Assembly (NCBI RefSeq): GCF_000686525.1
Contig: NZ_JMKT01000009.1
Location: forward strand, 310,001-374,000
Direction of reading: 5' to 3'
DNA: 64,000 nucleotides
Origin: Desulfonatronovibrio hydrogenovorans DSM 9292
GTDB taxonomy: Bacteria > Desulfobacterota > Desulfovibrionia > Desulfovibrionales > Desulfonatronovibrionaceae
The position numbers and the translations under genes are program-made. Under the pieces are notes generated by a model. That model ran no database searches. It was not told the origin of the DNA and worked only from the letters and a program-made list of their open reading frames with translations. Shown here one piece after another: positions 1 to 64,000 of this stretch (its first letter is position 1; every line of letters starts with the position of its first letter).

Positions 1-2273
1 CCCTGCTGGTTCTTAGCAGTCTGGCCATCACCGGACTGGTAAGTTATTCAGAAGCCCTGTCCGGATTCAGCAGCCCGGCAGTGGTCACGGTCTGGGCTGT
101 TTTTATTCTTAGCGGCGGTCTCACTCAAACCGGTGTGGCCAACGCAATAGGAAGGCAGGTCATGCGCTTTTCAGGCCAAGGAGAAGCCAGGCTGATCATC
201 CTGATCATGATCAGTTCCGGGGTCATGTCCGCCTTTATGAACAACGTGGCAGTAGCTGCGCTGCTGCTGCCGGTGATAATGGACATCACCAGAAAAACAG
301 GGCATTCGCCGTCTCGGCTTTTGATGCCTCTGGCTTATGGTTGTCTTTTAGGGGGGTTGACCACCCAGATCGGGACCCCTCCAAACATACTGGTCAGCGA
401 GGCCCTGCGAGATAATAACCTGACTCCTTTTTCCATGTTTGACTTCACTCCCATCGGCGGAACAATCATGGTGGGCGGAATTATTTTTCTAAGTTTTTTC
501 GGCAGACACTTTCTTCCATCCAAGAGCCTGGCAGGCTCAGCCGGCATTCCCCAAGCGGACCTGACCAGTCAGTACGACATCAAGAACCACCTTCTCAACC
601 TCAGGGTCCCCAGGGACTCCTATCTAGCCGGGAAAAATCTGATCCAGAGCAGGCTGGGCGAGGTTCTGGGTATAACTGTTCTGGGCATAACAAGACATGG
701 ACAGTCCCTGCTGGCCCCGCCTCCGTCCACCTTAATCCAGCCTGGGGACATTCTTGTCTGCGGCGGACGGGAAGACCTGGTCAGGGAAATACTCGACTGG
801 AGCGGACTTCAGGCTGATGAACCTGATCACAATATGCTGAAACTTGTTCTCAGTCAGTACAAGATAGCCGAGATAACCATAAAACCTGATTCGCCTGTCA
901 TAGGAAAAAGACTTCTAGACCTTGACCTGTATTCCAGGCACGGGCTGACCATTCTTGCCTTTTATTCCGACCAGGAAGGAACACAGACTGAACTGCAGGA
1001 TCTGGTCGTGACTGGAAAAGAAACTGTCCTGGTTATTGGTGACAGCCAGTCCCTGACAAAGGCCGGTAATGATGAAAACCTGGTGCTGAAGGAAGTTCCG
1101 GTTTCAGGGGTCCTTGAGCAACAACTAAGACAGGCTGATCAACTTCTGGCCATGAAGGTTCCGGAAGAAACCTTTCTTGCCGGCAGAACCCTGGGCCAAA
1201 GCGGGCTGGGAAACACCCTTGGCATGCGAGTAATTCTGATCGTCCGCAATAAGACCAGGGTTCTCAAACCTGATCCGGATACTGTCCTTGCTCCCGGAGA
1301 CATGCTCATCATCACAGGAGCCAGAGAACGGCTGGCCTTCCTCAAGCTTATGGCAAAGCTGGATGTCAGTCCTGCAGAAGCTGATTATGTCCAAGGCATT
1401 GAAAATGAGAAGGTCGGCTTGATGGAGGTAATGCTTTCTCCTCATACCACCCTGATTAACAAAACACTCAGCCAGATAAACTTTCGGGAAAAACATGGCT
1501 TGACAGTCCTGGCCATCTGGCGGGAAGGAAAAGCAATTTTCAGCGGCATTCGGGATATTCCCCTGCGCCTGGGTGACGCCATTCTTACCCACGGGTCCAG
1601 GGAAAAGCTTAAGGTTCTAGGCAAAGAGCCCGACTTCCTGGTACTCACCGAATCGGCTCAGGCCAAACTGCGGACCAGCAAACTTCCTGTGTCTGTGATG
1701 ATTATGGCAAGTGTTCTTTTCCCGGTTATTATGGGCTGGCTTCCCATAAGCATCGCTGCTGTCTGCGGTGCATCCCTGATGGTCCTTTCAAAGTGTCTGA
1801 CCATGGAAGAGGCTTATCGTTACATAGAATGGAAAGCCATATTTCTCATTGCCGGCATGATGCCATTGGGCGTAGCTCTGGACCAGACCGGTGCTGCCAG
1901 GCTTATCGCCGAAAACATAGTTACTCTGGTCGGCCCTTATGGACCGCTGGCAGTAATGTTTGGCATGGTGGTCATGACTTTTGCCGCCACCTGCGTCATC
2001 CCTACGGCAGCCCTTGTGGTGCTTATGGTTCCCATTGTCCTGAGCACTTCTGCTGACATGGGTGTATCACCGTACCCAATGATGATGGCCATGTCCATGG
2101 CTGCCTCGGCCAGTTTCATGACCCCAATTTCTCATCCGGCCAACGTCCTGGTGATGGGCCCGGGTGGCTACAGATTCATGGACTATATCAAGCTTGGGGT
2201 CCCTTTGACCATGGTTGTTTTGGTCATCCTGATGTTCTTTCTGCCTGTACTTTGGCCTTTTCAATCAGTCTGA
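1..2273 (+). CDS. SLC13-type anion carrier with four RCK_C (TrkA_C) domains, 5' partial
   Basis: The reading frame is open from base 3 to the stop at 2271-2273, so the start lies left of the window. Hydrophobic segments at the N-terminus include the GTPPN motif near nt 378-395, typical of the SLC13/DASS (ArsB/NhaD superfamily) substrate and sodium site. A large cytoplasmic insert at about nt 590-1620 follows, and then a second hydrophobic half with HPAN near the C-terminus. The insert holds four RCK_C-like modules at roughly nt 591-785, 867-1055, 1149-1340 and 1422-1616. Modules 1 and 3 resemble each other, as do 2 and 4. SLC13 proteins with RCK_C inserts include sulfate and dicarboxylate importers; in a sulfate reducer sulfate uptake is an attractive guess, but the substrate cannot be read from sequence. 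The stop overlaps the convergent flavoprotein gene by 9 bp. Confidence 0.85.
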   Translation, partial: LLVLSSLAITGLVSYSEALSGFSSPAVVTVWAVFILSGGLTQTGVANAIGRQVMRFSGQGEARLIILIMISSGVMSAFMNNVAVAALLLPVIMDITRKTGHSPSRLLMPLAYGCLLGGLTTQIGTPPNILVSEALRDNNLTPFSMFDFTPIGGTIMVGGIIFLSFFGRHFLPSKSLAGSAGIPQADLTSQYDIKNHLLNLRVPRDSYLAGKNLIQSRLGEVLGITVLGITRHGQSLLAPPPSTLIQPGDILVCGGREDLVREILDWSGLQADEPDHNMLKLVLSQYKIAEITIKPDSPVIGKRLLDLDLYSRHGLTILAFYSDQEGTQTELQDLVVTGKETVLVIGDSQSLTKAGNDENLVLKEVPVSGVLEQQLRQADQLLAMKVPEETFLAGRTLGQSGLGNTLGMRVILIVRNKTRVLKPDPDTVLAPGDMLIITGARERLAFLKLMAKLDVSPAEADYVQGIENEKVGLMEVMLSPHTTLINKTLSQINFREKHGLTVLAIWREGKAIFSGIRDIPLRLGDAILTHGSREKLKVLGKEPDFLVLTESAQAKLRTSKLPVSVMIMASVLFPVIMGWLPISIAAVCGASLMVLSKCLTMEEAYRYIEWKAIFLIAGMMPLGVALDQTGAARLIAENIVTLVGPYGPLAVMFGMVVMTFAATCVIPTAALVVLMVPIVLSTSADMGVSPYPMMMAMSMAASASFMTPISHPANVLVMGPGGYRFMDYIKLGVPLTMVVLVILMFFLPVLWPFQSV

Positions 2274-2927
2274 TCCGGTCTTCTGAGAGGACAGTGCCCC
2301 GGCCAGTTCAAGACCAAGCATTCTGGCTCTGGCAAGTACTTCCCTATCTTTGTTAACCCCGGCCCGGTCAAATATTCCAAAGACCGGCAGCCTACCAACA
2401 ATATCATAACCAAGGGCTTCCAAAGGACGCTGCATGGCATCCAGAGTAAAGCCCATGTCAAACTCAGCTTCCTGTTCAGCAATGGCAATGAGCAATGCTT
2501 TTCGATTATGGCCGGACAGCCTGGTAGACCATTGTCTGGGCCTGGTGTCTTCAAAGTCGTAAAAACAGTACAGCCGGTCAATAAAGGCTTTCATCCAGGC
2601 CGTGATATTGTAGTTATGGGTGGGAGATACCAAAACCAGACCCAGGGACTGGTACACAGCCGGATAAACCAGGGACATGCCATCCATGTGGCCGGTACAG
2701 ATCTTTTCTTTTCTGCATTTTTCGCATCCAATACAAGGGCTGAATTTCAAGTTCCGTAGTTGAAGTGCAGCTGTCCGGATCTTTTTTTCTCCTGCACCCT
2801 TAAGCGCTTCATGTAACAATAAATCGGAATTGCCTCCCTTCCTGGGACTGGCCCCAACGCCCAGGACCCTGGGTTCTGGACAGGAAGACGAAATTTTTTT
2901 CTTCAAATCCTGGTGAATGAAATTCAT
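2265..2927 (-). CDS. Iron-sulfur flavoprotein / NADPH-dependent FMN reductase family protein
   Basis: A flavodoxin-like fold is indicated by the FMN phosphate loop GASPRKGGNSD near the N-terminus. A compact cysteine cluster CIGCEKCRKEKIC (CX2CX2CX5C) matches the Isf signature for a [4Fe-4S] cluster, and SPTHNYNITAWMKAFIDR is the usual second FMN-contact region. The protein is 220 aa, normal for Isf-like proteins. I chose the ATG at 2925-2927 because GGAG sits 5 nt upstream; an upstream in-frame start at 3038 would run inside crcB. It lies 20 nt after crcB on the same strand, so it should be co-transcribed from the fluoride-riboswitch leader. Its electron-transfer partner and any link to fluoride stress are unknown. 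Confidence 0.82.
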   Translation of the reverse strand: MNFIHQDLKKKISSSCPEPRVLGVGASPRKGGNSDLLLHEALKGAGEKKIRTAALQLRNLKFSPCIGCEKCRKEKICTGHMDGMSLVYPAVYQSLGLVLVSPTHNYNITAWMKAFIDRLYCFYDFEDTRPRQWSTRLSGHNRKALLIAIAEQEAEFDMGFTLDAMQRPLEALGYDIVGRLPVFGIFDRAGVNKDREVLARARMLGLELAGALSSQKTGSD

Positions 2928-2947
2928 GCATACTCCATTGAAAATTT

Positions 2948-3325
2948 TTAAATCAGCCTGGTCATGGCAATGCCCATCCACAGGGCCACAAGCCCTGCTG
3001 CACACTGACCCACCGAGTTCAAAATAAGAAAAAACCATTGTCCGGCACGGATCAGATCGTTACTTTCAAAAATAAAGGTGGAAAAAGTAGTAAAAGAACC
3101 AACAAAACCCACTAGAATGATGATTTTCATCTCCTGGCCGATAAAATTCCTGGTCTCAGCCATGGACCACAGTATCCCGAAAATAAAGCAGCCCAGAATG
3201 TTCACAGCCATGGTTCCAAAGGGAAATCCTCGCCCCAGGAGCAGGTGAGCGGCATTGGACAGCCAATATCTGGCCAGAGTTCCTCCGGCTCCTGCTAAAG
3301 CCAGGAAAAAAATTTGTCGATACAT
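2948..3325 (-). CDS. crcB: Fluoride-specific ion channel CrcB/Fluc
   Basis: The 125-aa protein has four predicted membrane segments and the family landmarks: an N-terminal GAGGTLARYW, FGTMAVNILGCF in the second helix and VGFVGSFTTFSTF in the third, which carries the Phe-box and central Na+ site of Fluc channels. The family forms dual-topology dimers that export fluoride from the cytoplasm. A fluoride riboswitch and intrinsic terminator precede it on the same strand, which independently supports the assignment. The downstream flavoprotein gene follows after 20 nt. Confidence 0.95.
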   Translation of the reverse strand: MYRQIFFLALAGAGGTLARYWLSNAAHLLLGRGFPFGTMAVNILGCFIFGILWSMAETRNFIGQEMKIIILVGFVGSFTTFSTFIFESNDLIRAGQWFFLILNSVGQCAAGLVALWMGIAMTRLI

Positions 3326-3354
3326 GGTTAACCCCTTTAATCAGTTACAGAAAC

Positions 3355-3385
3355 AGAAAAGCCGCACCAGCAGGCGCGGCTTTAG
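3355..3385 (-). terminator. Intrinsic terminator in the crcB leader
   Basis: Read on the minus strand, an 8-bp stem AAAGCCGC/GCGGCTTT closes a 10-nt loop and is followed by a T-rich run. It lies between the fluoride aptamer and the crcB start codon, where a riboswitch-gated expression platform is expected: termination without fluoride, read-through with fluoride. Confidence 0.75.
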
Positions 3386-3430
3386 GCACACCCGCTTTCC
3401 CAGGCTGACCCAAATAGGGAGCCTGAAGAC

Positions 3431-3479
3431 AGCAGGAGTCATCAGCTTGAAGTCGCAGTTAAAGGGGGACCCCATCCCC
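3431..3479 (-). promoter_or_regulatory. crcB leader: Fluoride riboswitch (crcB motif RNA)
   Basis: On the minus strand the leader reads GGGGATGGGGTCCCCC, then AACTGC, then GCTGATGACTCCTGCT. These are the conserved blocks of the crcB motif in the right order: the GGNGATGG opening hairpin, AACYGCC-like strand and GCTGATGRCTCCTRC 3' block that form the pseudoknotted fluoride aptamer. It sits about 105 nt upstream of crcB, downstream of a good promoter and upstream of a terminator. The motif was recognised by eye; a covariance-model scan was not run. Confidence 0.9.
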
Positions 3480-3494
3480 GGATTACCCAACTAA

Positions 3495-3524
3495 ATTAAA
3501 ACAGGAAAGTCATGATCATGTCAA
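3495..3524 (-). promoter_or_regulatory. Sigma70-type promoter for crcB operon
   Basis: On the minus strand a TTGACA (-35, 3519-3524) and TTTAAT (-10, 3495-3500) are separated by 18 nt. Transcription would start about 8-10 nt before the fluoride aptamer, which is the expected arrangement. Confidence 0.65.
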
Positions 3525-3786
3525 TGGACTGAAATAGAAATACATTGACAATTGAGTATAATTTTGATTAATTTTGTTGAGTTTTTAAAACGGCTGCCAC
3601 TATTTTATGCCGACAATATTCATTTTTTAAAAGAGGTTGAATTAAAAAAATGGACCTTCCGAGTAGTGGTTTATTAGAAATTAAACCAAATTTTTATTCC
3701 ATTTCAACTATTGACGCCATTATTTCCTTGCCCATAAGGGCGGCCTCCGCAGCAGATCCTTCCTGATCCAGCCGGTCTGCTTCTCT
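3525..3786. other. AT-rich intergenic region, no gene seen
   Basis: Between the crcB promoter and the mgtE leader hairpin I find no convincing ORF and no known riboswitch. In particular, the long multi-helix M-box expected for Mg2+ control is not evident. The stretch presumably contains the mgtE promoter, but no clear -35/-10 pair stands out. Confidence 0.4.
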
Positions 3787-3815
3787 TTTGCCGCCTCAAG
3801 GGCGGTGCAAAGGAG
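3787..3815 (+). promoter_or_regulatory. Hairpin abutting the mgtE Shine-Dalgarno
   Basis: TTTGC-CGCC pairs with GGCG-GCAAA across a 5-nt loop with a GT bulge. The stem's last base (3811) adjoins GGAG (3812-3815), 7 nt before the mgtE ATG. Such a structure could modulate ribosome access, but the stem is short and this may be incidental. Confidence 0.35.
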
Positions 3816-3822
3816 ACAGACC

Positions 3823-5256
3823 ATGACCGAAAAAATTCTGATAGAAGAGCAAGATTTTATCAATGCTGCCCTGTCTGATGAGGGCTCCAGCCGAAAGGAA
3901 CTAGTCTCCAGGCTTGAACAATACCTGGCCGAAAAAAACCAGGGAATCCTGCGGGATTTTTTCATGCGTCTGCATCCAGCAGACTCAGCTCAGGTTTTGG
4001 AGTTTTTTCCCCCTGACAAGGCCTGCAGTCTGATAAAACACCTGGATATCAGTGATCAGGCCAGAATATTCAACTATCTCCCAGCATCATTTGAAGCCAG
4101 GATGGCCAAGATCCTGGGAAGAAAAGAACTGGCCAAGATAGTCAGTGCCATGTCCCATGACGAGCGGGCTGATCTTTTCAACCGGCTCTCACCTGAACAG
4201 CAGGAAGAAATCCTGCCCGCCCTGGCCCAGGCCGAAAGAGAGGATATCCGAAAGCTGGCTTCATACCCTGAGGACACGGCCGGTTCGGTCATGACTTCAG
4301 ATTATTGTGCCCTGCAGCCGGATATCACTGCCAAGGAGGCCATGGATAAGCTGCGTATGGAAGCTCCTGACAAGGAAACCATCTACCAGTCCTTTGTCAT
4401 TGACCAGGACCGCCGGTTGATAGGAGTGGTTTCCCTGAGGGAACTTCTGGTGGCATCACCCGGGGTGAAAGTGAAAGATATCATGAACTCCCAGCCCATA
4501 TTCGGCCGGGCAGAGGATGAAGCCGAAGAAATTGCCGACATAATGGCCAAGTACGATCTCATGGCCATGCCCATCATCAATGGAAACGATAAGCTTGTGG
4601 GGATTGTTACCTTTGATGATGTGCATGACATCCTGGAAGAAGAAGCTACTGAAGACTTCCATAAGATGGGATCGATTTCAGGGCATGGAGAAAGCATAAC
4701 CGGTGTAAACTTTCTCAAGGTCAGTCCCTGGCTGCTTATCCAGAAACGATTGCCCTGGCTTTTGGCCCTGGTTTTTGTCAACCTTTTGTCTGGAGCAGGC
4801 ATAGCTTTTTTTGAAGACACCATCCAGGCAGTGGTGGCTTTGGTCTTTTTCCTGCCCCTTTTGATCGCCAGCGGCGGGAATGCTGGAGCCCAATCCGCAA
4901 CCCTCATGGTCAGGGCTATTGCCACTGGTGATGTGCAGACCAAGGACTGGGTCAAGCTGTTGAGCCGGGAAGTGGGCATTGCCATGATCCTCGGAGTAGG
5001 TATGGCTCTGGCAGTTTCATTCATCGGCGTGTTCAGGGCAGGCCCGGAAGTGGCTGTAGTTGTTGCCCTGACCATGATGGCCGTTGTTCTGTTCGGAAGT
5101 CTTGTGGGCTGCCTGCTTCCCTTTCTTTTGACCAAATTCAATATGGATCCTGCTACAGCCAGCGCTCCCCTGATCACCTCTATTGCTGATGTGGGCGGAA
5201 TCATCATTTACTTCAGCATTGCAACCTGGCTGCTGAACATCCACGCTGTGACCTGA
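3823..5256 (+). CDS. mgtE: Magnesium channel MgtE
   Basis: The 477-aa protein has the full MgtE layout: an N-terminal helical superhelix domain (about residues 10-140) with YPEDTAGSVMT at about 149-159, a CBS pair (about 155-275), a connecting helix, and five membrane segments (about 315-477) containing ASGGNAGAQSATLMVRA, the conserved pore-helix signature. It forms a homodimeric Mg2+-gated channel in the inner membrane whose cytoplasmic CBS and N domains close the pore when Mg2+ is high. The ATG at 3823 is preferred over an upstream in-frame start at 3805 because AGGAG lies 7 nt before it. It appears monocistronic, ending before a hairpin at 5271. Confidence 0.95.
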   Translation: MTEKILIEEQDFINAALSDEGSSRKELVSRLEQYLAEKNQGILRDFFMRLHPADSAQVLEFFPPDKACSLIKHLDISDQARIFNYLPASFEARMAKILGRKELAKIVSAMSHDERADLFNRLSPEQQEEILPALAQAEREDIRKLASYPEDTAGSVMTSDYCALQPDITAKEAMDKLRMEAPDKETIYQSFVIDQDRRLIGVVSLRELLVASPGVKVKDIMNSQPIFGRAEDEAEEIADIMAKYDLMAMPIINGNDKLVGIVTFDDVHDILEEEATEDFHKMGSISGHGESITGVNFLKVSPWLLIQKRLPWLLALVFVNLLSGAGIAFFEDTIQAVVALVFFLPLLIASGGNAGAQSATLMVRAIATGDVQTKDWVKLLSREVGIAMILGVGMALAVSFIGVFRAGPEVAVVVALTMMAVVLFGSLVGCLLPFLLTKFNMDPATASAPLITSIADVGGIIIYFSIATWLLNIHAVT

Positions 5257-5270
5257 CTCATGGACTCCAT

Positions 5271-5309
5271 GTCATCCGGACCAGTTGTGCACAATACGGT
5301 CCGGATGAC
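5271..5309 (+). terminator. Hairpin downstream of mgtE, probable terminator
   Basis: A perfect 12-bp inverted repeat (GTCATCCGGACC / GGTCCGGATGAC) with a 15-nt loop begins 15 nt after the mgtE stop. It lacks a strong T-run, so termination may be imperfect, or the stem may protect the 3' end. Confidence 0.55.
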
Positions 5310-5445
5310 AGAATAATCAATTTTGGTAAAGCCAGCTTCTTCTTTATTTCTCAGCCACCTTGAACACCTGCCCAAAAAACCTTTTTCTTGCCGTGTCCAA
5401 GGAGCCCATACTTGCTATCCTGGCAGAAACTTTCATAATTGTAGT

Positions 5446-5475
5446 TTGACAAAAAAACATGATCTGGGGCATAAT
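5446..5475 (+). promoter_or_regulatory. Sigma70-type promoter for the TAXI-TRAP operon
   Basis: TTGACA (5446-5451) and CATAAT (5470-5475) are separated by 18 nt, about 70 nt upstream of the start codon of the solute-binding protein. Confidence 0.6.
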
Positions 5476-5545
5476 ATAAGGATATGGTAATGGACAGCTT
5501 TGTTAACCATCAGTCAAACCAAATCGTTATACAGGAGGTATGATC

Positions 5546-6505
5546 ATGTTCGGGAAAAAAATCTTTATTACGTTGGCGGTCATTATGGGCCTGGCCCTGT
5601 CCGCACCCCAGGCCAAGGCCAAACAGGACATCCTGTTCGGTGGTGCGTCCATAACCGGAGTCTATTATCAGGTAGCTCTCCAGATAAGCAACATCATGAA
5701 CAAGTACCAGGGAGACAAGTACAACTTCATAGGCAGGCCCACTGGTGGGTCAGTATTCAACATCAATGCCCTGGAACGTGGGGCATTCGACTTTGGTGTT
5801 GCCCAGTCTGACCGCAACTGGCAGGCCTTCAATGGTTCAGCTGACTGGGATGGCCGCCCCATCACCTCCCTGCGCAGCCTGTTCAGCATGCATCCTGAGA
5901 CTGTTATGCTGGTCACCCGTAAGGACACCGGTATAGAAAAAGTTGAAGACATCAGGGGCAAAAGAGTAAACATCGGCAATCCCGGCTCTGGACAGCGCGG
6001 AAATGCCATGGATGTTCTGCGCATTTATGGTTTGGACCACACCAAGGATTTCCGGGCCGAGGGACTCCAGCAGCATGAGGCTTCCAGGGCTCTGGTAGAC
6101 CGTAATATCGACGCCTTTTTCTATACTGTGGGCAATCCCAGTGCCGCCATTGAAGAGCCGGCCACGTCTGTGGACATCCGCATGATTCCCATCAATGCTC
6201 CTGGCATCAAGAAAATGGTTGAAGAAAGACCCTATTATATCATGACCAGCATTCCTGCCGGCACATACCGCGGTGTTGATCAGGATATTGAAACCTACGC
6301 AGTGACAGCTACTGTCGTGTCCAGCGAAAGCGTATCCGATGAAGTAGTCTACGATATGGTCAAGACAGTTTTTGAAAACCTTGATGAGCTCAAGGCTTCC
6401 CATGCAGCTTTCCGCAACCTGGTGGTTGAGGAAATGCTCCAAGGCCTTTCAGCTCCTCTGCATCCTGGAGCTGAGAAATACTTCAAAGAACAGGGCTGGA
6501 TGTAA
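5546..6505 (+). CDS. TAXI-family TRAP transporter solute-binding protein
   Basis: The 319-aa protein starts with a clear Sec signal peptide (MFGKKIF, hydrophobic core, ALSAPQAKA cleavage region). The mature part opens with the ILFGGASITGVYYQ block typical of TAXI periplasmic binding proteins, followed by FDFGVAQSD. These proteins capture an organic solute and deliver it to a fused TRAP permease, encoded next. The ATG at 5546 is chosen because AGGAGGT lies 6 nt upstream; the ATG at 5540 directly abuts that Shine-Dalgarno. The ligand is not readable; TAXI proteins are known or suspected to bind glutamate, glutamine or similar carboxylates. Confidence 0.9.
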   Translation: MFGKKIFITLAVIMGLALSAPQAKAKQDILFGGASITGVYYQVALQISNIMNKYQGDKYNFIGRPTGGSVFNINALERGAFDFGVAQSDRNWQAFNGSADWDGRPITSLRSLFSMHPETVMLVTRKDTGIEKVEDIRGKRVNIGNPGSGQRGNAMDVLRIYGLDHTKDFRAEGLQQHEASRALVDRNIDAFFYTVGNPSAAIEEPATSVDIRMIPINAPGIKKMVEERPYYIMTSIPAGTYRGVDQDIETYAVTATVVSSESVSDEVVYDMVKTVFENLDELKASHAAFRNLVVEEMLQGLSAPLHPGAEKYFKEQGWM

Positions 6506-6514
6506 CCTTTCGCT

Positions 6515-6542
6515 CCGACGCCCGGACAGATCCGGGCGTCGG
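6515..6542 (+). terminator. Intercistronic GC-rich hairpin after the TAXI gene
   Basis: CCGACGCCCGGA pairs with TCCGGGCGTCGG (12 bp, 4-nt loop CAGA), followed only by TTTAA. It starts 10 nt after the binding-protein stop and 160 nt before the permease. It may be a partial terminator or a 3'-stabilising stem that raises the level of binding protein over permease. Confidence 0.6.
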
Positions 6543-6702
6543 TTTAATGGACAATGACTTGGCGATTTAGTCTGCCAGTTCAAGGTTCTGGCCATCACTA
6601 GCATGGATGGCTCTAACCTTCAGCTTGCAACTCCTGTCGCCTTTCTGACTTGCAGATACTTATCAAATACTTGATCAACAGCCAATGACCCAGGAAAAAG
6701 CC

Positions 6703-8919
6703 ATGCAGGTAGACACCAGCGCTTCCAACAACAGCCAGAATAACCTCAAGGAAGAAAGAAAAGAATCCACCAGGCAGGCAGCCCAGGACATCGTAATGAT
6801 GACCGAGGCCGGAGCTAGAGATCCTAAAAATATTATAGCCAAGTCACTGATTATTGTCATATGTCTGGCCTGGTCCGGATATCAGCTGATGATCGCTTAT
6901 GATCCCATTAATTCGCATATTGCCAGGGCCTGGCATCTGGCCTTTGCCATCTGTCTGGCTTTTCTGGCCTACCCGGCTTACAAGCAACACAGTCCTCCCA
7001 TCTGGGTCAACTGGACCTCCAAGGTCATTCCCAGCTTTACCAGACGTTCCAACCGAAGATACATTCCAATATACGATATCATTTTTGCAATCCTGGGAGC
7101 AGGGGCAGCCCTTTATATCTGGTGGGATTATGATAACCTGGTGTACAGACAGGGCATGCCCAACACTACTGACATAATCATGGGCATTATCCTGATCATT
7201 CTCCTTCTGGAAGCAGCCAGAAGGTCCCTTGGTCCGGCTCTGGCTATCCTGGCCCTGATTTTTCTATCCTATAACTTTATTGGCCCTTATTTGCCGGAGG
7301 TTCTCCGACACAGGGGGCTGCCCATGGATTTCATCATCAGCGACATGTATCTGAGTACCACCGGGATCTTCGGTGTTCCCTTGGGAGTGGCAACAGATTT
7401 TGTGTTTCTTTTTGTACTCTTTGGGGCACTGCTGGATAAGGCCGGGGGAGGCAAATATTTTATTGACGTAGCCTTTTCAGCTCTGGGTACATACCGCGGC
7501 GGTCCAGCCAAGGCAGCGGTCCTGGCCTCTGGAATGACAGGCATGGTGTCTGGCTCATCCATTGCCAATACCGTAACCACTGGTACCTTTACCATTCCTC
7601 TCATGAAAAGAGTCGGCTTTCCACCCCACAAGGCTGCTGCCGTGGAAGTCGCTGCCTCTACCAATGGCCAGCTCATGCCGCCCATCATGGGCGCAGCCGC
7701 CTTTATCATGGCCGAAATCATCGGCATGCCCTATCTGGATGTCATCAGGGCAGCCCTTATTCCAGCTCTTCTGTCCTACCTGACACTTTTTTATGTAGTA
7801 CATCTGGAAGCCCTGAAGCTTGGGCTCAAGGCCATTCCCAAGAATGAACTGCCCAAATTTTTAAAAACTCTCCTTCGAGGGTGTCACTTCATCATACCCC
7901 TGGCCTTTCTCCTCACCTACCTGGTGATCTTCAGGCGCTCGCCCATTGCCTCAGCCATGATGGCCATCCAGTCACTGCTGGTCATAATGATCATTCAAAG
8001 GCCCATCATTGCCTTTCTAAGCCTTGGTGCCCATAAAAGAGCCGGAACCCTGGATCCTAATATCAATTTAGCAGCTTTTATCGGGAAATCATTTCTGGCT
8101 GGAATCCAGGATATCTGGTCCGGACTCATAAGCGGTGCCAGAAACATGATTTCTGTTGGCGTGGCAACTGCCACTGCCGGAATTATCGTGGGAGTAGTGA
8201 CCATCACCGGTCTGGTTGGCAGGTTCATTAATGTAATTGATACTCTGGCCATGGGCAATGTTGTCCTGATGCTCATCCTGACTGCCATGACCAGTCTGAT
8301 CCTGGGTATGGGCATGCCCACCACGGCCAACTATATCATCATGGCCACCCTGACCGCACCGGTCATCGTGCATTTAGGCGCAGACGCCGGTCTGGTGTTT
8401 CCCTTGATTGCAGCCCATTTATTCGTGTTCTACTATGGTATCCTGGCTGATGACACACCGCCGGTAGGTCTGGCCGCCTATGCCGGTGCTGCCATTGCCA
8501 GGACCGACCCCATCAAGACCGGTATCCAGGGATTCACCTATGATCTGCGCACCGCCATCCTGCCCTTTATTTTTCTGTTCAATACGGAACTGCTCATGAT
8601 AAGCGGAGTAACAGAGACAGGCAGACCTATCTGGATTGACAACTACTTTTATATCAGCTGGATATTCTTTTCCGGCCTCATTGCCATGTTCTCCTTTGCC
8701 TCAGCCCTGCAGGGCTTTCTGGTAACCAGATGTTCATGGATTCTAAGGATCGTTCTTCTGTTCAACACCATTACGGTGCTTAGACCAGGGATATTTGAAT
8801 CCTACGTACCCATGGGCAGGGTCGGACTCCAGATTACAGGGGTGATGATTTACTTTGCAATTTTCTTCTATCAGAAATATAAACTAAAGAAACAGAGGCT
8901 ACTTTTTCAGAAAAGCTAG
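6703..8919 (+). CDS. TRAP transporter fused permease (DctQ-DctM type)
   Basis: A large polytopic membrane protein (738 aa from this start) with an N-terminal hydrophilic extension of about 45 aa, a few helices equivalent to DctQ, and a long DctM-like segment with GMTGMVSGSSIANTVTTG, ASTNGQLMPPIMGAAAFIMA and ILGMGMPTTANYI. These are the hairpin-loop motifs of the transport core of TAXI-associated fused permeases. It couples ion gradients to uptake of the solute delivered by the upstream binding protein. The ATG at 6703 has AGGA 7 nt upstream; an in-frame ATG at 6685 has no ribosome site. UspA follows after 17 nt. Confidence 0.92.
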   Translation: MQVDTSASNNSQNNLKEERKESTRQAAQDIVMMTEAGARDPKNIIAKSLIIVICLAWSGYQLMIAYDPINSHIARAWHLAFAICLAFLAYPAYKQHSPPIWVNWTSKVIPSFTRRSNRRYIPIYDIIFAILGAGAALYIWWDYDNLVYRQGMPNTTDIIMGIILIILLLEAARRSLGPALAILALIFLSYNFIGPYLPEVLRHRGLPMDFIISDMYLSTTGIFGVPLGVATDFVFLFVLFGALLDKAGGGKYFIDVAFSALGTYRGGPAKAAVLASGMTGMVSGSSIANTVTTGTFTIPLMKRVGFPPHKAAAVEVAASTNGQLMPPIMGAAAFIMAEIIGMPYLDVIRAALIPALLSYLTLFYVVHLEALKLGLKAIPKNELPKFLKTLLRGCHFIIPLAFLLTYLVIFRRSPIASAMMAIQSLLVIMIIQRPIIAFLSLGAHKRAGTLDPNINLAAFIGKSFLAGIQDIWSGLISGARNMISVGVATATAGIIVGVVTITGLVGRFINVIDTLAMGNVVLMLILTAMTSLILGMGMPTTANYIIMATLTAPVIVHLGADAGLVFPLIAAHLFVFYYGILADDTPPVGLAAYAGAAIARTDPIKTGIQGFTYDLRTAILPFIFLFNTELLMISGVTETGRPIWIDNYFYISWIFFSGLIAMFSFASALQGFLVTRCSWILRIVLLFNTITVLRPGIFESYVPMGRVGLQITGVMIYFAIFFYQKYKLKKQRLLFQKS

Positions 8920-8936
8920 ATTTTGGAGGAAAACTA

Positions 8937-9401
8937 ATGTTTAAACACATCCTGATTCCCATTGACCTGCAAGAGGAAGATGAACGCCCCCGTACCCTGG
9001 CTCTTCATAAGGCCATAGAACTATGCAGGGTTTATGATGCCCAGCTCCATGTATTAACGGTAGTCCCTGATGTTGGAATGCCCATTGTCGGTTACTACTT
9101 CCCTACTGAAACCGAGGATAAGATTGTCTCAGAGGCGGAAACTTACCTGCATGAGCTGGTCAACAAGAATATTCCGGATGACATCAATGTTCAGCACCTG
9201 GTGGCCCAGGGTACGGTCTACAGAAGGATCCTTAAAATGGCTGAAAAGGTTAATGCCGACTTGATCATCATGCCTGCCCAGAGGATGAAGATTCAGGACT
9301 ATTTGATCGGATCCAATGCCTCCAGAGTTGTCCGCTATGCCAAATGCTCGGTCCTTGTGGTCAGGTCCGAATTTGATGACCGATTCGTGTGTGTGAGGTA
9401 A
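8937..9401 (+). CDS. UspA-family universal stress protein, TRAP-associated
   Basis: The 154-aa protein begins MFKHILIPIDLQEEDE, the beta1 strand and ATP-site Asp of the Usp fold, and ends IGSNASRVVRYAKCSVLVVRS, the final helix-strand. The usual nucleotide-binding glycine run is degraded (PAQRMKIQDYLIGS), so ATP binding is uncertain. A GGAGG site lies just before the ATG, 17 nt after the permease. Usp proteins encoded with TRAP systems, such as TeaD with TeaABC in Halomonas, regulate transport; a similar accessory role is inferred. Confidence 0.88.
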   Translation: MFKHILIPIDLQEEDERPRTLALHKAIELCRVYDAQLHVLTVVPDVGMPIVGYYFPTETEDKIVSEAETYLHELVNKNIPDDINVQHLVAQGTVYRRILKMAEKVNADLIIMPAQRMKIQDYLIGSNASRVVRYAKCSVLVVRSEFDDRFVCVR

Positions 9402-9447
9402 TAATTCACAAGACTGAAAACCTCCCGGGTCCAGGTAAAAAGACTCC

Positions 9448-9480
9448 CAAGAGAACCCCTTTTCAGGGGTTCTCTTGTTT
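9448..9480 (+). terminator. Intrinsic terminator of the TAXI-TRAP-uspA operon
   Basis: CAAGAGAACCCC pairs with GGGGTTCTCTTG (12 bp) across a short T-rich loop and is followed by TTT. It lies 46 nt after the uspA stop. Confidence 0.8.
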
Positions 9481-9613
9481 AAGCCAATTAAAAGATCTGT
9501 TACCAGGCCCTGCCTGGATTTTTTTTCAGATTCATTGTAAATGACATCAGACTGTAAACTTATTTGGTTATAAGCCATTAACATTTTACAACCCAGACCC
9601 TTGAGAGAAGAAC

Positions 9614-10048
9614 ATGATTGCTAAAAAACAGATACTTTTCCTGTGCACAGGCAACTCATGCCGAAGCCAGATGGCAGAGGCCTGGACCAATCATCTGCAT
9701 GGTGATAAGCTGCAGGCCTATTCTGCAGGAGTTGCCAAGAGCAAAGTAGACCCCAGGGCCATCCAGGTAATGGCTGAACAGGGAATCGATATCTCTTCCA
9801 GCAGGTCCAAGCTGGTAGAGGAGCTGGAAAAAACTGATTTTGACTATGTCATTACCCTCTGCGATCATGCCAGAGAAAGCTGCCCTCTTTTTCCCGGACC
9901 GACCAAAAAGAAACATGTGGGCTTTGATGATCCCCCTTTTCTGGCGAAAAATGCCCCCAGCGAAGAAGAAGCCCTTGGTTACTACAGAAGAGTCAGGGAT
10001 GAGATCAGGCAGTTTGTGACAAACCTCCCTCAAACCCTGGAACAATAA
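9614..10048 (+). CDS. arsC: Arsenate reductase, low-molecular-weight phosphatase type (ArsC)
   Basis: The 144-aa protein opens with the phosphatase loop LFLCTGNSCRSQMAEA (CX5R) of the thioredoxin-coupled ArsC/LMW-PTP family. A second cysteine pair lies in TLCDHARESCPLFPG, the redox Cys region that distinguishes arsenate reductases from plain phosphatases. FDDPPF holds the general acid Asp-Pro. It would reduce As(V) to As(III) in the cytoplasm. It stands alone here; the nearest candidate arsenite exporter in the window is at 60422-61396. No ArsR gene is adjacent. Confidence 0.88.
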   Translation: MIAKKQILFLCTGNSCRSQMAEAWTNHLHGDKLQAYSAGVAKSKVDPRAIQVMAEQGIDISSSRSKLVEELEKTDFDYVITLCDHARESCPLFPGPTKKKHVGFDDPPFLAKNAPSEEEALGYYRRVRDEIRQFVTNLPQTLEQ

Positions 10049-10091
10049 GCCTGGATCTTCTTTTATTCCATGAAGCCAGAGTAGTGGCTAC

Positions 10092-10122
10092 TTGCTGCCG
10101 GGGCAGTTCTGCTTACTATACT
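10092..10122 (+). promoter_or_regulatory. Possible promoter for the GAK-type locus
   Basis: TTGCTG (10092-10097) and TATACT (10117-10122) are separated by 19 nt, about 65 nt before the first gene of the locus. The spacing is long and the -35 imperfect, so this is a weak call. Confidence 0.3.
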
Positions 10123-10188
10123 TAACCCGGGTAGACCCCCTTATCCAGACCGAGTCCAGAGACATTTCATCAGCAAAAGGATAAGCTT

Positions 10189-10752
10189 ATGGATAAGAAA
10201 AAGAAAAAAATCAACCAGGTCATGACCAGCAAGGAGACTTCGGACTTTTTGAAACAGCTGGCCTCCGGGATCCAGGGAGGTGAACTGGTTTTAGACGGTG
10301 AATCCTTTGAATGGGACGAAATAAAGAAAATCAAGATCACCTTTAAAAATCAGCAGAGTCGGGTCATGGTCAAGACCAAGCTGAAAACCGAACCAGCAAC
10401 TGATGTGGAGATGGACTTTGATCTTGATGATGAGCCGGTTGAACCAGAGGTTGATCAAAAAACTGACCTTCCCTATAAAAAACTGAAAAAAAGAATGAAA
10501 CAGACCTTGAAGACCGTTCATCAGAGCCTGAAGCTAAACCAGATGCCCCGTCATCAGGATCTGCTGACTTTGTTGGAGGACTCCAGGGCAATGACCAGTT
10601 TTCAAGGCTACGGTGACGAGTACTATCCTGAATTTCTGGAAATTGTTCAGCAGCTAGAAGAGAGCCACAAATTAAATGACCTTCAAGCCCTGAATACTGC
10701 TTTTAAAAATTTTGTCGGGCAGATGAAACACTGCCATGACCGTTTCAAGTGA
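10189..10752 (+). CDS. XXXCH-domain protein of a GAK-type system
   Basis: This 187-aa, highly charged, soluble protein begins with a lysine-rich MDKKKKK. Residues 13-66 follow the amphi-Trp-like pattern (helix with alternating Leu, GGELVLDG turn, alternating beta strands), but no Trp occupies the end of the last strand. An acidic linker (about 72-92) leads to a helical C-terminal half ending MKHCHDRFK, with Cys182-His183 matching the conserved CH pair for which the XXXCH family is named. No enzymatic motif is visible. AAGGA precedes the ATG by about 8 nt. It is the first gene of a seven-gene same-strand run to 16642. The function is unknown; the CH pair could bind metal or accept a modification (inference). 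Confidence 0.75.
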   Translation: MDKKKKKINQVMTSKETSDFLKQLASGIQGGELVLDGESFEWDEIKKIKITFKNQQSRVMVKTKLKTEPATDVEMDFDLDDEPVEPEVDQKTDLPYKKLKKRMKQTLKTVHQSLKLNQMPRHQDLLTLLEDSRAMTSFQGYGDEYYPEFLEIVQQLEESHKLNDLQALNTAFKNFVGQMKHCHDRFK

Positions 10753-10853
10753 ACATAAACGTCCTGCAGTATCCCTTGAAAAATTTCTGTCCGGAACACT
10801 TGTTTCAAATTGTTTAAAACCCGCTACTGACATGTTAGTTGATGAGGCCGAAT

Positions 10854-12038
10854 ATGCCTTTAAAAGCCAAAAATATGGAACTGGTCAAGCCGGAGGAGAA
10901 GCTCAAAAAGCTGTCTCCAGAAACCCTGAACCGGGACATTAACCAGGATGACCTGGACGCATTTAGCCTCATAACCTGCCTTGCTCTCAGTCCTGATCAG
11001 GTTAAAAGAGTCTGTACACCCCTTGAAGTCTTTCCTGAACAGAAATCGGTTCTGGCCGTACACTGGCATCCTGAATATGTTCCTATGGACCTGATCAGGC
11101 AAAGGATTGAATCGACCTTCCCCCAAAAAAAACAGGAGCTTATCATACCCACCCAGCACAACCAGCTGATGAGCTATGATGGCCGGTACTCAGGGGTTGA
11201 AGTGGATTGCTATTCCAGGGGGTTCAAACGCAAAGTCCAGCTTCTCCTGCACTTTAAAAGTGACAAGCTGGAACAGGCCAATACCCTGAAATCCATGCTG
11301 GAGCACACTTTTGAATACAGGTCAGGCCAGCTGTTCCAGCTCATGGAGACCATAACCGATCCCAAATGGGAAGATTATGTGCAGCTGGCTGTAGAGGGGA
11401 CCGGAGTCAGTGATGCCGTGGTTGAATTTGCCAGGATCCAGACCTGGAAACTCATGACTCTGCTCAAAGAGAATGAATCCCCGGCCAGTAAAGAGATCAT
11501 TAAAAACAGGCTGATCAAGGATTTTATTGATGCCCAGAGACATCTTTACCCGGAAAACTTTATCAACAAGGTCCAGGTCTTTATCAAGTCGATAAAAAAA
11601 ATCGTCAAGGCCAACTTCAATCTGACCTATTTTTACCGGACCTCGGAAGTAATCGAAGAAGCTAGGGGTATCGGGGCCGGGATAATTGTTCCTCACCCTG
11701 AACAGTTCTGGCCGATTCTGCTCTGTGAATACGACATTGATGGATACGAAGTCTGGAACCCCCAGTCTCAGGAATATACCGAATTTTTGGTCAATGTAAT
11801 CAATCGTCAGAACAGGGCCAGAGGAACCGGGCGTAAGCGGCTTCTGCTTTTCATGGGAGACGATACCCATCTGTCCGAAAAAATTAAAGACTCCATCAGT
11901 ATTGAGGCTTCAAAATACTATCGGGACATTGGAGTTCAGCCTGCCTGGGACGACCTGTCCATTAGAAAATCCCTGATCATAGGGAATTTCAGCAGGGAAA
12001 AAATGATCGAGGAATACAAATCCCGGCTGGAAGGATGA
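10854..12038 (+). CDS. PHP-domain-like protein of the GAK-type locus
   Basis: I do not recognise a named family for this 394-aa soluble protein. It carries spaced motifs like a PHP metallophosphoesterase: HWHPE at 70-74, GVEVDCYSRGFKRKVQLLLH at 114-133, IVPHPEQFW at 278-286, DIDGYEVWN at 294-302 and GDDTH at 335-339. These correspond in order to PHP motifs built from His, Glu and Asp ligands of a metal cluster. The first motif (HWH rather than DLHxH) is divergent. The ATG at 10854 is chosen because GAGG lies 6 nt upstream; TTG 10839 and ATG 10842 lack a ribosome site. A phosphoesterase role opposing the neighbouring kinase is an inference from motifs only. Confidence 0.65.
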   Translation: MPLKAKNMELVKPEEKLKKLSPETLNRDINQDDLDAFSLITCLALSPDQVKRVCTPLEVFPEQKSVLAVHWHPEYVPMDLIRQRIESTFPQKKQELIIPTQHNQLMSYDGRYSGVEVDCYSRGFKRKVQLLLHFKSDKLEQANTLKSMLEHTFEYRSGQLFQLMETITDPKWEDYVQLAVEGTGVSDAVVEFARIQTWKLMTLLKENESPASKEIIKNRLIKDFIDAQRHLYPENFINKVQVFIKSIKKIVKANFNLTYFYRTSEVIEEARGIGAGIIVPHPEQFWPILLCEYDIDGYEVWNPQSQEYTEFLVNVINRQNRARGTGRKRLLLFMGDDTHLSEKIKDSISIEASKYYRDIGVQPAWDDLSIRKSLIIGNFSREKMIEEYKSRLEG

Positions 12039-12088
12039 CCACCCGGCTCTGAACAATCGTTTGTAAACATTTCCAAGGAATATAAGTA

Positions 12089-12376
12089 ATGCCCAGAGAA
12101 AAAAAAATCTCATTGGAATCCCTTCAGGATTCGGAATCGATCTGCAAATATCTTGATGCCCTCAAAGACGGATTCAGGAACGGCACAATCAATTTCTCTC
12201 ACCAGGACAACAAGTTGACCCTTCATCCCCATGGTTTGATCAAGTTCGAAATCAAGGCCAAGCACAAGCAGGGCGAGGTCAAGCTTCATCTCAGGTTCAG
12301 ATGGGAGGAGGATAATGACCAAAATTTCGATATCAACCCTTTGGCTGATGATGCTGCACCGGCGCAGGACAAGTAA
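12089..12376 (+). CDS. Amphi-Trp domain protein 1
   Basis: The 95-aa protein follows the amphi-Trp layout: an amphipathic helix (SESICKYLDALKDGF), a G-T-I-N-F turn-strand, then alternating beta strands ending HLRFRW with Trp72 at the characteristic position, and a short acidic tail. It aligns by eye with the second amphi-Trp protein at 16232-16642 and less well with the N-terminus of the XXXCH protein. AAGGAA lies about 8 nt before the ATG, and the next gene begins 2 nt after the stop. No catalytic residues are evident; a binding, adaptor or carrier role is likely but unproven. Confidence 0.8.
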   Translation: MPREKKISLESLQDSESICKYLDALKDGFRNGTINFSHQDNKLTLHPHGLIKFEIKAKHKQGEVKLHLRFRWEEDNDQNFDINPLADDAAPAQDK

Positions 12377-12378
12377 CC

Positions 12379-14025
12379 ATGCAGTATTTTAAAGAATTGG
12401 AGGAAAAAATCCACTTCATGGTCCTGGAGGTAACCAGGCAGCTTGAAAACACCCTGAAGATTATCCATGATCCTGAATCAGAGCTGGTGGAAAAGGTCAA
12501 GTCCAGAGATGACCACATCGACAACTACAAATCAGTTATTGAAAATATCTGTTTTTCCCGGATCCATGGCCATGAAAACCTGCACAAGCAGAGGGTTGAC
12601 TTTATCCGGGCCGCCAACATTATCAGCAATAACCTGGAGAGAATCAGCGACTATGCAGTGAATATTGTTGGCCAGTTAAGCTACCTGGAAGATATTCACG
12701 CTGTCAGGGACTACAGGTTCAGCCCCTACTTCGACCATATGCTTGCTTCCCTGGAAAGCCTGGTCCCTGCCCTTTTCAAACGTGATCTGAACCTGGCTCT
12801 AAGAATCTGCAAGGCGGAATTTCTCATAGACAAACTTTATAAAAAGAGCTTTGATATTATTATTGAAGAACTCAATTACGATAAAAACAAGCACGACCTT
12901 GTCACCTGTTTGTTTATTTTCAGGTATCTGGAAAGGATGGGGGATTCTCTTCTGAATATCGGTGAAGCCATCATCTTTTCTGTATTCGGAGAAAAACTCA
13001 AGATCCATCAATATCAGGCCCTGAAAGAAAGCCTTGATTCCATCAACACGGACATCCCTATTGATGAGGTGGATTTTGAGTCCATTTGGGAATCAAGATC
13101 CGGATGTCGTATTGGAAAAATCATGGACCCTGTCAAGCGTGGAGGGCGTGGTGTCCTGTTCAAGGAGGGAAAGCTCAAGAAAATAGCCAGGGAAAAGGAA
13201 AACCTTGAAATCTGGAGGGAAATCTTTCCCAGCCTGGTACCCATGGTATTCAGCTACAATCAAAGCAAAAACAACGCTTCCATGCTCCTGGAATTTCTGC
13301 AGGGATGCTCTTTTCAGGAAACCCTGGCCATCCAGGATCAGGAAATTCAGGATAACTCCTTTTTTCTGCTCAAGGAAACCCTGAGCCTTATTTGGGAGAA
13401 AACCATGAAGCCTGGGCAAGTCAATGCCAAGTTCATTGCCCAGCTCGTGGACAGGGTCGACGACGTGCTCATGATTCATCATGAATTCGATTTTTCTGAG
13501 GCCAGGGTTGGTTCATTATTAACTCCCTCTCTGAACAGCGTCATTGAGCTACTCACTGAAATTGAAAACAGCATCCATGCCCCTTTCGCCGTATTCATTC
13601 ACGGTGATTTCAATTCCAACAACATCATCTGCAACCAGAAAGAACAGCAGATATACTTTATTGATGTCCATCGCTCCTGTTATAATGATTATGTCCAGGA
13701 TATATCAGTTTTTCTGGTCTCCAATTTCCGGCAACCCAATTTTGACTCCCAGTTCAGGAACAATATCAATAAGCTCAATGAAAATATGTTCAAGTTTGCC
13801 CTGGAATTCGCCCAAGAAAATGATGATCATCTTTTCAAGGCAAGGCTGGCCCTGGGCCTGATCCGGTCCTTTTTCACATCCACCAGGTTTGAACTGAATC
13901 GGGAATTTGCTGGAAGCATGTATCAACGGGCAGTATATCTGGCAGAAAAGCTCATCGCCCATCACGGCAGCCCATGGGAGGAATTTGACTTTCCACCGGA
14001 TGTTTTCCGATACACTTCTTTCTAA
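12379..14025 (+). CDS. PhoU domain fused to aminoglycoside-phosphotransferase-like kinase
   Basis: Residues 1-210 form two PhoU-type helical repeats with the metal-site motifs NLERISDYAVNI (85-96) and RYLERMGDSLLNIGE (183-197). Residues about 245-525 look like an APH/choline-kinase fold: a Lys-rich strand GVLFKEGKLKK (possible ATP Lys), LLEFLQG hinge, catalytic loop FIHGDFNSNN (H408, D410, N415) and YFIDVHR (D429, metal Asp). PhoU proteins couple to phosphate sensing; APH-like kinases phosphorylate small molecules or proteins. The two together in one 548-aa chain are unusual. It sits where a GAK system would be expected to have its HprK-related kinase, which is not seen here. Substrate unknown. 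Confidence 0.8.
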   Translation: MQYFKELEEKIHFMVLEVTRQLENTLKIIHDPESELVEKVKSRDDHIDNYKSVIENICFSRIHGHENLHKQRVDFIRAANIISNNLERISDYAVNIVGQLSYLEDIHAVRDYRFSPYFDHMLASLESLVPALFKRDLNLALRICKAEFLIDKLYKKSFDIIIEELNYDKNKHDLVTCLFIFRYLERMGDSLLNIGEAIIFSVFGEKLKIHQYQALKESLDSINTDIPIDEVDFESIWESRSGCRIGKIMDPVKRGGRGVLFKEGKLKKIAREKENLEIWREIFPSLVPMVFSYNQSKNNASMLLEFLQGCSFQETLAIQDQEIQDNSFFLLKETLSLIWEKTMKPGQVNAKFIAQLVDRVDDVLMIHHEFDFSEARVGSLLTPSLNSVIELLTEIENSIHAPFAVFIHGDFNSNNIICNQKEQQIYFIDVHRSCYNDYVQDISVFLVSNFRQPNFDSQFRNNINKLNENMFKFALEFAQENDDHLFKARLALGLIRSFFTSTRFELNREFAGSMYQRAVYLAEKLIAHHGSPWEEFDFPPDVFRYTSF

Positions 14026-14056
14026 CAAACGTCCTGCAGGAGCTAAACAAGAAATA

Positions 14057-14938
14057 ATGAGCAACTTGAAAATCGCAGTAATTGGAAACCCTGGAAGCTG
14101 GTCAACAGAAAAACTGGCCAATGCCATTGCCAGAAAAACAGGTTTCAGATGCGTGGTTGAAATGTCTGAGGTGACCATGGATTTAAACCAGAGGTCACTT
14201 TTTCACAATGATCTGGATCTGGCTTCTCTGGATGGACTGGTCATCAAAAAGATTGGCCCTGTTTACTCTCCTGACATGTTTAACAGGCTCGAAATACTTA
14301 GATTTTTCTGCAAGCTAGGAATACCTGTCTACTCCCGGCCTCAAAAAATAATGGCTGCCATCAACCGGCTCAGCTGTACTGTTACCCTGCAAAAGGGAGA
14401 CATCCCCATGCCCCCGACTGTCATCACCGAAAATATTGATCAGGCTGTAAACACGGTCAAAAAATTTGGGAAAGCAGTCTTCAAGCCCCTTTATTCCAGC
14501 AAGGCAAGGGGGATGATGGTTGTGGAAGATTACCAGCAGTGTACTTCCATGATTGAAAATTTTCAGACATCAGGCAATACTACCATGTACATCCAGAAAA
14601 TGGTCAATATTCCGGGTCAAGACCTGGGGGTTGCTTTTCTTGGTGGCAGGTACGTGGGAACCTATGCCCGAAAACAGGGAACCTCCTGGAACACATGCAC
14701 ATCCAGTGGGGGAAGGTATGAACCCTTTGATCCTGGACCAGAAATAATCGACCTGGCCAGAAAGGCCCAGGACCTGTTCGGACTGGACTTCACCTGTGTA
14801 GACGTAGTAGAAACTGAAGATGGTCCCATGGTCTTCGAAGTTTCGGCCTTTGGAGGTTTCAGGGGCCTCAGCGAAGCCTGCGGCATTGATGCAGCTGAGC
14901 TTTATGCAGATCATGTCGTCAGCGACATTCTGTCCTGA
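14057..14938 (+). CDS. ATP-grasp (RimK-like) enzyme of a GAK-type system
   Basis: The 293-aa protein has an N-terminal Rossmann-like IAVIGNPGSW followed by the ATP-grasp core: MAAINRLSCTVTLQKGDIPM (DK..T-type RimK entry), AVFKPLYSSKARGM (Lys143 and glycine loop), and VDVV/MVFEVSAFGGFRG (248-270), where the metal-binding Glu261 is kept but the usual ExN is ExS. Enzymes of this class ligate a carboxylate to an amine through an acyl phosphate, for example RimK or CofF/MptN adding glutamate. ATG 14057 starts the conserved fold; an earlier in-frame ATG at 13907 would overlap the previous gene by 119 nt. The substrate is unknown. Confidence 0.82.
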   Translation: MSNLKIAVIGNPGSWSTEKLANAIARKTGFRCVVEMSEVTMDLNQRSLFHNDLDLASLDGLVIKKIGPVYSPDMFNRLEILRFFCKLGIPVYSRPQKIMAAINRLSCTVTLQKGDIPMPPTVITENIDQAVNTVKKFGKAVFKPLYSSKARGMMVVEDYQQCTSMIENFQTSGNTTMYIQKMVNIPGQDLGVAFLGGRYVGTYARKQGTSWNTCTSSGGRYEPFDPGPEIIDLARKAQDLFGLDFTCVDVVETEDGPMVFEVSAFGGFRGLSEACGIDAAELYADHVVSDILS

Positions 14939-14957
14939 CCTGGTCCTGGAGGCTGCC

Positions 14958-14990
14958 ATGGACAGTTTTAAAACTCACTTGGTCCCATGA
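14958..14990 (+). CDS. Ten-codon leader ORF coupled to the CofD-like gene
   Basis: A mini-ORF (MDSFKTHLVP, then TGA) begins at ATG 14958, 5 nt after a strong GGAGG (14948-14952). Its stop TGA (14988-14990) overlaps the ATG of the CofD-like gene as ATGA. The CofD-like gene has no ribosome site of its own directly upstream, so ribosomes finishing the mini-ORF probably restart on it. This is read directly from sequence; actual translation is unproven. Confidence 0.5.
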   Translation: MDSFKTHLVP

Positions 14991-16180
14991 AAAAAATTGT
15001 CATCACCCGCAGTGCAGCTATCCCTGACCGACTCAGGCTGGCCAGGTACTTCAAGAATCCGGAACTTGGCCCAAAAATCCTTTTTTTCAGTGGCGGGACA
15101 GCCCTTAACTCTCTGAGCAGATCCCTTCTCAAATACACCCACAACTCCATCCACTTGGTCACCCCCTTTGACTCAGGCGGAAGTTCGGCCAAGTTGCGCA
15201 AGGCCTTTAACATGCTGGCCGTGGGTGATCTCCGGAGCAGGCTCATGGCCCTGGCTGACCAGACAGTCAAAGGAAATCCGGAAATTTTCAGGCTGTTTGC
15301 CTATCGATTTCCCAGGGACGAGGACAACAAAGAACTCAAAGACAAACTGTCCAAAATGGCCAAGGGTGAACACTCCCTGGTCAGAAGCGTCCACGATCCC
15401 ATGCGCAAGATCATCCGTTCCCATCTGGAAATATTCAAATCTGCCATGCCCGAAGACTTTGATCTTAGAGGGGCAAGTATCGGCAATTTGATCCTGGCTT
15501 CAGGCTACTTCACCAGCAACAGACACATTGACCCGGTCATCTTCATCTTTTCCAAGCTGGCCGAAGTCAGGGGTATTGTCCGTCCCATAATGAACACCAG
15601 GATGCATCTGGTGGCCCGCCTTGAAGATGGATCAATGGTCAAGGGTCAACATATGCTTACAGGCAAGGAAGTGCCACCCATAACCTCTCCGGTCAGGGAA
15701 CTCTTCCTCAGCAAGAAGCTGAACAAACCTGTCCGGGCCAATCCAGCAGTCAGAGACAAAATCAAAAAACTAATTCTTGATGCCGAGCTGATCTGCTATC
15801 CCATGGGTAGTTTTTACTCCAGCATCATAGCCAATATCCTTCCTGCCGGAGTCGGTGCAGCAGTTTCTCTCAATCATTGCCCTAAAGTGTATGTCCCCAA
15901 TACCGGTCACGACCCGGAACAGGTCGGCACCACCCTTGATCAGAGGGTTGAAATTCTCATCACCTACCTTCAGAAAAGCTGTCCAGCACCTGTGAGGGTT
16001 GACAGTCTCCTGAACTTCGTAGTCATAGACAGGGACAAATCCCTGTACCAGGGGGGAGTTGACGTCCAAAAAATAAAAAAACTCGGAGTTGAAGTCCTGG
16101 AAACAACCTTGACCCAGCAGGATCAAAAACCTTATCTTACCAATCAGATGCTGATGGAAGCATTGTTTTCAATGGTCTGA
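14987..16180 (+). CDS. CofD/YvcK-like protein of a GAK-type system
   Basis: The 397-aa protein carries the nucleotide-binding signatures shared by CofD and YvcK: FFSGGTALNSLSR (33-45), TPFDSGGSSAKLRKAF (59-74) and VGDLRSRLMALAD (79-91). ICYPMGSFYSSIIANILPAG later matches the C-terminal part where YvcK proteins read GPGSLYTSIIPNLL. CofD transfers phospholactate to the deazaflavin Fo; YvcK binds UDP-sugars and controls peptidoglycan and carbon metabolism. Nothing else in the window makes F420, so a classic CofD role is unsupported. Translation probably depends on the mini-ORF that overlaps its start. It ends 51 nt before the last gene of the locus. Confidence 0.82.
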   Translation: MKKIVITRSAAIPDRLRLARYFKNPELGPKILFFSGGTALNSLSRSLLKYTHNSIHLVTPFDSGGSSAKLRKAFNMLAVGDLRSRLMALADQTVKGNPEIFRLFAYRFPRDEDNKELKDKLSKMAKGEHSLVRSVHDPMRKIIRSHLEIFKSAMPEDFDLRGASIGNLILASGYFTSNRHIDPVIFIFSKLAEVRGIVRPIMNTRMHLVARLEDGSMVKGQHMLTGKEVPPITSPVRELFLSKKLNKPVRANPAVRDKIKKLILDAELICYPMGSFYSSIIANILPAGVGAAVSLNHCPKVYVPNTGHDPEQVGTTLDQRVEILITYLQKSCPAPVRVDSLLNFVVIDRDKSLYQGGVDVQKIKKLGVEVLETTLTQQDQKPYLTNQMLMEALFSMV

Positions 16181-16231
16181 AACCTGACTATAGCCCATTC
16201 TAATTTGGCAAAATAACTATGGAGAGACCCC

Positions 16232-16642
16232 ATGAGTAAAAACGAAATCAAACTCAAAGGCGTTGTGGAAAAAGAAACTGCGATATCCCATCTGGAGGAT
16301 ATTCTGGAAACCATGAAACAGGGACGGATCAATATTCAGAGCAGCAAGGACACAGTAACAATAACTCCCGGACCTTTTATGGCAATGGAAATCAAAGCCA
16401 AGTCTGGAAAAGGAAAAGAAAAAATTGAAATAGAACTGTCCTGGAGGAGCGACAAGGAAATCAAGGGAGAACCGTTTGAAATCACCATAACCAGTGACGG
16501 AGATGAGGATGAACCCCGGTCATCGGCCCATTCTGAACATCCCCTGCCTGCCAGACCGGAACTCAAAACCCCGGCAACCTCAGCTCCCAGCATTGAACTG
16601 CAGGATAAATCGGAAAAAGAAACCGGACCCGACAAGTCATAA
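16232..16642 (+). CDS. Amphi-Trp domain protein 2
   Basis: The 136-aa protein has the amphi-Trp domain at residues about 10-75: helix ETAISHLEDILETMKQ, strand RINIQSS and the closing strand KIEIELSW with Trp71. A low-complexity, Pro/Ser/Glu-rich tail of about 55 residues follows and is absent from its paralogue at 12089. GGAGAG precedes the ATG. It is the last gene before the terminator at 16652. The disordered tail might be the part that is modified or bound by the ATP-grasp or kinase products; that is speculation. Confidence 0.8.
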   Translation: MSKNEIKLKGVVEKETAISHLEDILETMKQGRINIQSSKDTVTITPGPFMAMEIKAKSGKGKEKIEIELSWRSDKEIKGEPFEITITSDGDEDEPRSSAHSEHPLPARPELKTPATSAPSIELQDKSEKETGPDKS

Positions 16643-16651
16643 AGGTTTAAA

Positions 16652-16679
16652 GGGCCGGTCTCAGTAAGCCGACCGGCCC
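16652..16679. terminator. Bidirectional terminator between the GAK-type locus and nadD
   Basis: GGGCCGGTC and GACCGGCCC form a 9-bp GC stem with a 10-nt loop, followed on the plus strand by CAGAATTTTTT and preceded by an A-rich run that serves the minus strand. The nadD stop codon lies in the loop. Confidence 0.8.
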
Positions 16680-17371
16680 CAGAATTTTTTGACCTCTGAG
16701 CTGTAAAGATTCAGAAAGACCTTGACTGGCTCAGGTACAAGCCAGTCAATTATCCTTCCTTCCAGCCACCTGGACCTGACCATACTTGAACTGATCTCCA
16801 TTTTGGGAATGACAATGTACCTGATCTTTTTTCCCCTGCTCACCACCCACTGATTCTTTTCCAGTCTCTGAGCATCCCAGAAGCTGGTAATAAACTGGTC
16901 AAGTTTCTTTACCCCGCAGCCCTGTCGGCCGGCTACAATCAGATCACATTGAAAAGCTATTTGTTTGCCATTGTGCCACTTGGGCATGGTCAGAAGGTCA
17001 TTGTCTCCCATGATAAACGAAAAATCAGCTTCAGGATGATCCCGGACAACCCCCTGCAGGGTATCATAAGTATATGAGGGGCCTGGCCGATCTTTTTCCA
17101 GCTTATTGACCCTGATCCGGGAAATGCCGCCCAAAGAGGCTTCCATCATGGCGCAGCGCATTTCAAAAGGCAGAATATGTCTGAGTTCCTTATGCGGAGG
17201 GATGTGGGCAGGGATCAACTGAATCTGATCCAGCCCGGCCTGTTCAATAGCTTCTGCACATAGCCGCAGATGCCCCAGGTGGAGTGGATTAAAACTGCCT
17301 CCCAGAAGCCCGATGTTCTGGAATCTGTCTGTTTGGATCTGGTTTGTCATTGCGAAAAAATAATCTGGCAT
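16661..17371 (-). CDS. nadD: Nicotinate-nucleotide adenylyltransferase
   Basis: NadD adenylates nicotinate mononucleotide in NAD synthesis. The N-terminal GLLGGSFNPLHLGHLR contains the nucleotidyltransferase (H/T)xGH motif, and MEISSSMVRSR near the C-terminus is the ISSTxIR-type motif binding the phosphate. At 236 aa it is slightly longer than usual because of a ragged N-terminus; the ATG at 17371 has no good ribosome site and an in-frame ATG at 17350 is an alternative. It is the last gene of the proS-xseA-uvrB-nadD run, 85 nt after uvrB. Confidence 0.88.
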   Translation of the reverse strand: MPDYFFAMTNQIQTDRFQNIGLLGGSFNPLHLGHLRLCAEAIEQAGLDQIQLIPAHIPPHKELRHILPFEMRCAMMEASLGGISRIRVNKLEKDRPGPSYTYDTLQGVVRDHPEADFSFIMGDNDLLTMPKWHNGKQIAFQCDLIVAGRQGCGVKKLDQFITSFWDAQRLEKNQWVVSRGKKIRYIVIPKMEISSSMVRSRWLEGRIIDWLVPEPVKVFLNLYSSEVKKFWGRSAY

Positions 17372-17456
17372 CCAACTGCCGGTTGTCCTGTACCCGCTCC
17401 TGGCACAGCAATACTAAAAGAATTTTCTGGATAAAAAACCCGGAAGACAGAATATG

Positions 17457-19451
17457 TCAAAGCATAAGAATGTCCTTTAGAGCCTGAATCCTGTCTCGAA
17501 CCTGGGCTGCTTTTTCAAACTCCAGGTCTTTGGCCAGGGAACGCATTTCTCTCTCCAGCCTTTTGACCTCTTTTTCCACCTTGGCCAGATCCTGGCCGTA
17601 AGCCTGGATTTCTTCAGCTGCCAGAACCAGGTTATCAGGTTTATCATGGTGGTGCAGATCATACAGGGTATTAGCACCCTTTTTGATGATGGTGGCCGGG
17701 ACAATTCCATGATCCAGGTTGAACTTTATCTGCTTGTCCCGCCTTCGTTCCGTTTCTTCCATGGCTTTCTGCATGGACCCGGTCACCCGGTCTGCGTACA
17801 TGATCACCCGGCCCAATGCATTGCGGGCTGCCCGGCCAAAGGTCTGGATCATGGATCTGGTGGACCGCAGAAAGCCTTCTTTGTCCGCATCCAGAATGGC
17901 CACTAAGGATACTTCCGGGATATCAAGCCCCTCACGCAGCAGGTTAATGCCCACCAGTACAGTGAACTCTCCACTGCGCAGGGCCTGGATTATGGCCACC
18001 CGCTCCAGGGTATCGATGTCCGAGTGCAGATACCTGGTCCTTACACCCCTTTCCTGGATGTAATCAGTGAGGTCTTCAGCCATTCTCTTGGTCAGGGTTG
18101 TTACCAGTACCCGCTGATCCTGCTCCTGCCTTTTCAAGCACTCCCCAAGGAGATCATCCATCTGGCCAAGGGTGGGCCGGACTTCCACCAGGGGATCCAC
18201 CAGACCTGTGGGTCGAATGATCTGCTCGACCAAGATCCCCTGGGAACGCTCCATTTCCCACTCCCCAGGAGTGGCCGAGACATATATGGTCTGTCCCATA
18301 CGTTCCTGGAACTCTTGAAAACTCAAGGGCCGGTTGTCCAGGGCTGAAGGCAGGCGAAATCCATAATCCACCAGGGTGGTCTTTCTGGAGATGTCTCCAT
18401 TGTACATCCCCCCGATCTGGGACACAGTAATGTGGGACTCATCAATAAACAAAAGATAATCGTCTGGAAAATAGTCTAAGAGACAGGACGGTGGCTGGCC
18501 CTTTTGTCGACCGTCAAGATGACGGGAGTAGTTTTCTATTCCGTTGCAGTAACCCAGTTCCTGAATCATTTCCAGGTCAAGCTGAGTTTTCTGTTCCAGC
18601 CTCTGGGCCTCCACCAGCATATTTTTCTTTTCAAACCATTGCAGTCTGGACCTGAGTTCCTCCCGGATGTCGTTCATGGCCCGGTGCAGGTTATCCTGAT
18701 CTGAAACATAGTGGCTGCCCGGATAAATAATGGTCTTTTTCATCCTGGAGATGATCTCTCCAGTCAGGGGGTCGGCCTCATAAATGGCCTCAACTGAATC
18801 TCCGAAAAACTCTATCCTCAGGGCCTGTTCCATCCGGTAAGCAGGAATGAGTTCCAGAACATCACCCCGGACCCTGAAGGTTCCCCGATGAAAATCATAG
18901 TCGTTTCGTTCGTACTGGATCTCCACCAGTCTGCCCATGAGCTGGTCCATATCCATGACCTGTCCCTCTTCCAGAGGAATTATCATCTTGGCGTAGTAAT
19001 CCGGTGATCCCAGACCATAAATGCAGGACACCGAAGCCACAATTATCACGTCTCTGCGGGTCAGGAGGGCATGAGTGGCCGAGTGTCTGAGCTTGTCAAT
19101 ATCATCATTGATGGAGGAGTCCTTTTCAATATAAGTGTCCGTCCGGGGAAGATAGGCTTCAGGCTGATAATAATCGTAATAGCTTACAAAATATTCCACT
19201 GCATTTTCCGGAAAAAGGAGCCGGAATTCATTGTAGAGTTGAGCTGCCAGGGTCTTGTTGGGGGCCATGACCAGTGCCGGACGGTTCACCCCGGCAATAA
19301 CATTGGCCATGGTAAAAGTCTTGCCCGAGCCAGTGACTCCCAGCAGGATCTGATGAGGCACTTCCTGATTCAGGTTGCTGATCAGCCCGGCAATGGACTC
19401 CACTTGGTCCCCTGCCGGATAATACTCTGATACCAGTTTGAAACTAGACAT
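17457..19451 (-). CDS. uvrB: UvrABC excision nuclease subunit B
   Basis: A full-length 664-aa UvrB. It has Walker [11 protein letters not shown] near residue 40, the beta-hairpin region [20 protein letters not shown], the helicase motif with [21 protein letters not shown] and [14 protein letters not shown] in the second RecA domain, and a C-terminal UVR domain ([20 protein letters not shown]) that contacts UvrC. It acts as the damage-verifying helicase of nucleotide-excision repair. The gene begins 22 nt after xseA. Confidence 0.97.
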
Positions 19452-19473
19452 ACAAAAAACTCTTTAATCCGGA

Positions 19474-20823
19474 CTAATCACTGTCTATGGTTCTGGCCCT
19501 GATGTTTCCATGGGCAACCTCTATTATCAGTCCATCACCGGACCGGACATCGCCTGGGCTTCGCAGGAGCGATCCGGTCTGTTCAATGGTGACCATGGCA
19601 TAACCACGCTTAAGAGGACCTCGGGGGTCGAGGCCGGCCAGTTTTTGTCCTGCCAGGCTGACCCGGTTATGGTTACGATCCAGAAAGATCCTGGCACTGT
19701 TGATAATCCTTTTTTCAAGGTAATCCAGCTGGTTGGATCTCACCTGCCAGTACTCTGAACCGAATCTGACCTGAAGCCTGGATTCAAGAGCCTGTAACTT
19801 TTCTGCCCGAATCTGCCAGAAACCTGCCCCGCTTCTATGCAGATCCCTTTTCAGGACTTCCAGTTTCTCGTCAAGTCTTTGCAGTTGTCCTGCAGGACTG
19901 AGCCAGGTCAGAGCCTTTTCCAGATGATCCAGCCGGCTGACCTGGTGTTTTAAATAATTGTCATAACTCCTGCCCAAAGCTGTTTCCAACCTGTCCACGT
20001 CCTGGGCCAGATCATCCGTACCCGGCCACAGGGTCTGGGCAGCATGGCTGGGAGTGGCAGCACGCTGGTCAGCAGTCAAATCAGCAATGGTGGTATCAGT
20101 TTCATGCCCTATCCCGGTAAGAACAGGAATTTCGGATTCAAATACGGCTCTGGCCACCTTTTCATCATTGAAGGCCCACAGATCTTCCAGGGATCCTCCG
20201 CCGCGGATAATTACCAGAACCTGGGCCCAGGCCTGCTCATTGGCCAGCTTAATGGCTCTGACGAGCTCGCGTGGAGCATCATCGCCCTGGACCTGGCTTG
20301 GGTAAACCCTGATTTCACTGCCCAGGCCAAGTCCCCGGGCCACCTCCATAAAATCATGTATTACTGCTCCTGTGGGTGTTGTCACGATGCCCACCCGATC
20401 CGGACAATATGGAATTGGTCTTTTCCGGTCCTCTTCAAAATACTCCAGGCCCTTGAGTTTACTCTTCAGGGCCTCAAAAGCCAGGAAAAGATCTCCAAAA
20501 CCCTGTTCCTGAACCAGCTCGGCCACCAGTTGGTAGGCTCCTCTAGGCGCATACAGTCCGATCTTTCCGGCACAGACCACTTCCTGCCCATCCACCAGAT
20601 TTGAGGCCGGATCAGCCCCTTTTTGTCTGCTGAAGGCCTGAGAATTTTTGAACCAGACCACCTGGAGGCCGGCCTGCTCATCTTTGAGAGTAAAGTAGAT
20701 ATGGCCGGACCCGGGCCTGGAAATATTTGAGACCTGTCCCTTTACCCAGATGAATGGAAACTGGATTTCCAGCACATCCTTAATGGCAGAGGTCAACTCG
20801 ATAACTGAAAAGACATGGGGCAC
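19474..20823 (-). CDS. xseA: Exodeoxyribonuclease VII large subunit
   Basis: The 449-aa protein has an N-terminal OB fold (IWVKGQVSNISRPGSGHIYFTLKD) and the nuclease core with RVGIVTTPTGAVIHD, VLVIIRGGGSLEDLWAFNDE, TGIGHETDTTIADL and AATPSHAA, all hallmark XseA motifs. The C-terminus is coiled-coil. It degrades single-stranded DNA with the small subunit XseB, which is not in this window. The start is GTG at 20821-20823; no strong ribosome site is seen. It lies 32 nt after proS. Confidence 0.96.
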   Translation of the reverse strand: MPHVFSVIELTSAIKDVLEIQFPFIWVKGQVSNISRPGSGHIYFTLKDEQAGLQVVWFKNSQAFSRQKGADPASNLVDGQEVVCAGKIGLYAPRGAYQLVAELVQEQGFGDLFLAFEALKSKLKGLEYFEEDRKRPIPYCPDRVGIVTTPTGAVIHDFMEVARGLGLGSEIRVYPSQVQGDDAPRELVRAIKLANEQAWAQVLVIIRGGGSLEDLWAFNDEKVARAVFESEIPVLTGIGHETDTTIADLTADQRAATPSHAAQTLWPGTDDLAQDVDRLETALGRSYDNYLKHQVSRLDHLEKALTWLSPAGQLQRLDEKLEVLKRDLHRSGAGFWQIRAEKLQALESRLQVRFGSEYWQVRSNQLDYLEKRIINSARIFLDRNHNRVSLAGQKLAGLDPRGPLKRGYAMVTIEQTGSLLRSPGDVRSGDGLIIEVAHGNIRARTIDSD

Positions 20824-20855
20824 TTTGTCAGGTCCGGGGTTGGCAGTTGCAGGGA

Positions 20856-22592
20856 TTAATTTTTGGCGGACAATCCAAAATGGTCCAGGACGCCATTTCG
20901 GATGGCCATGAACCTGGAAGAGAATTCCTCAATCGGGACTTGGATCCGCTCTCCTGAGTGACGGATCTTGACCTCATAGATTCGGTTCTTCAGCCCTTTT
21001 CCACCGATAACAACCTGAATGGGTGAACCGATCAGGTCATTGTCCTTGAACTTGAATCCCGGTCTCTCGTCCCTGTCGTCCAGGAGTACGTCCACGCCTA
21101 TGGATCTCAGCTGATCATATACTGCTTCAGAATGCTCCCTGACTTCCTGGTCTTTGTAGTTCAGGGCGATGACCACCGCCTCAAAGGGTGCAATGGCCGG
21201 AGTAAAGATGATCCCGTTCTGATCATGGTTCTGCTCAATGCACGAAGCCAGAATCCTGCTCACCCCTATGCCGTAGCAACCCATGATAATCAGCTCCTCT
21301 TTGCCGTTTTCATCCAGATAAACTGCCTTCATGGATTGGCTGTATTTGGTCCCGAGCTTGAAGATATGTCCTACTTCAATACCCTTGGTCAGATATATCT
21401 CTCCAGCGCACTTGGGACAGGGATCCAGACTAGTAATGGTCCGCAGATCGAAGTACCCACTGATATTCACGTCCCGTCTGAGGTCCACATGCTTCAGGTG
21501 AAAATCATCCTGGTTGGCCCCGGTGATCCAGTCAGTGTCAAACTCAAGCTCCAGATCAGCAACTATCCTGTCCACGACAAGCTCCACTGGTCCGGCAAAA
21601 CCGACCTTGGCTCCACTCCACTTCTCAACCTCGGCCCTTGAGGCCAGCTCCAGAGTCTGGACGTTAAGGATGTTCTTCAGCTTGATTTCATTGAGTTCCC
21701 GGTCACCCCGGACAAGGGCGGCAACTGATTTGCCGTCGGCATTATACAGCAGGGTCTTGACAATTTTCTGAGCAGGAACATTGAGAAAACCGGCAACCTG
21801 TTCCACTGTATGCAGGCCAAGGGTTTTTACTTTTTCAAAAGGCATGGAGCACTCTGCACAGTCCTGCCCCTGGCACTTGACCTCGGCTTTTTCAAGATTG
21901 GCGGCAAAATCACAGCCAGTACAGGTGGCTATGGTATCTTCTCCAGTATCAGCCAGGACCATGAACTCATGGGAAAAACTTCCACCAATGGCTCCTGAGT
22001 CTGCCTCTACAGCTCTGAATCTAAGGCCCAGTTTCTTGAAGATACTGATATAAGCCTGACGCATGCTTTCGTAGCTTTTGGAAGCACCGGCATCGTCCAT
22101 ATCAAAGGAATAAGCATCCTTCATGATGAATTCCCGGCCTCGCATCAGTCCGAACCTAGGCCTTATTTCATCCCTGAACTTGGTCTGAATCTGATAGAGG
22201 TTCAAGGGCAGCTGGCGATAAGACTTCACCTCCCTGCGGATCAGGTCGGTAATGACTTCTTCGTGGGTAGGCCCTATGCAGTAGTCCCGGTCGTGACGAT
22301 CCTTGAACCTTAACAGCTCTTTGCCATAGGCTTCCCATCGGCCGGACTCCATCCACAGGTCACCTGGCTGAACTGCCGGCATGATCATCTCTATTCCATC
22401 AAAACGATTCATTTCCTGACGGACTATGGAAGATATCTTCTGGAGCGCCTTCCATCCTGTGGGCAAATAAGTATAGATCCCTGAAGTAAGTTTCCGGATC
22501 ATTCCAGCCCGCAACAAAAGCTTGTGACTGATGACCTCGGCTTCAGCCGGGTCTTCTTTTAAGGTCGGTATGAAATATCGGCTCCAGCGCAT
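20856..22592 (-). CDS. proS: Prolyl-tRNA synthetase, bacterial type
   Basis: Class II aaRS of 578 aa. It has [15 protein letters not shown] at the start, motif 1-2 region ([18 protein letters not shown]), an editing insertion (INS) between motifs 2 and 3 (about residues 230-400) as in long bacterial ProRS, motif 3 and [14 protein letters not shown], and a C-terminal anticodon-binding domain. The ATG at 22592 is chosen because GGAG lies 8 nt upstream; an in-frame ATG at 22604 would place that GGAG inside the coding region. It heads the proS-xseA-uvrB-nadD run. Confidence 0.96.
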
Positions 22593-22669
22593 TAATCTCT
22601 CCATTTGTTAAGTAACTTAATGTGGTTATTGGATATATTCTGGCATGACCAGCACCAACTGCAATGGGA

Positions 22670-23053
22670 TCATGCCTGGACAGACATCCTGCAGTGGGAA
22701 CATCTGCCGTAAAGGACGATTTCATGTCCTTCCAGGGAGAAACCCTCAGGAGTCATAGAAGAAAGTCCTCCGGGACAGCCCTGAATGCAGAATACCTTGT
22801 CACAATCCCTGCACAGAAAATGATGGTGGTGTTCAAGTCCGGCTATTTCGTATCTGGAACCTTCGCCGGGAAAGGCCAGTTCCCTGATTTTTCCATCTTC
22901 AGCCAGAAGTTTAAGGTTTCTGTATACAGTGGCGATACCCAGCCCTACAACTTCCTTACCTGCCTGTTGGTGGACTTCCTGGGGATTCATGGGGCCATGA
23001 GCCTGGCGAAGGCATCGAATAATGGCCTGGCGCTGCCTTGTGTTGTGCTTCAT
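22670..23053 (-). CDS. Fur-family regulator, probably Zur
   Basis: The 127-aa protein has a winged-helix DNA-binding half (RQRQAIIRCLRQAHGPM, IATVYRNLKLLAEDGKI) and a metal-binding dimerisation half with GLEHHHHFLCRDCDKVF and a C-terminal CSHC, the two CxxC pairs of the structural Zn site. Divergent placement from znuACB with a palindromic box on the znuA promoter points to Zur rather than Fur or PerR, but family members are hard to separate by sequence. GGAGGG 7 nt before ATG 23053 decides that start over an upstream in-frame codon at 23071. Confidence 0.88.
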   Translation of the reverse strand: MKHNTRQRQAIIRCLRQAHGPMNPQEVHQQAGKEVVGLGIATVYRNLKLLAEDGKIRELAFPGEGSRYEIAGLEHHHHFLCRDCDKVFCIQGCPGGLSSMTPEGFSLEGHEIVLYGRCSHCRMSVQA

Positions 23054-23074
23054 AGTCTGCCCTCCAGGCAAAAC

Positions 23075-23103
23075 ACTATATTTTCAAACCGTTCATATTG
23101 CAA
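23075..23103 (-). promoter_or_regulatory. Promoter of the zur-like gene
   Basis: On the minus strand TTGCAA (23098-23103) and TATAGT (23075-23080) are separated by 17 nt, about 20 nt before the start codon. The Zur-like box lies about 30 nt further upstream and does not overlap it. Confidence 0.55.
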
Positions 23104-23118
23104 CTTTTCAGACAATAC

Positions 23119-23147
23119 TTGACCGACAAGAAATGATAACCTATTAT
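23119..23147 (+). promoter_or_regulatory. Promoter of znuA
   Basis: TTGACC (23119-23124) and TATTAT (23142-23147) are separated by 17 nt. The -10 lies inside the palindromic box at 23134-23149, so a bound repressor would block RNA polymerase. Confidence 0.65.
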
Positions 23148-23149
23148 CA
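23134..23149. promoter_or_regulatory. Zur/Fur-type operator
   Basis: TGATAA-CCTA-TTATCA is a perfect 6-bp inverted repeat of the Fur-superfamily type (GATAAT-like half sites), placed over the -10 of znuA and 40 nt before its start codon. Zinc-dependent repression by the divergent regulator is inferred. Confidence 0.7.
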
Positions 23150-23188
23150 CCTTAAACCTGCCTAACTCTATTTCAAGGAAGAACAATT

Positions 23189-24157
23189 ATGAAAAAAAAC
23201 TATCTGAATTTGTCCACCTTGTTGTCTGCAGCCGTCCTGGGCTTGCTGTTTCAGATGGTTATGTTCCATCCGGCACTGGCATCTCAAGATAAAATCAAAG
23301 TCATGGTCAGCATTACTCCACAAAAATATTTTGTGGAAAAAATTGGTGAGGATCTTGTTGATGTATCTGTTCTCCTTCCCCCTGGAGCCAGTCCACACTC
23401 CTTTGAACCAAGACCGGGCCAGATGGTGGAACTGGGCCGAGCTGAGATATACATGGCCATAGGTGTAGAATACGAAAAAGCCCTTCTGCCCAAGATCAGG
23501 TCCATCCATCCGGATCTGAATATCGTTCATACCGATCATGGCATTAAAAAGGTTTCCATGATTCCTCACTCCCACGACCATGGTCATGATCACGGCCACG
23601 ACCATGATCACAACCACGGCCACGGTCATGATCATCACCATCACCACCATGAAGGGGACGACCCCCATGTCTGGCTGTCACCTGATCTGGTGATGATCCA
23701 GGCTTCTAACATCCTTGACGCCCTTGTCCAGGCCTCCCCGGAGAATAGAGATTATTTTCAGAAAAACTACCTGGAATTTATCAGAGAACTGATGATCCTG
23801 GATCAGGAAATCAAGGAAGTCTTCTCAGATATTCAGCCGGGCACCAAATTTATGGTCTTTCACCCGGCCTGGGGATATTTTGCCCGGGCCTACGGACTGG
23901 TCCAGGTAGCTGTGGAAATCCAGGGAAAAGAACCAAAGGCGGCCGATCTTAAGCACCTTATTGACATTGCCCGTCAGGAAAACATAAGAGTTGTGTTTGT
24001 ATCTCCCCAGTTTTCCGAAAGAAGCGCCAGTACCATTGCCCAGTCCATTGGTGGAGAGACAGTCTCCATCGACCCTCTGGCTGAGGACTGGGAAAAAAAC
24101 ATGCTCGCGGTGGCGGAAAAATTCAGAACCGCCCTTGCCCATGATGATGTTCACTAA
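23189..24157 (+). CDS. znuA: Zinc ABC transporter substrate-binding protein
   Basis: The 322-aa protein has a signal peptide (cleavage near HPALAS), the cluster A-I fold start VMVSITPQKYFVEKIG, and conserved metal-ligand histidines in SPHSFEPRPGQ, DDPHVWLSPD and VFHPAWGYFARAYG. A His/Asp-rich loop (about residues 128-157, with a run of six His) is the zinc-chaperoning loop of ZnuA-type rather than Mn-type proteins. It delivers periplasmic Zn2+ to ZnuB/ZnuC. The gene follows the Zur-type operator; a hairpin and 112 nt separate it from znuC. Confidence 0.93.
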   Translation: MKKNYLNLSTLLSAAVLGLLFQMVMFHPALASQDKIKVMVSITPQKYFVEKIGEDLVDVSVLLPPGASPHSFEPRPGQMVELGRAEIYMAIGVEYEKALLPKIRSIHPDLNIVHTDHGIKKVSMIPHSHDHGHDHGHDHDHNHGHGHDHHHHHHEGDDPHVWLSPDLVMIQASNILDALVQASPENRDYFQKNYLEFIRELMILDQEIKEVFSDIQPGTKFMVFHPAWGYFARAYGLVQVAVEIQGKEPKAADLKHLIDIARQENIRVVFVSPQFSERSASTIAQSIGGETVSIDPLAEDWEKNMLAVAEKFRTALAHDDVH

Positions 24158-24206
24158 CAGACCGGTTTTTTAATGAATCACTCCGGCAATTGAACCTGGA
24201 CCAAAT

Positions 24207-24247
24207 CCCTGCTCTGATTCTTTTTTGCCTTTTGGATAAGAGCAGGG
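24207..24247 (+). promoter_or_regulatory. Intercistronic hairpin between znuA and znuC
   Basis: CCCTGCTCT (24207-24215) can pair with AGAGCAGGG (24239-24247) across a 23-nt T-rich loop. No T-run follows on the plus strand, so it is more likely an mRNA-processing or stability element than a full terminator. Confidence 0.4.
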
Positions 24248-24269
24248 CTGAAAAAAAGTAAAGATCATA

Positions 24270-25031
24270 ATGACCAAAAAAGTTATTGAAGCCAATGGAT
24301 TAAGCTTTTCCTACAATGGTCATCCTGTTCTGGAAGATGTGGATCTAGGTGTTGATGCCGGGGATTTTCTGGCCGTTCTTGGGCCCAACGGCGGAGGCAA
24401 GTCCACTTTGATCAAGATTCTCCTGGGCATACTTCCGCTTCAAAAAGGCAGGGCTTTGGTCCTGGGATGCAAACCCGGGCAGGCATCTGACCGGATCGGC
24501 TATGTCCCTCAAAATGTCACAGCCAGCGAAAAATTTCCCGTAAATGTCCTGGATGTAGTGCTCATGGGCCGCCTGGGCCATCTGGGACGGTTCAGAAAAT
24601 ACTCTAAAACAGATTATTCCTGGGCCGAAAAATCTTTGGACCAGGTGGAAATGACAGCCTACCGGAGCCAACTGGTATCCAATCTGTCCGGCGGCCAGAG
24701 GCAGAGAGTCCTGATTGCAAGAGCTCTGGCCTGTGATCCGGAAATTCTCTTTTTGGATGAACCAACTGCCAGTGTAGACCAGCCCTTCCACACCAGACTG
24801 TACAAACTGCTCTTTGACCTGAACAGTCAGGGAAAGACTATAGTGGTCATCAGCCACGACCTTTCAGTGCTTTCCAGCCATGCCAAATCAGTTGCCTGCG
24901 TTAATAAGAATCTGTATTTTCATGATTCATCTGAGATCACCCAGGAAATGCTGGAAAAGGCCTATCACTGTCCTGTAGAACTCGTCACCCACGGCCATGT
25001 ACCCCACAGGGTCCTGAAGCACCACAACTAA
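24270..25031 (+). CDS. znuC: Zinc ABC transporter ATP-binding protein
   Basis: The 253-aa ABC ATPase has Walker A GPNGGGKST, signature LSGGQRQRVLIARAL, Walker B EILFLDEPTAS and switch His in VVISHDLSV. Together with the preceding znuA and following znuB (3 nt away) it forms a complete Zn2+ importer at the inner membrane. No strong ribosome site precedes the ATG. Confidence 0.94.
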   Translation: MTKKVIEANGLSFSYNGHPVLEDVDLGVDAGDFLAVLGPNGGGKSTLIKILLGILPLQKGRALVLGCKPGQASDRIGYVPQNVTASEKFPVNVLDVVLMGRLGHLGRFRKYSKTDYSWAEKSLDQVEMTAYRSQLVSNLSGGQRQRVLIARALACDPEILFLDEPTASVDQPFHTRLYKLLFDLNSQGKTIVVISHDLSVLSSHAKSVACVNKNLYFHDSSEITQEMLEKAYHCPVELVTHGHVPHRVLKHHN

Positions 25032-25034
25032 TCC

Positions 25035-25850
25035 ATGCTGGAAATCCTGCAATACGAATTTATGCGCAACGCCCTTTGGGCTGGTCTGTTGATCAGTATA
25101 GCCTGCGGCATCATCGGAGCCCTGGTGGTGGTCAACCGTATCGTGTTCATTTCCGGAGGGATAGCCCATGCTTCTTACGGAGGAATAGGCCTGGCCTTTT
25201 TTGCCGGATTCTCTCCCAATCTTGGGGCCTCCCTGGCCGCCCTGGTCTCGGCTCTGGTTATGGGGCTGGTTAGCAGGGGCCGGAAACACAGGGCAGATAC
25301 AGTCATCGGAGTAATCTGGGCCGTTGGAATGTCCGCCGGGATAGTGCTTATCGATCTGACGCCCGGATACAACGTGGATTTGATGAGCTATTTATTTGGA
25401 AGCATTCTCATGGTTCCAGGCCGGGATCTGTTTTTCATGGCTAGTCTCAACCTGATAATTTTCCTTTTGGTGTTTTTATTTTACAAGGACTTCCTGGCCA
25501 TGTCCTATGACGAGGAATTTGCCCTGGCCATGGGTGTACCGGTAGGTTCCCTGTATTTTCTGCTGCTGGCCATGGTGGCCATGACCGTGGTCATGACCAT
25601 TCAGGTGGTTGGCCTTATCCTGGTCATCGCCCTGTTGACCATTCCATCCTATCTGGCGGAAAAATACACAGCCTCGTTGAAAAGCATGATGATCTGGGCA
25701 GTGGTCATCAGCCTGATCTTTACCCAGACCGGAATATGGCTGTCCTTTCATCTCAACCTGAGTACCGGGGCTACCATCGTTCTGGTGGCTGCGGTATTTT
25801 TCTTTTTGTCCAGCTTGATACCAGGCAGAACATCGTCCAGTCAGAGTTAA
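25035..25850 (+). CDS. znuB: Zinc ABC transporter permease
   Basis: The 271-aa protein has about eight membrane segments and the ABC-3 family landmarks: an N-terminal EFMRNALWAGLLISIACG, ISGGIAHASYGGIGLA and LMSYLFGSILMV. It starts 3 nt after znuC and ends 3 nt before lgt, so translation is probably coupled along the operon. Confidence 0.94.
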   Translation: MLEILQYEFMRNALWAGLLISIACGIIGALVVVNRIVFISGGIAHASYGGIGLAFFAGFSPNLGASLAALVSALVMGLVSRGRKHRADTVIGVIWAVGMSAGIVLIDLTPGYNVDLMSYLFGSILMVPGRDLFFMASLNLIIFLLVFLFYKDFLAMSYDEEFALAMGVPVGSLYFLLLAMVAMTVVMTIQVVGLILVIALLTIPSYLAEKYTASLKSMMIWAVVISLIFTQTGIWLSFHLNLSTGATIVLVAAVFFFLSSLIPGRTSSSQS

Positions 25851-25853
25851 GTA

Positions 25854-26654
25854 ATGATAACTTATCCTGATATAAACCCAGTGGCCGTGGAGATTGGTTC
25901 AATTCAGCTCCGCTGGTACGGCCTCATGTACCTTTTCGGGTTCACCATGGCCTGGCTTCTGGCCAGACACAGGGCTGGCAAGCCGGACTCGGGCTGGACC
26001 AGATCCGAGCTGCCGGATTTGATTACCTTTTGCGCTTTTGGGGTAATCATCGGGGCCAGGATCGGATATGTACTATTTTACGATTTCCCAAGCTTTATGG
26101 CCAGGCCCTGGGAAATGTTCATGATCTGGAAAGGAGGCATGTCGTTTCATGGAGGACTGCTTGGGGTCATAGTCTGCCTGTTCTGGTATGCCCGCAAAAC
26201 CGGACGTCCTTTTTTCCAGGTGACTGACTTTATCGCCCCCCTTGCTCCCCTGGGATTGATGTTCGGCCGGATAGGAAATTTCATCAATGGAGAACTCTGG
26301 GGAAGACCGGCTCAGGTTCCCTGGGCCATGGTCTTTCCTGATCCAGCTGCCGGCTATATTCCAAGACATCCTTCCCAGCTTTATCAGGCCTTTTTGGAAG
26401 GGCTGCTTTTGTTTGTCATCCTCTGGATTTTTTCCTCCCGGTCCAGACCGAGAATGGCTGTATCCGGACTGTTCTGCCTTGGTTACGGTGTCTTCAGATT
26501 CACAGCTGAATTCTTCCGTCAGCCAGATGCCCACCTTGGTTTTGTATTTCTGGACTGGATGACCATGGGGCAGATCCTTTCTTTGCCCATGGCCCTTCTG
26601 GGCCTTGGACTGCTTGCAGCATCCTACTCCAAAAAAAGCCCGAAAATTCTGTAA
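25854..26654 (+). CDS. lgt: Phosphatidylglycerol-prolipoprotein diacylglyceryl transferase
   Basis: The 266-aa polytopic enzyme attaches diacylglycerol to the lipobox cysteine of prolipoproteins. It contains [14 protein letters not shown], the invariant [28 protein letters not shown] (Lgt signature) and [13 protein letters not shown]. Only 3 nt separate it from znuB, so it may be co-expressed with the zinc transporter. Confidence 0.96.
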
Positions 26655-26808
26655 CAAATCTCGGGATCAGACTTTGTCTGGGTCTATGCCTGGAATGCAT
26701 TTTTAAAGTCAGAAGAACATCCCGGATTAAAACCCTTCTGAATCAAAATCTGGGTTCAGACTTTTTTCCCTCCAATGATCTGCTTGACATCCGTCATGGA
26801 AGATGTTC

Positions 26809-27891
26809 ATGGGCATGCCCATGCAGATCAACCTGACCCCCAAAAGAACAAAATCTCTCTATCCCACGGACATACTTTTCCAGACCTCCTACTGGGGAAG
26901 GGTCAAATCAAGTCTGGGATTTGAGGCAATGGCTTTTGACATTGAGTCGTCCGGGCCCAGAGGTGATGTCCTGGCCCTTGTCCAGCCTCTGGGAACCGAT
27001 GGAAAGGCGGTCTATATCCAGCAGGGGCCTGAATACGCTCCGGAAAAGGAAGAATATGGAACTTTTCTGGAAGAACTATCCCAGGCCATGCTCAAGCATC
27101 TTGGCCGGGAAATATCATTCATAAGATATGATCTGCCCTGGGAATCCCAGTATGCTGAAGAGATCAAGAATAATTTCTTGGAATCCTACCCTGAAGCCCG
27201 CCTCAGGGAAATGCGGATGAATATGGGCACCAGATCCTGGAACCTTAGAAAGGCATCCATGGACATGACCGTGGCCAGCACCATGATGGTGGATATCAGA
27301 GGTTCAGACAGGGAGATCCTTGACCGGATGAAACCAAAAGCCAGGTACAATATCGGCCTGGCAAAAAGAAAGGGAGTCAAGGTTTTCAGGGCCGAACCAG
27401 ACAGGCTTCCAGAATTTTACGACCTGTACAGGCAGACCGCCTGCAGAAACGGATTCGCCATCTGTAACTATAAGCACTTCCAGGCCTTGTTTAATACCCA
27501 CCTGAATGATCCAGGCAATTCTGAACTGCTTTTCCTGCTGGCCGCCCACAACCAGGAAGTCCTGTCTGGGGCCATTGTGGCGGTTTCAGGCAAAACAGCC
27601 CTTTATCTTTATGGGGCTTCGTCCAGTGAAAAGAGGAACTACATGGCTCCTTATGCCATGCATTTTGATGCCATCAAGCGGGCCAAGTCATTGGGCTGCA
27701 CCGGATACGACATGGGTGCAGTATGCACATCCCCTGATCCTGAGCATCCGTTTTACGGGCTTTACCGGTTCAAAACCGGTTTTGGCGGAAAAGTTCAATT
27801 TAGAAGCGGTTCCTGGGATTATCCCCTGGATGAAAACAAGTATTTAGCATTTACCAACTCCCACAATCTGTCCAGGTCAGTTATAAGCTGA
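26809..27891 (+). CDS. FemAB/FemX-type aminoacyl- or acyltransferase (GNAT fold)
   Basis: The 360-aa soluble protein has the tandem GNAT architecture of the lipid II:glycine glycyltransferase family: FQTSYWGRVKSSLGFEA at the N-terminus, MKPKARYNIGLAKRKGVKV in the middle (the (K/R)xRxxI-A block), YLYGASS.. and a C-terminal YGLYRFKTGFGGKV, which is the typical family ending. Such enzymes add amino acids from aminoacyl-tRNA to peptidoglycan precursors; Gram-negative members may act on other acceptors. GGAAG 6 nt before ATG 26809 decides the start among four nearby in-frame ATGs. No partner gene is adjacent. Confidence 0.82.
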   Translation: MGMPMQINLTPKRTKSLYPTDILFQTSYWGRVKSSLGFEAMAFDIESSGPRGDVLALVQPLGTDGKAVYIQQGPEYAPEKEEYGTFLEELSQAMLKHLGREISFIRYDLPWESQYAEEIKNNFLESYPEARLREMRMNMGTRSWNLRKASMDMTVASTMMVDIRGSDREILDRMKPKARYNIGLAKRKGVKVFRAEPDRLPEFYDLYRQTACRNGFAICNYKHFQALFNTHLNDPGNSELLFLLAAHNQEVLSGAIVAVSGKTALYLYGASSSEKRNYMAPYAMHFDAIKRAKSLGCTGYDMGAVCTSPDPEHPFYGLYRFKTGFGGKVQFRSGSWDYPLDENKYLAFTNSHNLSRSVIS

Positions 27892-27933
27892 TCAATACAA
27901 GGGGCCGGAATCAGAGCCTGAATTTCCTTTTGG

Positions 27934-30210
27934 TCACTTCCTCAGCTTGAAACTTTCCACCATGGTCTGCAGCTCAGTGGACTGCTTTGAGAGTTCTTCT
28001 ATCTGACTGGTGGCCTGGACCATGACTTCTACTGTGGATGATGCAATTTTACTGATATCGCTCAGGCTTCTATTGACCTCTTCACTGGCTGCGGACTGTT
28101 CCTCAGTGGCAGCGGCAATTGAGCTGACCTGACCTGATACATCCCTGGCTATGGCCAAAATATTGCGAAGTGCCTCTCCGGAGTTGTTTGCAAAGGATAT
28201 GGCCTGATTTACAGCTTCCACAGTGTTGTCCATGCCCCGAATATTATCATCAGCTCCGGCCTGGATCAGGTTTATGGATTCTTCAACTTCCTTGGTTGCC
28301 ACCATGGTTTTTTCAGCCAGCTTGCGCACTTCATCTGCCACAACAGCGAATCCCCGGCCGGCATCTCCAGCTCTGGCCGCTTCAATGGCTGCATTCAGAG
28401 CCAGCAGGTTTGTCTGATCAGCAATGTCTTGAATTACATCCATGATATTGCTGATCTGGTCGGCTTTGTGACCTAGCTGATCCAGGCTGTTCTTAACCGA
28501 ACTGGAAAGATCCTGAACCCTGGAAATGGATTCAATGGATTTTTCCACTATTTGAGCACCGGTCTGAGCTTCTTCCCAGGCCTTGTCCGCTCCAGATGCT
28601 GCATTTGAAGCGCTTTTGGCTACTTCAAAGACTGTAGCGTTCATTTCTTCCATGGCAGACGCTGTTTCAGATGTCCTGTGGTTCTGATCATCAGCCCCCT
28701 TGCTGGATTGTTCAACCTGCCCGCTCAATTCCCTGACAGCTGAGTTTACCCGGGTAATAACCCCTTCAAGCTGAGATGCAGCTGCCAGCATCCCATCCTG
28801 TCTGGCCTGATCTGCCCTGGCCTTTGCCTGCACAGCCTCTGCCTCGGCTTTGCGGGCCTTTTCTGCTTCCATGGAATTTTTCTCAACAATACCCTCAAGC
28901 TTGTCCAGAAAACTGTTGATCCACCTTGCCAATTGAGTGGTTTCATCATTGCCCATCCTGGTTAAATCCAAGCGGGACTTAAGATCAGCTTTGCATTCAG
29001 CCACATCCAGCATTATTTTTGACATTGCTTTCAAGCGCATGGTGAGCATGGCCGGAATCCGGCGGTAGTAAAGAAAACAACCCAGCGCTGCGCTGAAAAG
29101 AGCTGACAAGTATGTGAGAGATCGGGGCAGACCTGAAACATCACCAAGTCCCATGACCATCAGGGGAATAAGTGTCAACGGTAAAACCAGACGCATCATT
29201 TGAAACCCGATCGAACGCGGTCGGTATGCTTCCTCTAGATCACATTCGCACATCATGCCCCATGTATCTGCAGAACCTGGCATTCGTAAGAGGACACCCT
29301 TTCCGATCACCGGAACATGCCTGTAATCCGGATAACCAGGATACTCCACAAACAGGTTTTCCCCGTTCCTGATGGTTTCCCTGACTCCTGGAAGCAGTTC
29401 TCCGGTGGATGGATTGACAAAATTCAATTCAAACTCGGTATGATTTTTGACCTTTACTTTGCCCCAGGGTGCAGTAAGGCCCTTTTTCAGGTTCGGACCC
29501 TGGCTGAAGGTCTCATCCTCAAATCTGGACCGGGACAGGGCCGTTCCAGGAGCAATGGATGGATCAAAACAGGATTCGACCATGAAAAGATAGTTATCTC
29601 CAGAATCAGAATAAATATGGCCTGCTTCACGCTGGATCAGGTCCCCCAGGACATCCATTGGAACCCGGCCGCACAGGCAGTCTTTTGATCCCGACTTCCT
29701 GACCAAGGGCTGAAAAAACATCAGAGTTACTTCATCATGAAAACTGGAAGATGAAGGACCAAGGCTGCCCGTGACTGGATCAAGATAAGGACCGTGAAGA
29801 AAGGGCTTTTCAAGTCCCTGCTCCAGTGCCTTGGCATGAACGCCTGATTTAGCTGTGTTTCTTTGCCCACTGGAGGAAGCCAGGAGTCTGCCCTGGTGAT
29901 TTACAACAAAAAGCTCAGAAAAATCAGTTGACTTTTCCAGGCCACCTTGAAGCAGGGCCAGGGTTTCATCCTGGGATTTTTCCTGACCAAGTTGACTGGT
30001 CAGCTCTGCCAGAAATTGCCATTGGCCCTTTGCCCAATCCAGTAATGCCTGTTTCCTGGTTTCTGCCAGACATTCAAAAATCTGTTCTATATCCGACACC
30101 TTATCCCTGTTCAGGAAAAAGGACCAGCCCAAGGCAAGTCTTCCATGGGGCCCCTTCCAGGGAAGCCATTTTTTTTCCTGTGCACTGAGAATCATTTTTT
30201 TCTTATTCAT
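27934..30210 (-). CDS. Methyl-accepting chemotaxis protein with N-terminal Cache-like region and no N-terminal anchor
   Basis: 758 aa. Residues 40-330 look like a Cache/dCache sensor ([24 protein letters not shown]), but there is no signal or membrane segment before it. Two hydrophobic helices lie after it (about 340-357 and 364-382), followed by a HAMP-like stretch, a coiled coil and a C-terminal MCP signalling domain with [20 protein letters not shown] and [10 protein letters not shown]. This would place the sensor in the cytoplasm with the two helices forming a hairpin, unlike the usual TM-Cache-TM-HAMP order. No methyl-transferase or che genes are nearby. The ligand is unknown. Confidence 0.9.
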
Positions 30211-30453
30211 ACCCCAACCTTTTTCTGTCCTAAATAGTTATGCATTAAAAACAGACCGTTAATAAAAGAGCAAACTTCGTGGATTATAACTGGCTTAAAT
30301 TATATCAAGTTTACTGTTGAAAAATGTCCAGAATATGACAGGCAGGATGATAAAAGGTTAATACCGGATAAAAAAATCCGGATTCTGTAATGAATCACAA
30401 GCTAAAAACCAGCATTCTGCTCTGCACCATGTTGTTAAAGTTAGATATGATTA

Positions 30454-32073
30454 TTACAGACTGTGCTCCTGATCCGGGATTGCATGACCATTATTGTCCC
30501 CCTCATTTTCCCGGCCCAGATAATTACAGATCCGCCAGACATGGTAGCATACCCTGTCCAGCCAGCGCATGGCATCAAGCAGGTCAAGAGCAGCTGTGGG
30601 ATCTTGTTGGCCATGAACTGTCTGGTCCAGAACAGCTGGTCGTTCCTTTCTGCGCAGCTCGGCCAGCGCCCTGGCCTTTTGCTCAATTTGCCCGCTCCAG
30701 TCTCTGTTTTCCTCTCCCCTGAGCCCGGACAGGGCCAGGTCCATGATGTCCCGGGACAATCTAACTGCCGGCTGCAGGGCTTCAGCTGACATGACCTTTC
30801 TTATCCTGTCTGGTGGATAAAAATGGGTAGTCAGCCGCATCAGATGATCAATGGCATGCATCTGACTAATCCTGGCCCTGGACATGGGCTGTTCTTCAGA
30901 TACGGATGGAATCCTGGAAAAGAAATGTTGAGTTTTTTCCAGGGCCTCCCTGGACAGGGCAAGGGATTTGTCCAGGCTGTAAGGTCGATTAAGAATAGCT
31001 GAACTTATCCCGGTGATCAGGATCATTGCCACTTTGACCAGCACTCTTCTGGTGGCTTCCAGGGCCACCATGGGAGCGTGGAGCAGGCTGTCGTCAAGAT
31101 GTCTGGTCAGGACCGGACCTTTGTCTGGCAAAAGCCCCTCGATGAATCTGGAAAAACTGTTCACAAAGGGGAGAAAAATGGCCACCCCCATGGCAATAAA
31201 GAATGTGTGAAAGGCAGCCAGGCTGACAGCTCCGGGTTCAAGCCCAAGGTGCACCTGCATCAGTTCGATCACCCAGAGCAGGATGGGCAGCAGCAGTATG
31301 GCGATCAAACCTGTGGCCAGGTTGAACAGGACATGGGCCAAAGCAGTGCGTTTGGCCGGTATGCTGGCTCCTATGGCAGCCAGGGCGCCGGTTACAGTGG
31401 TGCCTACTGCTGCTCCGATGACTATTGAGGCGGCCTGGTCAAAATTGACTGTGCCGGTATGCAAAGCAGTCAGGGCAGTTGCCACGGCAGCACTGGAAGA
31501 CTGCATCACCACTGTCATCACCGCACCAATGACCATGGCCAGCAGATGGCCCCAGATACCTATGCTGGGAAGCTGGGCCAGGTTAAACATCCCTGAAATG
31601 CCCCTCATCCCATCCTGCAAAGACTCAATACCCACAAAAATCAATCCAAATCCTGCCAGGGCCATGCCCAGGGACTTCCATCGACCATGGGCCAGAAGTT
31701 TGATAAAAGCTCCGATTCCCACCAGGGGCAGGGCATAAAAACCCACGCTGACCTTGAGCCCCAGGACAGATACAATCCACCCTGTCCCAGTAGTGCCGAA
31801 ACTTGCACCCAGGACAACACCCACAGCCTGAGCAAAGGTCAAGAGTCCTGCACTGACAAAACCGATTACCGTAACAGTGGTGGCACTGGAAGACTGGACC
31901 ATTACAGTTACAATCGCTCCAGACCCGAACGCCTTAAAAGGAGTCCCGGTAAAACGAATCAGAGCCTTTTGCAGGGACTGGCCGGCAAAGGATTTTAAAC
32001 CGTCAGTCAGCAGAATCATCCCCAGTACAAAGAGACCGACTCCGCCAGCAAGTTTGAAAAGCATGGCAATCAT
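30454..32073 (-). CDS. Na+/phosphate symporter-like protein (NptA/YjbB type) with PhoU-like tail
   Basis: The 539-aa protein has the repeated PF02690-type core with two QSSS motifs (VMVQSSSATTVTVIGFV and VMQSSSAAVATALT) and glycine-rich helices, then a cytoplasmic helical tail (about residues 340-520) resembling PhoU. Homologues move phosphate with sodium, in many cases as exporters relieving phosphate excess. AAAGGA precedes ATG 32073. The downstream 243 nt up to the MCP start hold nothing I recognise. Confidence 0.9.
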   Translation of the reverse strand: MIAMLFKLAGGVGLFVLGMILLTDGLKSFAGQSLQKALIRFTGTPFKAFGSGAIVTVMVQSSSATTVTVIGFVSAGLLTFAQAVGVVLGASFGTTGTGWIVSVLGLKVSVGFYALPLVGIGAFIKLLAHGRWKSLGMALAGFGLIFVGIESLQDGMRGISGMFNLAQLPSIGIWGHLLAMVIGAVMTVVMQSSSAAVATALTALHTGTVNFDQAASIVIGAAVGTTVTGALAAIGASIPAKRTALAHVLFNLATGLIAILLLPILLWVIELMQVHLGLEPGAVSLAAFHTFFIAMGVAIFLPFVNSFSRFIEGLLPDKGPVLTRHLDDSLLHAPMVALEATRRVLVKVAMILITGISSAILNRPYSLDKSLALSREALEKTQHFFSRIPSVSEEQPMSRARISQMHAIDHLMRLTTHFYPPDRIRKVMSAEALQPAVRLSRDIMDLALSGLRGEENRDWSGQIEQKARALAELRRKERPAVLDQTVHGQQDPTAALDLLDAMRWLDRVCYHVWRICNYLGRENEGDNNGHAIPDQEHSL

Positions 32074-32232
32074 GAAATATATCCTTTATCCACAGGTGAT
32101 ATCCGGACAGGATGATACTGAATCAGCTTTTTTAAATCAGGTTTCAATGGTCTGCAGCATGCTTCAACTGGACCAGAAAAAGAATAATGTCTTCTTTTTT
32201 CAGATTATCAAAAACATTATACCTGATTAATC

Positions 32233-32270
32233 AAAAAAAGGGTTTCCAGGAAAATCCCGAAAACCCTTTA
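32233..32270 (-). terminator. Intrinsic terminator after tRNA-Leu
   Basis: On the minus strand AAAGGGTTT pairs with AAACCCTTT across a 15-nt loop and runs into seven T residues. It starts 8 nt after the tRNA CCA end. Confidence 0.85.
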
Positions 32271-32277
32271 CTGTCCT

Positions 32278-32364
32278 TGGTGCCGGAGGAGAGACTCGAA
32301 CTCTCATGACCGTAAGGCCGCGGGATTTTGAGTCCCGTGCGTCTACCAATTTCACCACTCCGGC
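32278..32364 (-). tRNA. tRNA-Leu (anticodon CAA)
   Basis: On the minus strand an 87-nt cloverleaf folds with acceptor GCCGGAG/CTCCGGC, discriminator A and an encoded CCA. The anticodon stem CGGGA/TCCCG encloses CTCAAAA, giving CAA for Leu UUG codons. A long variable arm (GCGGCCTTACGGTCAT region) marks it as class II, and the T-arm loop GTTCGAGTC is canonical. A promoter precedes and a terminator follows. Confidence 0.96.
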
Positions 32365-32373
32365 AAAAAAATA

Positions 32374-32402
32374 ATATTAAATTTCTTAAAAGGTTAGGTC
32401 AA
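32374..32402 (-). promoter_or_regulatory. Promoter of tRNA-Leu
   Basis: On the minus strand TTGACC (32397-32402) and TAATAT (32374-32379) are separated by 17 nt and end 9 nt before the mature tRNA 5' end, implying a very short 5' leader. Confidence 0.6.
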
Positions 32403-32453
32403 GATTTTTTTTAAAAATTCAGACGATAAAGGCTTTGACCAGGAGGGGTTATT

Positions 32454-32732
32454 GTGGCAAAAATCACACGACTTAAAACGACATATTTCCAATTAATCCT
32501 GAGCGGAGTCCATATGCTGAGTGAAAAGTATCTTGAAGATCTGGAAAAATACCTTAAGTCCGGGGCCCTGGAAAAAGACTTTGAGTATTCATCTGAGGAA
32601 AGGCGTCTTGAAATTCTGGACTACCTGGAAAGACTCATGGATCTGGCAGAACTTGCCGATGAAACAGCCACCAAGATCATTTTCAAAAACACTGAACTGG
32701 GTCAGGCTTTTGGGGCCAGAGCCCAGAAATAA
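32454..32732 (+). CDS. Small conserved-looking protein of unknown function
   Basis: I do not recognise this 92-aa protein. The GTG start at 32454 has AGGAGG 7 nt upstream. A second plausible start, ATG 32514 with GGAG, would give a 72-aa protein beginning MLSEKYLEDLEKYLKSG. The sequence is strongly helical and acidic, with Leu/Glu heptad-like spacing (ERRLEILDYLERLMDLAEL), suggesting a small coiled-coil or adaptor. The last 31 bp overlap the convergent rsmG end. Good ribosome sites and natural codon use support it as real. Confidence 0.6.
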   Translation: MAKITRLKTTYFQLILSGVHMLSEKYLEDLEKYLKSGALEKDFEYSSEERRLEILDYLERLMDLAELADETATKIIFKNTELGQAFGARAQK

Positions 32733-33364
32733 CGCTTCTTGCGGTTCACCTGATACTCCATCAGGTCTACAGTTTCAAATTCCGGAAAATCCTGATTATC
32801 CGGCCTTTGCCCGCTCAGGATGACCAGTCTCCCATCCTTGTCCAGCATACCCTGAACCAGGGGCAATAGTTCAGGCCAGGGCATAAAAGCCCTGCTCAGA
32901 ATTACCCTGGCCGGCAGAATCTGAGGATCAATTTCCTGGATTCTGACATTGAGCACATAGGTGTCTTTAAGGTCCAGGGCCATAAGGGCCTGACTCATGA
33001 AAACCGTCCGTTTCATCCTGCTTTCCACCAGATAGTAACTGCCCTTTTTCCAGGCCAGACGAAGAGGTATGCCTGGAAGACCGGCCCCAGCACCCAAATC
33101 CAGAATTACCGACCCTGCCTGATCATCATATATCCTGTTCAGGAAGTCAGCCAGGTAAAAGCTGTCCAGGATCAGGTCATTGAGAATCACCTTCCAGTCT
33201 GACGGACCCACCAGATTCATGACCCTGTTCCACTTGAGGAGCAGGCTGAGGTAAACATATAAGCCCTGAACCACCTCCTGAGAGAGAAGCAATCCCTTTC
33301 CACTCAGCTCATGCTCCAGCTGCTGGTAATTCATCTTTTCCAGCTCCTTGAAGTAGTTATTCAT
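32702..33364 (-). CDS. rsmG: 16S rRNA (guanine527-N7)-methyltransferase
   Basis: The 220-aa class I methyltransferase has the RsmG/GidB motifs LLLKWNRVMNLVG, DSFYLADFLN and the SAM-binding VILDLGAGAGLPGIPL, then LVESRMKRTVFM (motif II). It methylates G527 of 16S rRNA, and loss gives low-level streptomycin resistance in other bacteria. The usual gid/par neighbours are absent; it is divergent from fabD. Confidence 0.93.
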   Translation of the reverse strand: MNNYFKELEKMNYQQLEHELSGKGLLLSQEVVQGLYVYLSLLLKWNRVMNLVGPSDWKVILNDLILDSFYLADFLNRIYDDQAGSVILDLGAGAGLPGIPLRLAWKKGSYYLVESRMKRTVFMSQALMALDLKDTYVLNVRIQEIDPQILPARVILSRAFMPWPELLPLVQGMLDKDGRLVILSGQRPDNQDFPEFETVDLMEYQVNRKKRYFWALAPKA

Positions 33365-33579
33365 GTTATGGCCAACCGCGAGGACATCTGTGGTTATCTT
33401 TATTAAAAGACAAGTTATTTCTTTAGGTTATCCTGGACAGGCCTGACTTGCTTACCACAAGTTAAATACTCGACTTTTAAATCATTACAGGTTAAATTAT
33501 AAAGTTATCTGTTTTTTGTTAGCAATAACTTTGGGGCTGTCAGCCCCTGGAACCCATTTAAACGCCTGTCGGGGGAAAA

Positions 33580-34503
33580 ATGACAGAAACAAAGACCGCT
33601 CTTCTCTTTCCAGGTCAGGGCTCCCAGGAAAAGAACATGGGACGCCAGCTGGCTGAAAAAGAAACCCAGGCCATGGAACTATGGCAGAAAGCGGAAAAGA
33701 TATCCGGACATCCACTGCGGGAGATTTTCTGGGACGGAGAAGATCAGGACATGTCCCGTACCGAATACTTGCAGCCCGCCTTGACCGTTGTCAATCTTAA
33801 TGTATGGTTTCACTTCCAAAGCAGGCTTGCCCCTGCCTTTATGGCCGGGCACAGCCTGGGTGAATTCTGCGCCTTATGCGCCTCCAGGGTCCTGAGTGTG
33901 GAAAAGACCCTGGAGCTGGTCTCCCTGAGGGGAAGACTCATGGCTGAATCTGGCCGGCAATCAAACGGGGGTATGGCAGCGGTTCTCAAGCTGGACCAGG
34001 GTCTTGTGGAAGAGATGGTCCAGGATGCAGCAGAAAAAACCGGAAACTTGATCATCATTGCCAACTACAATACTCCACGGCAGTTTGTGGTCAGCGGGAG
34101 CCGACAGGCTATTGAATTCCTTGAGTCAGGAGTTAAAAAGGCCCGGGGAAGAATGGTCCTTTTACCGGTCAGCAGTGCTTTTCATAGTCCTATGATGGAC
34201 GAGGCTGCTCATGAACTGGCCAAAATGATGGAAAAGGTTGACTGGAAAAACCCTGATTGCAGCATCTACTTCAATTCAACTGCCCAGCCGGAAAATGACC
34301 CGGTCAGAATCAAGGAAATAATGAAGAGTCAGATGATCTCTCCAGTCTATTTTGTTCAGCTGGTCAGGGCCATGGTCGAAGCCGGCGCTGGAAAGTTCTA
34401 CGAATCAGGTCCCAAAGGCGTCCTGTCCAGGATGATTCCCCAGATTCTTGACCGCAGGGAAATTGAAGCAGTCAATCTTGATGCCCAGGATGCAGCAGTT
34501 TGA
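33580..34503 (+). CDS. fabD: Malonyl-CoA:ACP transacylase
   Basis: The 307-aa enzyme has LFPGQGSQ at the start, the nucleophile elbow AGHSLGEFCAL (Ser92) and catalytic His202 in SSAFHSPMM. It loads malonate onto ACP for fatty-acid synthesis. It stands apart from other fab genes, lying 107 nt upstream of argS. The ATG at 33580 follows GGGGG. Length and motifs are normal. A palindrome GGGGCTG-T-CAGCCCC lies about 30 nt upstream and might influence translation. Confidence 0.9.
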   Translation: MTETKTALLFPGQGSQEKNMGRQLAEKETQAMELWQKAEKISGHPLREIFWDGEDQDMSRTEYLQPALTVVNLNVWFHFQSRLAPAFMAGHSLGEFCALCASRVLSVEKTLELVSLRGRLMAESGRQSNGGMAAVLKLDQGLVEEMVQDAAEKTGNLIIIANYNTPRQFVVSGSRQAIEFLESGVKKARGRMVLLPVSSAFHSPMMDEAAHELAKMMEKVDWKNPDCSIYFNSTAQPENDPVRIKEIMKSQMISPVYFVQLVRAMVEAGAGKFYESGPKGVLSRMIPQILDRREIEAVNLDAQDAAV

Positions 34504-34610
34504 TGAGCGGACCAGAAGTTCCGCCAGAACCTTGGGGCCATGAATAAGCTTGCTCCTGGAACCGGCGGTCATTACCTGAACAACATGAACCTTTTTCTTA
34601 CGGATAATCC

Positions 34611-36263
34611 ATGAACCCAAAAGAATACCTCCAGACCATTCTGTCCGATGTTCTCAAAGAGATGGATCTGGCCTGGCCGGAAAAAGCAACTATAGAACCG
34701 CCCAGGGAAAAAAAATTCGGTGACCTGGCCTGTAACGTAGCCATGATCCTCAGCAAACAGGCAAGTCAGAATCCCAGGCAGCTGGCCGAACAGATCAAGA
34801 ATAGTTTAAGCAGTCATACCCGTGACTTGAAAACAATTGAAATCGCCGGGCCCGGTTTTCTGAACTTCACCTTTAACAAAGAATACTGGCTGACCACCCT
34901 GGACCGGATCAGCAAGGAAACGGAATCCTATGGATCTTCCGACTTTGGCCAGGGATCAAAGGTCCAGGTTGAATATGTATCTGCCAATCCCACTGGACCC
35001 CTCCATATAGGCCATGGCCGGGGCGCAGCTGTTGGGGATTCACTGGCCAGGATCATGCGTTTTGCCGGTTATGAGGTCACAACTGAATATTACCTCAACG
35101 ACGCCGGCAGGCAAATGAATGTCCTGGGAATTTCCACCTGGATCAGATACCAGAACCTGTGCGGCTTGCAGATAGCCCTTGATCCGGACCACTACCAGGG
35201 CGAATACTTGATAGAGGTTGCTGAAACCCTGCACAATGAATACAGCATCAGCCTCCTGGACATGCCAGAGGAAAGGGCTGTTTCAATCTGCCGGGAAAGG
35301 GCCATGGAAACCATTCTGGACGGCATCAAACAGGACCTTCAGGAATTTCGGGTTGAGCATCAGATCTGGTTTTCCGAAAACAGCCTTATCCAGGACAATA
35401 AGGTTGAGCAGACCATTGACTGGCTGAAGAAAAACAACATGGCCTACGATATGGACGGGGCTGTATGGTTTAAAAGTACCATCCTGGGTGATGACAAGGA
35501 CCGGGTTTTGCAAAAGTCCGACAGCACCCTGACCTATTTTGCTTCGGACATAGCCTATCATAAAGACAAGTACGACCGCGGCTTTGACCTGGTTGTGGAT
35601 ATCTGGGGAGCTGATCATCACGGATATGTTCCCAGAATGAAGGCCGCAGTTCAGGCCCTGGGCAGACCGGCCCAGAGCCTGGAGGTCATCCTGGTTCAAC
35701 TGGTCAACCTGCTCAGGGAAGGTGAACAGGTGGCCATGTCCACCAGGTCCGGCCAGTTTGTTCCTCTGAAGGACGTCATCCAGGAAGTTGGAACTGATGC
35801 CTGCCGGTTTATATTTCTAAGCCGCAAGAGTGACAGCCATCTGGACTTTGATCTTGAAGTGGTCAAAAGAAAGACCATGGATAATCCTGTTTACTATGTC
35901 CAGTACGCCCACGCCAGAATCTGTTCCCTGTTTGCCAAAGCAGAGGAAAGAGGAATATCAGCTCTGAACAGGGATCTGGATTTAAAGCTTTTAGACACTC
36001 AGGAAGATATTGATCTTTTGAAAAAAATGGCTGAATTCCCGGAAGTGGTAGCATCATCAGCCAAAAATCTCAGCCCCCATCATCTGAGCTACTATCTGAT
36101 GGAGCTTGCAGGTCTGCTGCACAGGTACTATACTGTACATCCCGTTTTAGCGGCCGACAACCAGGATCTCATTCAGGCCAGAATGGTCCTGTTCAATGCC
36201 GTGGCAGTGGTTCTGAAAAACGGCCTTAAACTCCTGGGAGTAACCGCTCCGGAAAGAATGTGA
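34611..36263 (+). CDS. argS: Arginyl-tRNA synthetase
   Basis: The 550-aa class I enzyme has the N-terminal Add1 domain (KKFGDLACNVAMILSK), the HIGH motif in NPTGPLHIGHGRGAAVGD, GADHHGYV, and the KMSKS-equivalent VAMSTRSGQ, then a DALR anticodon-binding domain (YYVQYAHARICSLF). It charges arginine to tRNA. The SPOR-domain gene follows 4 nt after its stop. Confidence 0.97.
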   Translation: MNPKEYLQTILSDVLKEMDLAWPEKATIEPPREKKFGDLACNVAMILSKQASQNPRQLAEQIKNSLSSHTRDLKTIEIAGPGFLNFTFNKEYWLTTLDRISKETESYGSSDFGQGSKVQVEYVSANPTGPLHIGHGRGAAVGDSLARIMRFAGYEVTTEYYLNDAGRQMNVLGISTWIRYQNLCGLQIALDPDHYQGEYLIEVAETLHNEYSISLLDMPEERAVSICRERAMETILDGIKQDLQEFRVEHQIWFSENSLIQDNKVEQTIDWLKKNNMAYDMDGAVWFKSTILGDDKDRVLQKSDSTLTYFASDIAYHKDKYDRGFDLVVDIWGADHHGYVPRMKAAVQALGRPAQSLEVILVQLVNLLREGEQVAMSTRSGQFVPLKDVIQEVGTDACRFIFLSRKSDSHLDFDLEVVKRKTMDNPVYYVQYAHARICSLFAKAEERGISALNRDLDLKLLDTQEDIDLLKKMAEFPEVVASSAKNLSPHHLSYYLMELAGLLHRYYTVHPVLAADNQDLIQARMVLFNAVAVVLKNGLKLLGVTAPERM

Positions 36264-36267
36264 GCAT

Positions 36268-36903
36268 ATGGCAGCCAGAAACCAGAAAAAAAAGGGCCCC
36301 AAAGCCAGCCCAGGGTTCAAGCTTGAGCTGAACTTTACCAGAGCACTGTCTCTGGGGGCCTTTATAATCCTGGCCGTGGTCTGGTCTTTTATCCTGGGGG
36401 TCTTTATCGGCCGGGGCTATGATCCGGAAGATGTGATACCGGATATTTCCAGGATAATCCCTGACTCTACAGAGGAACGCAGCGTTCCCAGGGTCTTGCG
36501 GCCCGAAGAGCTGGAATTTTTTGACAAGCTCAGGTCAACTCCGTCCCAGCCTGCTCCTGCAGCACCAGCCCCGCCTGCCCCCCAGGCAAGGATTGATCCT
36601 CAACCCCGAATCGAGCCTCGGCCTGATCCTGCTCCTGCACCTGAAACCGTTCCCAGGGAAAAGTTTGTCTACACTTATCAGGTTGGCTCCTTTCAGACCA
36701 TGGAACGGGCCGGCCGTCTCCAGCAGATGCTCATGGACGACGGCATTACAGCCAGCATCACCAAGGCCTTTGCCGGGGATGAACCCTGGTTCAGGGTCAT
36801 TGTTGAATTTGAAACTTCTGCTGAAGAGGCTCCAGCCATGATGGAGCAGCTCAAAAAACATGGAATCAACCAGCCCCTGTTCAGGGGGAAACGTCCATCA
36901 TGA
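36268..36903 (+). CDS. Membrane-anchored SPOR-domain protein
   Basis: The 211-aa protein has a short basic cytoplasmic N-terminus, one membrane helix (about residues 30-52, LGAFIILAVVWSFILGVFIG), a Pro/Ala-rich periplasmic linker (about 92-125) and a C-terminal SPOR domain (about 133-208, TYQVGSFQTMERAGRLQQML). SPOR domains bind denuded peptidoglycan at division septa, as in FtsN and DedD. The gene is 4 nt downstream of argS, and the argS-SPOR pairing is familiar in related bacteria. Confidence 0.9.
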   Translation: MAARNQKKKGPKASPGFKLELNFTRALSLGAFIILAVVWSFILGVFIGRGYDPEDVIPDISRIIPDSTEERSVPRVLRPEELEFFDKLRSTPSQPAPAAPAPPAPQARIDPQPRIEPRPDPAPAPETVPREKFVYTYQVGSFQTMERAGRLQQMLMDDGITASITKAFAGDEPWFRVIVEFETSAEEAPAMMEQLKKHGINQPLFRGKRPS

Positions 36904-36935
36904 GAGTGATTATCAGACTTGACCAGACAAAATGA

Positions 36936-36964
36936 TTGACATGAACTCGGTTTTGAGCTTTAGA
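36936..36964 (+). promoter_or_regulatory. Possible promoter of the polyamine genes
   Basis: TTGACA (36936-36941) and TTTAGA (36959-36964) are 17 nt apart, about 80 nt before the arginine decarboxylase start. The -10 is poor. Confidence 0.4.
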
Positions 36965-37044
36965 TTTTCAACTTTGCCGGAGCAGGAACCACAGAACAAC
37001 GTTCCAGTTCATATCAATATTCCCGCCATGGAGGATACCTAAAC

Positions 37045-37599
37045 ATGTTTACAGAAACTTTTGTTCCTAGCCGAGCCTTTTTTACCCGAGGAATCGGGCG
37101 TCATAAAAACAAGCTCCAGTCTTTCGAACTGGCCCTTAGGGATGCCGGAATCGAAAAACAGAATCTGGTATATGTTTCAAGTATATTTCCCCCGAACTGC
37201 AAAATGCTTTCTGTAGAGGAAGGGGTCAAGGAACTGCTTCCGGGCCAGATCACTTTCTGCGTTATGGCCAGGAATGCTACCAATGAAAAGGGCAGGCTTG
37301 TTGGATCCGCTGTGGGCATGGCCTTTCCTGCTGCCCAGAGCCAGTACGGTTACATATCCGAACACACTGCATTTGGAGCTGATGAAAACGAGATCGGTGA
37401 CTTTGCCGAAGATCTGGCCTCCACCATGCTGGCCACCACCCTAGGCATAGATTTCGATCCGGAAAAGGATTATGATCAGCGCAGGCAGATCTACATGATG
37501 AGCGGACAGATTGTGGACTCGGCTTCTGCTCCTTGTGTTACAACCGGTGTAGCCGGTCTGTGGACAACAACCATATCAGCTGCTGTCTTTCTTCCCTGA
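37045..37599 (+). CDS. Pyruvoyl-dependent arginine decarboxylase
   Basis: The 184-aa proenzyme contains YVSSIFPP with Ser45-Ser46. By analogy with the methanogen enzyme, self-cleavage between these serines creates an N-terminal pyruvoyl group on the alpha chain. [14 protein letters not shown] and [10 protein letters not shown] are other family blocks. It decarboxylates arginine to agmatine and needs no PLP. GGAGG lies about 11 nt before the ATG. Agmatinase and a deoxyhypusine-synthase-like gene follow on the same strand, giving a polyamine pathway. Confidence 0.92.
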
Positions 37600-37663
37600 T
37601 TTTCATTAATTCCCAATGCAGTCCGGACTGCCCCGGCGGTCCGGACCAACCTTGGATTAAAAG

Positions 37664-38539
37664 ATGTATAACAACTTTCTGGACCTGGAGTCATCAGAAC
37701 AGGGAACATTCCCCGTCCATGTCTGGCCGGTTCCTTATCAGGGAACGGTCAGTTTCGGTGATGGAACCAAAAACGGCCCGGAAGCAATTCTCAAGGCCAG
37801 TTATCAGATCGAGCCTTATGACCCTGAGCTTGATACAGACATAAGCCGGCTCTGCTTTTTCAAAACCCTGCCCTTTCACCGGGTCAGTGCAGGCGGTCCA
37901 GGCCATCTTTACCAGGAAATGAAAGATTATCTGAGTAATTTTGATCCAGGCCGGGACTTTTTTTTGACCTTGGGCGGAGAACATTCCATAACTTATCCCC
38001 TGGTGGACTTTTACGCCCGAAAATACCCGGATCTGGCTGTAATCCAGCTGGATGCCCATGCTGACCTGAGGCCGGAATTCGAAGGAAGCCCCTATTCCCA
38101 TGCCTGTGTCATGGCCAGGATCAGGGATCTGGGCCTTAAAACAGTGCAGATGGGTATCAGAAGCCTGGACAAGGGTGAATCTCTGCTTATCAGCAGCAGC
38201 CCCGAACATATTCTCCCCCTCTATCCCTGGGACCTCCCGACCCCTGAGCAGGCTGCGTCCAGGGTCAAAAAATTCATCGGCACGTCTCCTGTTTATGTTT
38301 CCTTTGACGCTGATGGACTTGACCCTTCCATTATGCCCGGCACAGGAACCCCGGAGCCAGGAGGGCTGTCCTATGGCTGGGTTAAGGATTTCTGGAAGGC
38401 CTTATGGCCCGGCCCAAGGCTGGTGGGTATGGACTTTTGCGAGCTGTCCCCCCTGCCGGGAAGCGTTGTTTCTGAGTCAGTGGCAGTAAAATCCATTCTC
38501 AAAATTCTGGCCACCTACTTTTCCAGACTGCGGGAATAA
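37664..38539 (+). CDS. speB: Agmatinase (ureohydrolase family)
   Basis: The 291-aa enzyme has all arginase-superfamily metal motifs: LGGEHSITYPL, VIQLDAHADLR, and SFDADGLDPSIMPGTGTPEPGG. With the preceding decarboxylase it should convert agmatine to putrescine and urea. The gene lies 64 nt downstream of the decarboxylase and 51 nt upstream of the deoxyhypusine-synthase-like gene. Confidence 0.92.
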   Translation: MYNNFLDLESSEQGTFPVHVWPVPYQGTVSFGDGTKNGPEAILKASYQIEPYDPELDTDISRLCFFKTLPFHRVSAGGPGHLYQEMKDYLSNFDPGRDFFLTLGGEHSITYPLVDFYARKYPDLAVIQLDAHADLRPEFEGSPYSHACVMARIRDLGLKTVQMGIRSLDKGESLLISSSPEHILPLYPWDLPTPEQAASRVKKFIGTSPVYVSFDADGLDPSIMPGTGTPEPGGLSYGWVKDFWKALWPGPRLVGMDFCELSPLPGSVVSESVAVKSILKILATYFSRLRE

Positions 38540-38590
38540 GTGATCTCAAGTCTGATCAACAGATAACTAACCGGGTAAAATCAGTTCAGC

Positions 38591-39679
38591 ATGAAAAAAA
38601 AGAAAGCCATCCGAACCATCGAATCCCTGCACAATCCCGGAGAAATGGGGCTTAAGCCCCTGGTATCCCTTGATCCTGACCAAATCGACGATTTTGACGA
38701 TCTCTTACAGGCCATGTCCAAGACATCCTTCAGCGGCCGCAGCCTTGGCGAATCCCTGGATGTTCTGGAGGAAATGGTCACCGACCCTGACTGCTGCGTG
38801 GTCGGCACTTTTTCCGGGGCCATGACCGTGGCTAAAATGGGCACCCTGATCTGCAAGATGATTGAGGAGGGATGGCTCAATGTGGTCATTTCCACCGGAG
38901 CCCTTATGGCCCACGGGTTCATCGAGTCCATAGGTCTTAAACATTATAAGTATGAAAAAGAGCTCATGGACGATAAAGAGCTCTTCAAGCACGGATTTAA
39001 CCGGGTCTACGACACCCTGGAACCTGAAATTAACTTCATCAGGGCTGAAGACATCATCCACAAGGTCATGCAGGGCATTGACCCCAATGAAATCCTGTGT
39101 TCAGAAAAAATCTGCCGGAAAATCGGACAGTACCTCAATGCCAATATCGAAGGCAGAGGAATCTTGAAGAGTGCCTACCAGCATGGGGTCCCGGTTTATA
39201 TACCGGCTTTTACTGATTCTGAACTGGCCCTGGACATTGCCACCCATATTTTAAGGATCAAAACAGACGCTCTGGAAGGTGAGGATTTTTCAAGTATCCC
39301 CTATCCGTTCAACCCCTTTCACGATCTTTTGAGCTATACCAGAAAAATAGCCAAATCCAAAAAAATCGGGATCTTCACCATAGGCGGGGGAGTGCCCAGG
39401 AATTGGGGTCAGCAGGTGGGACCTTTTCTGGAAATAGCCAATCAGCGCCTAAAGGAAGTGGACCTTCCCCTGAGAAGGTTTCAGTATGGAGTCCGGATAT
39501 GCCCGGAACCGGTTCACTGGGGGGGACTCTCAGGATGTACTTACCAGGAAGGGATATCCTGGGGTAAATTTGTTCCCAGAAGCGAGGGCGGCAGGTATGC
39601 AGAGATATACTCCGATGCCACCATTGCCTGGCCGATCCTGATCAAAGGTCTGCAGCAGAGACTGGCCAAAAAGAAATGA
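38591..39679 (+). CDS. Deoxyhypusine-synthase-like enzyme, possible homospermidine synthase
   Basis: The 362-aa protein has the DHS fold motifs TLICKMIEEGWLNVVISTGA, IGIFTIGGGVPRNWGQQVGP (NAD and substrate region) and GISWGKF, which keeps the catalytic lysine of human DHS (K329 context SWGK). True eIF5A is not bacterial, so eukaryotic-style hypusination is unlikely; bacterial DHS-like enzymes have been linked to homospermidine formation from putrescine. Position directly after speB supports a polyamine product. The start has no strong ribosome site. The 3' end abuts the convergent hisA. Confidence 0.88.
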   Translation: MKKKKAIRTIESLHNPGEMGLKPLVSLDPDQIDDFDDLLQAMSKTSFSGRSLGESLDVLEEMVTDPDCCVVGTFSGAMTVAKMGTLICKMIEEGWLNVVISTGALMAHGFIESIGLKHYKYEKELMDDKELFKHGFNRVYDTLEPEINFIRAEDIIHKVMQGIDPNEILCSEKICRKIGQYLNANIEGRGILKSAYQHGVPVYIPAFTDSELALDIATHILRIKTDALEGEDFSSIPYPFNPFHDLLSYTRKIAKSKKIGIFTIGGGVPRNWGQQVGPFLEIANQRLKEVDLPLRRFQYGVRICPEPVHWGGLSGCTYQEGISWGKFVPRSEGGRYAEIYSDATIAWPILIKGLQQRLAKKK

Positions 39680-40417
39680 TCAGGTCTGCTGCTTCTGCCT
39701 GATCCAGTCTACAGCAACCTGAAAATCAAGGCTGCCGCTGTAGATGGCCCGGCCGGTAATGGCCCCTTCCAGACCCTTGTCCACCAGATGGTAAATCTGC
39801 ATTATATCTTCAAGAACAGATACCCCGCCGGCAATGAGGACCGGTTTATCCGTCAGACCAAGCATCTTTTCCAGGGCATCCATGTTTATTCCGCTCTGCA
39901 TGCCATCCCTGGATATATCCGTATACACAAAAAAAGCACTGCCCATTTCCTCAAGTTCCGGGACCACGTCCTGGATCATCAAACCGGTATCCTCCACCCA
40001 GCCCCTTGACTTGAGTCTTCCGTCCCGGGCATCCAAGGATACCCCGATTTTCCCAGGATATTCAGTACACAGCCGGGCAAATAATTCTTTGTTCTCAAGG
40101 GCCATGGTCCCGATGATCAGTCTTTTAACCCCAGCGTCCAGATAGGCTTTGGCAGTATCCAGATCCCTGATTCCTCCCCCCAGCTGGACAGGTATGCCCA
40201 CTCTGGAGCAGATATCCCTGACCAGTTCCCTGTTGACCGGTTTTCCGGAAAAGGCACCGTCCAGATCCACCAGGTGCAGCCAGCCAGCTCCCAGACGCTC
40301 CCAGTGCTCAGCCATGGCTGCCGGATCAGATGAAAATACGGTTACTTCATTTTCCAGGCCCTGTCTGAGCCTGACACATTGTCCATCCTTGATATCAATG
40401 GCTGGGAAAAGAATCAT
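39680..40417 (-). CDS. hisA: Phosphoribosylformimino-5-aminoimidazole carboxamide ribotide isomerase
   Basis: The 245-aa TIM-barrel enzyme has [26 protein letters not shown] and [13 protein letters not shown], with the catalytic Asp in AIDIKDG and the second in [13 protein letters not shown]. It performs the fourth step of histidine synthesis. Its ATG overlaps the stop of the upstream lipoprotein gene as ATGA, and it is the last gene of the guaB-to-hisA run. Confidence 0.96.
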
Positions 40418-41037
40418 AAATCAAGCTCCCTGACTCCGAGTTCCAGGCCTTCCCTGGCCAGTTCTCTGGCTGAAACCCATTTTCCTCCCCGCTGAAGGAA
40501 ACGGCCCATGCCCAGGATATTTTCTGTCAGCGACTGCTGCCTTTCATCAAACAGATATCTGTTAAGCCTAAGCTCATTGAGGTCAATGAGATTCAACTCA
40601 AGGGTGACCTTGGCTGGTTCGTCAACTCCCCATTCCCCTCCTTTGCGTTCTCTCCAGTCAAACACAAAGGGGACCAGGATATAATCTGCAGGCACACACT
40701 TTCCCACCTGAACCCAGTAGTGAAAGGCCGAACCAGGTGAAGTCCCGTGGGTGACCAACTCAGTGCACTGTTCAAGCAGCCTGGGGTTGATCACAGTATG
40801 TCTGCTCCCGGCAGTAAGGGCGGCAAGATCACTGTCCAGCTTTTTCAGGACGTCCTGATCGATTTTCCGCTCTCCAACTATAACATGGTTGTTGATCATC
40901 TGCCACCGGTGTACAGGATGGGAAAAAGAAGCCACTGCAACCACGGCTTTTTCCGGCAGAACATCAACAGGCCGTTTGGGGGCGCAGGACCAGGAAATCA
41001 GGCCTGTGACCAGAACCAGTATGATTATTTTTTTCAT
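40414..41037 (-). CDS. Lipoprotein of unknown function between hisB and hisA
   Basis: The 207-aa protein has a lipoprotein signal ([18 protein letters not shown], lipobox LISWSC), so it should be anchored by Lgt/Lsp processing. The mature part contains [15 protein letters not shown], a cystatin-like [19 protein letters not shown] and a predicted beta-rich C-terminus. I do not recognise the family; the pattern is reminiscent of curli/CsgG-like or TolB-like accessory lipoproteins. TTG at 41041-41043 and ATG at 41035-41037 are both possible starts; the ATG begins the signal. It overlaps hisA by 4 nt. Confidence 0.72.
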
Positions 41038-41039
41038 CT

Positions 41040-41627
41040 TCAATCCAGTGATCCCTTTGTACTCAGGATCTCGGCCCTGCCCTGGAAGACTGCCTGTCTC
41101 AAACCCAGGCCGGTTGCCTTGAAGGCTGATTCCAGGAGATGGTGAGAGTTGGACCCGTAAAGAAAGTTTATATGCAGATTCAGCCGGGCATTAAAGGCCA
41201 GGGACTTAAAAAACTCCCGCCAGAGGTCTTTTTCCTGACCGGCTATGATTCCCGATAAAAGATGGTCTCCCTGGTAGACCAGGTAGGGCCTGCCGGATAT
41301 ATCCACCACTGCCTCGGCCATGGCCTCATCCATGGGAACTCTGGCCAATCCGATCCGGTTGATGCCTCTCCGGTCACCAAGGGCCTGAAGCAGGGCCTGG
41401 CCAAGACAGATTCCCACGTCTTCCAGAGAGTGGTGAGCATCCACCTGGATGTCGCCCTGACACTCCAGCTTCAAATGGATGTCTGCCCAGTGACTCAAGA
41501 GAGTCAGCATGTGATCGGCAAACCCAAATCCGGTTTCAATCCGGTTTTCCCTGGCTCCCTGATCCAGATCCAGTTCCAGGGATATCCTGGTTTCCAGAGT
41601 GTCTCTTTTGATGACTGCCTTTCTCAT
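41040..41627 (-). CDS. hisB: Imidazoleglycerol-phosphate dehydratase
   Basis: The 195-aa enzyme has [32 protein letters not shown] and [14 protein letters not shown], the His-rich metal-binding motifs of IGPD. It is the monofunctional form, without the HAD phosphatase domain of enteric HisB. It lies 41 nt after tatC. Confidence 0.96.
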
Positions 41628-41668
41628 TCAAAACTCCGTCATTAAAATATGGGAGTTAACACCAGGAA

Positions 41669-42496
41669 TCAGGACTGATCTTCCTGTTCCTGGTCCTCTG
41701 CCTCTTTCTTTTTTTTCTTTTTTTCCTTTCTGTCTTTTCTCTCCTTGCCCCAAATATAGGCCACCAGTATCCCCAATTCATAAAGGACCACCAGAGGACC
41801 GGACATGAGAACCTGACTTATGATATCCGGCGGTGTCAGCAGGGCAGAAGCAATAAAGGCCAGCAGGATGGCGTATTTTCTCTGTTTTCTAAGGGTCTTG
41901 GAACTGACTATGCCCAGTCGGGCCAGAAAGAAAATAAACAATGGCAGCTCAAAGGCTATCCCAAAGGCAAACAGGAGTTTAATGGAGAAGCTCAAGTATT
42001 CCCGCAGGGAAGGCATGGGCTGAATCATATCCGTTGCAAAGCCCATGAAAAAGTTAAAACCTATTGGAAAAACTATAAAATAGCCGAAAAGGGCTCCAGT
42101 GACAAAAAACAGGGCCGAGAAAAAAGCTATGGGTAAAATAAATTTTTTCTCAGTATCATAGAGTCCGGGACCGACGAACTTCCAGATCTGATAAAAGATG
42201 TACGGACTGGCCAGAAATACTCCGGCCACAAAAGCCACCTTGAGGTAAGTGAAAAAGGCTTCAGGCAGGGAAGTAAAGATCATGGTGCTCTCAGGAGGAA
42301 GCACCTCGATAAGGGGGCTCATGAGCAGATCAAAAAGATCCTCTTTAAACCCGTAACAGGCCAGAAAGCCGATAAAGGCGGCAATGACCACCCTGAAAAG
42401 CCTTTTTCTAAGCTCTTCCAGGTGTTCGGTAAAGGTCATCCCATCCGGTACGGATCCGGCCTTATCCTCTTTTTTATCCATGTCTTCAGAGTTCAT
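41669..42496 (-). CDS. tatC: Sec-independent protein translocase TatC
   Basis: The 275-aa protein has six membrane segments and the TatC landmarks MTFTEHLEELRKRL at the N-terminus, with Glu residues of the signal-peptide site, and PLIEVLPP. The cytoplasmic tail is extremely lysine-rich and acidic (KERKDRKEKKKKKKEAED), longer than typical. It overlaps the tatB-like gene by 1 nt and forms the twin-arginine translocase that exports folded cofactor proteins such as dehydrogenases and hydrogenases. Confidence 0.96.
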   Translation of the reverse strand: MNSEDMDKKEDKAGSVPDGMTFTEHLEELRKRLFRVVIAAFIGFLACYGFKEDLFDLLMSPLIEVLPPESTMIFTSLPEAFFTYLKVAFVAGVFLASPYIFYQIWKFVGPGLYDTEKKFILPIAFFSALFFVTGALFGYFIVFPIGFNFFMGFATDMIQPMPSLREYLSFSIKLLFAFGIAFELPLFIFFLARLGIVSSKTLRKQRKYAILLAFIASALLTPPDIISQVLMSGPLVVLYELGILVAYIWGKERKDRKEKKKKKKEAEDQEQEDQS

Positions 42497-42837
42497 CAGG
42501 CAGTGCCGCTCTTTTTATCGGGTTCAGATTGACTTTTTTCTGCGTCCTGGGTGATTTTTTCCTCTGGATAAGGATCCTGCTGGTTATGCTCCTGGGAGTC
42601 CGGACTCTCTTTGCTGGCTTTACCAGCCATTTCCTTTTTGATTCTTTTCTTGGCCCTTATCTCCTCATCCCGGTCCACCTCCATCTCAATGGTCCTTTTG
42701 ACATCTGTGGTAACCCTTCGAAACTCAGCCAGGGTCTTACCCAGAGACTTGGCTATTTCAGGCAGCTTTTTCGGTCCCAGGACCAGCAGGGCCACCACCA
42801 GGATAACAATGATTTCAGTTGTTCCTATTCCAAACAT
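42496..42837 (-). CDS. Twin-arginine translocase subunit TatB/TatA
   Basis: The 113-aa protein has a single N-terminal membrane helix MFGIGTTEIIVILVVALLVL followed by the hinge GPKKLPEIAKSLG, the TatA/B signature, an amphipathic helix, and a charged tail. The FGIG-TTE start and long charged tail favour TatB-type, but TatA/TatB cannot be separated firmly. It ends where tatC begins and lies 4 nt after guaA. Confidence 0.93.
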   Translation of the reverse strand: MFGIGTTEIIVILVVALLVLGPKKLPEIAKSLGKTLAEFRRVTTDVKRTIEMEVDRDEEIRAKKRIKKEMAGKASKESPDSQEHNQQDPYPEEKITQDAEKSQSEPDKKSGTA

Positions 42838-42841
42838 GACA

Positions 42842-44392
42842 TTATTCCCACTCTATGGTGCTGGGCGGCTTGGAGGAAATATCCAGGACCACCCTGTTTA
42901 CCCCTTTAACTTCATTGATGATCCTGTTGGAGATTCCAGCCAGTATTTCCGATGGAACCCGGCTCCAGTCGGCAGTCATGGCATCGACACTGTCCACTAT
43001 ACGCAAGGCAATAACATTTTCATATGTCCTTTCATCGCCCATGACCCCCACTGTCTTCAGAGGAAGCAGAACTGCAAAACCCTGCCAGACCTTCCTGTAC
43101 CAGTCCGAGGCCTGAAGCTCGTTTTGTACGATACGATCAGCCTTGCGCAGGATATCCAGACGCTCTGGAGTAACCTCGCCGATGATCCTTATGGCCAGCC
43201 CGGGCCCGGGAAAGGGGTGCCGCCAGACAAAGACGTCAGGGATGCCCAGCTCCACCGCCACCTTGCGAACCTCATCCTTGAACAGCTCCCGCAGCGGCTC
43301 CACAAGCTTGAGATTCATCTTTTCCGGCAGACCTCCCACATTATGATGGCTTTTGATAACAGCAGAAGGCCCTTTAAAGGAAACGCTCTCAATTACGTCT
43401 GGATACAGTGTTCCCTGAGCCAGCCACTGGACGCCTGGGATGGCCCTGGCCTCTTCGTCAAAGACCTCGATAAAGGTGTGCCCGATGATTTTTCTTTTCT
43501 TTTCCGGGTCTTCCACGCCCTTTAACTTGCTCAGGAAGCGGTCCTGAGCCTGGACATACTTGAGGTTGAGATCAAAATGTTCCTTAAGGGTCTCAACCAC
43601 CTCTTCACCTTCTCCATGTCTCAGGACTCCGTTGTCCACCAGAATGCAATGCAGTCTTTTGCCAATGGCCTTATGCAGAAGAATAGCAACTACAGTTGAG
43701 TCAATGCCACCGCTCAGCCCGCAGACCACCTGGCCTTCATCTCCGATGGTCTGACGCATGGAATCAATGGCACTGTCAATGAAGGAACTCATGGACCAGT
43801 CCGGCTTGAGCCCTGCTATCTTGAACAGAAAGTTGTGCAGAATCCGGAAGCCTTCCTCGGTGTGGGCCACCTCAGGGTGGAACTGGACAGCATAAATCTT
43901 TTTTTCCGGATTGCCTATGGCCGCGATTTCAACACTGGCAGTCCTGGCCAGGACATCAAACCCAGGGGGGGGAGCAAGCACTGTATCCCCGTGGGACATC
44001 CAGACCGTAAGATTTTCCTTGTCCTGCAGGCTGTCCCACAGGGGACACTGACAGGCGAATTCAAGGGTTGAACGTCCGTACTCCCGGTTGATGGAAGGTT
44101 CCACTGTTCCGGAAAAGGTATGGGCAATGAGCTGCATCCCGTAGCAGATGCCCAGAACCGGCAGGCCAAGATCAAACACTTCCGGATCAATACCCGGAGA
44201 ATCACTGGAGCCGACACTGGCCGGTCCCCCGGATAAGACCAGGGCTGAAGGCTTAATTGTTTTAAGTTCATCCAGGCTGATGGTGCACGGATGGATCTCG
44301 GAATAAACCCCGGCCTCCCTGATCCTCCTGGCTATGAGCTGGGTATACTGGGAACCGAAATCAATAATAATGACTTTGCTTTGCACCTGCAT
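42842..44392 (-). CDS. guaA: GMP synthase (glutamine-hydrolysing)
   Basis: The 516-aa enzyme has a glutamine amidotransferase half ([20 protein letters not shown] with nucleophile Cys, and [10 protein letters not shown]) and an ATP-PPase half ([14 protein letters not shown]) with a C-terminal dimerisation domain ending PPSTIEWE. It converts XMP to GMP. It begins 15 nt after guaB and is followed within 4 nt by tatB. Confidence 0.97.
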
Positions 44393-44407
44393 GTGATGAC
44401 CTGCCTG

Positions 44408-45865
44408 TTAATAGTTTTCAATACGGTAATTAGGGGCTTCCTTGGTTATGATCACGTCATGGACGTGACTTTCCTTGTATCCAGCTGCAGTCATCCTCAA
44501 AAACCTGGCCTTGGTCTTGAGCTCTTTGATGTCAGCACAGCCAACGTAGCCCATACCCGATCTCAGTCCACCCACCAGCTGGTATATGGTTTCACCCACC
44601 TGCCCCTTGAACGGGACCCGGCCAACAATGCCTTCAGGAACCAGCTTGTTGCTCTTGTCCTGGAAATAGCGGTCGCAGCTGCCCTCCTTCATGGCGTCGA
44701 TGGAGCCCATACCTCTGTAAATCTTGTAGGTCCGGCCCTGGTAAAGGATGGTTTCACCCGGGCTCTCCTCGGTTCCAGCCAGCATGCTGCCCATCATTAC
44801 CGAATCAGCCCCGGCAACAATGGCCTTGACAACATCACCTGAAAACTTGACCCCCCCGTCGGCCACTACGCATCGGTCCTTTTCCCGGCAGGCCCGGGAA
44901 GACTCCATGATGGCAGTGATCTGGGGCACACCGACCCCGGCCACGATCCTGGTGGTGCAGATGGATCCCGGCCCTATTCCCACTTTGACCGTGTCTGCCC
45001 CGGCATCGACCAGGGCCCTGGCCCCTTCATAAGTGGCCACATTTCCGGCAATAAGCTGGCATTTGGGAAAAGAAGTCCTGATCTCCCTGACCGATTTGAT
45101 GATATTTCTGGAATGACCATGGGCCGAGTCCAGAACGATGAAATCCGCCCCGACCTTTAACAGGGCCTCGACTCTGGCCTCTTTATCGCTGCCGACCCCT
45201 ACAGCAGCCCCGACCCTGAGTCTGCCCATTTCATCCTTGCAGGCATTGGGGTATTTTTTAATTTTTTCAATATCCTTGATGGTGATGAGCCCTTTGAGAC
45301 GGTTGCCCTCTTCAACTACCAGAAGTTTCTCGATTTTGTTCTTCTGCAGAATATGCTTGGCCTCGGTAAGGGTTGTGCCCACAGGAACCGTGACCAGGTT
45401 TGCGCTGGTCATGACTTCCTTGACCCTGGTGGTCAGGTCGTGGACAAACCTGACATCTCGGTTGGTGACAATACCTACAAGCTCACCCTTATCTACCACT
45501 GGCAGCCCGGATATCCTGTACTCTGACATCAGGGTCAGGACGTGATCCACGCTGTCATCCGGGTTGACCGTGATGGGATCAACAATCATCCCGCTCTCGG
45601 ATTTTTTAACTTTTTCCACCTCAAGTCTCTGGCGGTCAATACTCATATTTTTATGGATGACCCCCACACCGCCGGCTCTGGCCATGGATATGGCCATTCT
45701 GGCCTCGGTCACGGTGTCCATGGCTGCACTCAAAAGAGGAATGTTCAAAGGAATTTCCGGGGTGAGCATGGTCATGAGATCAACCTGGTCGGGCAGGACC
45801 TCTGAATAATCCGGCATCAGCAATACATCGTCAAAGGTCAGACCCTGACCCCAAATCTTATCCAT
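44408..45865 (-). CDS. guaB: IMP dehydrogenase
   Basis: The 485-aa enzyme has the TIM-barrel start [13 protein letters not shown], a CBS pair at about residues 90-205 ([22 protein letters not shown]) and the active-site loop [18 protein letters not shown] with catalytic Cys. It makes XMP from IMP for guanine nucleotide synthesis. GGAGG lies before ATG 45865. It heads a leftward run guaB-guaA-tatB-tatC-hisB-lipoprotein-hisA with small gaps. Confidence 0.97.
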
Positions 45866-45922
45866 TTTGCCCTCCGTTTCCTAGGCTAAAAAATATTCTG
45901 ACAAACACTGTATAAACACAAA

Positions 45923-45952
45923 ATGATACCTGCAAATTCAGGCATCTGTCAA
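45923..45952 (-). promoter_or_regulatory. Promoter of guaB operon
   Basis: On the minus strand TTGACA (45947-45952) and TATCAT (45923-45928) are 18 nt apart, about 60 nt before guaB. The spacer contains CCTG-AATTTG-CAGG, a short inverted repeat that might be an operator. Confidence 0.6.
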
Positions 45953-45989
45953 ACCGGCAATTCCGACATTGCCAGCCGGAGGCAAATGA

Positions 45990-46583
45990 TCAGGGCTGGT
46001 TTTCAGTGCTTGATTCCGAGCCTGCAAGTTCAGCATTGACCCTGTTCAGAAGCTGCTCATCATCAGGGTTGATGTCCAGGATACTCTTAAAATGGTCAAC
46101 AGCCCGCTGCTGGTCATCAAGATAGTATTTGAAGATGATGGCCAGGTTAAAATGGCTGCGATAGTTGCCGGGATCAATTTCCAGAAGGCTTTCAAAAAGT
46201 TCTACCGCCTCTGGATAACGTTCCAGCTGAAACAGGCTGAAACCGGCCTGATTAAGAGCCAGATCATTTTCCGGCTCCAAGGCCAGAATTCTGTTCCAGA
46301 AGGCATAGGCCCTGTCCCAGGCTTCCATAAGCATGAAAAAATGGGCCAGCTCCTTGAGGGCTTGGACATTTTCAGGATTCCGGTCCACTTCAGCCATGAG
46401 GGCTGTAATTTCCGCCATCATGGCCTGATCCTGACTCTGGGGTCCGGTCCTGGTTTCAACTATGATCGACGGGTCCTGGACCCTGGACCATAACGAAGTG
46501 GAAAATATGGCCACCAGGCTGAGAATGGCCATAAAAGCCACGGTTTTCTGCATTGCTGAGGGTGAAATAAAACTATTGCTCAT
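45990..46583 (-). CDS. TPR protein of the cytochrome c maturation locus (CcmI/CcmH-C-like)
   Basis: The 197-aa protein has one N-terminal membrane helix (TVAFMAILSLVAIFST) and about three TPR repeats (ALKELAHFFMLMEAWDRAYA, ALNQAGFSLFQLERYPEAVE, HFNLAIIFKYYLDDQQRAVD). TPR domains of CcmI hold the apocytochrome C-terminus in System I. The ATG at 46583 has GGAG 11 nt upstream and overlaps the ccmD end by 11 nt. An upstream start at 46619 would overlap more. It is the last gene of the ccm run. Confidence 0.8.
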   Translation of the reverse strand: MSNSFISPSAMQKTVAFMAILSLVAIFSTSLWSRVQDPSIIVETRTGPQSQDQAMMAEITALMAEVDRNPENVQALKELAHFFMLMEAWDRAYAFWNRILALEPENDLALNQAGFSLFQLERYPEAVELFESLLEIDPGNYRSHFNLAIIFKYYLDDQQRAVDHFKSILDINPDDEQLLNRVNAELAGSESSTENQP

Positions 46584-46704
46584 CCGAACTGATCTCCAGT
46601 TGCCTGACCTTGAGGTCAAGCCTTTTTTGTATGGTTGCCAGATAAAACAGATAACCGCTGATACCGATCCACACTGCGGCGTTACTGATGATTAGATAAG
46701 TCAT
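46573..46704 (-). CDS. ccmD: Cytochrome c maturation protein CcmD
   Basis: This 43-aa peptide has one membrane helix (YLIISNAAVWIGISGYLFYL) followed by a charged cytoplasmic tail, exactly the CcmD profile. GAGG lies 5 nt before ATG 46704; a longer frame start at 46812 would overlap ccmC by 100 nt. CcmD links CcmABC for release of holo-CcmE. It starts 8 nt after ccmC. Confidence 0.85.
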   Translation of the reverse strand: MTYLIISNAAVWIGISGYLFYLATIQKRLDLKVRQLEISSDEQ

Positions 46705-46712
46705 GATGTCCT

Positions 46713-47402
46713 CTAATAGATAAAAAGATTTCTGATCCGGTCCCTGATTTCCAGCTGTCTGAACCGATAAAGGATAAAGGTCAGGGTCAGCAAGCCCCAG
46801 GCAGTAATACACACCAGAACCGTGGTCATCATTTCCGGCTCAAGCCCTCCTCCCCTGGATCCAAATACAGCAGGATGGATGCTTCTCCACATCCTGGCCG
46901 AAAGAAAAACCAGAGGAACATTCAAAAATGCCACAATGCCCAGTACCGCTGACACAGCCCGCATTTTTCCAGGGTTATCCATGGATTTCCTGAGGACCAG
47001 GTAACCGGCATAAATGAACCACATAACCAGGGTGGTGGAAAGACGGGGATCCCAGGTCCACCATGTATTCCAGGCTGCCCTGGCCCAGATGGAACCTGTA
47101 ACCAGGGCCAGGGTTGCATACAGCAGTCCCAGCTCGGCCCCGGCCAGGGCCAGACGGTCAAAAGAAGGATTTCTGGTGATGAGAAAGCCTGCGCTGGCGC
47201 AAAATACCAGAAAAAAACAGAGCAGTCCCCACCAGGCCAGAGGCAGGTGAAAGTAGAATATTTTCTGGAGCAGCCCCATGGTCGCCTCAACCGGCGCATA
47301 CACCCAGATGAAATACTGAGCTCCAACCAGTCCCAGCCCGGCTGCCACCGCCAGGATGGGGATAATTTCCTGTGTCAGGGATCTGTTAAGCATGTAGTTC
47401 AA
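46713..47402 (-). CDS. ccmC: Heme-handling protein CcmC
   Basis: The 229-aa protein has six membrane segments and a WWD-type tryptophan-rich periplasmic motif, WARAAWNTWWTWDPRLS, that presents heme to CcmE. The TTG at 47400-47402 has GAGG 6 nt upstream; ATG 47393 is an alternative start. Confidence 0.94.
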   Translation of the reverse strand: MNYMLNRSLTQEIIPILAVAAGLGLVGAQYFIWVYAPVEATMGLLQKIFYFHLPLAWWGLLCFFLVFCASAGFLITRNPSFDRLALAGAELGLLYATLALVTGSIWARAAWNTWWTWDPRLSTTLVMWFIYAGYLVLRKSMDNPGKMRAVSAVLGIVAFLNVPLVFLSARMWRSIHPAVFGSRGGGLEPEMMTTVLVCITAWGLLTLTFILYRFRQLEIRDRIRNLFIY

Positions 47403-47500
47403 GCCTATCCTCGCCAGCCTGTTGAAAGGGCACTCAGGCCCGGTTCAAGGTAACTGGAAGATGGTTTTATCAGTAAGTATCCGGCCTCACAGGTCAATGG

Positions 47501-48172
47501 TCAATATTCACTGTACACAAAGGGAAAAAGGATCATGGCAGCTCCTGAAAACACTGCCCCGAACGCAAAGGCAATCCCAATCCATCCAGCCAGGTTTTCT
47601 TCTGCTCCTCCTCCCATGAAGCATGCTCCCAGCCTGATTCCGGCCAGAAGCAAAGGAATGAGCAAGGGAAAAATTACCACGCTCAAAAGAGAATCTCTGG
47701 ATGAATGCCCCTGGGAAACAGCACCCAGAAGAGAACCAACCGCAACCAGTCCCCAGTCCACCAGCAGGATGGTTCCGGCCAGGGACCAGATATCAGCCAG
47801 GTCCTGTCCCAGAAAAACCATTATGGCCGGCAAAAAAATCATTTGGGCCAGCACAAGCAGGACAAACCCCGAACAGGCCTTGCTCAACCAGATATACTGC
47901 AGGGGCAGGGGGGAAATCAAAAGCCCCACCCTGGCCTGATTGGCTTCTTCAAGGGAGTACAGGGTATTGAAAACAAGCACCAGGGCAAAACTGGTGGCCA
48001 GCCAGAAGATCGATGCTCCGGCCTGGGCTGGAACTTCCTCTCCCACCGGGGTGGACAGGCTGAAAACAAATACCAGGATCAGACCGAGCAGGACTGGCTG
48101 GATAATGCCGGTTCCGTCTGAAAAGATCAGTTTCAGATCCTTGCCGGTTATGCTCAGAAACCCCCTACTCAA
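47501..48172 (-). CDS. ccmB: Heme exporter permease CcmB
   Basis: The 223-aa protein has six hydrophobic segments and fits CcmB, which pairs with CcmA to drive release of heme-loaded CcmE. FVFVFSL, SLEEANQARVGLLISPL and LVDWGLVAVGSLLGA fall in the conserved areas. The start is TTG at 48170-48172, 8 nt inside the end of ccmA, so expression is probably translationally coupled. Confidence 0.9.
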   Translation of the reverse strand: MSRGFLSITGKDLKLIFSDGTGIIQPVLLGLILVFVFSLSTPVGEEVPAQAGASIFWLATSFALVLVFNTLYSLEEANQARVGLLISPLPLQYIWLSKACSGFVLLVLAQMIFLPAIMVFLGQDLADIWSLAGTILLVDWGLVAVGSLLGAVSQGHSSRDSLLSVVIFPLLIPLLLAGIRLGACFMGGGAEENLAGWIGIAFAFGAVFSGAAMILFPFVYSEY

Positions 48173-48851
48173 GGCCCGTACCCCGGTTCCAGGATCTGAA
48201 TTCCCTGGCTGATCCGTAAAATGCAGCTTGCTTATTGTCCAGATACAGGACCGTGTCAGTCAAATCCAGGTCTTCTTCCAGGGTATGGCTTATCCAGACC
48301 ACAGCTGCCTGATCCTGAACAGCCTGGGCGATCCTGGACCGTAAAAGCTCTCTGGAGCCGGTATCCAGGCCGGTCCCCGGCTCATCCAAAAGCATGAGTT
48401 CCGGGTCCAGCATAAGCACCCTGGCCAGACTCAGCCGTTGAGACATTCCTCTGGAAAACCTGCCGGCCTTTTCATGGACAAAGGCTTTAAGGCCAACACT
48501 GTCCAGAAGTTCAATGAGCTGATCCTGGGAAAGGGGGAGCGCATAGATCCCTGCCCAGAACCTGAGGTTGTCAAGGGCGGTCAGACCTGGATAAATAAAG
48601 GTGTTATGCCCGATAAATCCGACCTTTTCCCTGGCCACGCCATGCTTGACCAGCCCGCTTGATGGCTGCACCAATCCAGACATGATGCTCATGAGTGTGG
48701 TCTTGCCGGCTCCATTGGGTCCGGCCACAAGGGTCACACTCCCGGCCCTGACTTCAAGACTGACATTCTTGAATACCAGACGCTGATCAAAAAAATGAGT
48801 GACCCGGTCCAGTCTGAGCACCAGCTGATCTTTAAATGTATTGTCCTGCAT
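48165..48851 (-). CDS. ccmA: Heme ABC exporter ATP-binding protein CcmA
   Basis: The ABC ATPase (228 aa) has Walker A VAGPNGAGKTTLM, signature RFSRGMSQRLSLARVL and Walker B PELMLLDEPGTGLD. ATG 48851 starts at MQDNTFKDQL; a TTG at 48863 is possible. Its end overlaps the TTG start of ccmB. Together with CcmB it releases CcmE from CcmC. Confidence 0.92.
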   Translation of the reverse strand: MQDNTFKDQLVLRLDRVTHFFDQRLVFKNVSLEVRAGSVTLVAGPNGAGKTTLMSIMSGLVQPSSGLVKHGVAREKVGFIGHNTFIYPGLTALDNLRFWAGIYALPLSQDQLIELLDSVGLKAFVHEKAGRFSRGMSQRLSLARVLMLDPELMLLDEPGTGLDTGSRELLRSRIAQAVQDQAAVVWISHTLEEDLDLTDTVLYLDNKQAAFYGSAREFRSWNRGTGLE

Positions 48852-48993
48852 ATTACGGCACAATAGAGGCGCTCTCTATAGATTATCCCAGTCCATTCCC
48901 TGCTTCGCAACCCTGACCGGTATCTGGATGACCCGGAAGCCAGAAAGCAAAGACCCTGATTAAAGACCTGGTCCGTGGCCGGCCAGGAAATAA

Positions 48994-50904
48994 CTATTCA
49001 TCCATATCTTCAACTTTCCTGACCCTGACCCGGCCCATTATTGCAAACCCGGCCAGGCAGACCATGAAGCTGCCGATCCAGATCCAGTTGACCAGGGGGG
49101 TTATGTTCAACTTGACCGTGATGGTCTTTTCCTGATCAAAGGCCAGGATGGTTGAATAAATCTCATTACCCAGGGAAGGAATTACAGAAACTTCAGCATA
49201 GGGAGAGTCAAAATTTCTGTAGAGCTTTCGCTGGGGAGTCAGGGTTCCAAGCCTTTCATCGCCTTTGTAAACATTGATCCGGGCTTCGTATATGGCCAGT
49301 CCCGGGGTGATTATTTCTTCAAACTCCACATAATGAAAATCAAACTGGTTGAAACCTACCCTCTCCCCTTTGGGCATAACCATTTCCCTGCTGTCCTGGT
49401 ATGGTCCTGAAAAGGCCACCCCGAATACAATCATGGCAATTCCGAGATGCAAAAGATACACTCCCCACCCGACCCTTTTCTTTCTGACCTGGGGAGTCAA
49501 CAGGATATACAGCAGCATGGAAAACATTCCAGCCACACCACTGGCTGCTGCAGCCAGGGGCAGCAGAAGTCTTATGCCGCCTATCCACAAACCCACCATG
49601 GTGAATATAAAAACCAGACAGACAATGAAAAAACTGTTTTTATCCTTGATCCCGTCTCTCCATTTAAACCAGGGGCACACGCAGAGTATAACTGCCATAA
49701 AGGTAAAAAGAGGCAGGCAGACCCGGTTGTAGAAATCAGGCCCCAGGCCCAGGGGACTGGCTGTCCACAGCCTGGAAATAACCGGCCACATGGTGCCCAT
49801 GGCCACGATGATGGCCAGGGCCAGCAGCAGCCAGACTGTGACAATCATCATTCCCTGCTTGCTCCAGAAGCTGTCCACTGCACTCCTGTCTCCCTTTCCG
49901 GTCAGGGCCACAAAAAAGGTGAAGACCAGAGAGACCAGAATCAGAATCATCAGAGGCAAACCCACCCCGGTCCCTCCAAAGGTATGCAGGGAGTCAATCA
50001 CATTGCTCCTGACCAGGAAGGTGGCAAAGAAACAGGTAATCAGGCTCAAACAGATGAGGATGAGGTTGGAACGGTGCAGAGTGTTTCGCTGCTTGCCGAT
50101 CATGGCAGTATGCAGAAAAGCTGTACTCACCAGCCAGGGGATAAGAGACGCGTTTTCCACAGGATCCCAGGCCCAATAACCGCCCCATCCAAGTTCCATA
50201 TAGGCCCACCATCCACCCAGAAGAATGCCGCCGCCAGTCAGCATGATCCAGGCAAACAGCACCCAGTTCCGGGTCTGGAACAGCCAGGACCTTTGATCAC
50301 CTGTAACCCATCCAGCCAGGGCCAGACAGGCCGGGATGGTAAATCCGGCATAGCCTAAAAAGGTCATGGGCGGATGAAAGATCATGCCCACGTTCTGGAG
50401 CAGGGGATTGAGTCCGCGTCCGGACACCGGGGCCGGGTCCAGGATCAGAAAGGGATTGCTCGGCCCGGTGAGCATGAGCAGGAAAAAAGCCTGGACCATG
50501 AAAAAGAATCCCCAGAAATAGCCCTTGGTCTTTTCTGGCAGGCCCCTGTAAACCGGTGAATAGATCCAGACAAGCCCCATAACAGCCATGACCCAGAGCC
50601 AGAAGAGCATGGACCCGGCCTGTCCGGCCCAGAAAGCCGACAGCCTGTAGACCTGGGGAAGGAAATCATCTGTATATCGGTAGACATATGAAAAGGAATA
50701 ATCCTTCATCCACAAGGCCTGCAGCAGTATCAGGGAGGACAGGGTCAGGATCACAAAGCAGGCCACATGGCCCTTTTCCATCCAGGCCACACTCTTCATC
50801 CGGTCACTGCCGCCGGACCTTAAGGCCTCCCAGAAAAAAGCCAGGCCAAGAACAACGTAGATCAAAAGGGAAACAAGCAGAGTGAAGAAACCGATATATT
50901 GCAT
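48994..50904 (-). CDS. ccmF: Cytochrome c heme lyase CcmF
   Basis: The 636-aa polytopic protein has the WWD motif in AYMELGWGGYWAWDPVENAS, conserved periplasmic histidines, and a C-terminal soluble-domain segment (VAFSGPYQDSREMVMPKGER) characteristic of CcmF. It attaches heme to the apocytochrome CxxCH. It begins 196 nt after ccmE, a region where I see no gene. Confidence 0.95.
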   Translation of the reverse strand: MQYIGFFTLLVSLLIYVVLGLAFFWEALRSGGSDRMKSVAWMEKGHVACFVILTLSSLILLQALWMKDYSFSYVYRYTDDFLPQVYRLSAFWAGQAGSMLFWLWVMAVMGLVWIYSPVYRGLPEKTKGYFWGFFFMVQAFFLLMLTGPSNPFLILDPAPVSGRGLNPLLQNVGMIFHPPMTFLGYAGFTIPACLALAGWVTGDQRSWLFQTRNWVLFAWIMLTGGGILLGGWWAYMELGWGGYWAWDPVENASLIPWLVSTAFLHTAMIGKQRNTLHRSNLILICLSLITCFFATFLVRSNVIDSLHTFGGTGVGLPLMILILVSLVFTFFVALTGKGDRSAVDSFWSKQGMMIVTVWLLLALAIIVAMGTMWPVISRLWTASPLGLGPDFYNRVCLPLFTFMAVILCVCPWFKWRDGIKDKNSFFIVCLVFIFTMVGLWIGGIRLLLPLAAAASGVAGMFSMLLYILLTPQVRKKRVGWGVYLLHLGIAMIVFGVAFSGPYQDSREMVMPKGERVGFNQFDFHYVEFEEIITPGLAIYEARINVYKGDERLGTLTPQRKLYRNFDSPYAEVSVIPSLGNEIYSTILAFDQEKTITVKLNITPLVNWIWIGSFMVCLAGFAIMGRVRVRKVEDMDE

Positions 50905-51100
50905 TGCATTATCCCGTTCTAAATCAAAAAATTAATAAAAAAGGATGGATCCAGGTCCATCCTTGAGCATGTCTATCCAGTTGAACCAGGGTCTCACCTG
51001 GTCAGGCCCCTCAATCAGGTTGTTATTCTTTCTGAAAAAGGATTGAAGCCATAAAGCATCCCTGCCAGGCAAAGCCAGGCTGCCTTGACAAATCATTCCT

Positions 51101-51562
51101 TTAGTAGGCCCCGTTCTGATACGGAATCTGATCAGGATGTTCACCCCCGTAGGAATCCTGGGATTCGTACTTGGAAGCACACTTGGTCATAAGAGTCGAG
51201 GCCATGAACATATTCTGTTCAGGATTCATTCCGCCTTCCACAATGACCTCAGCTCCCGGAGCAAACAAATCCGGAATAGCACCGGTATACCGGACCCTGA
51301 TAACTTTGGACTGATCTTCCTTGTCCTGAAGGTTGAAAGTTACCCCCAGAGCATCCTGATCCCGCTCCAGGCCGGACCCGCCCACAGTACCGAACAGCCT
51401 GGCCCTTTCAAGGCTGGAGGTGTCCATGGCCAGGGCTTCGGACACCTCCAGAAAATAGGTGCTGTTCCTGGCAATACTGGTGGCCATCAGATAACCCACT
51501 CCGGAAAAAATAAGCACAAAGGCCACAACATACATGAGCCTGGAGTTCTTTTTACCGGACAT
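51101..51562 (-). CDS. ccmE: Periplasmic heme chaperone CcmE, CxxxY variant
   Basis: The 153-aa protein has one N-terminal anchor (LMYVVAFVLIFSGVGYLMA) and an OB-fold (LFGTVGGSGLERDQDA, VTFNLQDKEDQ, VRYTGAIPDLFAPGAEVIVEGG). The heme-binding site reads LMTKCASKYES with Cys128-x3-Tyr132 in place of the usual His-x3-Tyr. CxxxY-type CcmE has been described in Desulfovibrio, in Ccm systems lacking CcmG and CcmH. GGGGGA lies 6 nt before ATG 51562. It heads the ccm run. Confidence 0.93.
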   Translation of the reverse strand: MSGKKNSRLMYVVAFVLIFSGVGYLMATSIARNSTYFLEVSEALAMDTSSLERARLFGTVGGSGLERDQDALGVTFNLQDKEDQSKVIRVRYTGAIPDLFAPGAEVIVEGGMNPEQNMFMASTLMTKCASKYESQDSYGGEHPDQIPYQNGAY

Positions 51563-51682
51563 TTAAATCCCCCTGATAGTTTATACACTGGGCAGGCTTT
51601 AAAACAATAGGTTCTGGCCTGCTCTTTTTATGAAATAATCCTAATCCATTCATTGTTCAATAGTTAATTTTTGACAGCAACT

Positions 51683-52717
51683 TCATTTCTGGCGGACCAG
51701 CCTGTTCCTCCTTTGCCTGGCCAGCTCGCGCATGTCCACCACCTCGTCGGTTTCATCCACGATCTCCTTGCCCAGGATCTCTTCCAGCACGTCTTCCAGG
51801 GTGACCAGTCCGGATATTCCTCCGTATTCATCCAGGACCATGAACAGATGGATTCTGGATTCAAGAAATCTGATCAACAGCCGGTCAAGGCTCATGGTTT
51901 CTACAACAAAATTGACCGGTTTCATGAGTTTTTCCAGCCTGAGGTCGTCCTGGTCGTTGGCCAGGGCCTCCAGGACCTCCCTGCGGTATATTATGCCCAC
52001 AATCTCTTCTGGATCACCGTTTTCATAAACCGGTATCCGGCTGTGGGGCCAGAAGGTCTTGTATTCCTTGGCCTGGGACACTGTCATCTGGCTGGGCAAG
52101 GAAAAAACCACCATCCTGGGAGTCATGATGTCCTTGACCATCTTTTTGTCCAGGGACAAAATATTCTGGATGGACATCTCTTCGTATGGCTTGATGATGC
52201 CTGATTTCCTGGTGATGCTGATCATGGCCAGCAGATCTTCTTCAGATGTGCCTGGTGAATGCTTTCTCTTTTCAATCAGGCCCACGATCTTTCGGCATAC
52301 AAAAATGATGGGACCAAAGACCCAGACCAGCATCCTTAAGGGCTCGGCCAGGACAGTTGCCACACGCCGGTTGTAGAGTACCCCCAGGGTCTTGGGAATT
52401 ATTTCAGAAAATATAAGTATGGTCAGGGTAAAGACAATAGTGAAATAGACAAGATTCTGGGCACCAAAGACATGGGCAGCAGCAGCACCGGCTATGGCTG
52501 CGCCAGCTGTGTTGGCAATGGTATTCAGGGTGAGGATGGCGGCAATAGGCTGGTCGATTCTGGTCCGCAGGGCGTACAAGACCCTCCCGCTTTTGCGATT
52601 CTCTTTTTTTAATCTCTCGATATAACTCCAGGGTACGGAGTAAAGGGCGGCCTCGGCAATGGAACAGAAAGCCGAAATTATCACCGCAAGGGAGAAAGCA
52701 ATGATCAGCTCCCACAT
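51683..52717 (-). CDS. CNNM/CorC-family transporter-like protein (DUF21 + CBS)
   Basis: The 344-aa protein has an N-terminal CNNM (DUF21) membrane domain with FCSIAEAALYSVPWS, LTLNTIANTAGAAIAGA and IFSEIIPKTLG, then a CBS pair (about residues 195-325, VKDIMTPRMVVFSL and YGGISGLVTLEDVLEEILGKE). The CorC_HlyC C-terminal domain seen in longer members is missing. CNNM proteins handle Mg2+ or Co2+; precise ion unknown. It is divergent from gmhB. Confidence 0.92.
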   Translation of the reverse strand: MWELIIAFSLAVIISAFCSIAEAALYSVPWSYIERLKKENRKSGRVLYALRTRIDQPIAAILTLNTIANTAGAAIAGAAAAHVFGAQNLVYFTIVFTLTILIFSEIIPKTLGVLYNRRVATVLAEPLRMLVWVFGPIIFVCRKIVGLIEKRKHSPGTSEEDLLAMISITRKSGIIKPYEEMSIQNILSLDKKMVKDIMTPRMVVFSLPSQMTVSQAKEYKTFWPHSRIPVYENGDPEEIVGIIYRREVLEALANDQDDLRLEKLMKPVNFVVETMSLDRLLIRFLESRIHLFMVLDEYGGISGLVTLEDVLEEILGKEIVDETDEVVDMRELARQRRNRLVRQK

Positions 52718-52810
52718 AAGCTTTTAACTGCTAGCAGAAGGATTGACGCCCCGCAAGCATAAAGATTATGGACTGATCTGGATGTTGACTGTTTAACCAG
52801 GGGTTTTTTA

Positions 52811-53398
52811 TTGAAGATCAGAAATATTTTTTTGGACCGAGACGGGACCTTTATCCAGGACATGCACTATCTTAAGGACCCGGAAAAAATCCGGTTCATC
52901 CCGGGTGCGGTCCGGGCCATGCAGGAAATGACCAGAAACCAGCTCAAACTCTTTATGGTCACCAACCAGAGCGGCATCGGCCGTCAATACTTTACCCTGG
53001 ACCAGTACTCCAGGGTCCATGAATACCTTGAACACCTGCTGGCAGATAACAGTATCAGCCTGACCGGTTCTGCATTCTGTCCCCATTCACCGGATGATGG
53101 CTGCGCCTGCCGTAAGCCTGGCCCGGGAATGTGGGTGGACCTCAGGGAAAAATTCCAGTTAAAGGCCAGTGAAAGCATCATGATCGGAGACAAGCTCTCT
53201 GACCTGCTTTTTGCCGGCAGGTGCGGATTCAGGGCTGCAATACTGGTCCTGACCGGGTATGGACCGGCAACCCTTGAGAAGATGGGCCTTGAATCCAGGC
53301 CCGGAAAATGGTTTGAAGCCGGAACCATACAGAAAACTCCCCTGCTGGTAGCTCAGGATCTTTTTGCTGCCTGGAACTGGATCCAAAAGGAGCTCTGA
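52811..53398 (+). CDS. gmhB: D-glycero-beta-D-manno-heptose 1,7-bisphosphate 7-phosphatase
   Basis: The 195-aa HAD-IIIA enzyme has IFLDRDGTFIQD (catalytic DxD), VTNQSGIGRQ, the zinc loop CPHSPDDGCACRKPGPGM and IGDKLSDLLFAGRCG. It removes the C7 phosphate in ADP-heptose synthesis for LPS core. The start is TTG at 52811 with AGGGG 7 nt upstream, and the product begins MKIRNIFLDRDG. It lies 1 nt upstream of the first heptosyltransferase-like gene. Confidence 0.93.
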   Translation: MKIRNIFLDRDGTFIQDMHYLKDPEKIRFIPGAVRAMQEMTRNQLKLFMVTNQSGIGRQYFTLDQYSRVHEYLEHLLADNSISLTGSAFCPHSPDDGCACRKPGPGMWVDLREKFQLKASESIMIGDKLSDLLFAGRCGFRAAILVLTGYGPATLEKMGLESRPGKWFEAGTIQKTPLLVAQDLFAAWNWIQKEL

Positions 53399-53399
53399 T

Positions 53400-54428
53400 T
53401 TGCCCTTCAATAAAATCGGGGTCTGGCAAACCGCTTTTCTGGGCGATGCCGTTCTGACCCTTCCTCTGCTTCAGACCCTGAACAATGCCTGCCCCCAGGC
53501 CAGACTGTTCTTTTTTGTCCGCAAAGGACTGGGCCGGCTGTTTGAACCGGATACCAGGTTTCAGACCATAGAATTTGACAAATACGGTGCTGACCAGGGG
53601 CTTTCCGGTCTGTTCAGGACAGCCCGCAAGATCCGGAAAATGGACCTGGACCTCTGGATTTCGCCCCATGCCAGCTTTAGAAGCGCTATGATCGCGGTTC
53701 TTTCCAGGATCAAAGCCCGGATTGGATATTCAAGTCCCTGGCCCAATGTCTTTGCCTACCCAACCAGGGTGGACAGACGGTTCACCCGGCTTGATGAAAT
53801 CGAAAGAGTCCTTGAGCTGCTCAGGCCCTTAAAGCCGGACAGCATCCAGACCTGGCCCGACCTTGTTCTGGACAAAAGTTCCATGAACAAAGCTGAACAA
53901 TTCTGGTCTTCCAATATTTCCGGCAGGACCCTTGGCATCCATCCCGGGTCCACCTGGCCCACCAAGCAGTGGCCTGAGGCCCATTTTGCCAGGATTGTGG
54001 ACCTGACCTCCACCCTGCCCGGAGTCCGGGTCCTTATTTTTGCCGGTCCTGGTGAAGAAAAGGTGGTTCAGAACATCCTCAACCTCAGCCGGAAAAAGGA
54101 TCATGTCCTTAATCTGGCCGGCCGGCTGAACCTTCCTGACCTAGCTGCTTATATCGACCGCCTGGACTGCTATCTGACCAATGATTCCGGCCCCATGCAC
54201 CTGGCCTGGACCAGAAAAACCCCGGTTATCGCCTTGTTCGGCCCAACCACCAGGGAACTGGGCTTCTTTCCCAGGGGCAAGGACTCTGTGGTGCTGGAGT
54301 CCGGACTGCCCTGCCGGCCCTGCGGACTGCACGGACACCGGCACTGCCCGGAAGGGCACCACAGATGCATGCTGGACATAACCCCGGAAACCGTGATGAA
54401 ATACATAAAGGAAATGATTCATGGCTGA
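53400..54428 (+). CDS. Glycosyltransferase family 9 (heptosyltransferase-like) 1
   Basis: The 342-aa enzyme has the GT9 start IGVWQTAFLGDAVLTLPLL, GIHPGSTWPTKQWPEAHFARI and NDSGPMHLAWTRKTPVIALFG, ending with a Cys-rich CRPCGLHGHRHCPEGHHRC block usual in heptosyltransferase II. The TTG at 53400, 1 nt after the gmhB stop, is chosen because AAGGAG lies about 7 nt upstream. It would add a heptose from ADP-heptose to the LPS inner core. Confidence 0.9.
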   Translation: MPFNKIGVWQTAFLGDAVLTLPLLQTLNNACPQARLFFFVRKGLGRLFEPDTRFQTIEFDKYGADQGLSGLFRTARKIRKMDLDLWISPHASFRSAMIAVLSRIKARIGYSSPWPNVFAYPTRVDRRFTRLDEIERVLELLRPLKPDSIQTWPDLVLDKSSMNKAEQFWSSNISGRTLGIHPGSTWPTKQWPEAHFARIVDLTSTLPGVRVLIFAGPGEEKVVQNILNLSRKKDHVLNLAGRLNLPDLAAYIDRLDCYLTNDSGPMHLAWTRKTPVIALFGPTTRELGFFPRGKDSVVLESGLPCRPCGLHGHRHCPEGHHRCMLDITPETVMKYIKEMIHG

Positions 54429-55437
54429 ATCCTGTGTCATTGTCCGGCTGGGATCTTTGGGTGATGTTCTTCTGACCACCGGTGTCCTTGCCTTTGCAGG
54501 CAAAGAGCAAGGACTGATGTTTCATGTGGTGACTAGGTCCTGTTTTGGTGATATATTCCTTAATCACCCTGCAGTGCAGGAGGTCATCCCGGTAAATCTG
54601 GAAGACCTGACCTGGCAGGGCTGGCAAAAATTCTGTTCCAGCCTGGTCCGGACCCACCCGGGAAAAGACCTGGTGGATCTGCATGTAAATCTGAGGACCT
54701 TTTTTCTCAAGCGGATCTGGCAAGGCCAGGTAAAGACCTATCCCAAATTCAGCCTGTCCAGGCGTTTTTTTGCCCTGACCGGCCTGGATGTCTTTAAAAA
54801 CAGGCTGGTTAGCCTCAATATTCCCCAGCGTTACGCTATTTCCATGAACCAGGAGGCACCGGACAAAGCCAGCCTCATCCCCAGGATCTTTCTCAGCCCA
54901 GAGGAACAGAAAGAGGCAGCTACTACCCTGTCTTTTCTTGAACCTGGCAACCCACTTGTCTGTCTTCACCCTTACGCCACCCACCAGGCCAAGACCTGGC
55001 CCCGGAGCAGATGGCAGGAACTGACTGTCCTTCTGGAAAAAAACAATCTGGACTGGATCGTCATCGGTCAGGACCCAAACCCCCTGTTCCCTGATCACCC
55101 CAGGGATCTGACCAATAAGACCTCCATCAGACAGACAGGGGCGGTCATTGCTCGGTGCGTCTGCCTGGTTACTGGTGATTCCGGACCCATGCACCTGGCC
55201 ACAGCTGTGGATACCCCGGTTGTAGCCCTTTTCGGACCCACCAGCAGAGAGTGGGGGTTTTTTCCTTCCGGTTCCAGGGATCTGGTCCTGGAGGCAGACC
55301 TGAAGTGCCGGCCCTGTTCTCTGCACGGACAAGTCATGGGCCAATGCCGCAACCGGTGCATGGAGCTTCTTGAGCCCCAGCAGGTGGTCCAGGCCTGCTT
55401 GATAAATGGCATGGATTCCAATAAGCAGGTTTCATGA
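54421..55437 (+). CDS. Glycosyltransferase family 9 (heptosyltransferase-like) 2
   Basis: The 338-aa enzyme starts VIVRLGSLGDVLLTTGVL and contains CLHPYATHQAKTWPRSRW, VTGDSGPMHLATAVDTPVV and a Cys-rich CRPCSLHGQVMGQCRNRC. It overlaps the preceding GT9 gene by 8 nt and mlaE by 4 nt. The two enzymes share the C-terminal layout and could act in sequence on the inner core. Confidence 0.9.
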   Translation: MAESCVIVRLGSLGDVLLTTGVLAFAGKEQGLMFHVVTRSCFGDIFLNHPAVQEVIPVNLEDLTWQGWQKFCSSLVRTHPGKDLVDLHVNLRTFFLKRIWQGQVKTYPKFSLSRRFFALTGLDVFKNRLVSLNIPQRYAISMNQEAPDKASLIPRIFLSPEEQKEAATTLSFLEPGNPLVCLHPYATHQAKTWPRSRWQELTVLLEKNNLDWIVIGQDPNPLFPDHPRDLTNKTSIRQTGAVIARCVCLVTGDSGPMHLATAVDTPVVALFGPTSREWGFFPSGSRDLVLEADLKCRPCSLHGQVMGQCRNRCMELLEPQQVVQACLINGMDSNKQVS

Positions 55438-56585
55438 TGCCGGCTGGATCTTTTCCTGAAACCAGAGCCCAAGAACTTGAGTGGTTCTTTGAAGAGTCTC
55501 CTGAAGGCTTCCTCAGGCTGACCATCAGGGGCAACCTCAACATCAGAACTGCCTCCAGGCTGTGGAAAGAAACTGATCAGCACCTGGGCCAAAAAGATTT
55601 CTCCGGGCTGGATGTGGACGCAGGCCAGGTGGATTACCTGGATATGTCCGGCCAGGCCTTTTTACTTCACTTTTCCCGGTCCATGGAACAGAAAGGCAAA
55701 AAAGCAAAGATCTTTGGACTGCGCCAGGACTTCAGGGAAATGTTTGACCAGCTTTCCTGCTTTGACTGCCTGGAACGGCCCCTGGCCGCCAAAAGATCGC
55801 TCCTGGAAGAACTTGGCAAAGCCACAGTCAAACTGGGCCACGATATCCGGGAATTTTTCACATTTGTTGGTCAGTTCGTGTCCGCCCTGACTTACAGCCT
55901 TGCCAGACCAGGTACTGTCCGCTGGAAAGACGTATTGCTGCACATTGAAAATGTTGGCGCCAAGGCTGTTTTCATTATCACCCTGATCGGTTTTCTCATG
56001 GGCCTGATCATTTCTTTTCAGTCAGCCATGCCCCTGAAAATGTTCGGAGCAGAAATATTCGTGGCCAGGCTCCTGGGACTGTCCATGGTCCGGGAGCTGG
56101 GCCCGCTGGTCACTGCCATCATTCTGGCCGGCAGAACCGGATCATCCTTTGCTGCGGAGATCGGGACCATGAAAATCAACGAGGAAATCAGCGCCCTCAG
56201 GACCATGGGCCTGAATCCCACCAGGTTCCTGGTGGTTCCCAGGATGCTGGCCACCATGCTGGTCATGCCCTTGCTGACGATTTTCTTCATTCTTTTCAGT
56301 CTGATCGGCGGGGCCATTGTCATGGTCTCCCTGGGCTATCCCCTGACAACATACATCAGCCAGGTGACCATGTCCCTGACCATGACTGACCTGGCCGGAG
56401 GCATGTTCAAGGCCCTGGTCTTCAGCCTGCTGGTGGCCTGGATCGGTTGCGTCCGAGGTCTTCAGACCACCACCGGGGCCAGTGCTGTGGGGCTTTCCAC
56501 CACCAGTGCAGTGGTCAGCGGCATTGTGCTCATTGCAGTCACTGACGGAATATTTGCTGTAACTTTTTACCTGCTGGGTATTTAG
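55434..56585 (+). CDS. STAS-MlaE fusion: ABC lipid-transport permease
   Basis: The 383-aa protein has an N-terminal STAS-like domain (about residues 20-115: FLRLTIRGNLNIRTASRLW, GLDVDAGQVDYLDMSGQAFL), then the MlaE permease with FAAEIGTMKINEEISALRTMGLNP and GLSTTSAVVSGIVLIAVTDG. In enteric Mla the STAS protein MlaB is separate; here it is built into the permease. It overlaps the upstream GT9 gene by 4 nt and precedes the ATPase gene by 3 nt. Confidence 0.92.
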   Translation: MMPAGSFPETRAQELEWFFEESPEGFLRLTIRGNLNIRTASRLWKETDQHLGQKDFSGLDVDAGQVDYLDMSGQAFLLHFSRSMEQKGKKAKIFGLRQDFREMFDQLSCFDCLERPLAAKRSLLEELGKATVKLGHDIREFFTFVGQFVSALTYSLARPGTVRWKDVLLHIENVGAKAVFIITLIGFLMGLIISFQSAMPLKMFGAEIFVARLLGLSMVRELGPLVTAIILAGRTGSSFAAEIGTMKINEEISALRTMGLNPTRFLVVPRMLATMLVMPLLTIFFILFSLIGGAIVMVSLGYPLTTYISQVTMSLTMTDLAGGMFKALVFSLLVAWIGCVRGLQTTTGASAVGLSTTSAVVSGIVLIAVTDGIFAVTFYLLGI

Positions 56586-56588
56586 ACC

Positions 56589-57377
56589 ATGGCTGAAGAC
56601 AATAGACCGGTCATTTCCGTGCAGGGCCTGACCATGGGCTTTGGAAACAGGGTCCTGATGCAGAACCTGAATTTTGAGGTCTTTTCAGGGGAGATATTTG
56701 TCATTCTGGGTGACTCCGGCAGTGGGAAAAGTACTCTTTTAAAGCATATGATCGGCCTGTACACGGCTCAGGCCGGAAAAATACTCATCCAGAACCAGGA
56801 CTTGACCAGCAGCACTGAATCAGGAAAAATGGAGATTCTTCAGAAAATCGGCATCAGTTATCAAAGCGGTGCCCTTTTTGGCTCCATGACCCTGCTGGAG
56901 AATGTCCGCCTGCCTCTGGAGGAATTCACGGACCTGTCCAGGGAGGCCATGGACCTGGTCTGCAGGATAAAACTGCACCAGGTGGGGCTTACAGGATTTG
57001 AAAATCATATGCCTTCTGAACTCAGCGGGGGCATGCAGAAACGGGCGGCCATTGCCAGGGCCATGGCCCTGGATCCGGGCATTTTGTTCCTGGACGAGCC
57101 TTCTGCCGGACTTGACCCCATCACTTCCCTTGAACTGGACGAACTCATCCTGAGCCTGGCCCACAGCCTGAAGATAACCTTTGTCATTGTCACCCATGAA
57201 CTGAGCAGCATTTTCAAGATAGCTGACCGGATGATCATTCTGGACAAAAAACGCAAAACAGCTGTGGCCCAGGGTCGACCTGAAGACCTTAAAGACAATT
57301 CTCCTGATCCATGGGTCCGGGCCTTTTTGAGTCGCGAACCTTTTAACCGGGAAACTTCCAACCATCAGCTGTCATGA
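56589..57377 (+). CDS. MlaF-type ABC ATPase
   Basis: The 262-aa protein has Walker A VILGDSGSGKSTLL, signature LSGGMQKRAAIARAMA and Walker B GILFLDEPSAGLDP, as in MlaF/Ttg2A. It energises glycerophospholipid transport between inner and outer membrane. It overlaps the MCE gene by 4 nt. Confidence 0.94.
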   Translation: MAEDNRPVISVQGLTMGFGNRVLMQNLNFEVFSGEIFVILGDSGSGKSTLLKHMIGLYTAQAGKILIQNQDLTSSTESGKMEILQKIGISYQSGALFGSMTLLENVRLPLEEFTDLSREAMDLVCRIKLHQVGLTGFENHMPSELSGGMQKRAAIARAMALDPGILFLDEPSAGLDPITSLELDELILSLAHSLKITFVIVTHELSSIFKIADRMIILDKKRKTAVAQGRPEDLKDNSPDPWVRAFLSREPFNRETSNHQLS

Positions 57378-58498
57378 GAACAAGCCCCAACTACTACACC
57401 ATCGGCATTTTTGTGACCATCGGCCTGATCCTGGTCCTGGGATTTCTGATCATTCTGGGAGCCGGAGCCATTTGGCGGGAACGGGTGCTAATTGAGACTT
57501 ATGTGGACGAGTCCATCCAGGGTATTGACGTGGGTTCCCATGTTAAAATGCGCGGAGTCCAGATCGGCAATGTTGAGCACATCAGCTTTGTCAACATCAA
57601 ATACCCTGAAGCCCTTTTGACTGAAAAGCGCTATGTACTCCTGGAAATCAGCCTTTCCCTTAAAGCATTCGGAGATGTCACCCCGGAAGAGCTTGAAACC
57701 TTTCTGGAACAGGAAGCCAAAAAAGGCCTCAGGGTCAGGATGCTGCCCATGGGCATCACCGGATCATCATACATTGAGATCGATTACCTGGACCCGGTCC
57801 GTCACCCCCCCCTGCCCATCAACTGGTCTCCGGAAAACACCTATGTCCCTTCGGCCCCAGGGACCTTTACCCGTCTGGAAGAGACCTTTGAGTCCCTGAG
57901 CAACACCATGGCCAAGCTGGAGCAGGTGGATTTCAGGTCAACCCTGGATCACCTGGATGAATTGATTGTCAGCCTGACCGCTACAGTCAAATCCCTGGAT
58001 CTGGACCACATGACTACCCAGGCCAACCTGTTCATGGATGAACTCAGAGAGACCAACTTGAGGATCTCCGGGATCCTTGGACCCTCCAGCCAGCAAATGG
58101 CTCAGGATATAAATATCTACAATATCCTGTCCGACACCAGCCATGTGATGGGCGACATCAGAAAAGGCTTTGAACGGCTGGGCATGGACCAGGAAGACGG
58201 AACCCTGGATCAGCTCTTCCAGACCATTGCCAATCTGAGCCAGGCAACAGAAGACCTGCCCCGGACCATGCAGAGTATCAGGGAAGCGGCTGATGCCATG
58301 CATCAGGGTTCAGCCGGGTTCAACCGCATGACCCGGAGGGCCCATTCCCTGATGGCCAGCCAGAACCAGAAGATCGAGGCCATCCTGAGAGACATGGAAG
58401 TCACCACCAGAAACCTGATGGACCTGACCACCGATGCCAGAAGATATCCTTCCTACTTCCTTTTCGGCGATAAGCCGTTGGAGAGTGATCCAAGATGA
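57374..58498 (+). CDS. MCE-domain protein (MlaD/PqiB-like)
   Basis: The 374-aa protein has an N-terminal membrane helix (IGLILVLGFLIILGAGAIW), an MCE domain (ESIQGIDVGSHVKMRGVQIG) and a long helical region rich in coiled-coil (about residues 170-345). At 374 aa it is about twice the length of E. coli MlaD and resembles single-MCE proteins with a long C-terminal helix bundle. It overlaps mlaF and the lipoprotein gene by 4 nt each. Confidence 0.92.
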   Translation: MRTSPNYYTIGIFVTIGLILVLGFLIILGAGAIWRERVLIETYVDESIQGIDVGSHVKMRGVQIGNVEHISFVNIKYPEALLTEKRYVLLEISLSLKAFGDVTPEELETFLEQEAKKGLRVRMLPMGITGSSYIEIDYLDPVRHPPLPINWSPENTYVPSAPGTFTRLEETFESLSNTMAKLEQVDFRSTLDHLDELIVSLTATVKSLDLDHMTTQANLFMDELRETNLRISGILGPSSQQMAQDINIYNILSDTSHVMGDIRKGFERLGMDQEDGTLDQLFQTIANLSQATEDLPRTMQSIREAADAMHQGSAGFNRMTRRAHSLMASQNQKIEAILRDMEVTTRNLMDLTTDARRYPSYFLFGDKPLESDPR

Positions 58499-59121
58499 AA
58501 AAAAATCTCATTTCCGCAGCCATGGTCTGTGCAGCCCTGCTCCTGCTTGCCTCCTGCGCTCCCAAAAAGCCGGGCTTTGAAAGAAACAACTTCCTGGTTG
58601 AAACCCAGCGTCAGCTTCCAGCTCAGGACCGGCTGGTAAACAGGCCTTTAACTGTAAGGATCTTTTCGGTATCCCCCATTTATCAGGGCAAGGAAATCAT
58701 CTACAGGACCCCCCGGAACAGGGTCCATTCTGATTTTTACAACCACTATTTTGTCCTGCCCGGACCCATGATTACCGATTCGGTCAAGTCCTGGTTCAGG
58801 GATTCCGGCCTGTTTGCCTCAGTGGTTCCAGTATCCAGCCACCTGGATACCGACCTGGTCCTGGAGGGAGCAATCAATGCCCTTTATGCTGACTACACTG
58901 ATCAGCATCAGCCCAGGGCTGTGCTGGACATCAGCTTTCTGGTGCTTGAATTTAAAGGGGTGGAATATGAAATTGTATTTCATAAGCAGTACAGGAAAGA
59001 AACCCAGCTGACCACCCGGGAACCGGTGCAGCTGATCAACGGGCTGAACAAGGCCCTGAACCACATCCTGACCCTTGTGGAAGAAGATATGGCCATAAAG
59101 CTGGCCAGGGAGGAGTTATAG
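58495..59121 (+). CDS. PqiC/ABC-auxiliary lipoprotein
   Basis: The 208-aa protein has a lipoprotein signal with lipobox LASC (residues 18-21), then RPLTVRIFSVSPIYQGKEIIYR and the beta-alpha repeats of the ABC_trans_aux family. PqiC-type lipoproteins partner MCE proteins at the outer membrane. Together with mlaE, mlaF and the MCE gene it completes a trans-envelope lipid bridge; no MlaC is seen. Confidence 0.85.
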   Translation: MKKNLISAAMVCAALLLLASCAPKKPGFERNNFLVETQRQLPAQDRLVNRPLTVRIFSVSPIYQGKEIIYRTPRNRVHSDFYNHYFVLPGPMITDSVKSWFRDSGLFASVVPVSSHLDTDLVLEGAINALYADYTDQHQPRAVLDISFLVLEFKGVEYEIVFHKQYRKETQLTTREPVQLINGLNKALNHILTLVEEDMAIKLAREEL

Positions 59122-59137
59122 GCTCCAGCCCGGTGAT

Positions 59138-59683
59138 TCAGGAATATTTTACAGGCTTTCTGGCCACCAGCCCGGCCATGTATCTTTCTGGATCATCCAG
59201 TCTGCCTTGATAACAGTCCAGGATGTCCCAGTCCTGAAAAAATTCCACCAGTTCGTTTTCCTGAAGGAGAAAATCCGGATTTTTGGGTTTACCCACCTTG
59301 GCCTGCCAGGCTGTAAAGGTCTCATACACCACCAGACCGCCGGGAATGACTGACCCTTTGATCTGCCGGATCAGCGGTCTGTACAGATATCTGAACACCA
59401 GAACCGCCCGGAAAAATTCAACCGGGAGCAGACTGCCGGACCCATCCTCAAGATCCACCTGCCTGAGCTTCACATGATAATGTTCTTTTACAGCCTTGGC
59501 CCGGATCTGTTCCAGACCCTGCCGGTCCCTGTCCCAGAAATGGACTTCAAGACCCTGTTCAGCCAGATACAGGCCGTTTCGCCCGGACCCGCAGGCCAGG
59601 TCCAGGACAGGCCCGCCAGAAGCGGTCTCCAGGACAAGGTCAAGATGTTCGGCCAGGTAGCGGGCCGGATGATCATGGCTCAC
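59138..59683 (-). CDS. SAM-dependent methyltransferase (TehB-like)
   Basis: The 181-aa protein has the class I motif VLDLACGSGRNGLYLA, then HFWDRDRQGLEQI (motif II) and LVFRYLYRPLIRQIKGSVIPGG. It matches small stand-alone methyltransferases of the TehB-like type; the substrate is unknown. It starts 12 nt after the PspC-domain gene and converges with the lipoprotein gene above. Confidence 0.82.
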   Translation of the reverse strand: MSHDHPARYLAEHLDLVLETASGGPVLDLACGSGRNGLYLAEQGLEVHFWDRDRQGLEQIRAKAVKEHYHVKLRQVDLEDGSGSLLPVEFFRAVLVFRYLYRPLIRQIKGSVIPGGLVVYETFTAWQAKVGKPKNPDFLLQENELVEFFQDWDILDCYQGRLDDPERYMAGLVARKPVKYS

Positions 59684-59695
59684 CGCATTTTACTC

Positions 59696-60127
59696 CTATC
59701 CGGCTCTGATGATTCCATAGATAATAAAAACCGTGGCCGGCAAAAGCAGGATAAAGGTAGGCACTGTAAAAAGCAGGAGCAGAAACTGGTCCTGATAGAA
59801 CAGCCCCATGCCGATGAGCGGGACCAGATTGGCAGTCACCCCCAGCATGGAGTAGTTGTAAAAGGCTTTTCTGCTTTCAATCTTTTTTTCCAGCTCCTTG
59901 TCGGTCAGATCATGGCCCCTGGCCGGGAAAAGCATCCAGGCCACCACATAGACCAGCAGAGGCAGCATGGAGATACCCATGCCAGTGCCTGGAATGAGAT
60001 TGATCAGGACAAAGATCAGAAAAAAGGATATCCGCAGTCCCACCCTGCCTATGCCTTTTTTTTCCGCAATTCCGGCTGTTACCCCGGCCACCAGGGCTTC
60101 GTCCTGGAGTCGATAGTAATTTTTCAT
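59696..60127 (-). CDS. PspC-domain envelope-stress protein
   Basis: The 143-aa protein has an N-terminal PspC domain (YYRLQDEALVAGVTAGIAEKKG, then ISFFLIFVLINLIPGTG and LVYVVAWMLFPARG) and two further hydrophobic segments near the C-terminus. PspC proteins sense or respond to inner-membrane stress. No pspA or pspF gene is adjacent; a methyltransferase gene follows. Confidence 0.85.
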   Translation of the reverse strand: MKNYYRLQDEALVAGVTAGIAEKKGIGRVGLRISFFLIFVLINLIPGTGMGISMLPLLVYVVAWMLFPARGHDLTDKELEKKIESRKAFYNYSMLGVTANLVPLIGMGLFYQDQFLLLLFTVPTFILLLPATVFIIYGIIRAG

Positions 60128-60421
60128 GGCTCTTCCATCAGTTGGTTGTTCATATGGAGATCAGCAGTCCCGGGCAGAAGAATGGCCTGGCCGGCTGCTT
60201 GTCTTAATCAAAACCCTTAAGACTGGGGCCCTGCCTTCTTCAGCCGTGCCGGGCCAGGGGGCAGAATCGGCCGGGCTCTTTAATCTACCGGGCTGGACAA
60301 GTTTTATCAAATCCAAATTCCGGTAAAAAACAGCTTTGCCCGGAGCAGCCGGGTCCTGGCATCTGTTACCGCCACCCTGGAGGACTTTTTCAGGATTAAC
60401 AGCCTGTTTTGCTGAGGCCAT
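60128..60421. other. Intergenic region, no convincing gene
   Basis: This 294-nt stretch between a PspC-domain gene and an ACR3-type transporter carries one minus-strand frame of 86 codons with no ribosome site and no recognisable motif. I see no clear terminator or promoter. Confidence 0.4.
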
Positions 60422-61396
60422 TTATTTTGCTGCACCCCCCGGTTCTGGAAACAGCCTTTGGGGAATCCACCACAAATAAAAGACCATGCCCAGAAGCTCA
60501 ACCAGGGACTGGAAAACAATGGCAACCACTGCCAGCTCAAAAGACTGGGGCAGGGCCAGAGCCAGGGGCAAGACTACAAAAGAATTCCGCGTTCCCAGGC
60601 TGAAGGCCAGGACCCGGCCCTGAGATGCAGGCAACCTGAACAGCCGGGCCAGGCAGCGGGCACTAAGACCGGCAATCAGTAAAAACAGGGTATAGATCTT
60701 CAGCAGCTGCCCCAGGACATCCATGGATCCAGTGATCAGGTTGACCTGGGCAGCTGCAATGACAAAGAGTACCAAGGCCAGCAGGGGCACTGGAAACCAG
60801 GCCAGCACTTCAAGGACTGAGCAGCGGCTTGGTTTTTTCTCCACCCATTTTTCCGTTAAAAAAGCCCCAAGCAAAGGCAGGATGATCAGGCCGCCAAAGG
60901 CCACAAGCATTTCCTGTCTGACCAGGGCCAGGGTAAAGGTCTGGCCAAGGAAAAGCCAGAGGTAAACCGGGAGCAGAACAAGCTGCAGCACCAGGCTCAC
61001 TGGAGAAAAAGCAATGGCATACCTTGCATCTCCCCGGCCCAGGTGGGTGAAAGTGATGAACCAGTCTGTGCAGGGAACCAGAAGCACCAGCAGTACACCA
61101 AGCCGGATGGCTGGATCACCGGGCAGAAACTGCATCAGCCCCCAGACGATCAAGGGGAGCACCACAAAATTGCCCAGCACAGCAGCCCGGAGAAAGGGGG
61201 TATTGGACAGGGCCGGACCCAAACCTGCCAGAGGTACCTGGGTAAAGGTGGAATACAGGAGCAGACCCAGAAGAGGCCAGAGAATAACTTCCAGCCCATC
61301 AGGGGGATGAGACAGGGCTGATCCGGTCATCAAGCCGCAGCTGATGGCAGCCAGGTAAACCAATATCTGGAACTTCTCAAGGGTTTGAATGGTCAT
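60422..61396 (-). CDS. BASS/ACR3-family transporter, possible arsenite exporter
   Basis: The 324-aa protein has about ten membrane segments with LVPCTDWFITFTHLGRGD, the conserved Cys in a motif resembling the ACR3 arsenite site (VPCTxW), and LAFSLGTRNSFVVLPLALA, with the conserved mid-membrane Asn. The BASS superfamily also includes bile-acid and pyruvate carriers. The ArsC at 9614 is 50 kb away, so a joint arsenic function is not shown. Confidence 0.8.
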   Translation of the reverse strand: MTIQTLEKFQILVYLAAISCGLMTGSALSHPPDGLEVILWPLLGLLLYSTFTQVPLAGLGPALSNTPFLRAAVLGNFVVLPLIVWGLMQFLPGDPAIRLGVLLVLLVPCTDWFITFTHLGRGDARYAIAFSPVSLVLQLVLLPVYLWLFLGQTFTLALVRQEMLVAFGGLIILPLLGAFLTEKWVEKKPSRCSVLEVLAWFPVPLLALVLFVIAAAQVNLITGSMDVLGQLLKIYTLFLLIAGLSARCLARLFRLPASQGRVLAFSLGTRNSFVVLPLALALPQSFELAVVAIVFQSLVELLGMVFYLWWIPQRLFPEPGGAAK

Positions 61397-61521
61397 GGAA
61401 AAAGACCCGCCCTGATCACAGGATCATCTTTGTGTGAAAAATCAAGTCTTATGGCAGAGCCCATATCCCGGAACCCTGGTTCCGGATGGAGCAGCCTGCC
61501 CGGGCAGCACCCTGAACAGCC

Positions 61522-62487
61522 CTAGTAGTATAACCCGGCGTTTCCACCCGTGTGAATGAATAACACCGGACCACTGCCCAGAAGCTTGTCCTTTGAGTAG
61601 CTCAGCAAGGCAGCTGCAGCTTTGCCTGTGTACACAGGATCCAGCAGAATGCCTTCCAGCTCGGCAAAAATCTGGGAGGCTGCCTCGCCCTCCCTGGAAG
61701 CACAGGCATAACCAGGGCCGACAAATCCGTCATCAATGATGATTTTGTCCGGGTCCACCTGCTTACCCAGCAACCGGGCCGTGGACTGTGCAAGCTCATG
61801 GACCAGTTCAAACTGCTCTGGCCTGGACCTGGAAGCACTGATGCCCAGGACCTGGGTCTCACTCCTGGCCAGGCACTGCCCCACCACCAGGCCGGCCTGG
61901 GTTCCGGCTGAACTGGTGGAATGAAGAATATGGGAAAAATGGACTCCAGTCTGTTCTGAATACTGGCGGATTTCGTCAAAAACCCTTACATAACTGAGTG
62001 CTCCCACAGCATCGCTTCCTCCAGGGTGTAGAACATAAACCTCTTCTGCCTGATCCCTTAAAGAGGCAATCACGGATTGCAAACGGTTGTCCAGGGCTGT
62101 CCTGTTATCCGGCTCATAGTGGCAGCGGGCCCCCCATTTGGCAAAAACAGCCCGGCTCAAGGGATTCTGGTCCGATTCAGTACCAGGCAGGACCACATGG
62201 AATTTCAAGCCACAGGCTGCTGCCCCGGCTGCGGCATTTCGACTGAAGCTGGTGGCCTTGGTAGTAACAACAGCGGTTGCTTTCCGGACAAGTGCATCTC
62301 CCAGGAGGAAGTCGAGCTTCCGGGTTTTGTTTCCTCCCAGGCCAAATCCGGTCAAATCGTCACGCAAAACATAAATTTCCAGCCCGAACTGCAAAGACAC
62401 ACGGGGCAACCTGTGAATAATAACAGGCAGTTGAATAAGGTTGGCCCGCTGATAAGGGGCCAGACAATCAGATATGGTCTTGGTCAA
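61522..62487 (-). CDS. PLP-dependent D-cysteine desulfhydrase / ACC deaminase family enzyme
   Basis: The 321-aa fold type II enzyme has VLRDDLTGFGLGGNKTRKLDF with Lys54 forming the PLP Schiff base, FSRNAAAGAAACGLKFHVVL, the PLP phosphate loop STSSAGTQAGLVVG and FIHTGGNAGLYY. D-cysteine desulfhydrase, which releases sulfide, pyruvate and ammonia, is the most probable activity; ACC deaminase cannot be excluded without active-site comparison. It lies alone, 125 nt before the transporter gene. Confidence 0.86.
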   Translation of the reverse strand: MTKTISDCLAPYQRANLIQLPVIIHRLPRVSLQFGLEIYVLRDDLTGFGLGGNKTRKLDFLLGDALVRKATAVVTTKATSFSRNAAAGAAACGLKFHVVLPGTESDQNPLSRAVFAKWGARCHYEPDNRTALDNRLQSVIASLRDQAEEVYVLHPGGSDAVGALSYVRVFDEIRQYSEQTGVHFSHILHSTSSAGTQAGLVVGQCLARSETQVLGISASRSRPEQFELVHELAQSTARLLGKQVDPDKIIIDDGFVGPGYACASREGEAASQIFAELEGILLDPVYTGKAAAALLSYSKDKLLGSGPVLFIHTGGNAGLYY

Positions 62488-62677
62488 TTGTTCTTCCTTT
62501 CTGCTGAAATCCGGACAAGACCGGAAGCGCTTATGGACTTTAATCCATCAGGATTGCCACCTGTCTTGAATTTGGACTTCCTGTAAAAAGTTTTTTCAGA
62601 TTCCGACCATGATCAATTAAACTCCAGCCCAGTCCTTTGCCCTTGAAAAGATCCCGGACCGGTTTTTAGGACAAGAA

Positions 62678-64000
62678 CTACCTAATTTCACTGAAGTGCT
62701 CACGCAGCCGTAAAAGGGACTGCTCATCCCAGCCCGGAGGTTCAGTCAGGGCCACCCAGGCGTCAAAGTAATGCTCTGCAGCATACTCATGGCCGTAGCC
62801 TGGCGGAGCTGTTCCAGCCGCCATATCCGCAGCAAGCTGGAGCATGGTGATCATGGGGAACCACCGCAGGTCCGAAGATACATCAGGACCACGGGGATCA
62901 CCCATCCAGGCAGGCTCCTGGTAGAAGGAATCCGGAGAAAAAAAGGTGATGGGATCACTGGCATACTGGAGAAAGGCAATCCGGAAGTCGCCCCAGGGGG
63001 CTTGACCCTGTTCAAGGCCGCCTGACTGGTTGGCAAACCGGATCACTGAGTCGTCCCGGAAACGGGGCAGCCACTCCGGAGTGCCGGCCCGGCGGCGCTG
63101 GGTTATATCCCGCCAGGTGTCCATCCGAAATGGTGGACCAACCCAGAGAGCACCATTAAAGGGGTCATCTATGATATCGTAGAAATCAAAGGAACGGTCC
63201 AGGTTCATGGCTCCCAGGCTCATCCCGAACAGGTACAGGGCCGGTCTGTCACTCTTTGGCAGTTCCCGCCAGCGCCCGTAAACAGCCTGGAACAGGGCTC
63301 GGGTGCTCTCCACTCCGTAATTGCCGTCAGCCACCACAGACAGCGGACTGGGCAGATAGCTGTACTGGGCAGCCACACTGGCCACATCACCCCGGTGCAG
63401 ATACTCCAGGGTGTCCACCCCTGCCGGATCAATCCAGCCTGTGCCGGTGGGGGCAATGAGCACCAGAATGGAGCGGTTGAAACCGCCAATCCGCTCCAGT
63501 TCGGCCAGGGCCAGTTCAGCCCGTTCCCTTGATGTTTCAGCAGCATTCAGGCCAACATAGACCCGCAAAGGATCTCTGGTCTGCTCTTTTGTAAACCGGG
63601 CAATATCCTGGGCTGCCGGCCCACCTGCAAGATAGCGGCGACCCTGACGGCCCATGGTTTCCCAGGAGATAAGAGAATCCGGACTGCCGGCCCGCAGACT
63701 ATCCTGGGGCTGGGCCTGCTCAGGTTCAATCAGGGCATCCACCTGCTGATGGGAGTAATCCGCACTTTTGAGCAAAGATGAAAACAAGACCCCGTTCATC
63801 ATGGCCCAGAACAGATAGAAGGACAAAAGCAAGCCAATGACCACTGAGACCCGGTGGGGAACAACCCGGCGTAAATGACCCGAAAAAAAATTCCAGAGAG
63901 CTGCAAAGAGCTTTCCCAGAGCAAAGACAACCAGAAAGACCAGCATCCCCACCAGACCGACCCACAAGGCCCGGACTCCTGGAACTTCCTCCATGCCCAT
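62678..64000 (-). CDS. Membrane alpha/beta-hydrolase family protein, partial
   Basis: The frame is open to the right window edge, so the N-terminus is missing or the ATG at 63998-64000 is internal. Two membrane segments near the start are followed by a soluble hydrolase domain with the nucleophile elbow YLFGMSLGAM (GxSxG). SGGLEQGQAPWGDF, WFPMITMLQLAADM and PPGYGHEYAAEHYFDAWVAL lie in the C-terminal part and resemble the Abhydrolase_9 family, whose substrate is unknown. Confidence 0.8.
   Translation of the reverse strand: MGMEEVPGVRALWVGLVGMLVFLVVFALGKLFAALWNFFSGHLRRVVPHRVSVVIGLLLSFYLFWAMMNGVLFSSLLKSADYSHQQVDALIEPEQAQPQDSLRAGSPDSLISWETMGRQGRRYLAGGPAAQDIARFTKEQTRDPLRVYVGLNAAETSRERAELALAELERIGGFNRSILVLIAPTGTGWIDPAGVDTLEYLHRGDVASVAAQYSYLPSPLSVVADGNYGVESTRALFQAVYGRWRELPKSDRPALYLFGMSLGAMNLDRSFDFYDIIDDPFNGALWVGPPFRMDTWRDITQRRRAGTPEWLPRFRDDSVIRFANQSGGLEQGQAPWGDFRIAFLQYASDPITFFSPDSFYQEPAWMGDPRGPDVSSDLRWFPMITMLQLAADMAAGTAPPGYGHEYAAEHYFDAWVALTEPPGWDEQSLLRLREHFSEIR

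Follow-up and report, generated by a model that had tools for sequence, protein, structure and literature searches.

How a PhoU domain comes to share a polypeptide with a kinase, and what such a protein might do, is the question raised by one gene in the 64,000-nucleotide stretch of Desulfonatronovibrio hydrogenovorans DNA analysed here (the window). To our knowledge, decades of study of PhoU have not led to a settled biochemical output. A preliminary description of the gene had read its product as PhoU fused to an aminoglycoside phosphotransferase (APH)-like kinase, had suggested that phosphate status controls phosphorylation, and knew of no characterised precedent; in the open-access literature we likewise found no paper on a PhoU-kinase fusion, and none on the GAK system, amphi-Trp proteins or HprK-related kinases. 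Here we show that the PhoU and kinase halves are inherited together, along with the GAK ATP-grasp and amphi-Trp genes and mostly also with CofD-like and PHP-type genes. The fusion is a constant core part of the GAK gene set, which is itself conserved across many phyla, and the operon neighbours limit its possible function more than the fusion itself does. The family of each half is already known, as are the NCBIfam names for parts of the GAK operon; what appears to be undescribed, as far as the open-access literature goes, is the fusion itself, its PHP partner and the fixed position of the fusion in the GAK set.

The gene, which we designate the core GAK kinase, occupies positions 12379..14025 of the window on the + strand and encodes 548 amino acids from ATG to TAA. 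Its PhoU domain (residues 4-205; 12388..12993, +) matches PF01895 of Pfam in two stretches (E=2.8e-23) and TIGR02135 with E=4.3e-26; the latter score, 91.8 bits, lies below the equivalog cut-off of 130.25, and the fusion is therefore a PhoU-domain protein and not a PhoU orthologue. The predicted helical fold agrees with this, the closest PhoU structures in a Foldseek search of the PDB being those of Pseudomonas aeruginosa and Aquifex aeolicus (target TM 0.83). Both metal-site repeats, each with an ExxxD motif, lie where they had been proposed, at residues 85-96 (E87-x3-D91-x3-N95; 12631..12666, +) and 183-197 (E185-x3-D189-x3-N193; 12925..12969, +). Across 83 full-length orthologues these motifs are 98-100% kept, with E87 and D91 each present in 81/83 and E185 and D189 in 83/83. 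The fusion is single-copy in its genome, where the sole other match (24% identity) is a canonical PhoU; NCBIfam models identify pstS, pstC and pstA close to its gene, and the two open reading frames beside it are probably phoR and phoB, to judge from the starts of their sequences.

The kinase half (residues about 232-548; 13072..14022, +) was assigned to the APH/choline-kinase fold from profile as well as fold matches. The catalytic loop FIHGDFNSNN (residues 406-415; 13594..13623, +) and the metal-binding aspartate motif FIDVHR (residues 427-432; 13657..13674, +) stand exactly where the preliminary description had placed them. Its proviso that the catalytic residues might be degraded in orthologues is answered by their conservation: K262, E272, H408, G409, D410, N412, N415, D429 and R432 are invariant in all 83. 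The fold, the HGD...N loop, the metal aspartate and the Lys-Glu pair of APH-fold kinases are all present. Profile matches were to EcKL (5e-8), APH (2.3e-7), choline kinase (2e-6) and APH(3') (5e-10), with Pfam ranking EcKL over APH. The AlphaFold model, built from a 21-sequence alignment, has a mean pLDDT of 88 and predicts both folds in one chain, which also answers the other proviso of the preliminary description, that a PhoU bundle or a kinase fold might be missing; outside the PhoU half, Foldseek against the PDB returned APH(3')-Ia (E=3e-8, target TM up to 0.59), and the best solved relatives by sequence profile were PhoU (1.7e-19) and APH(3') (6e-5). A set of invariant arginines in the kinase half (R432, R451, R489, R496 and R503) would suit an anionic substrate.

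Full-length fusions span Thermodesulfobacteriota, Nitrospinota, Planctomycetota, Myxococcota, Alphaproteobacteria and other groups. A scan of named genomes gave 402 relatives, and the best 80, which were kept, fall into Thermodesulfobacteriota, Nitrospinota, Planctomycetota, Myxococcota, Zixibacteria, FCPU426, Eisenbacteria, Atribacteria, Actinomycetota and Lambdaproteobacteria, labels that are tentative for single bins. Within the home phylum the fusion is found in 22 of 297 genomes, one copy (G193) being cut by a contig edge; a query with the kinase half alone recovered these 22 genomes and no others, and no kinase half lacking the PhoU half was seen among the 297. An assembly or frame artefact was rejected, the fusion being contiguous in more than 80 genomes. 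One locus (L020, G046:C113) was left out of the alignment on account of two in-frame stops in its fusion gene, a TAG and a TAA, which may reflect decay, sequencing error or stop recoding. Alphaproteobacterial copies do not carry the two ExxxD motifs, with D91, N95 and E185 replaced, and keep all kinase residues. The PhoU metal site is therefore dispensable for the kinase in some lineages. In the tree these copies share a single long branch next to a Myxococcota row (the root being arbitrary), a placement suggesting that the absence of the metal site is a derived loss.

A survey of fusions and their neighbours, as the preliminary description had proposed, revealed a context that it had lacked, the GAK operon. 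In the window, genes on the same strand encode a GAK system XXXCH protein with a weak N-terminal amphi-Trp match (10189..10752, +; TIGR04358, 1.3e-24), a 399-amino-acid protein discussed below, an amphi-Trp protein whose gene immediately precedes that of the kinase (12089..12376, +; TIGR04354, 2.8e-19), a RimK/MptN-like GAK ATP-grasp enzyme (14057..14938, +; TIGR04356, 7.6e-139), a GAK CofD-like protein (14987..16180, +; TIGR04357, 5.6e-169) and a second amphi-Trp protein (16232..16642, +; TIGR04354, 6.6e-16). All 20 genomes that exceed the TIGR04356 cut-off for the GAK ATP-grasp enzyme carry the fusion, compared with only 2 of the 277 others (Fisher 4e-29, a value that overstates independence because the 297 genomes are related). 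In a set of 81 loci, whose counts describe the neighbourhood of the kinase and not the frequency of the system because the loci were picked by kinase, the fusion lies directly upstream of the ATP-grasp gene in 68, with a median gap of 16 bp, and the order, with omissions, is XXXCH-PHP-amphiTrp-kinase-grasp-HprKB-CofD-amphiTrp. The set is divided into two modules in G277, XXXCH-PHP-amphiTrp-kinase and grasp-HprKB-CofD. The most divergent copies in the phylum, in G219 and G241, are both without the ATP-grasp enzyme and both with the PHP-type gene, and G241 also has an amphi-Trp gene.

HprK-related kinase B (TIGR04355 family) is encoded inside the operon in 43 of the 81 loci; in D. hydrogenovorans its gene is on another contig (G000:C14:6940-8217), 47 bp 3' of a gene for a PhoH2-like helicase that has the same orientation (L110:5699-8217). 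A third, stand-alone amphi-Trp gene lies outside the GAK operon (L112:3684-3968, G000:C8) and follows likely Mla-type lipid-transport genes, identified by eye. On the 5' side of the operon, positions 6685-10048 of the window encode a TRAP transporter (DctM), a universal stress protein and an ArsC/low-molecular-weight phosphatase-like protein; genes for the latter two also lie upstream of GAK in Desulfonatronospira loci.

The 399-amino-acid protein (10839..12038, +) has no match in Pfam or NCBIfam and no credible sequence match in the PDB. Its model (pLDDT 88.7) gave Foldseek matches below 0.001 only to PHP proteins, the BAD_1165 phosphoesterase and RNase AM (probability 1.00, target TM 0.50), which lends moderate support to a PHP fold. 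The invariant residues, H75-W-H77, H107, E121, D123, H138, H286 and D341-D342-T-H344, resemble PHP metal ligands (HxH, E/D, H, DxH) at the level of sequence motifs. Recognised through its fold alone, the protein is probably a divergent PHP-type phosphoesterase and presumably the enzyme opposing the kinase. Its place in the kinase-grasp-HprKB operon is taken, in three Rhodobacterales plasmids, by a histidine phosphatase and a metallophosphoesterase, and one of these plasmids has a Nudix gene that overlaps the start of the kinase gene; the swap of PHP for unrelated phosphatases fits a dephosphorylation step. G218 and G262 (loci among L119, L120 and L121) have the PHP-type protein but not the fusion kinase, and the protein is therefore not an exclusive partner of the kinase. 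In G218 a gene for a 231-amino-acid PhoU homologue lies about 3 kb from the PHP gene on the same strand, and in G262 and G241 the PHP gene is directly 3' of an open reading frame that resembles, by eye, a metallo-beta-lactamase-fold hydrolase.

The reading that we favour, tentatively and with slightly less than even confidence, is that the fusion, as the constant core of the GAK operon, is a self-contained kinase gated by its PhoU half, and that a dedicated phosphoesterase opposes it. Counted in favour were both folds with their conserved residues, the joint inheritance, the gene order with its close spacing, the fold of the PHP partner and its swap for other phosphatases, the pst-linked loci and the E. 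coli precedent given below; counted against were the alphaproteobacterial loss of PhoU metal residues, the missing Pho-box enrichment and the PHP genes that occur apart from the kinase. The kinase half would use ATP to phosphorylate a small metabolite, or possibly a small operon protein, and the phosphorylated intermediate would feed the ATP-grasp ligase and the CofD-like protein. The PHP protein would take the phosphate off again, a role in which the histidine phosphatase and metallophosphoesterase would stand in for it in Alphaproteobacteria. The PhoU half would gate the kinase in cis; the counterpart in trans is free PhoU, which is modelled in Escherichia coli to act on the sensor kinase PhoR (PMC4423584). 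In that role it would, therefore, report the state of phosphate or of the Pst transporter in most lineages. A wider proposal, which we regard as quite improbable, would make the whole operon a cycle for signalling or storage that responds to phosphate. At its centre would be a phosphorylated metabolite, which the PhoU-gated kinase would make, the ATP-grasp and CofD-like enzymes would elaborate, and interchangeable phosphatases (PHP, or else the histidine phosphatase, the metallophosphoesterase and the Nudix protein of one plasmid) would erase.

Whether the PhoU half senses phosphate at all is where the main competing explanation arises, namely that it serves only for structure or dimerisation and has nothing to do with phosphate, the protein being a metabolic kinase that works constitutively in a biosynthetic pathway. 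We consider this somewhat unlikely, since near-universal metal motifs in such diverse orthologues would be needless for a mere scaffold and their loss is confined to one long branch, but that branch does combine replaced ligands with a perfect kinase. The genomic neighbourhood bears on both sides. Three loci have the operon in line with a pstB-phoU pair of the same orientation, immediately behind it in L038 and L093 and separated from it by two open reading frames in L094, but loci that adjoin pst genes are few. Pho-box control was rejected, as no enrichment was seen in 66 upstream regions of operons with a crude consensus, yet one that finds a site upstream of pstS in the own genome. The earlier claim that phosphate status controls phosphorylation is thus favoured by the metal motifs and the three pst-linked loci, and disfavoured by the missing Pho boxes, the alphaproteobacterial copies and the separate canonical PhoU in the genome; the phosphate link is plausible but unproven. 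A phoU homologue, Dde_2835, which may or may not correspond to this fusion, is mentioned in phosphate-limitation fitness data for Desulfovibrio alaskensis (PMC5193443).

The nature of the substrate separates two further alternatives from the PhoU-gated kinase-phosphoesterase pair. The substrate of HprK family members is a small protein, and the fusion could similarly be a protein kinase acting on an amphi-Trp or XXXCH protein in a phosphoprotein relay with HprK-related kinase B. The amphi-Trp gene is directly 5' of the kinase in 64 loci, the proteins encoded there having S11 in 61/64, D14 and P47 in 62/64 each and W72 in 64/64, and the G241 locus, where amphi-Trp and kinase are the only members, also counts for a relay. 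We nonetheless hold it, as a genuine alternative, to be unlikely: the fold is nearest to small-molecule kinases (APH, choline, ethanolamine), the ATP-grasp and CofD-like partners point to small-molecule or carrier chemistry, and Ser11, a possible phosphorylation site, may instead serve HprK-related kinase B. That the protein is an antibiotic-resistance phosphotransferase which gained a PhoU domain is scarcely credible and was rejected, even though APH(3')-Ia is its nearest solved kinase fold and the RefSeq names of plasmid copies go no further than 'phosphotransferase' or 'aminoglycoside phosphotransferase family protein', names that mask the GAK system. It scores far under the curated APH(3') cut-off (NF033068, 39 vs 205 bits), EcKL outscores APH in Pfam, and it is a fixed member of a multi-enzyme operon in many phyla.

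A PhoU consistently fused to a kinase permits a direct assay of PhoU state against kinase rate. The GAK system, catalogued but undescribed, gains a core kinase that had been missing from it and, as a second such part, a phosphoesterase that probably opposes this kinase, and an opaque gene list becomes a testable phosphorylation cycle in many sulfate reducers and other bacteria.

Set against known systems, the fusion is like PhoU, the Pho-regulon regulator (TIGR02135 / PF01895), in its two repeats, ExxxD motifs and fold, and differs in that a kinase is covalently joined and that it is not confined to pst operons but resides in the GAK operon. With the APH, choline kinase and EcKL families (PF01636, PF01633 and PF02958) it shares the fold, the HGDxNxxN loop, the metal aspartate, the beta3 Lys and the helix-C Glu; it departs from that superfamily by its N-terminal PhoU domain and its own invariant residues G242, R432, D437, D441, S448, R451, R489, R496 and R503. 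It lies inside the operon of the NCBIfam GAK system (TIGR04356, TIGR04357, TIGR04358, TIGR04354 and TIGR04355), yet NCBIfam has no model that the fusion matches above cut-off and none for the PHP-type protein, so that both have gone unrecognised as parts of the system. The cycle proposed for the whole operon would be a bacterial counterpart, in logic, of eukaryotic inositol-pyrophosphate phosphate sensing. The PhoU-PhoR pair of E. coli (PMC4423584) is alike in placing a kinase under the presumed control of PhoU, and differs in that PhoR is a separate histidine kinase, whereas here an APH-fold kinase would be controlled in cis.

Follow-up and report, generated by a model that had tools for sequence, protein, structure and literature searches.

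Among described cytochrome c maturation systems, System I* of Desulfovibrio is the closest to the locus considered here and is reportedly due to Goddard et al. 2010. According to the available excerpt of PMC3601427, System I* is characterised by a CcmE of the cysteine type, usually with a CPSKY motif, and the Desulfovibrio operon needs neither CcmG nor CcmH to produce holocytochromes in E. coli. About one third of System I* bacteria contain CcmH, and CcmI enhances maturation without being absolutely required (PMC3601427, same excerpt). In Methanosarcina acetivorans the cysteine of the CXXXY motif of CcmE is needed for heme attachment, as stated in the portion of PMC9084895 consulted. D. vulgaris CcmE was reported to bind ferric heme noncovalently via C127, contrary to what work on D. 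desulfuricans had reported (PMC3884852, partial text). No paper on cytochrome c biogenesis in Desulfonatronovibrio was found in the literature searched.

The window, i.e. the whole stretch of 64,000 nucleotides from Desulfonatronovibrio hydrogenovorans DSM 9292 analysed here, harbored a putative operon of the order ccmE-F-A-B-C-D-TPR with every gene on the minus strand (Table 1). This is the arrangement that the initial annotation had read from the sequence, and it was confirmed by reading frames and by Pfam and NCBIfam profiles. CcmA, CcmB, CcmC, CcmD and CcmF were all present; Pfam scores exceeded the cut-off for CcmB, CcmC and CcmF, while several NCBIfam equivalog cut-offs were missed. CcmF aligned with the CcmF structure 6zmq at 1.3e-66, GWGGYWAWDPVENAS being common to both. 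The ccmA and ccmB genes overlapped (with the listed start), as did ccmD and the TPR gene, by 11 bases. A CNNM/CBS gene was found upstream of ccmE, and guaB, guaA and a TatA-like gene, named by reading the sequence, lay downstream of the TPR gene in the same orientation.

Table 1. Genes of the ccm locus, with positions in the window
Feature	Positions	Strand	Remarks
ccmE, C-x3-Y type heme chaperone	51101..51562	minus	153 aa; C128, Y132
ccmF, heme lyase	48994..50904	minus	PF16327 and PF01578
ccmA, ABC ATPase	48165..48863	minus	Pfam ABC ATPase; TIGR01189 123 bits, slightly below cut-off 131.6; operon position
ccmB, permease	47501..48172	minus	PF03379 65.8 bits (cut-off 24.9); TIGR01190 46 bits, below cut-off 156
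ccmC, heme handling, WTWD motif	46713..47402	minus	PF01578 94 bits; TIGR01191 130.8 bits, below cut-off 186
ccmD, small membrane protein	46573..46701	minus	TIGR04391 CcmD_alt_fam 50.4 bits, cut-off 24; ATG start inferred
CcmI-like TPR gene	45990..46583	minus	TPR Pfams, synteny, AlphaFold model; ATG start inferred

The ccmE product matched PF03100 (Pfam CcmE) with 85.9 bits (cut-off 24.6) and displayed the motif Cys128-Ala-Ser-Lys-Tyr132 (CASKY) in the context LMTKCASKYES. Its C128 occupied the place of the histidine of the His-x3-Tyr site of E. coli CcmE in the alignment, and it stood opposite the cysteine of D. vulgaris CcmE (2kct) and opposite the histidine of 1sr3, 8ce8 and 1j6q. The CxxxY motif is thus homologous to these sites and not a chance C...Y pair, and the replacement of the His-x3-Tyr heme site proposed in the initial annotation was borne out. 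C128, S130 and Y132 did not vary among the 18 CcmE sequences that were aligned out of the 29 from the same order. A genome-wide search of the host assembly (2.94 Mb, 98.87 % complete) gave a single CcmE match, that of the CxxxY type, and no second CcmE with HxxxY.

The absence of ccmG and ccmH, first noted for the locus, also held genome-wide, with the proviso that at 98.87 % completeness an unassembled gene is possible. PF03918 (CcmH) gave a sole match of 17.6 bits (cut-off 25), lying inside a gene that reads as GspF-like, and none at E ≤ 0.001. TIGR00385 (CcmG) gave four matches in the host genome, all below the cut-off (best 38 bits versus 123), the best two being a ResA/TlpA-like protein and a thioredoxin. 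The ResA/TlpA-like candidate, on contig C8 of the host, adjoining a gene that reads as metH, was rejected as CcmG, being unlinked to ccm and far below the CcmG cut-off, and was kept just as a possible reductant. DsbD-like and CcdA-like genes (both by Pfam) and a ResA/TlpA-like gene were present elsewhere in the host genome, and their products could supply reductant. An unlinked cluster (L021:1180-4241) appears to encode an ArsR-like regulator and a permease along with a thioredoxin and a CcdA-like protein (the latter two by Pfam), possibly for arsenic or mercury handling.

The lack of both CcmG and CcmH could be taken as the mark of a degenerate or non-functional System I remnant. We regard this as extremely improbable: the reading frames were intact here and the same order was found in 28 other loci, and the host encodes class III cytochromes while no ResB match was found in its genome. 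Four class III cytochrome matches were obtained, of which three exceeded the family cut-off (one of the three only when counted with in-frame neighbours), so that substrates for maturation exist. Outside the window, the host assembly also contained a 10,822-aa open frame, possibly a giant adhesin-like protein (around C14:63811-63885).

With the gene content, motif, absences and conservation in the order that were observed here, the operon is very probably a cytochrome c maturation system of the known System I* type. It combined a cysteine-type CcmE with CcmA, CcmB, CcmC, CcmD and CcmF and had neither a CcmG equivalent nor CcmH, the absence of CcmH not being universal in System I*. The initial annotation had named a natural system of such type from Desulfovibrio, and this corresponds to System I* in PMC3601427. 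The locus is therefore a further member of an already described system, an interpretation that holds but is known.

CcmA, CcmB, CcmC and CcmD of the host would load heme onto Cys128 of CcmE, with Tyr132 as a nearby ligand. CcmE would then pass heme to CcmF, and CcmF would join the heme to CXXCH motifs with no CcmH taking part. The TPR protein may keep apocytochromes ready for CcmF, the role proposed for CcmI, and general periplasmic reductants (DsbD-like and ResA/TlpA-like, encoded elsewhere) would keep the CXXCH cysteines reduced, thereby replacing CcmG. Covalent heme on the cysteine of CcmE is contested for the close homolog of D. vulgaris, which counts against an explanation of the System I* type here.

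The TPR protein displayed one N-terminal hydrophobic helix followed by a TPR solenoid and is presumably periplasmic. Its AlphaFold model had a mean pLDDT of 91, and many different TPR solenoids were found among the PDB matches listed; NrfG was not among these listed matches, which gives no sign of differing folds. The hydrophobic helix, an invariant arginine after it and the TPR repeats were common to the window protein and 34 relatives, the 34 being drawn from 60 TPR proteins whose genes lie behind ccmC in relatives' loci (start assigned for 53 of the 60). PF23914, the CcmH/CycH TPR profile, scored the window protein at 25.2 to 25.5 bits and thus missed its cut-off of 42, and matched 24 of 35 TPR proteins of relatives at E ≤ 0.001, a count made by E-value. 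A search of the host genome with this profile at E ≤ 0.01 hit 16 other places (best 33.2 bits), the TPR gene of the ccm locus not being among them. The protein thus appears CcmI-like by position and predicted build, formal CcmI membership not being reached by profile. The earlier suggestion that it may stand in for CcmI fits as to operon position, single hydrophobic helix and TPR fold, and found no counterpart in a PF23914 match over the cut-off; it is in any case not new, because PMC3601427 already covers CcmI in System I*.

A wider sample came from scanning a single genome for each species, which gave 158 relatives. The best 80 of the 158 were taken, 73 with Desulfovibrio-type names and seven with broad names such as Proteobacteria; the nearest were three Desulfonatronovibrio MAGs with 77-81 % CcmE identity. 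Among these 80, 79 displayed CxxxY and one (L170) CxxxH. No CcmH was found in the fetched stretches with a profile built here, some of these stretches stopping soon after ccmE. A TPR match was present in 64 of the 68 loci reaching ccmC, beginning within 900 bases after ccmC in 60 of the 64; the four others, Desulfonatronum included, had no TPR match, which, like the low PF23914 score of the window protein, counts against the System I* explanation. These four cysteine-type ccm loci (L153, L198, L170 and L204) represent a still smaller gene set.

The C-terminal end of CcmE carried a tail, HP[DE]x[IV]PY, that was found in eight of 144 loci, seemingly from five genomes of Desulfonatronovibrio, with three pairs of identical tails; this survey of motifs and tails counts some genomes twice. 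It might be supposed that, with the proline of the motif lost (CASKY), the conserved tail contributes a further ligand to the heme (His or Tyr) or allows docking on CcmF, easing release of cysteine-bound heme without CcmH or CcmG. Such a role seems very unlikely: six loci outside the genus displayed CASKY without the tail, and CPSKY relatives do without it. The CcmE of a Desulfonatronaceae MAG (UBA663; L170:226-855) displayed CPSRH, a histidine replacing the tyrosine of the heme motif, in this single MAG. The genus tail is an oddity, and together with this C-x3-H variant it belongs to the small curiosities.

In a search of the phylum set to at least 90 % completeness, 57 of 394 genomes gave a CcmE match (55 over the cut-off). 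It was detected in 11 of 18 family genomes; three of the seven without a match were at least 90 % complete (G001, G004 and G005, 94-99 %). The system is therefore not kept by every relative. The 64 loci that were read comprised the window, 53 loci of the phylum set and 10 further family loci, the phylum matches left out being G340 (partial, at a contig end) and G410 and G329 (below the cut-off). CxxxY was displayed by 62 of them and HxxxY by two. All 29 loci of the same order displayed CxxxY and the order E-F-A-B-C-TPR, with no CcmH in the locus.

CcmH was present in 34 of the 394 phylum genomes and, at E ≤ 0.001, in none of 19 same-order genomes (host included); for the 10 extra family genomes it was sought in the locus only. 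Among 54 phylum genomes, CxxxY occurred with CcmH in 29 and without it in 23 (19 from the order, the three of group f38 and one other from outside the order), and HxxxY once with and once without. The cysteine motif and the absence of CcmH are consequently separate traits in the phylum. In the 29 loci that included CcmH, ordered by frame start, the arrangement was F-H-A in 20, and in six H followed F with no A after it; in one, F and H were separated by a thioredoxin-like frame, and in two the CcmH frame preceded F.

In a midpoint-rooted CcmF tree of 63 rows, some with long branches, the 29 order sequences were set apart from the rest by a branch supported at 100/100, and two CcmH-less CcmF from f38 fell elsewhere, among CcmH-bearing rows. 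An extremely long CcmF branch was displayed by L103 (G278), a very divergent CcmC-CcmE-CcmF locus with CPSKY. CcmF of the order might have evolved features replacing the thiols of CcmH and so be a functionally distinct variant. L103 and L088, both on very long branches, were set aside for the comparison, as were L052 (CcmH-bearing, with His-type CcmE) and L053 (contig without a CcmF). Twenty-five CcmF positions, including C193 and C396, separated the order (conservation of 90 % or more across its 29 sequences) from 28 CcmH-bearing relatives (10 % or less), each of these positions holding in 63 to 72 of 72 CcmF from the best 80 of the 158 relatives. However, they were no more clustered along the protein than chance would give (as much clustering in 3469 of 10000 random draws), neither C193 nor C396 occurred in the two CcmH-less f38 CcmF, and none of the 25 was common to both. 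Moreover, the branch separating the order was long (1.19 changes per column), so that fixed differences are expected. Compensatory changes in CcmF were rejected as evidence, and a variant of this kind is judged very improbable. The same position test in CcmE, CcmC and CcmB gave a single position shared with f38, CcmC G181, which was judged too little.

Compared with known systems, the System I* operon of the window shares homologous CcmABCDEF with canonical System I of E. coli, which differs by its His-type CcmE and its need for CcmG and CcmH (PMC3601427, excerpt). It resembles the archaeal Ccm of M. acetivorans in its CXXXY CcmE and lack of CcmH, whereas the archaeal set has neither CcmD nor CcmI (PMC9084895, partial text) and the window encodes CcmD as well as a TPR protein. 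The window copy adds one member to System I*, whose usefulness lies in showing what components cytochrome c assembly can do without, and the survey separates the cysteine motif from the absence of CcmH in the phylum: CcmH was not found in the 19 order genomes searched or in the three of f38, which lies elsewhere in the CcmF tree, and was present in 29 other genomes with the cysteine motif. The greatest likeness is to System I* of Desulfovibrio, with its cysteine-type CcmE, no CcmG or CcmH and a CcmI that is present but dispensable (in Desulfovibrio; PMC3601427, excerpt). Desulfovibrio loci from the best 80 of the 158 relatives displayed the same gene order as here, and the window copy differs from that system in its CASKY motif, in place of the usual CPSKY, and in its genus-specific C-terminal CcmE tail.
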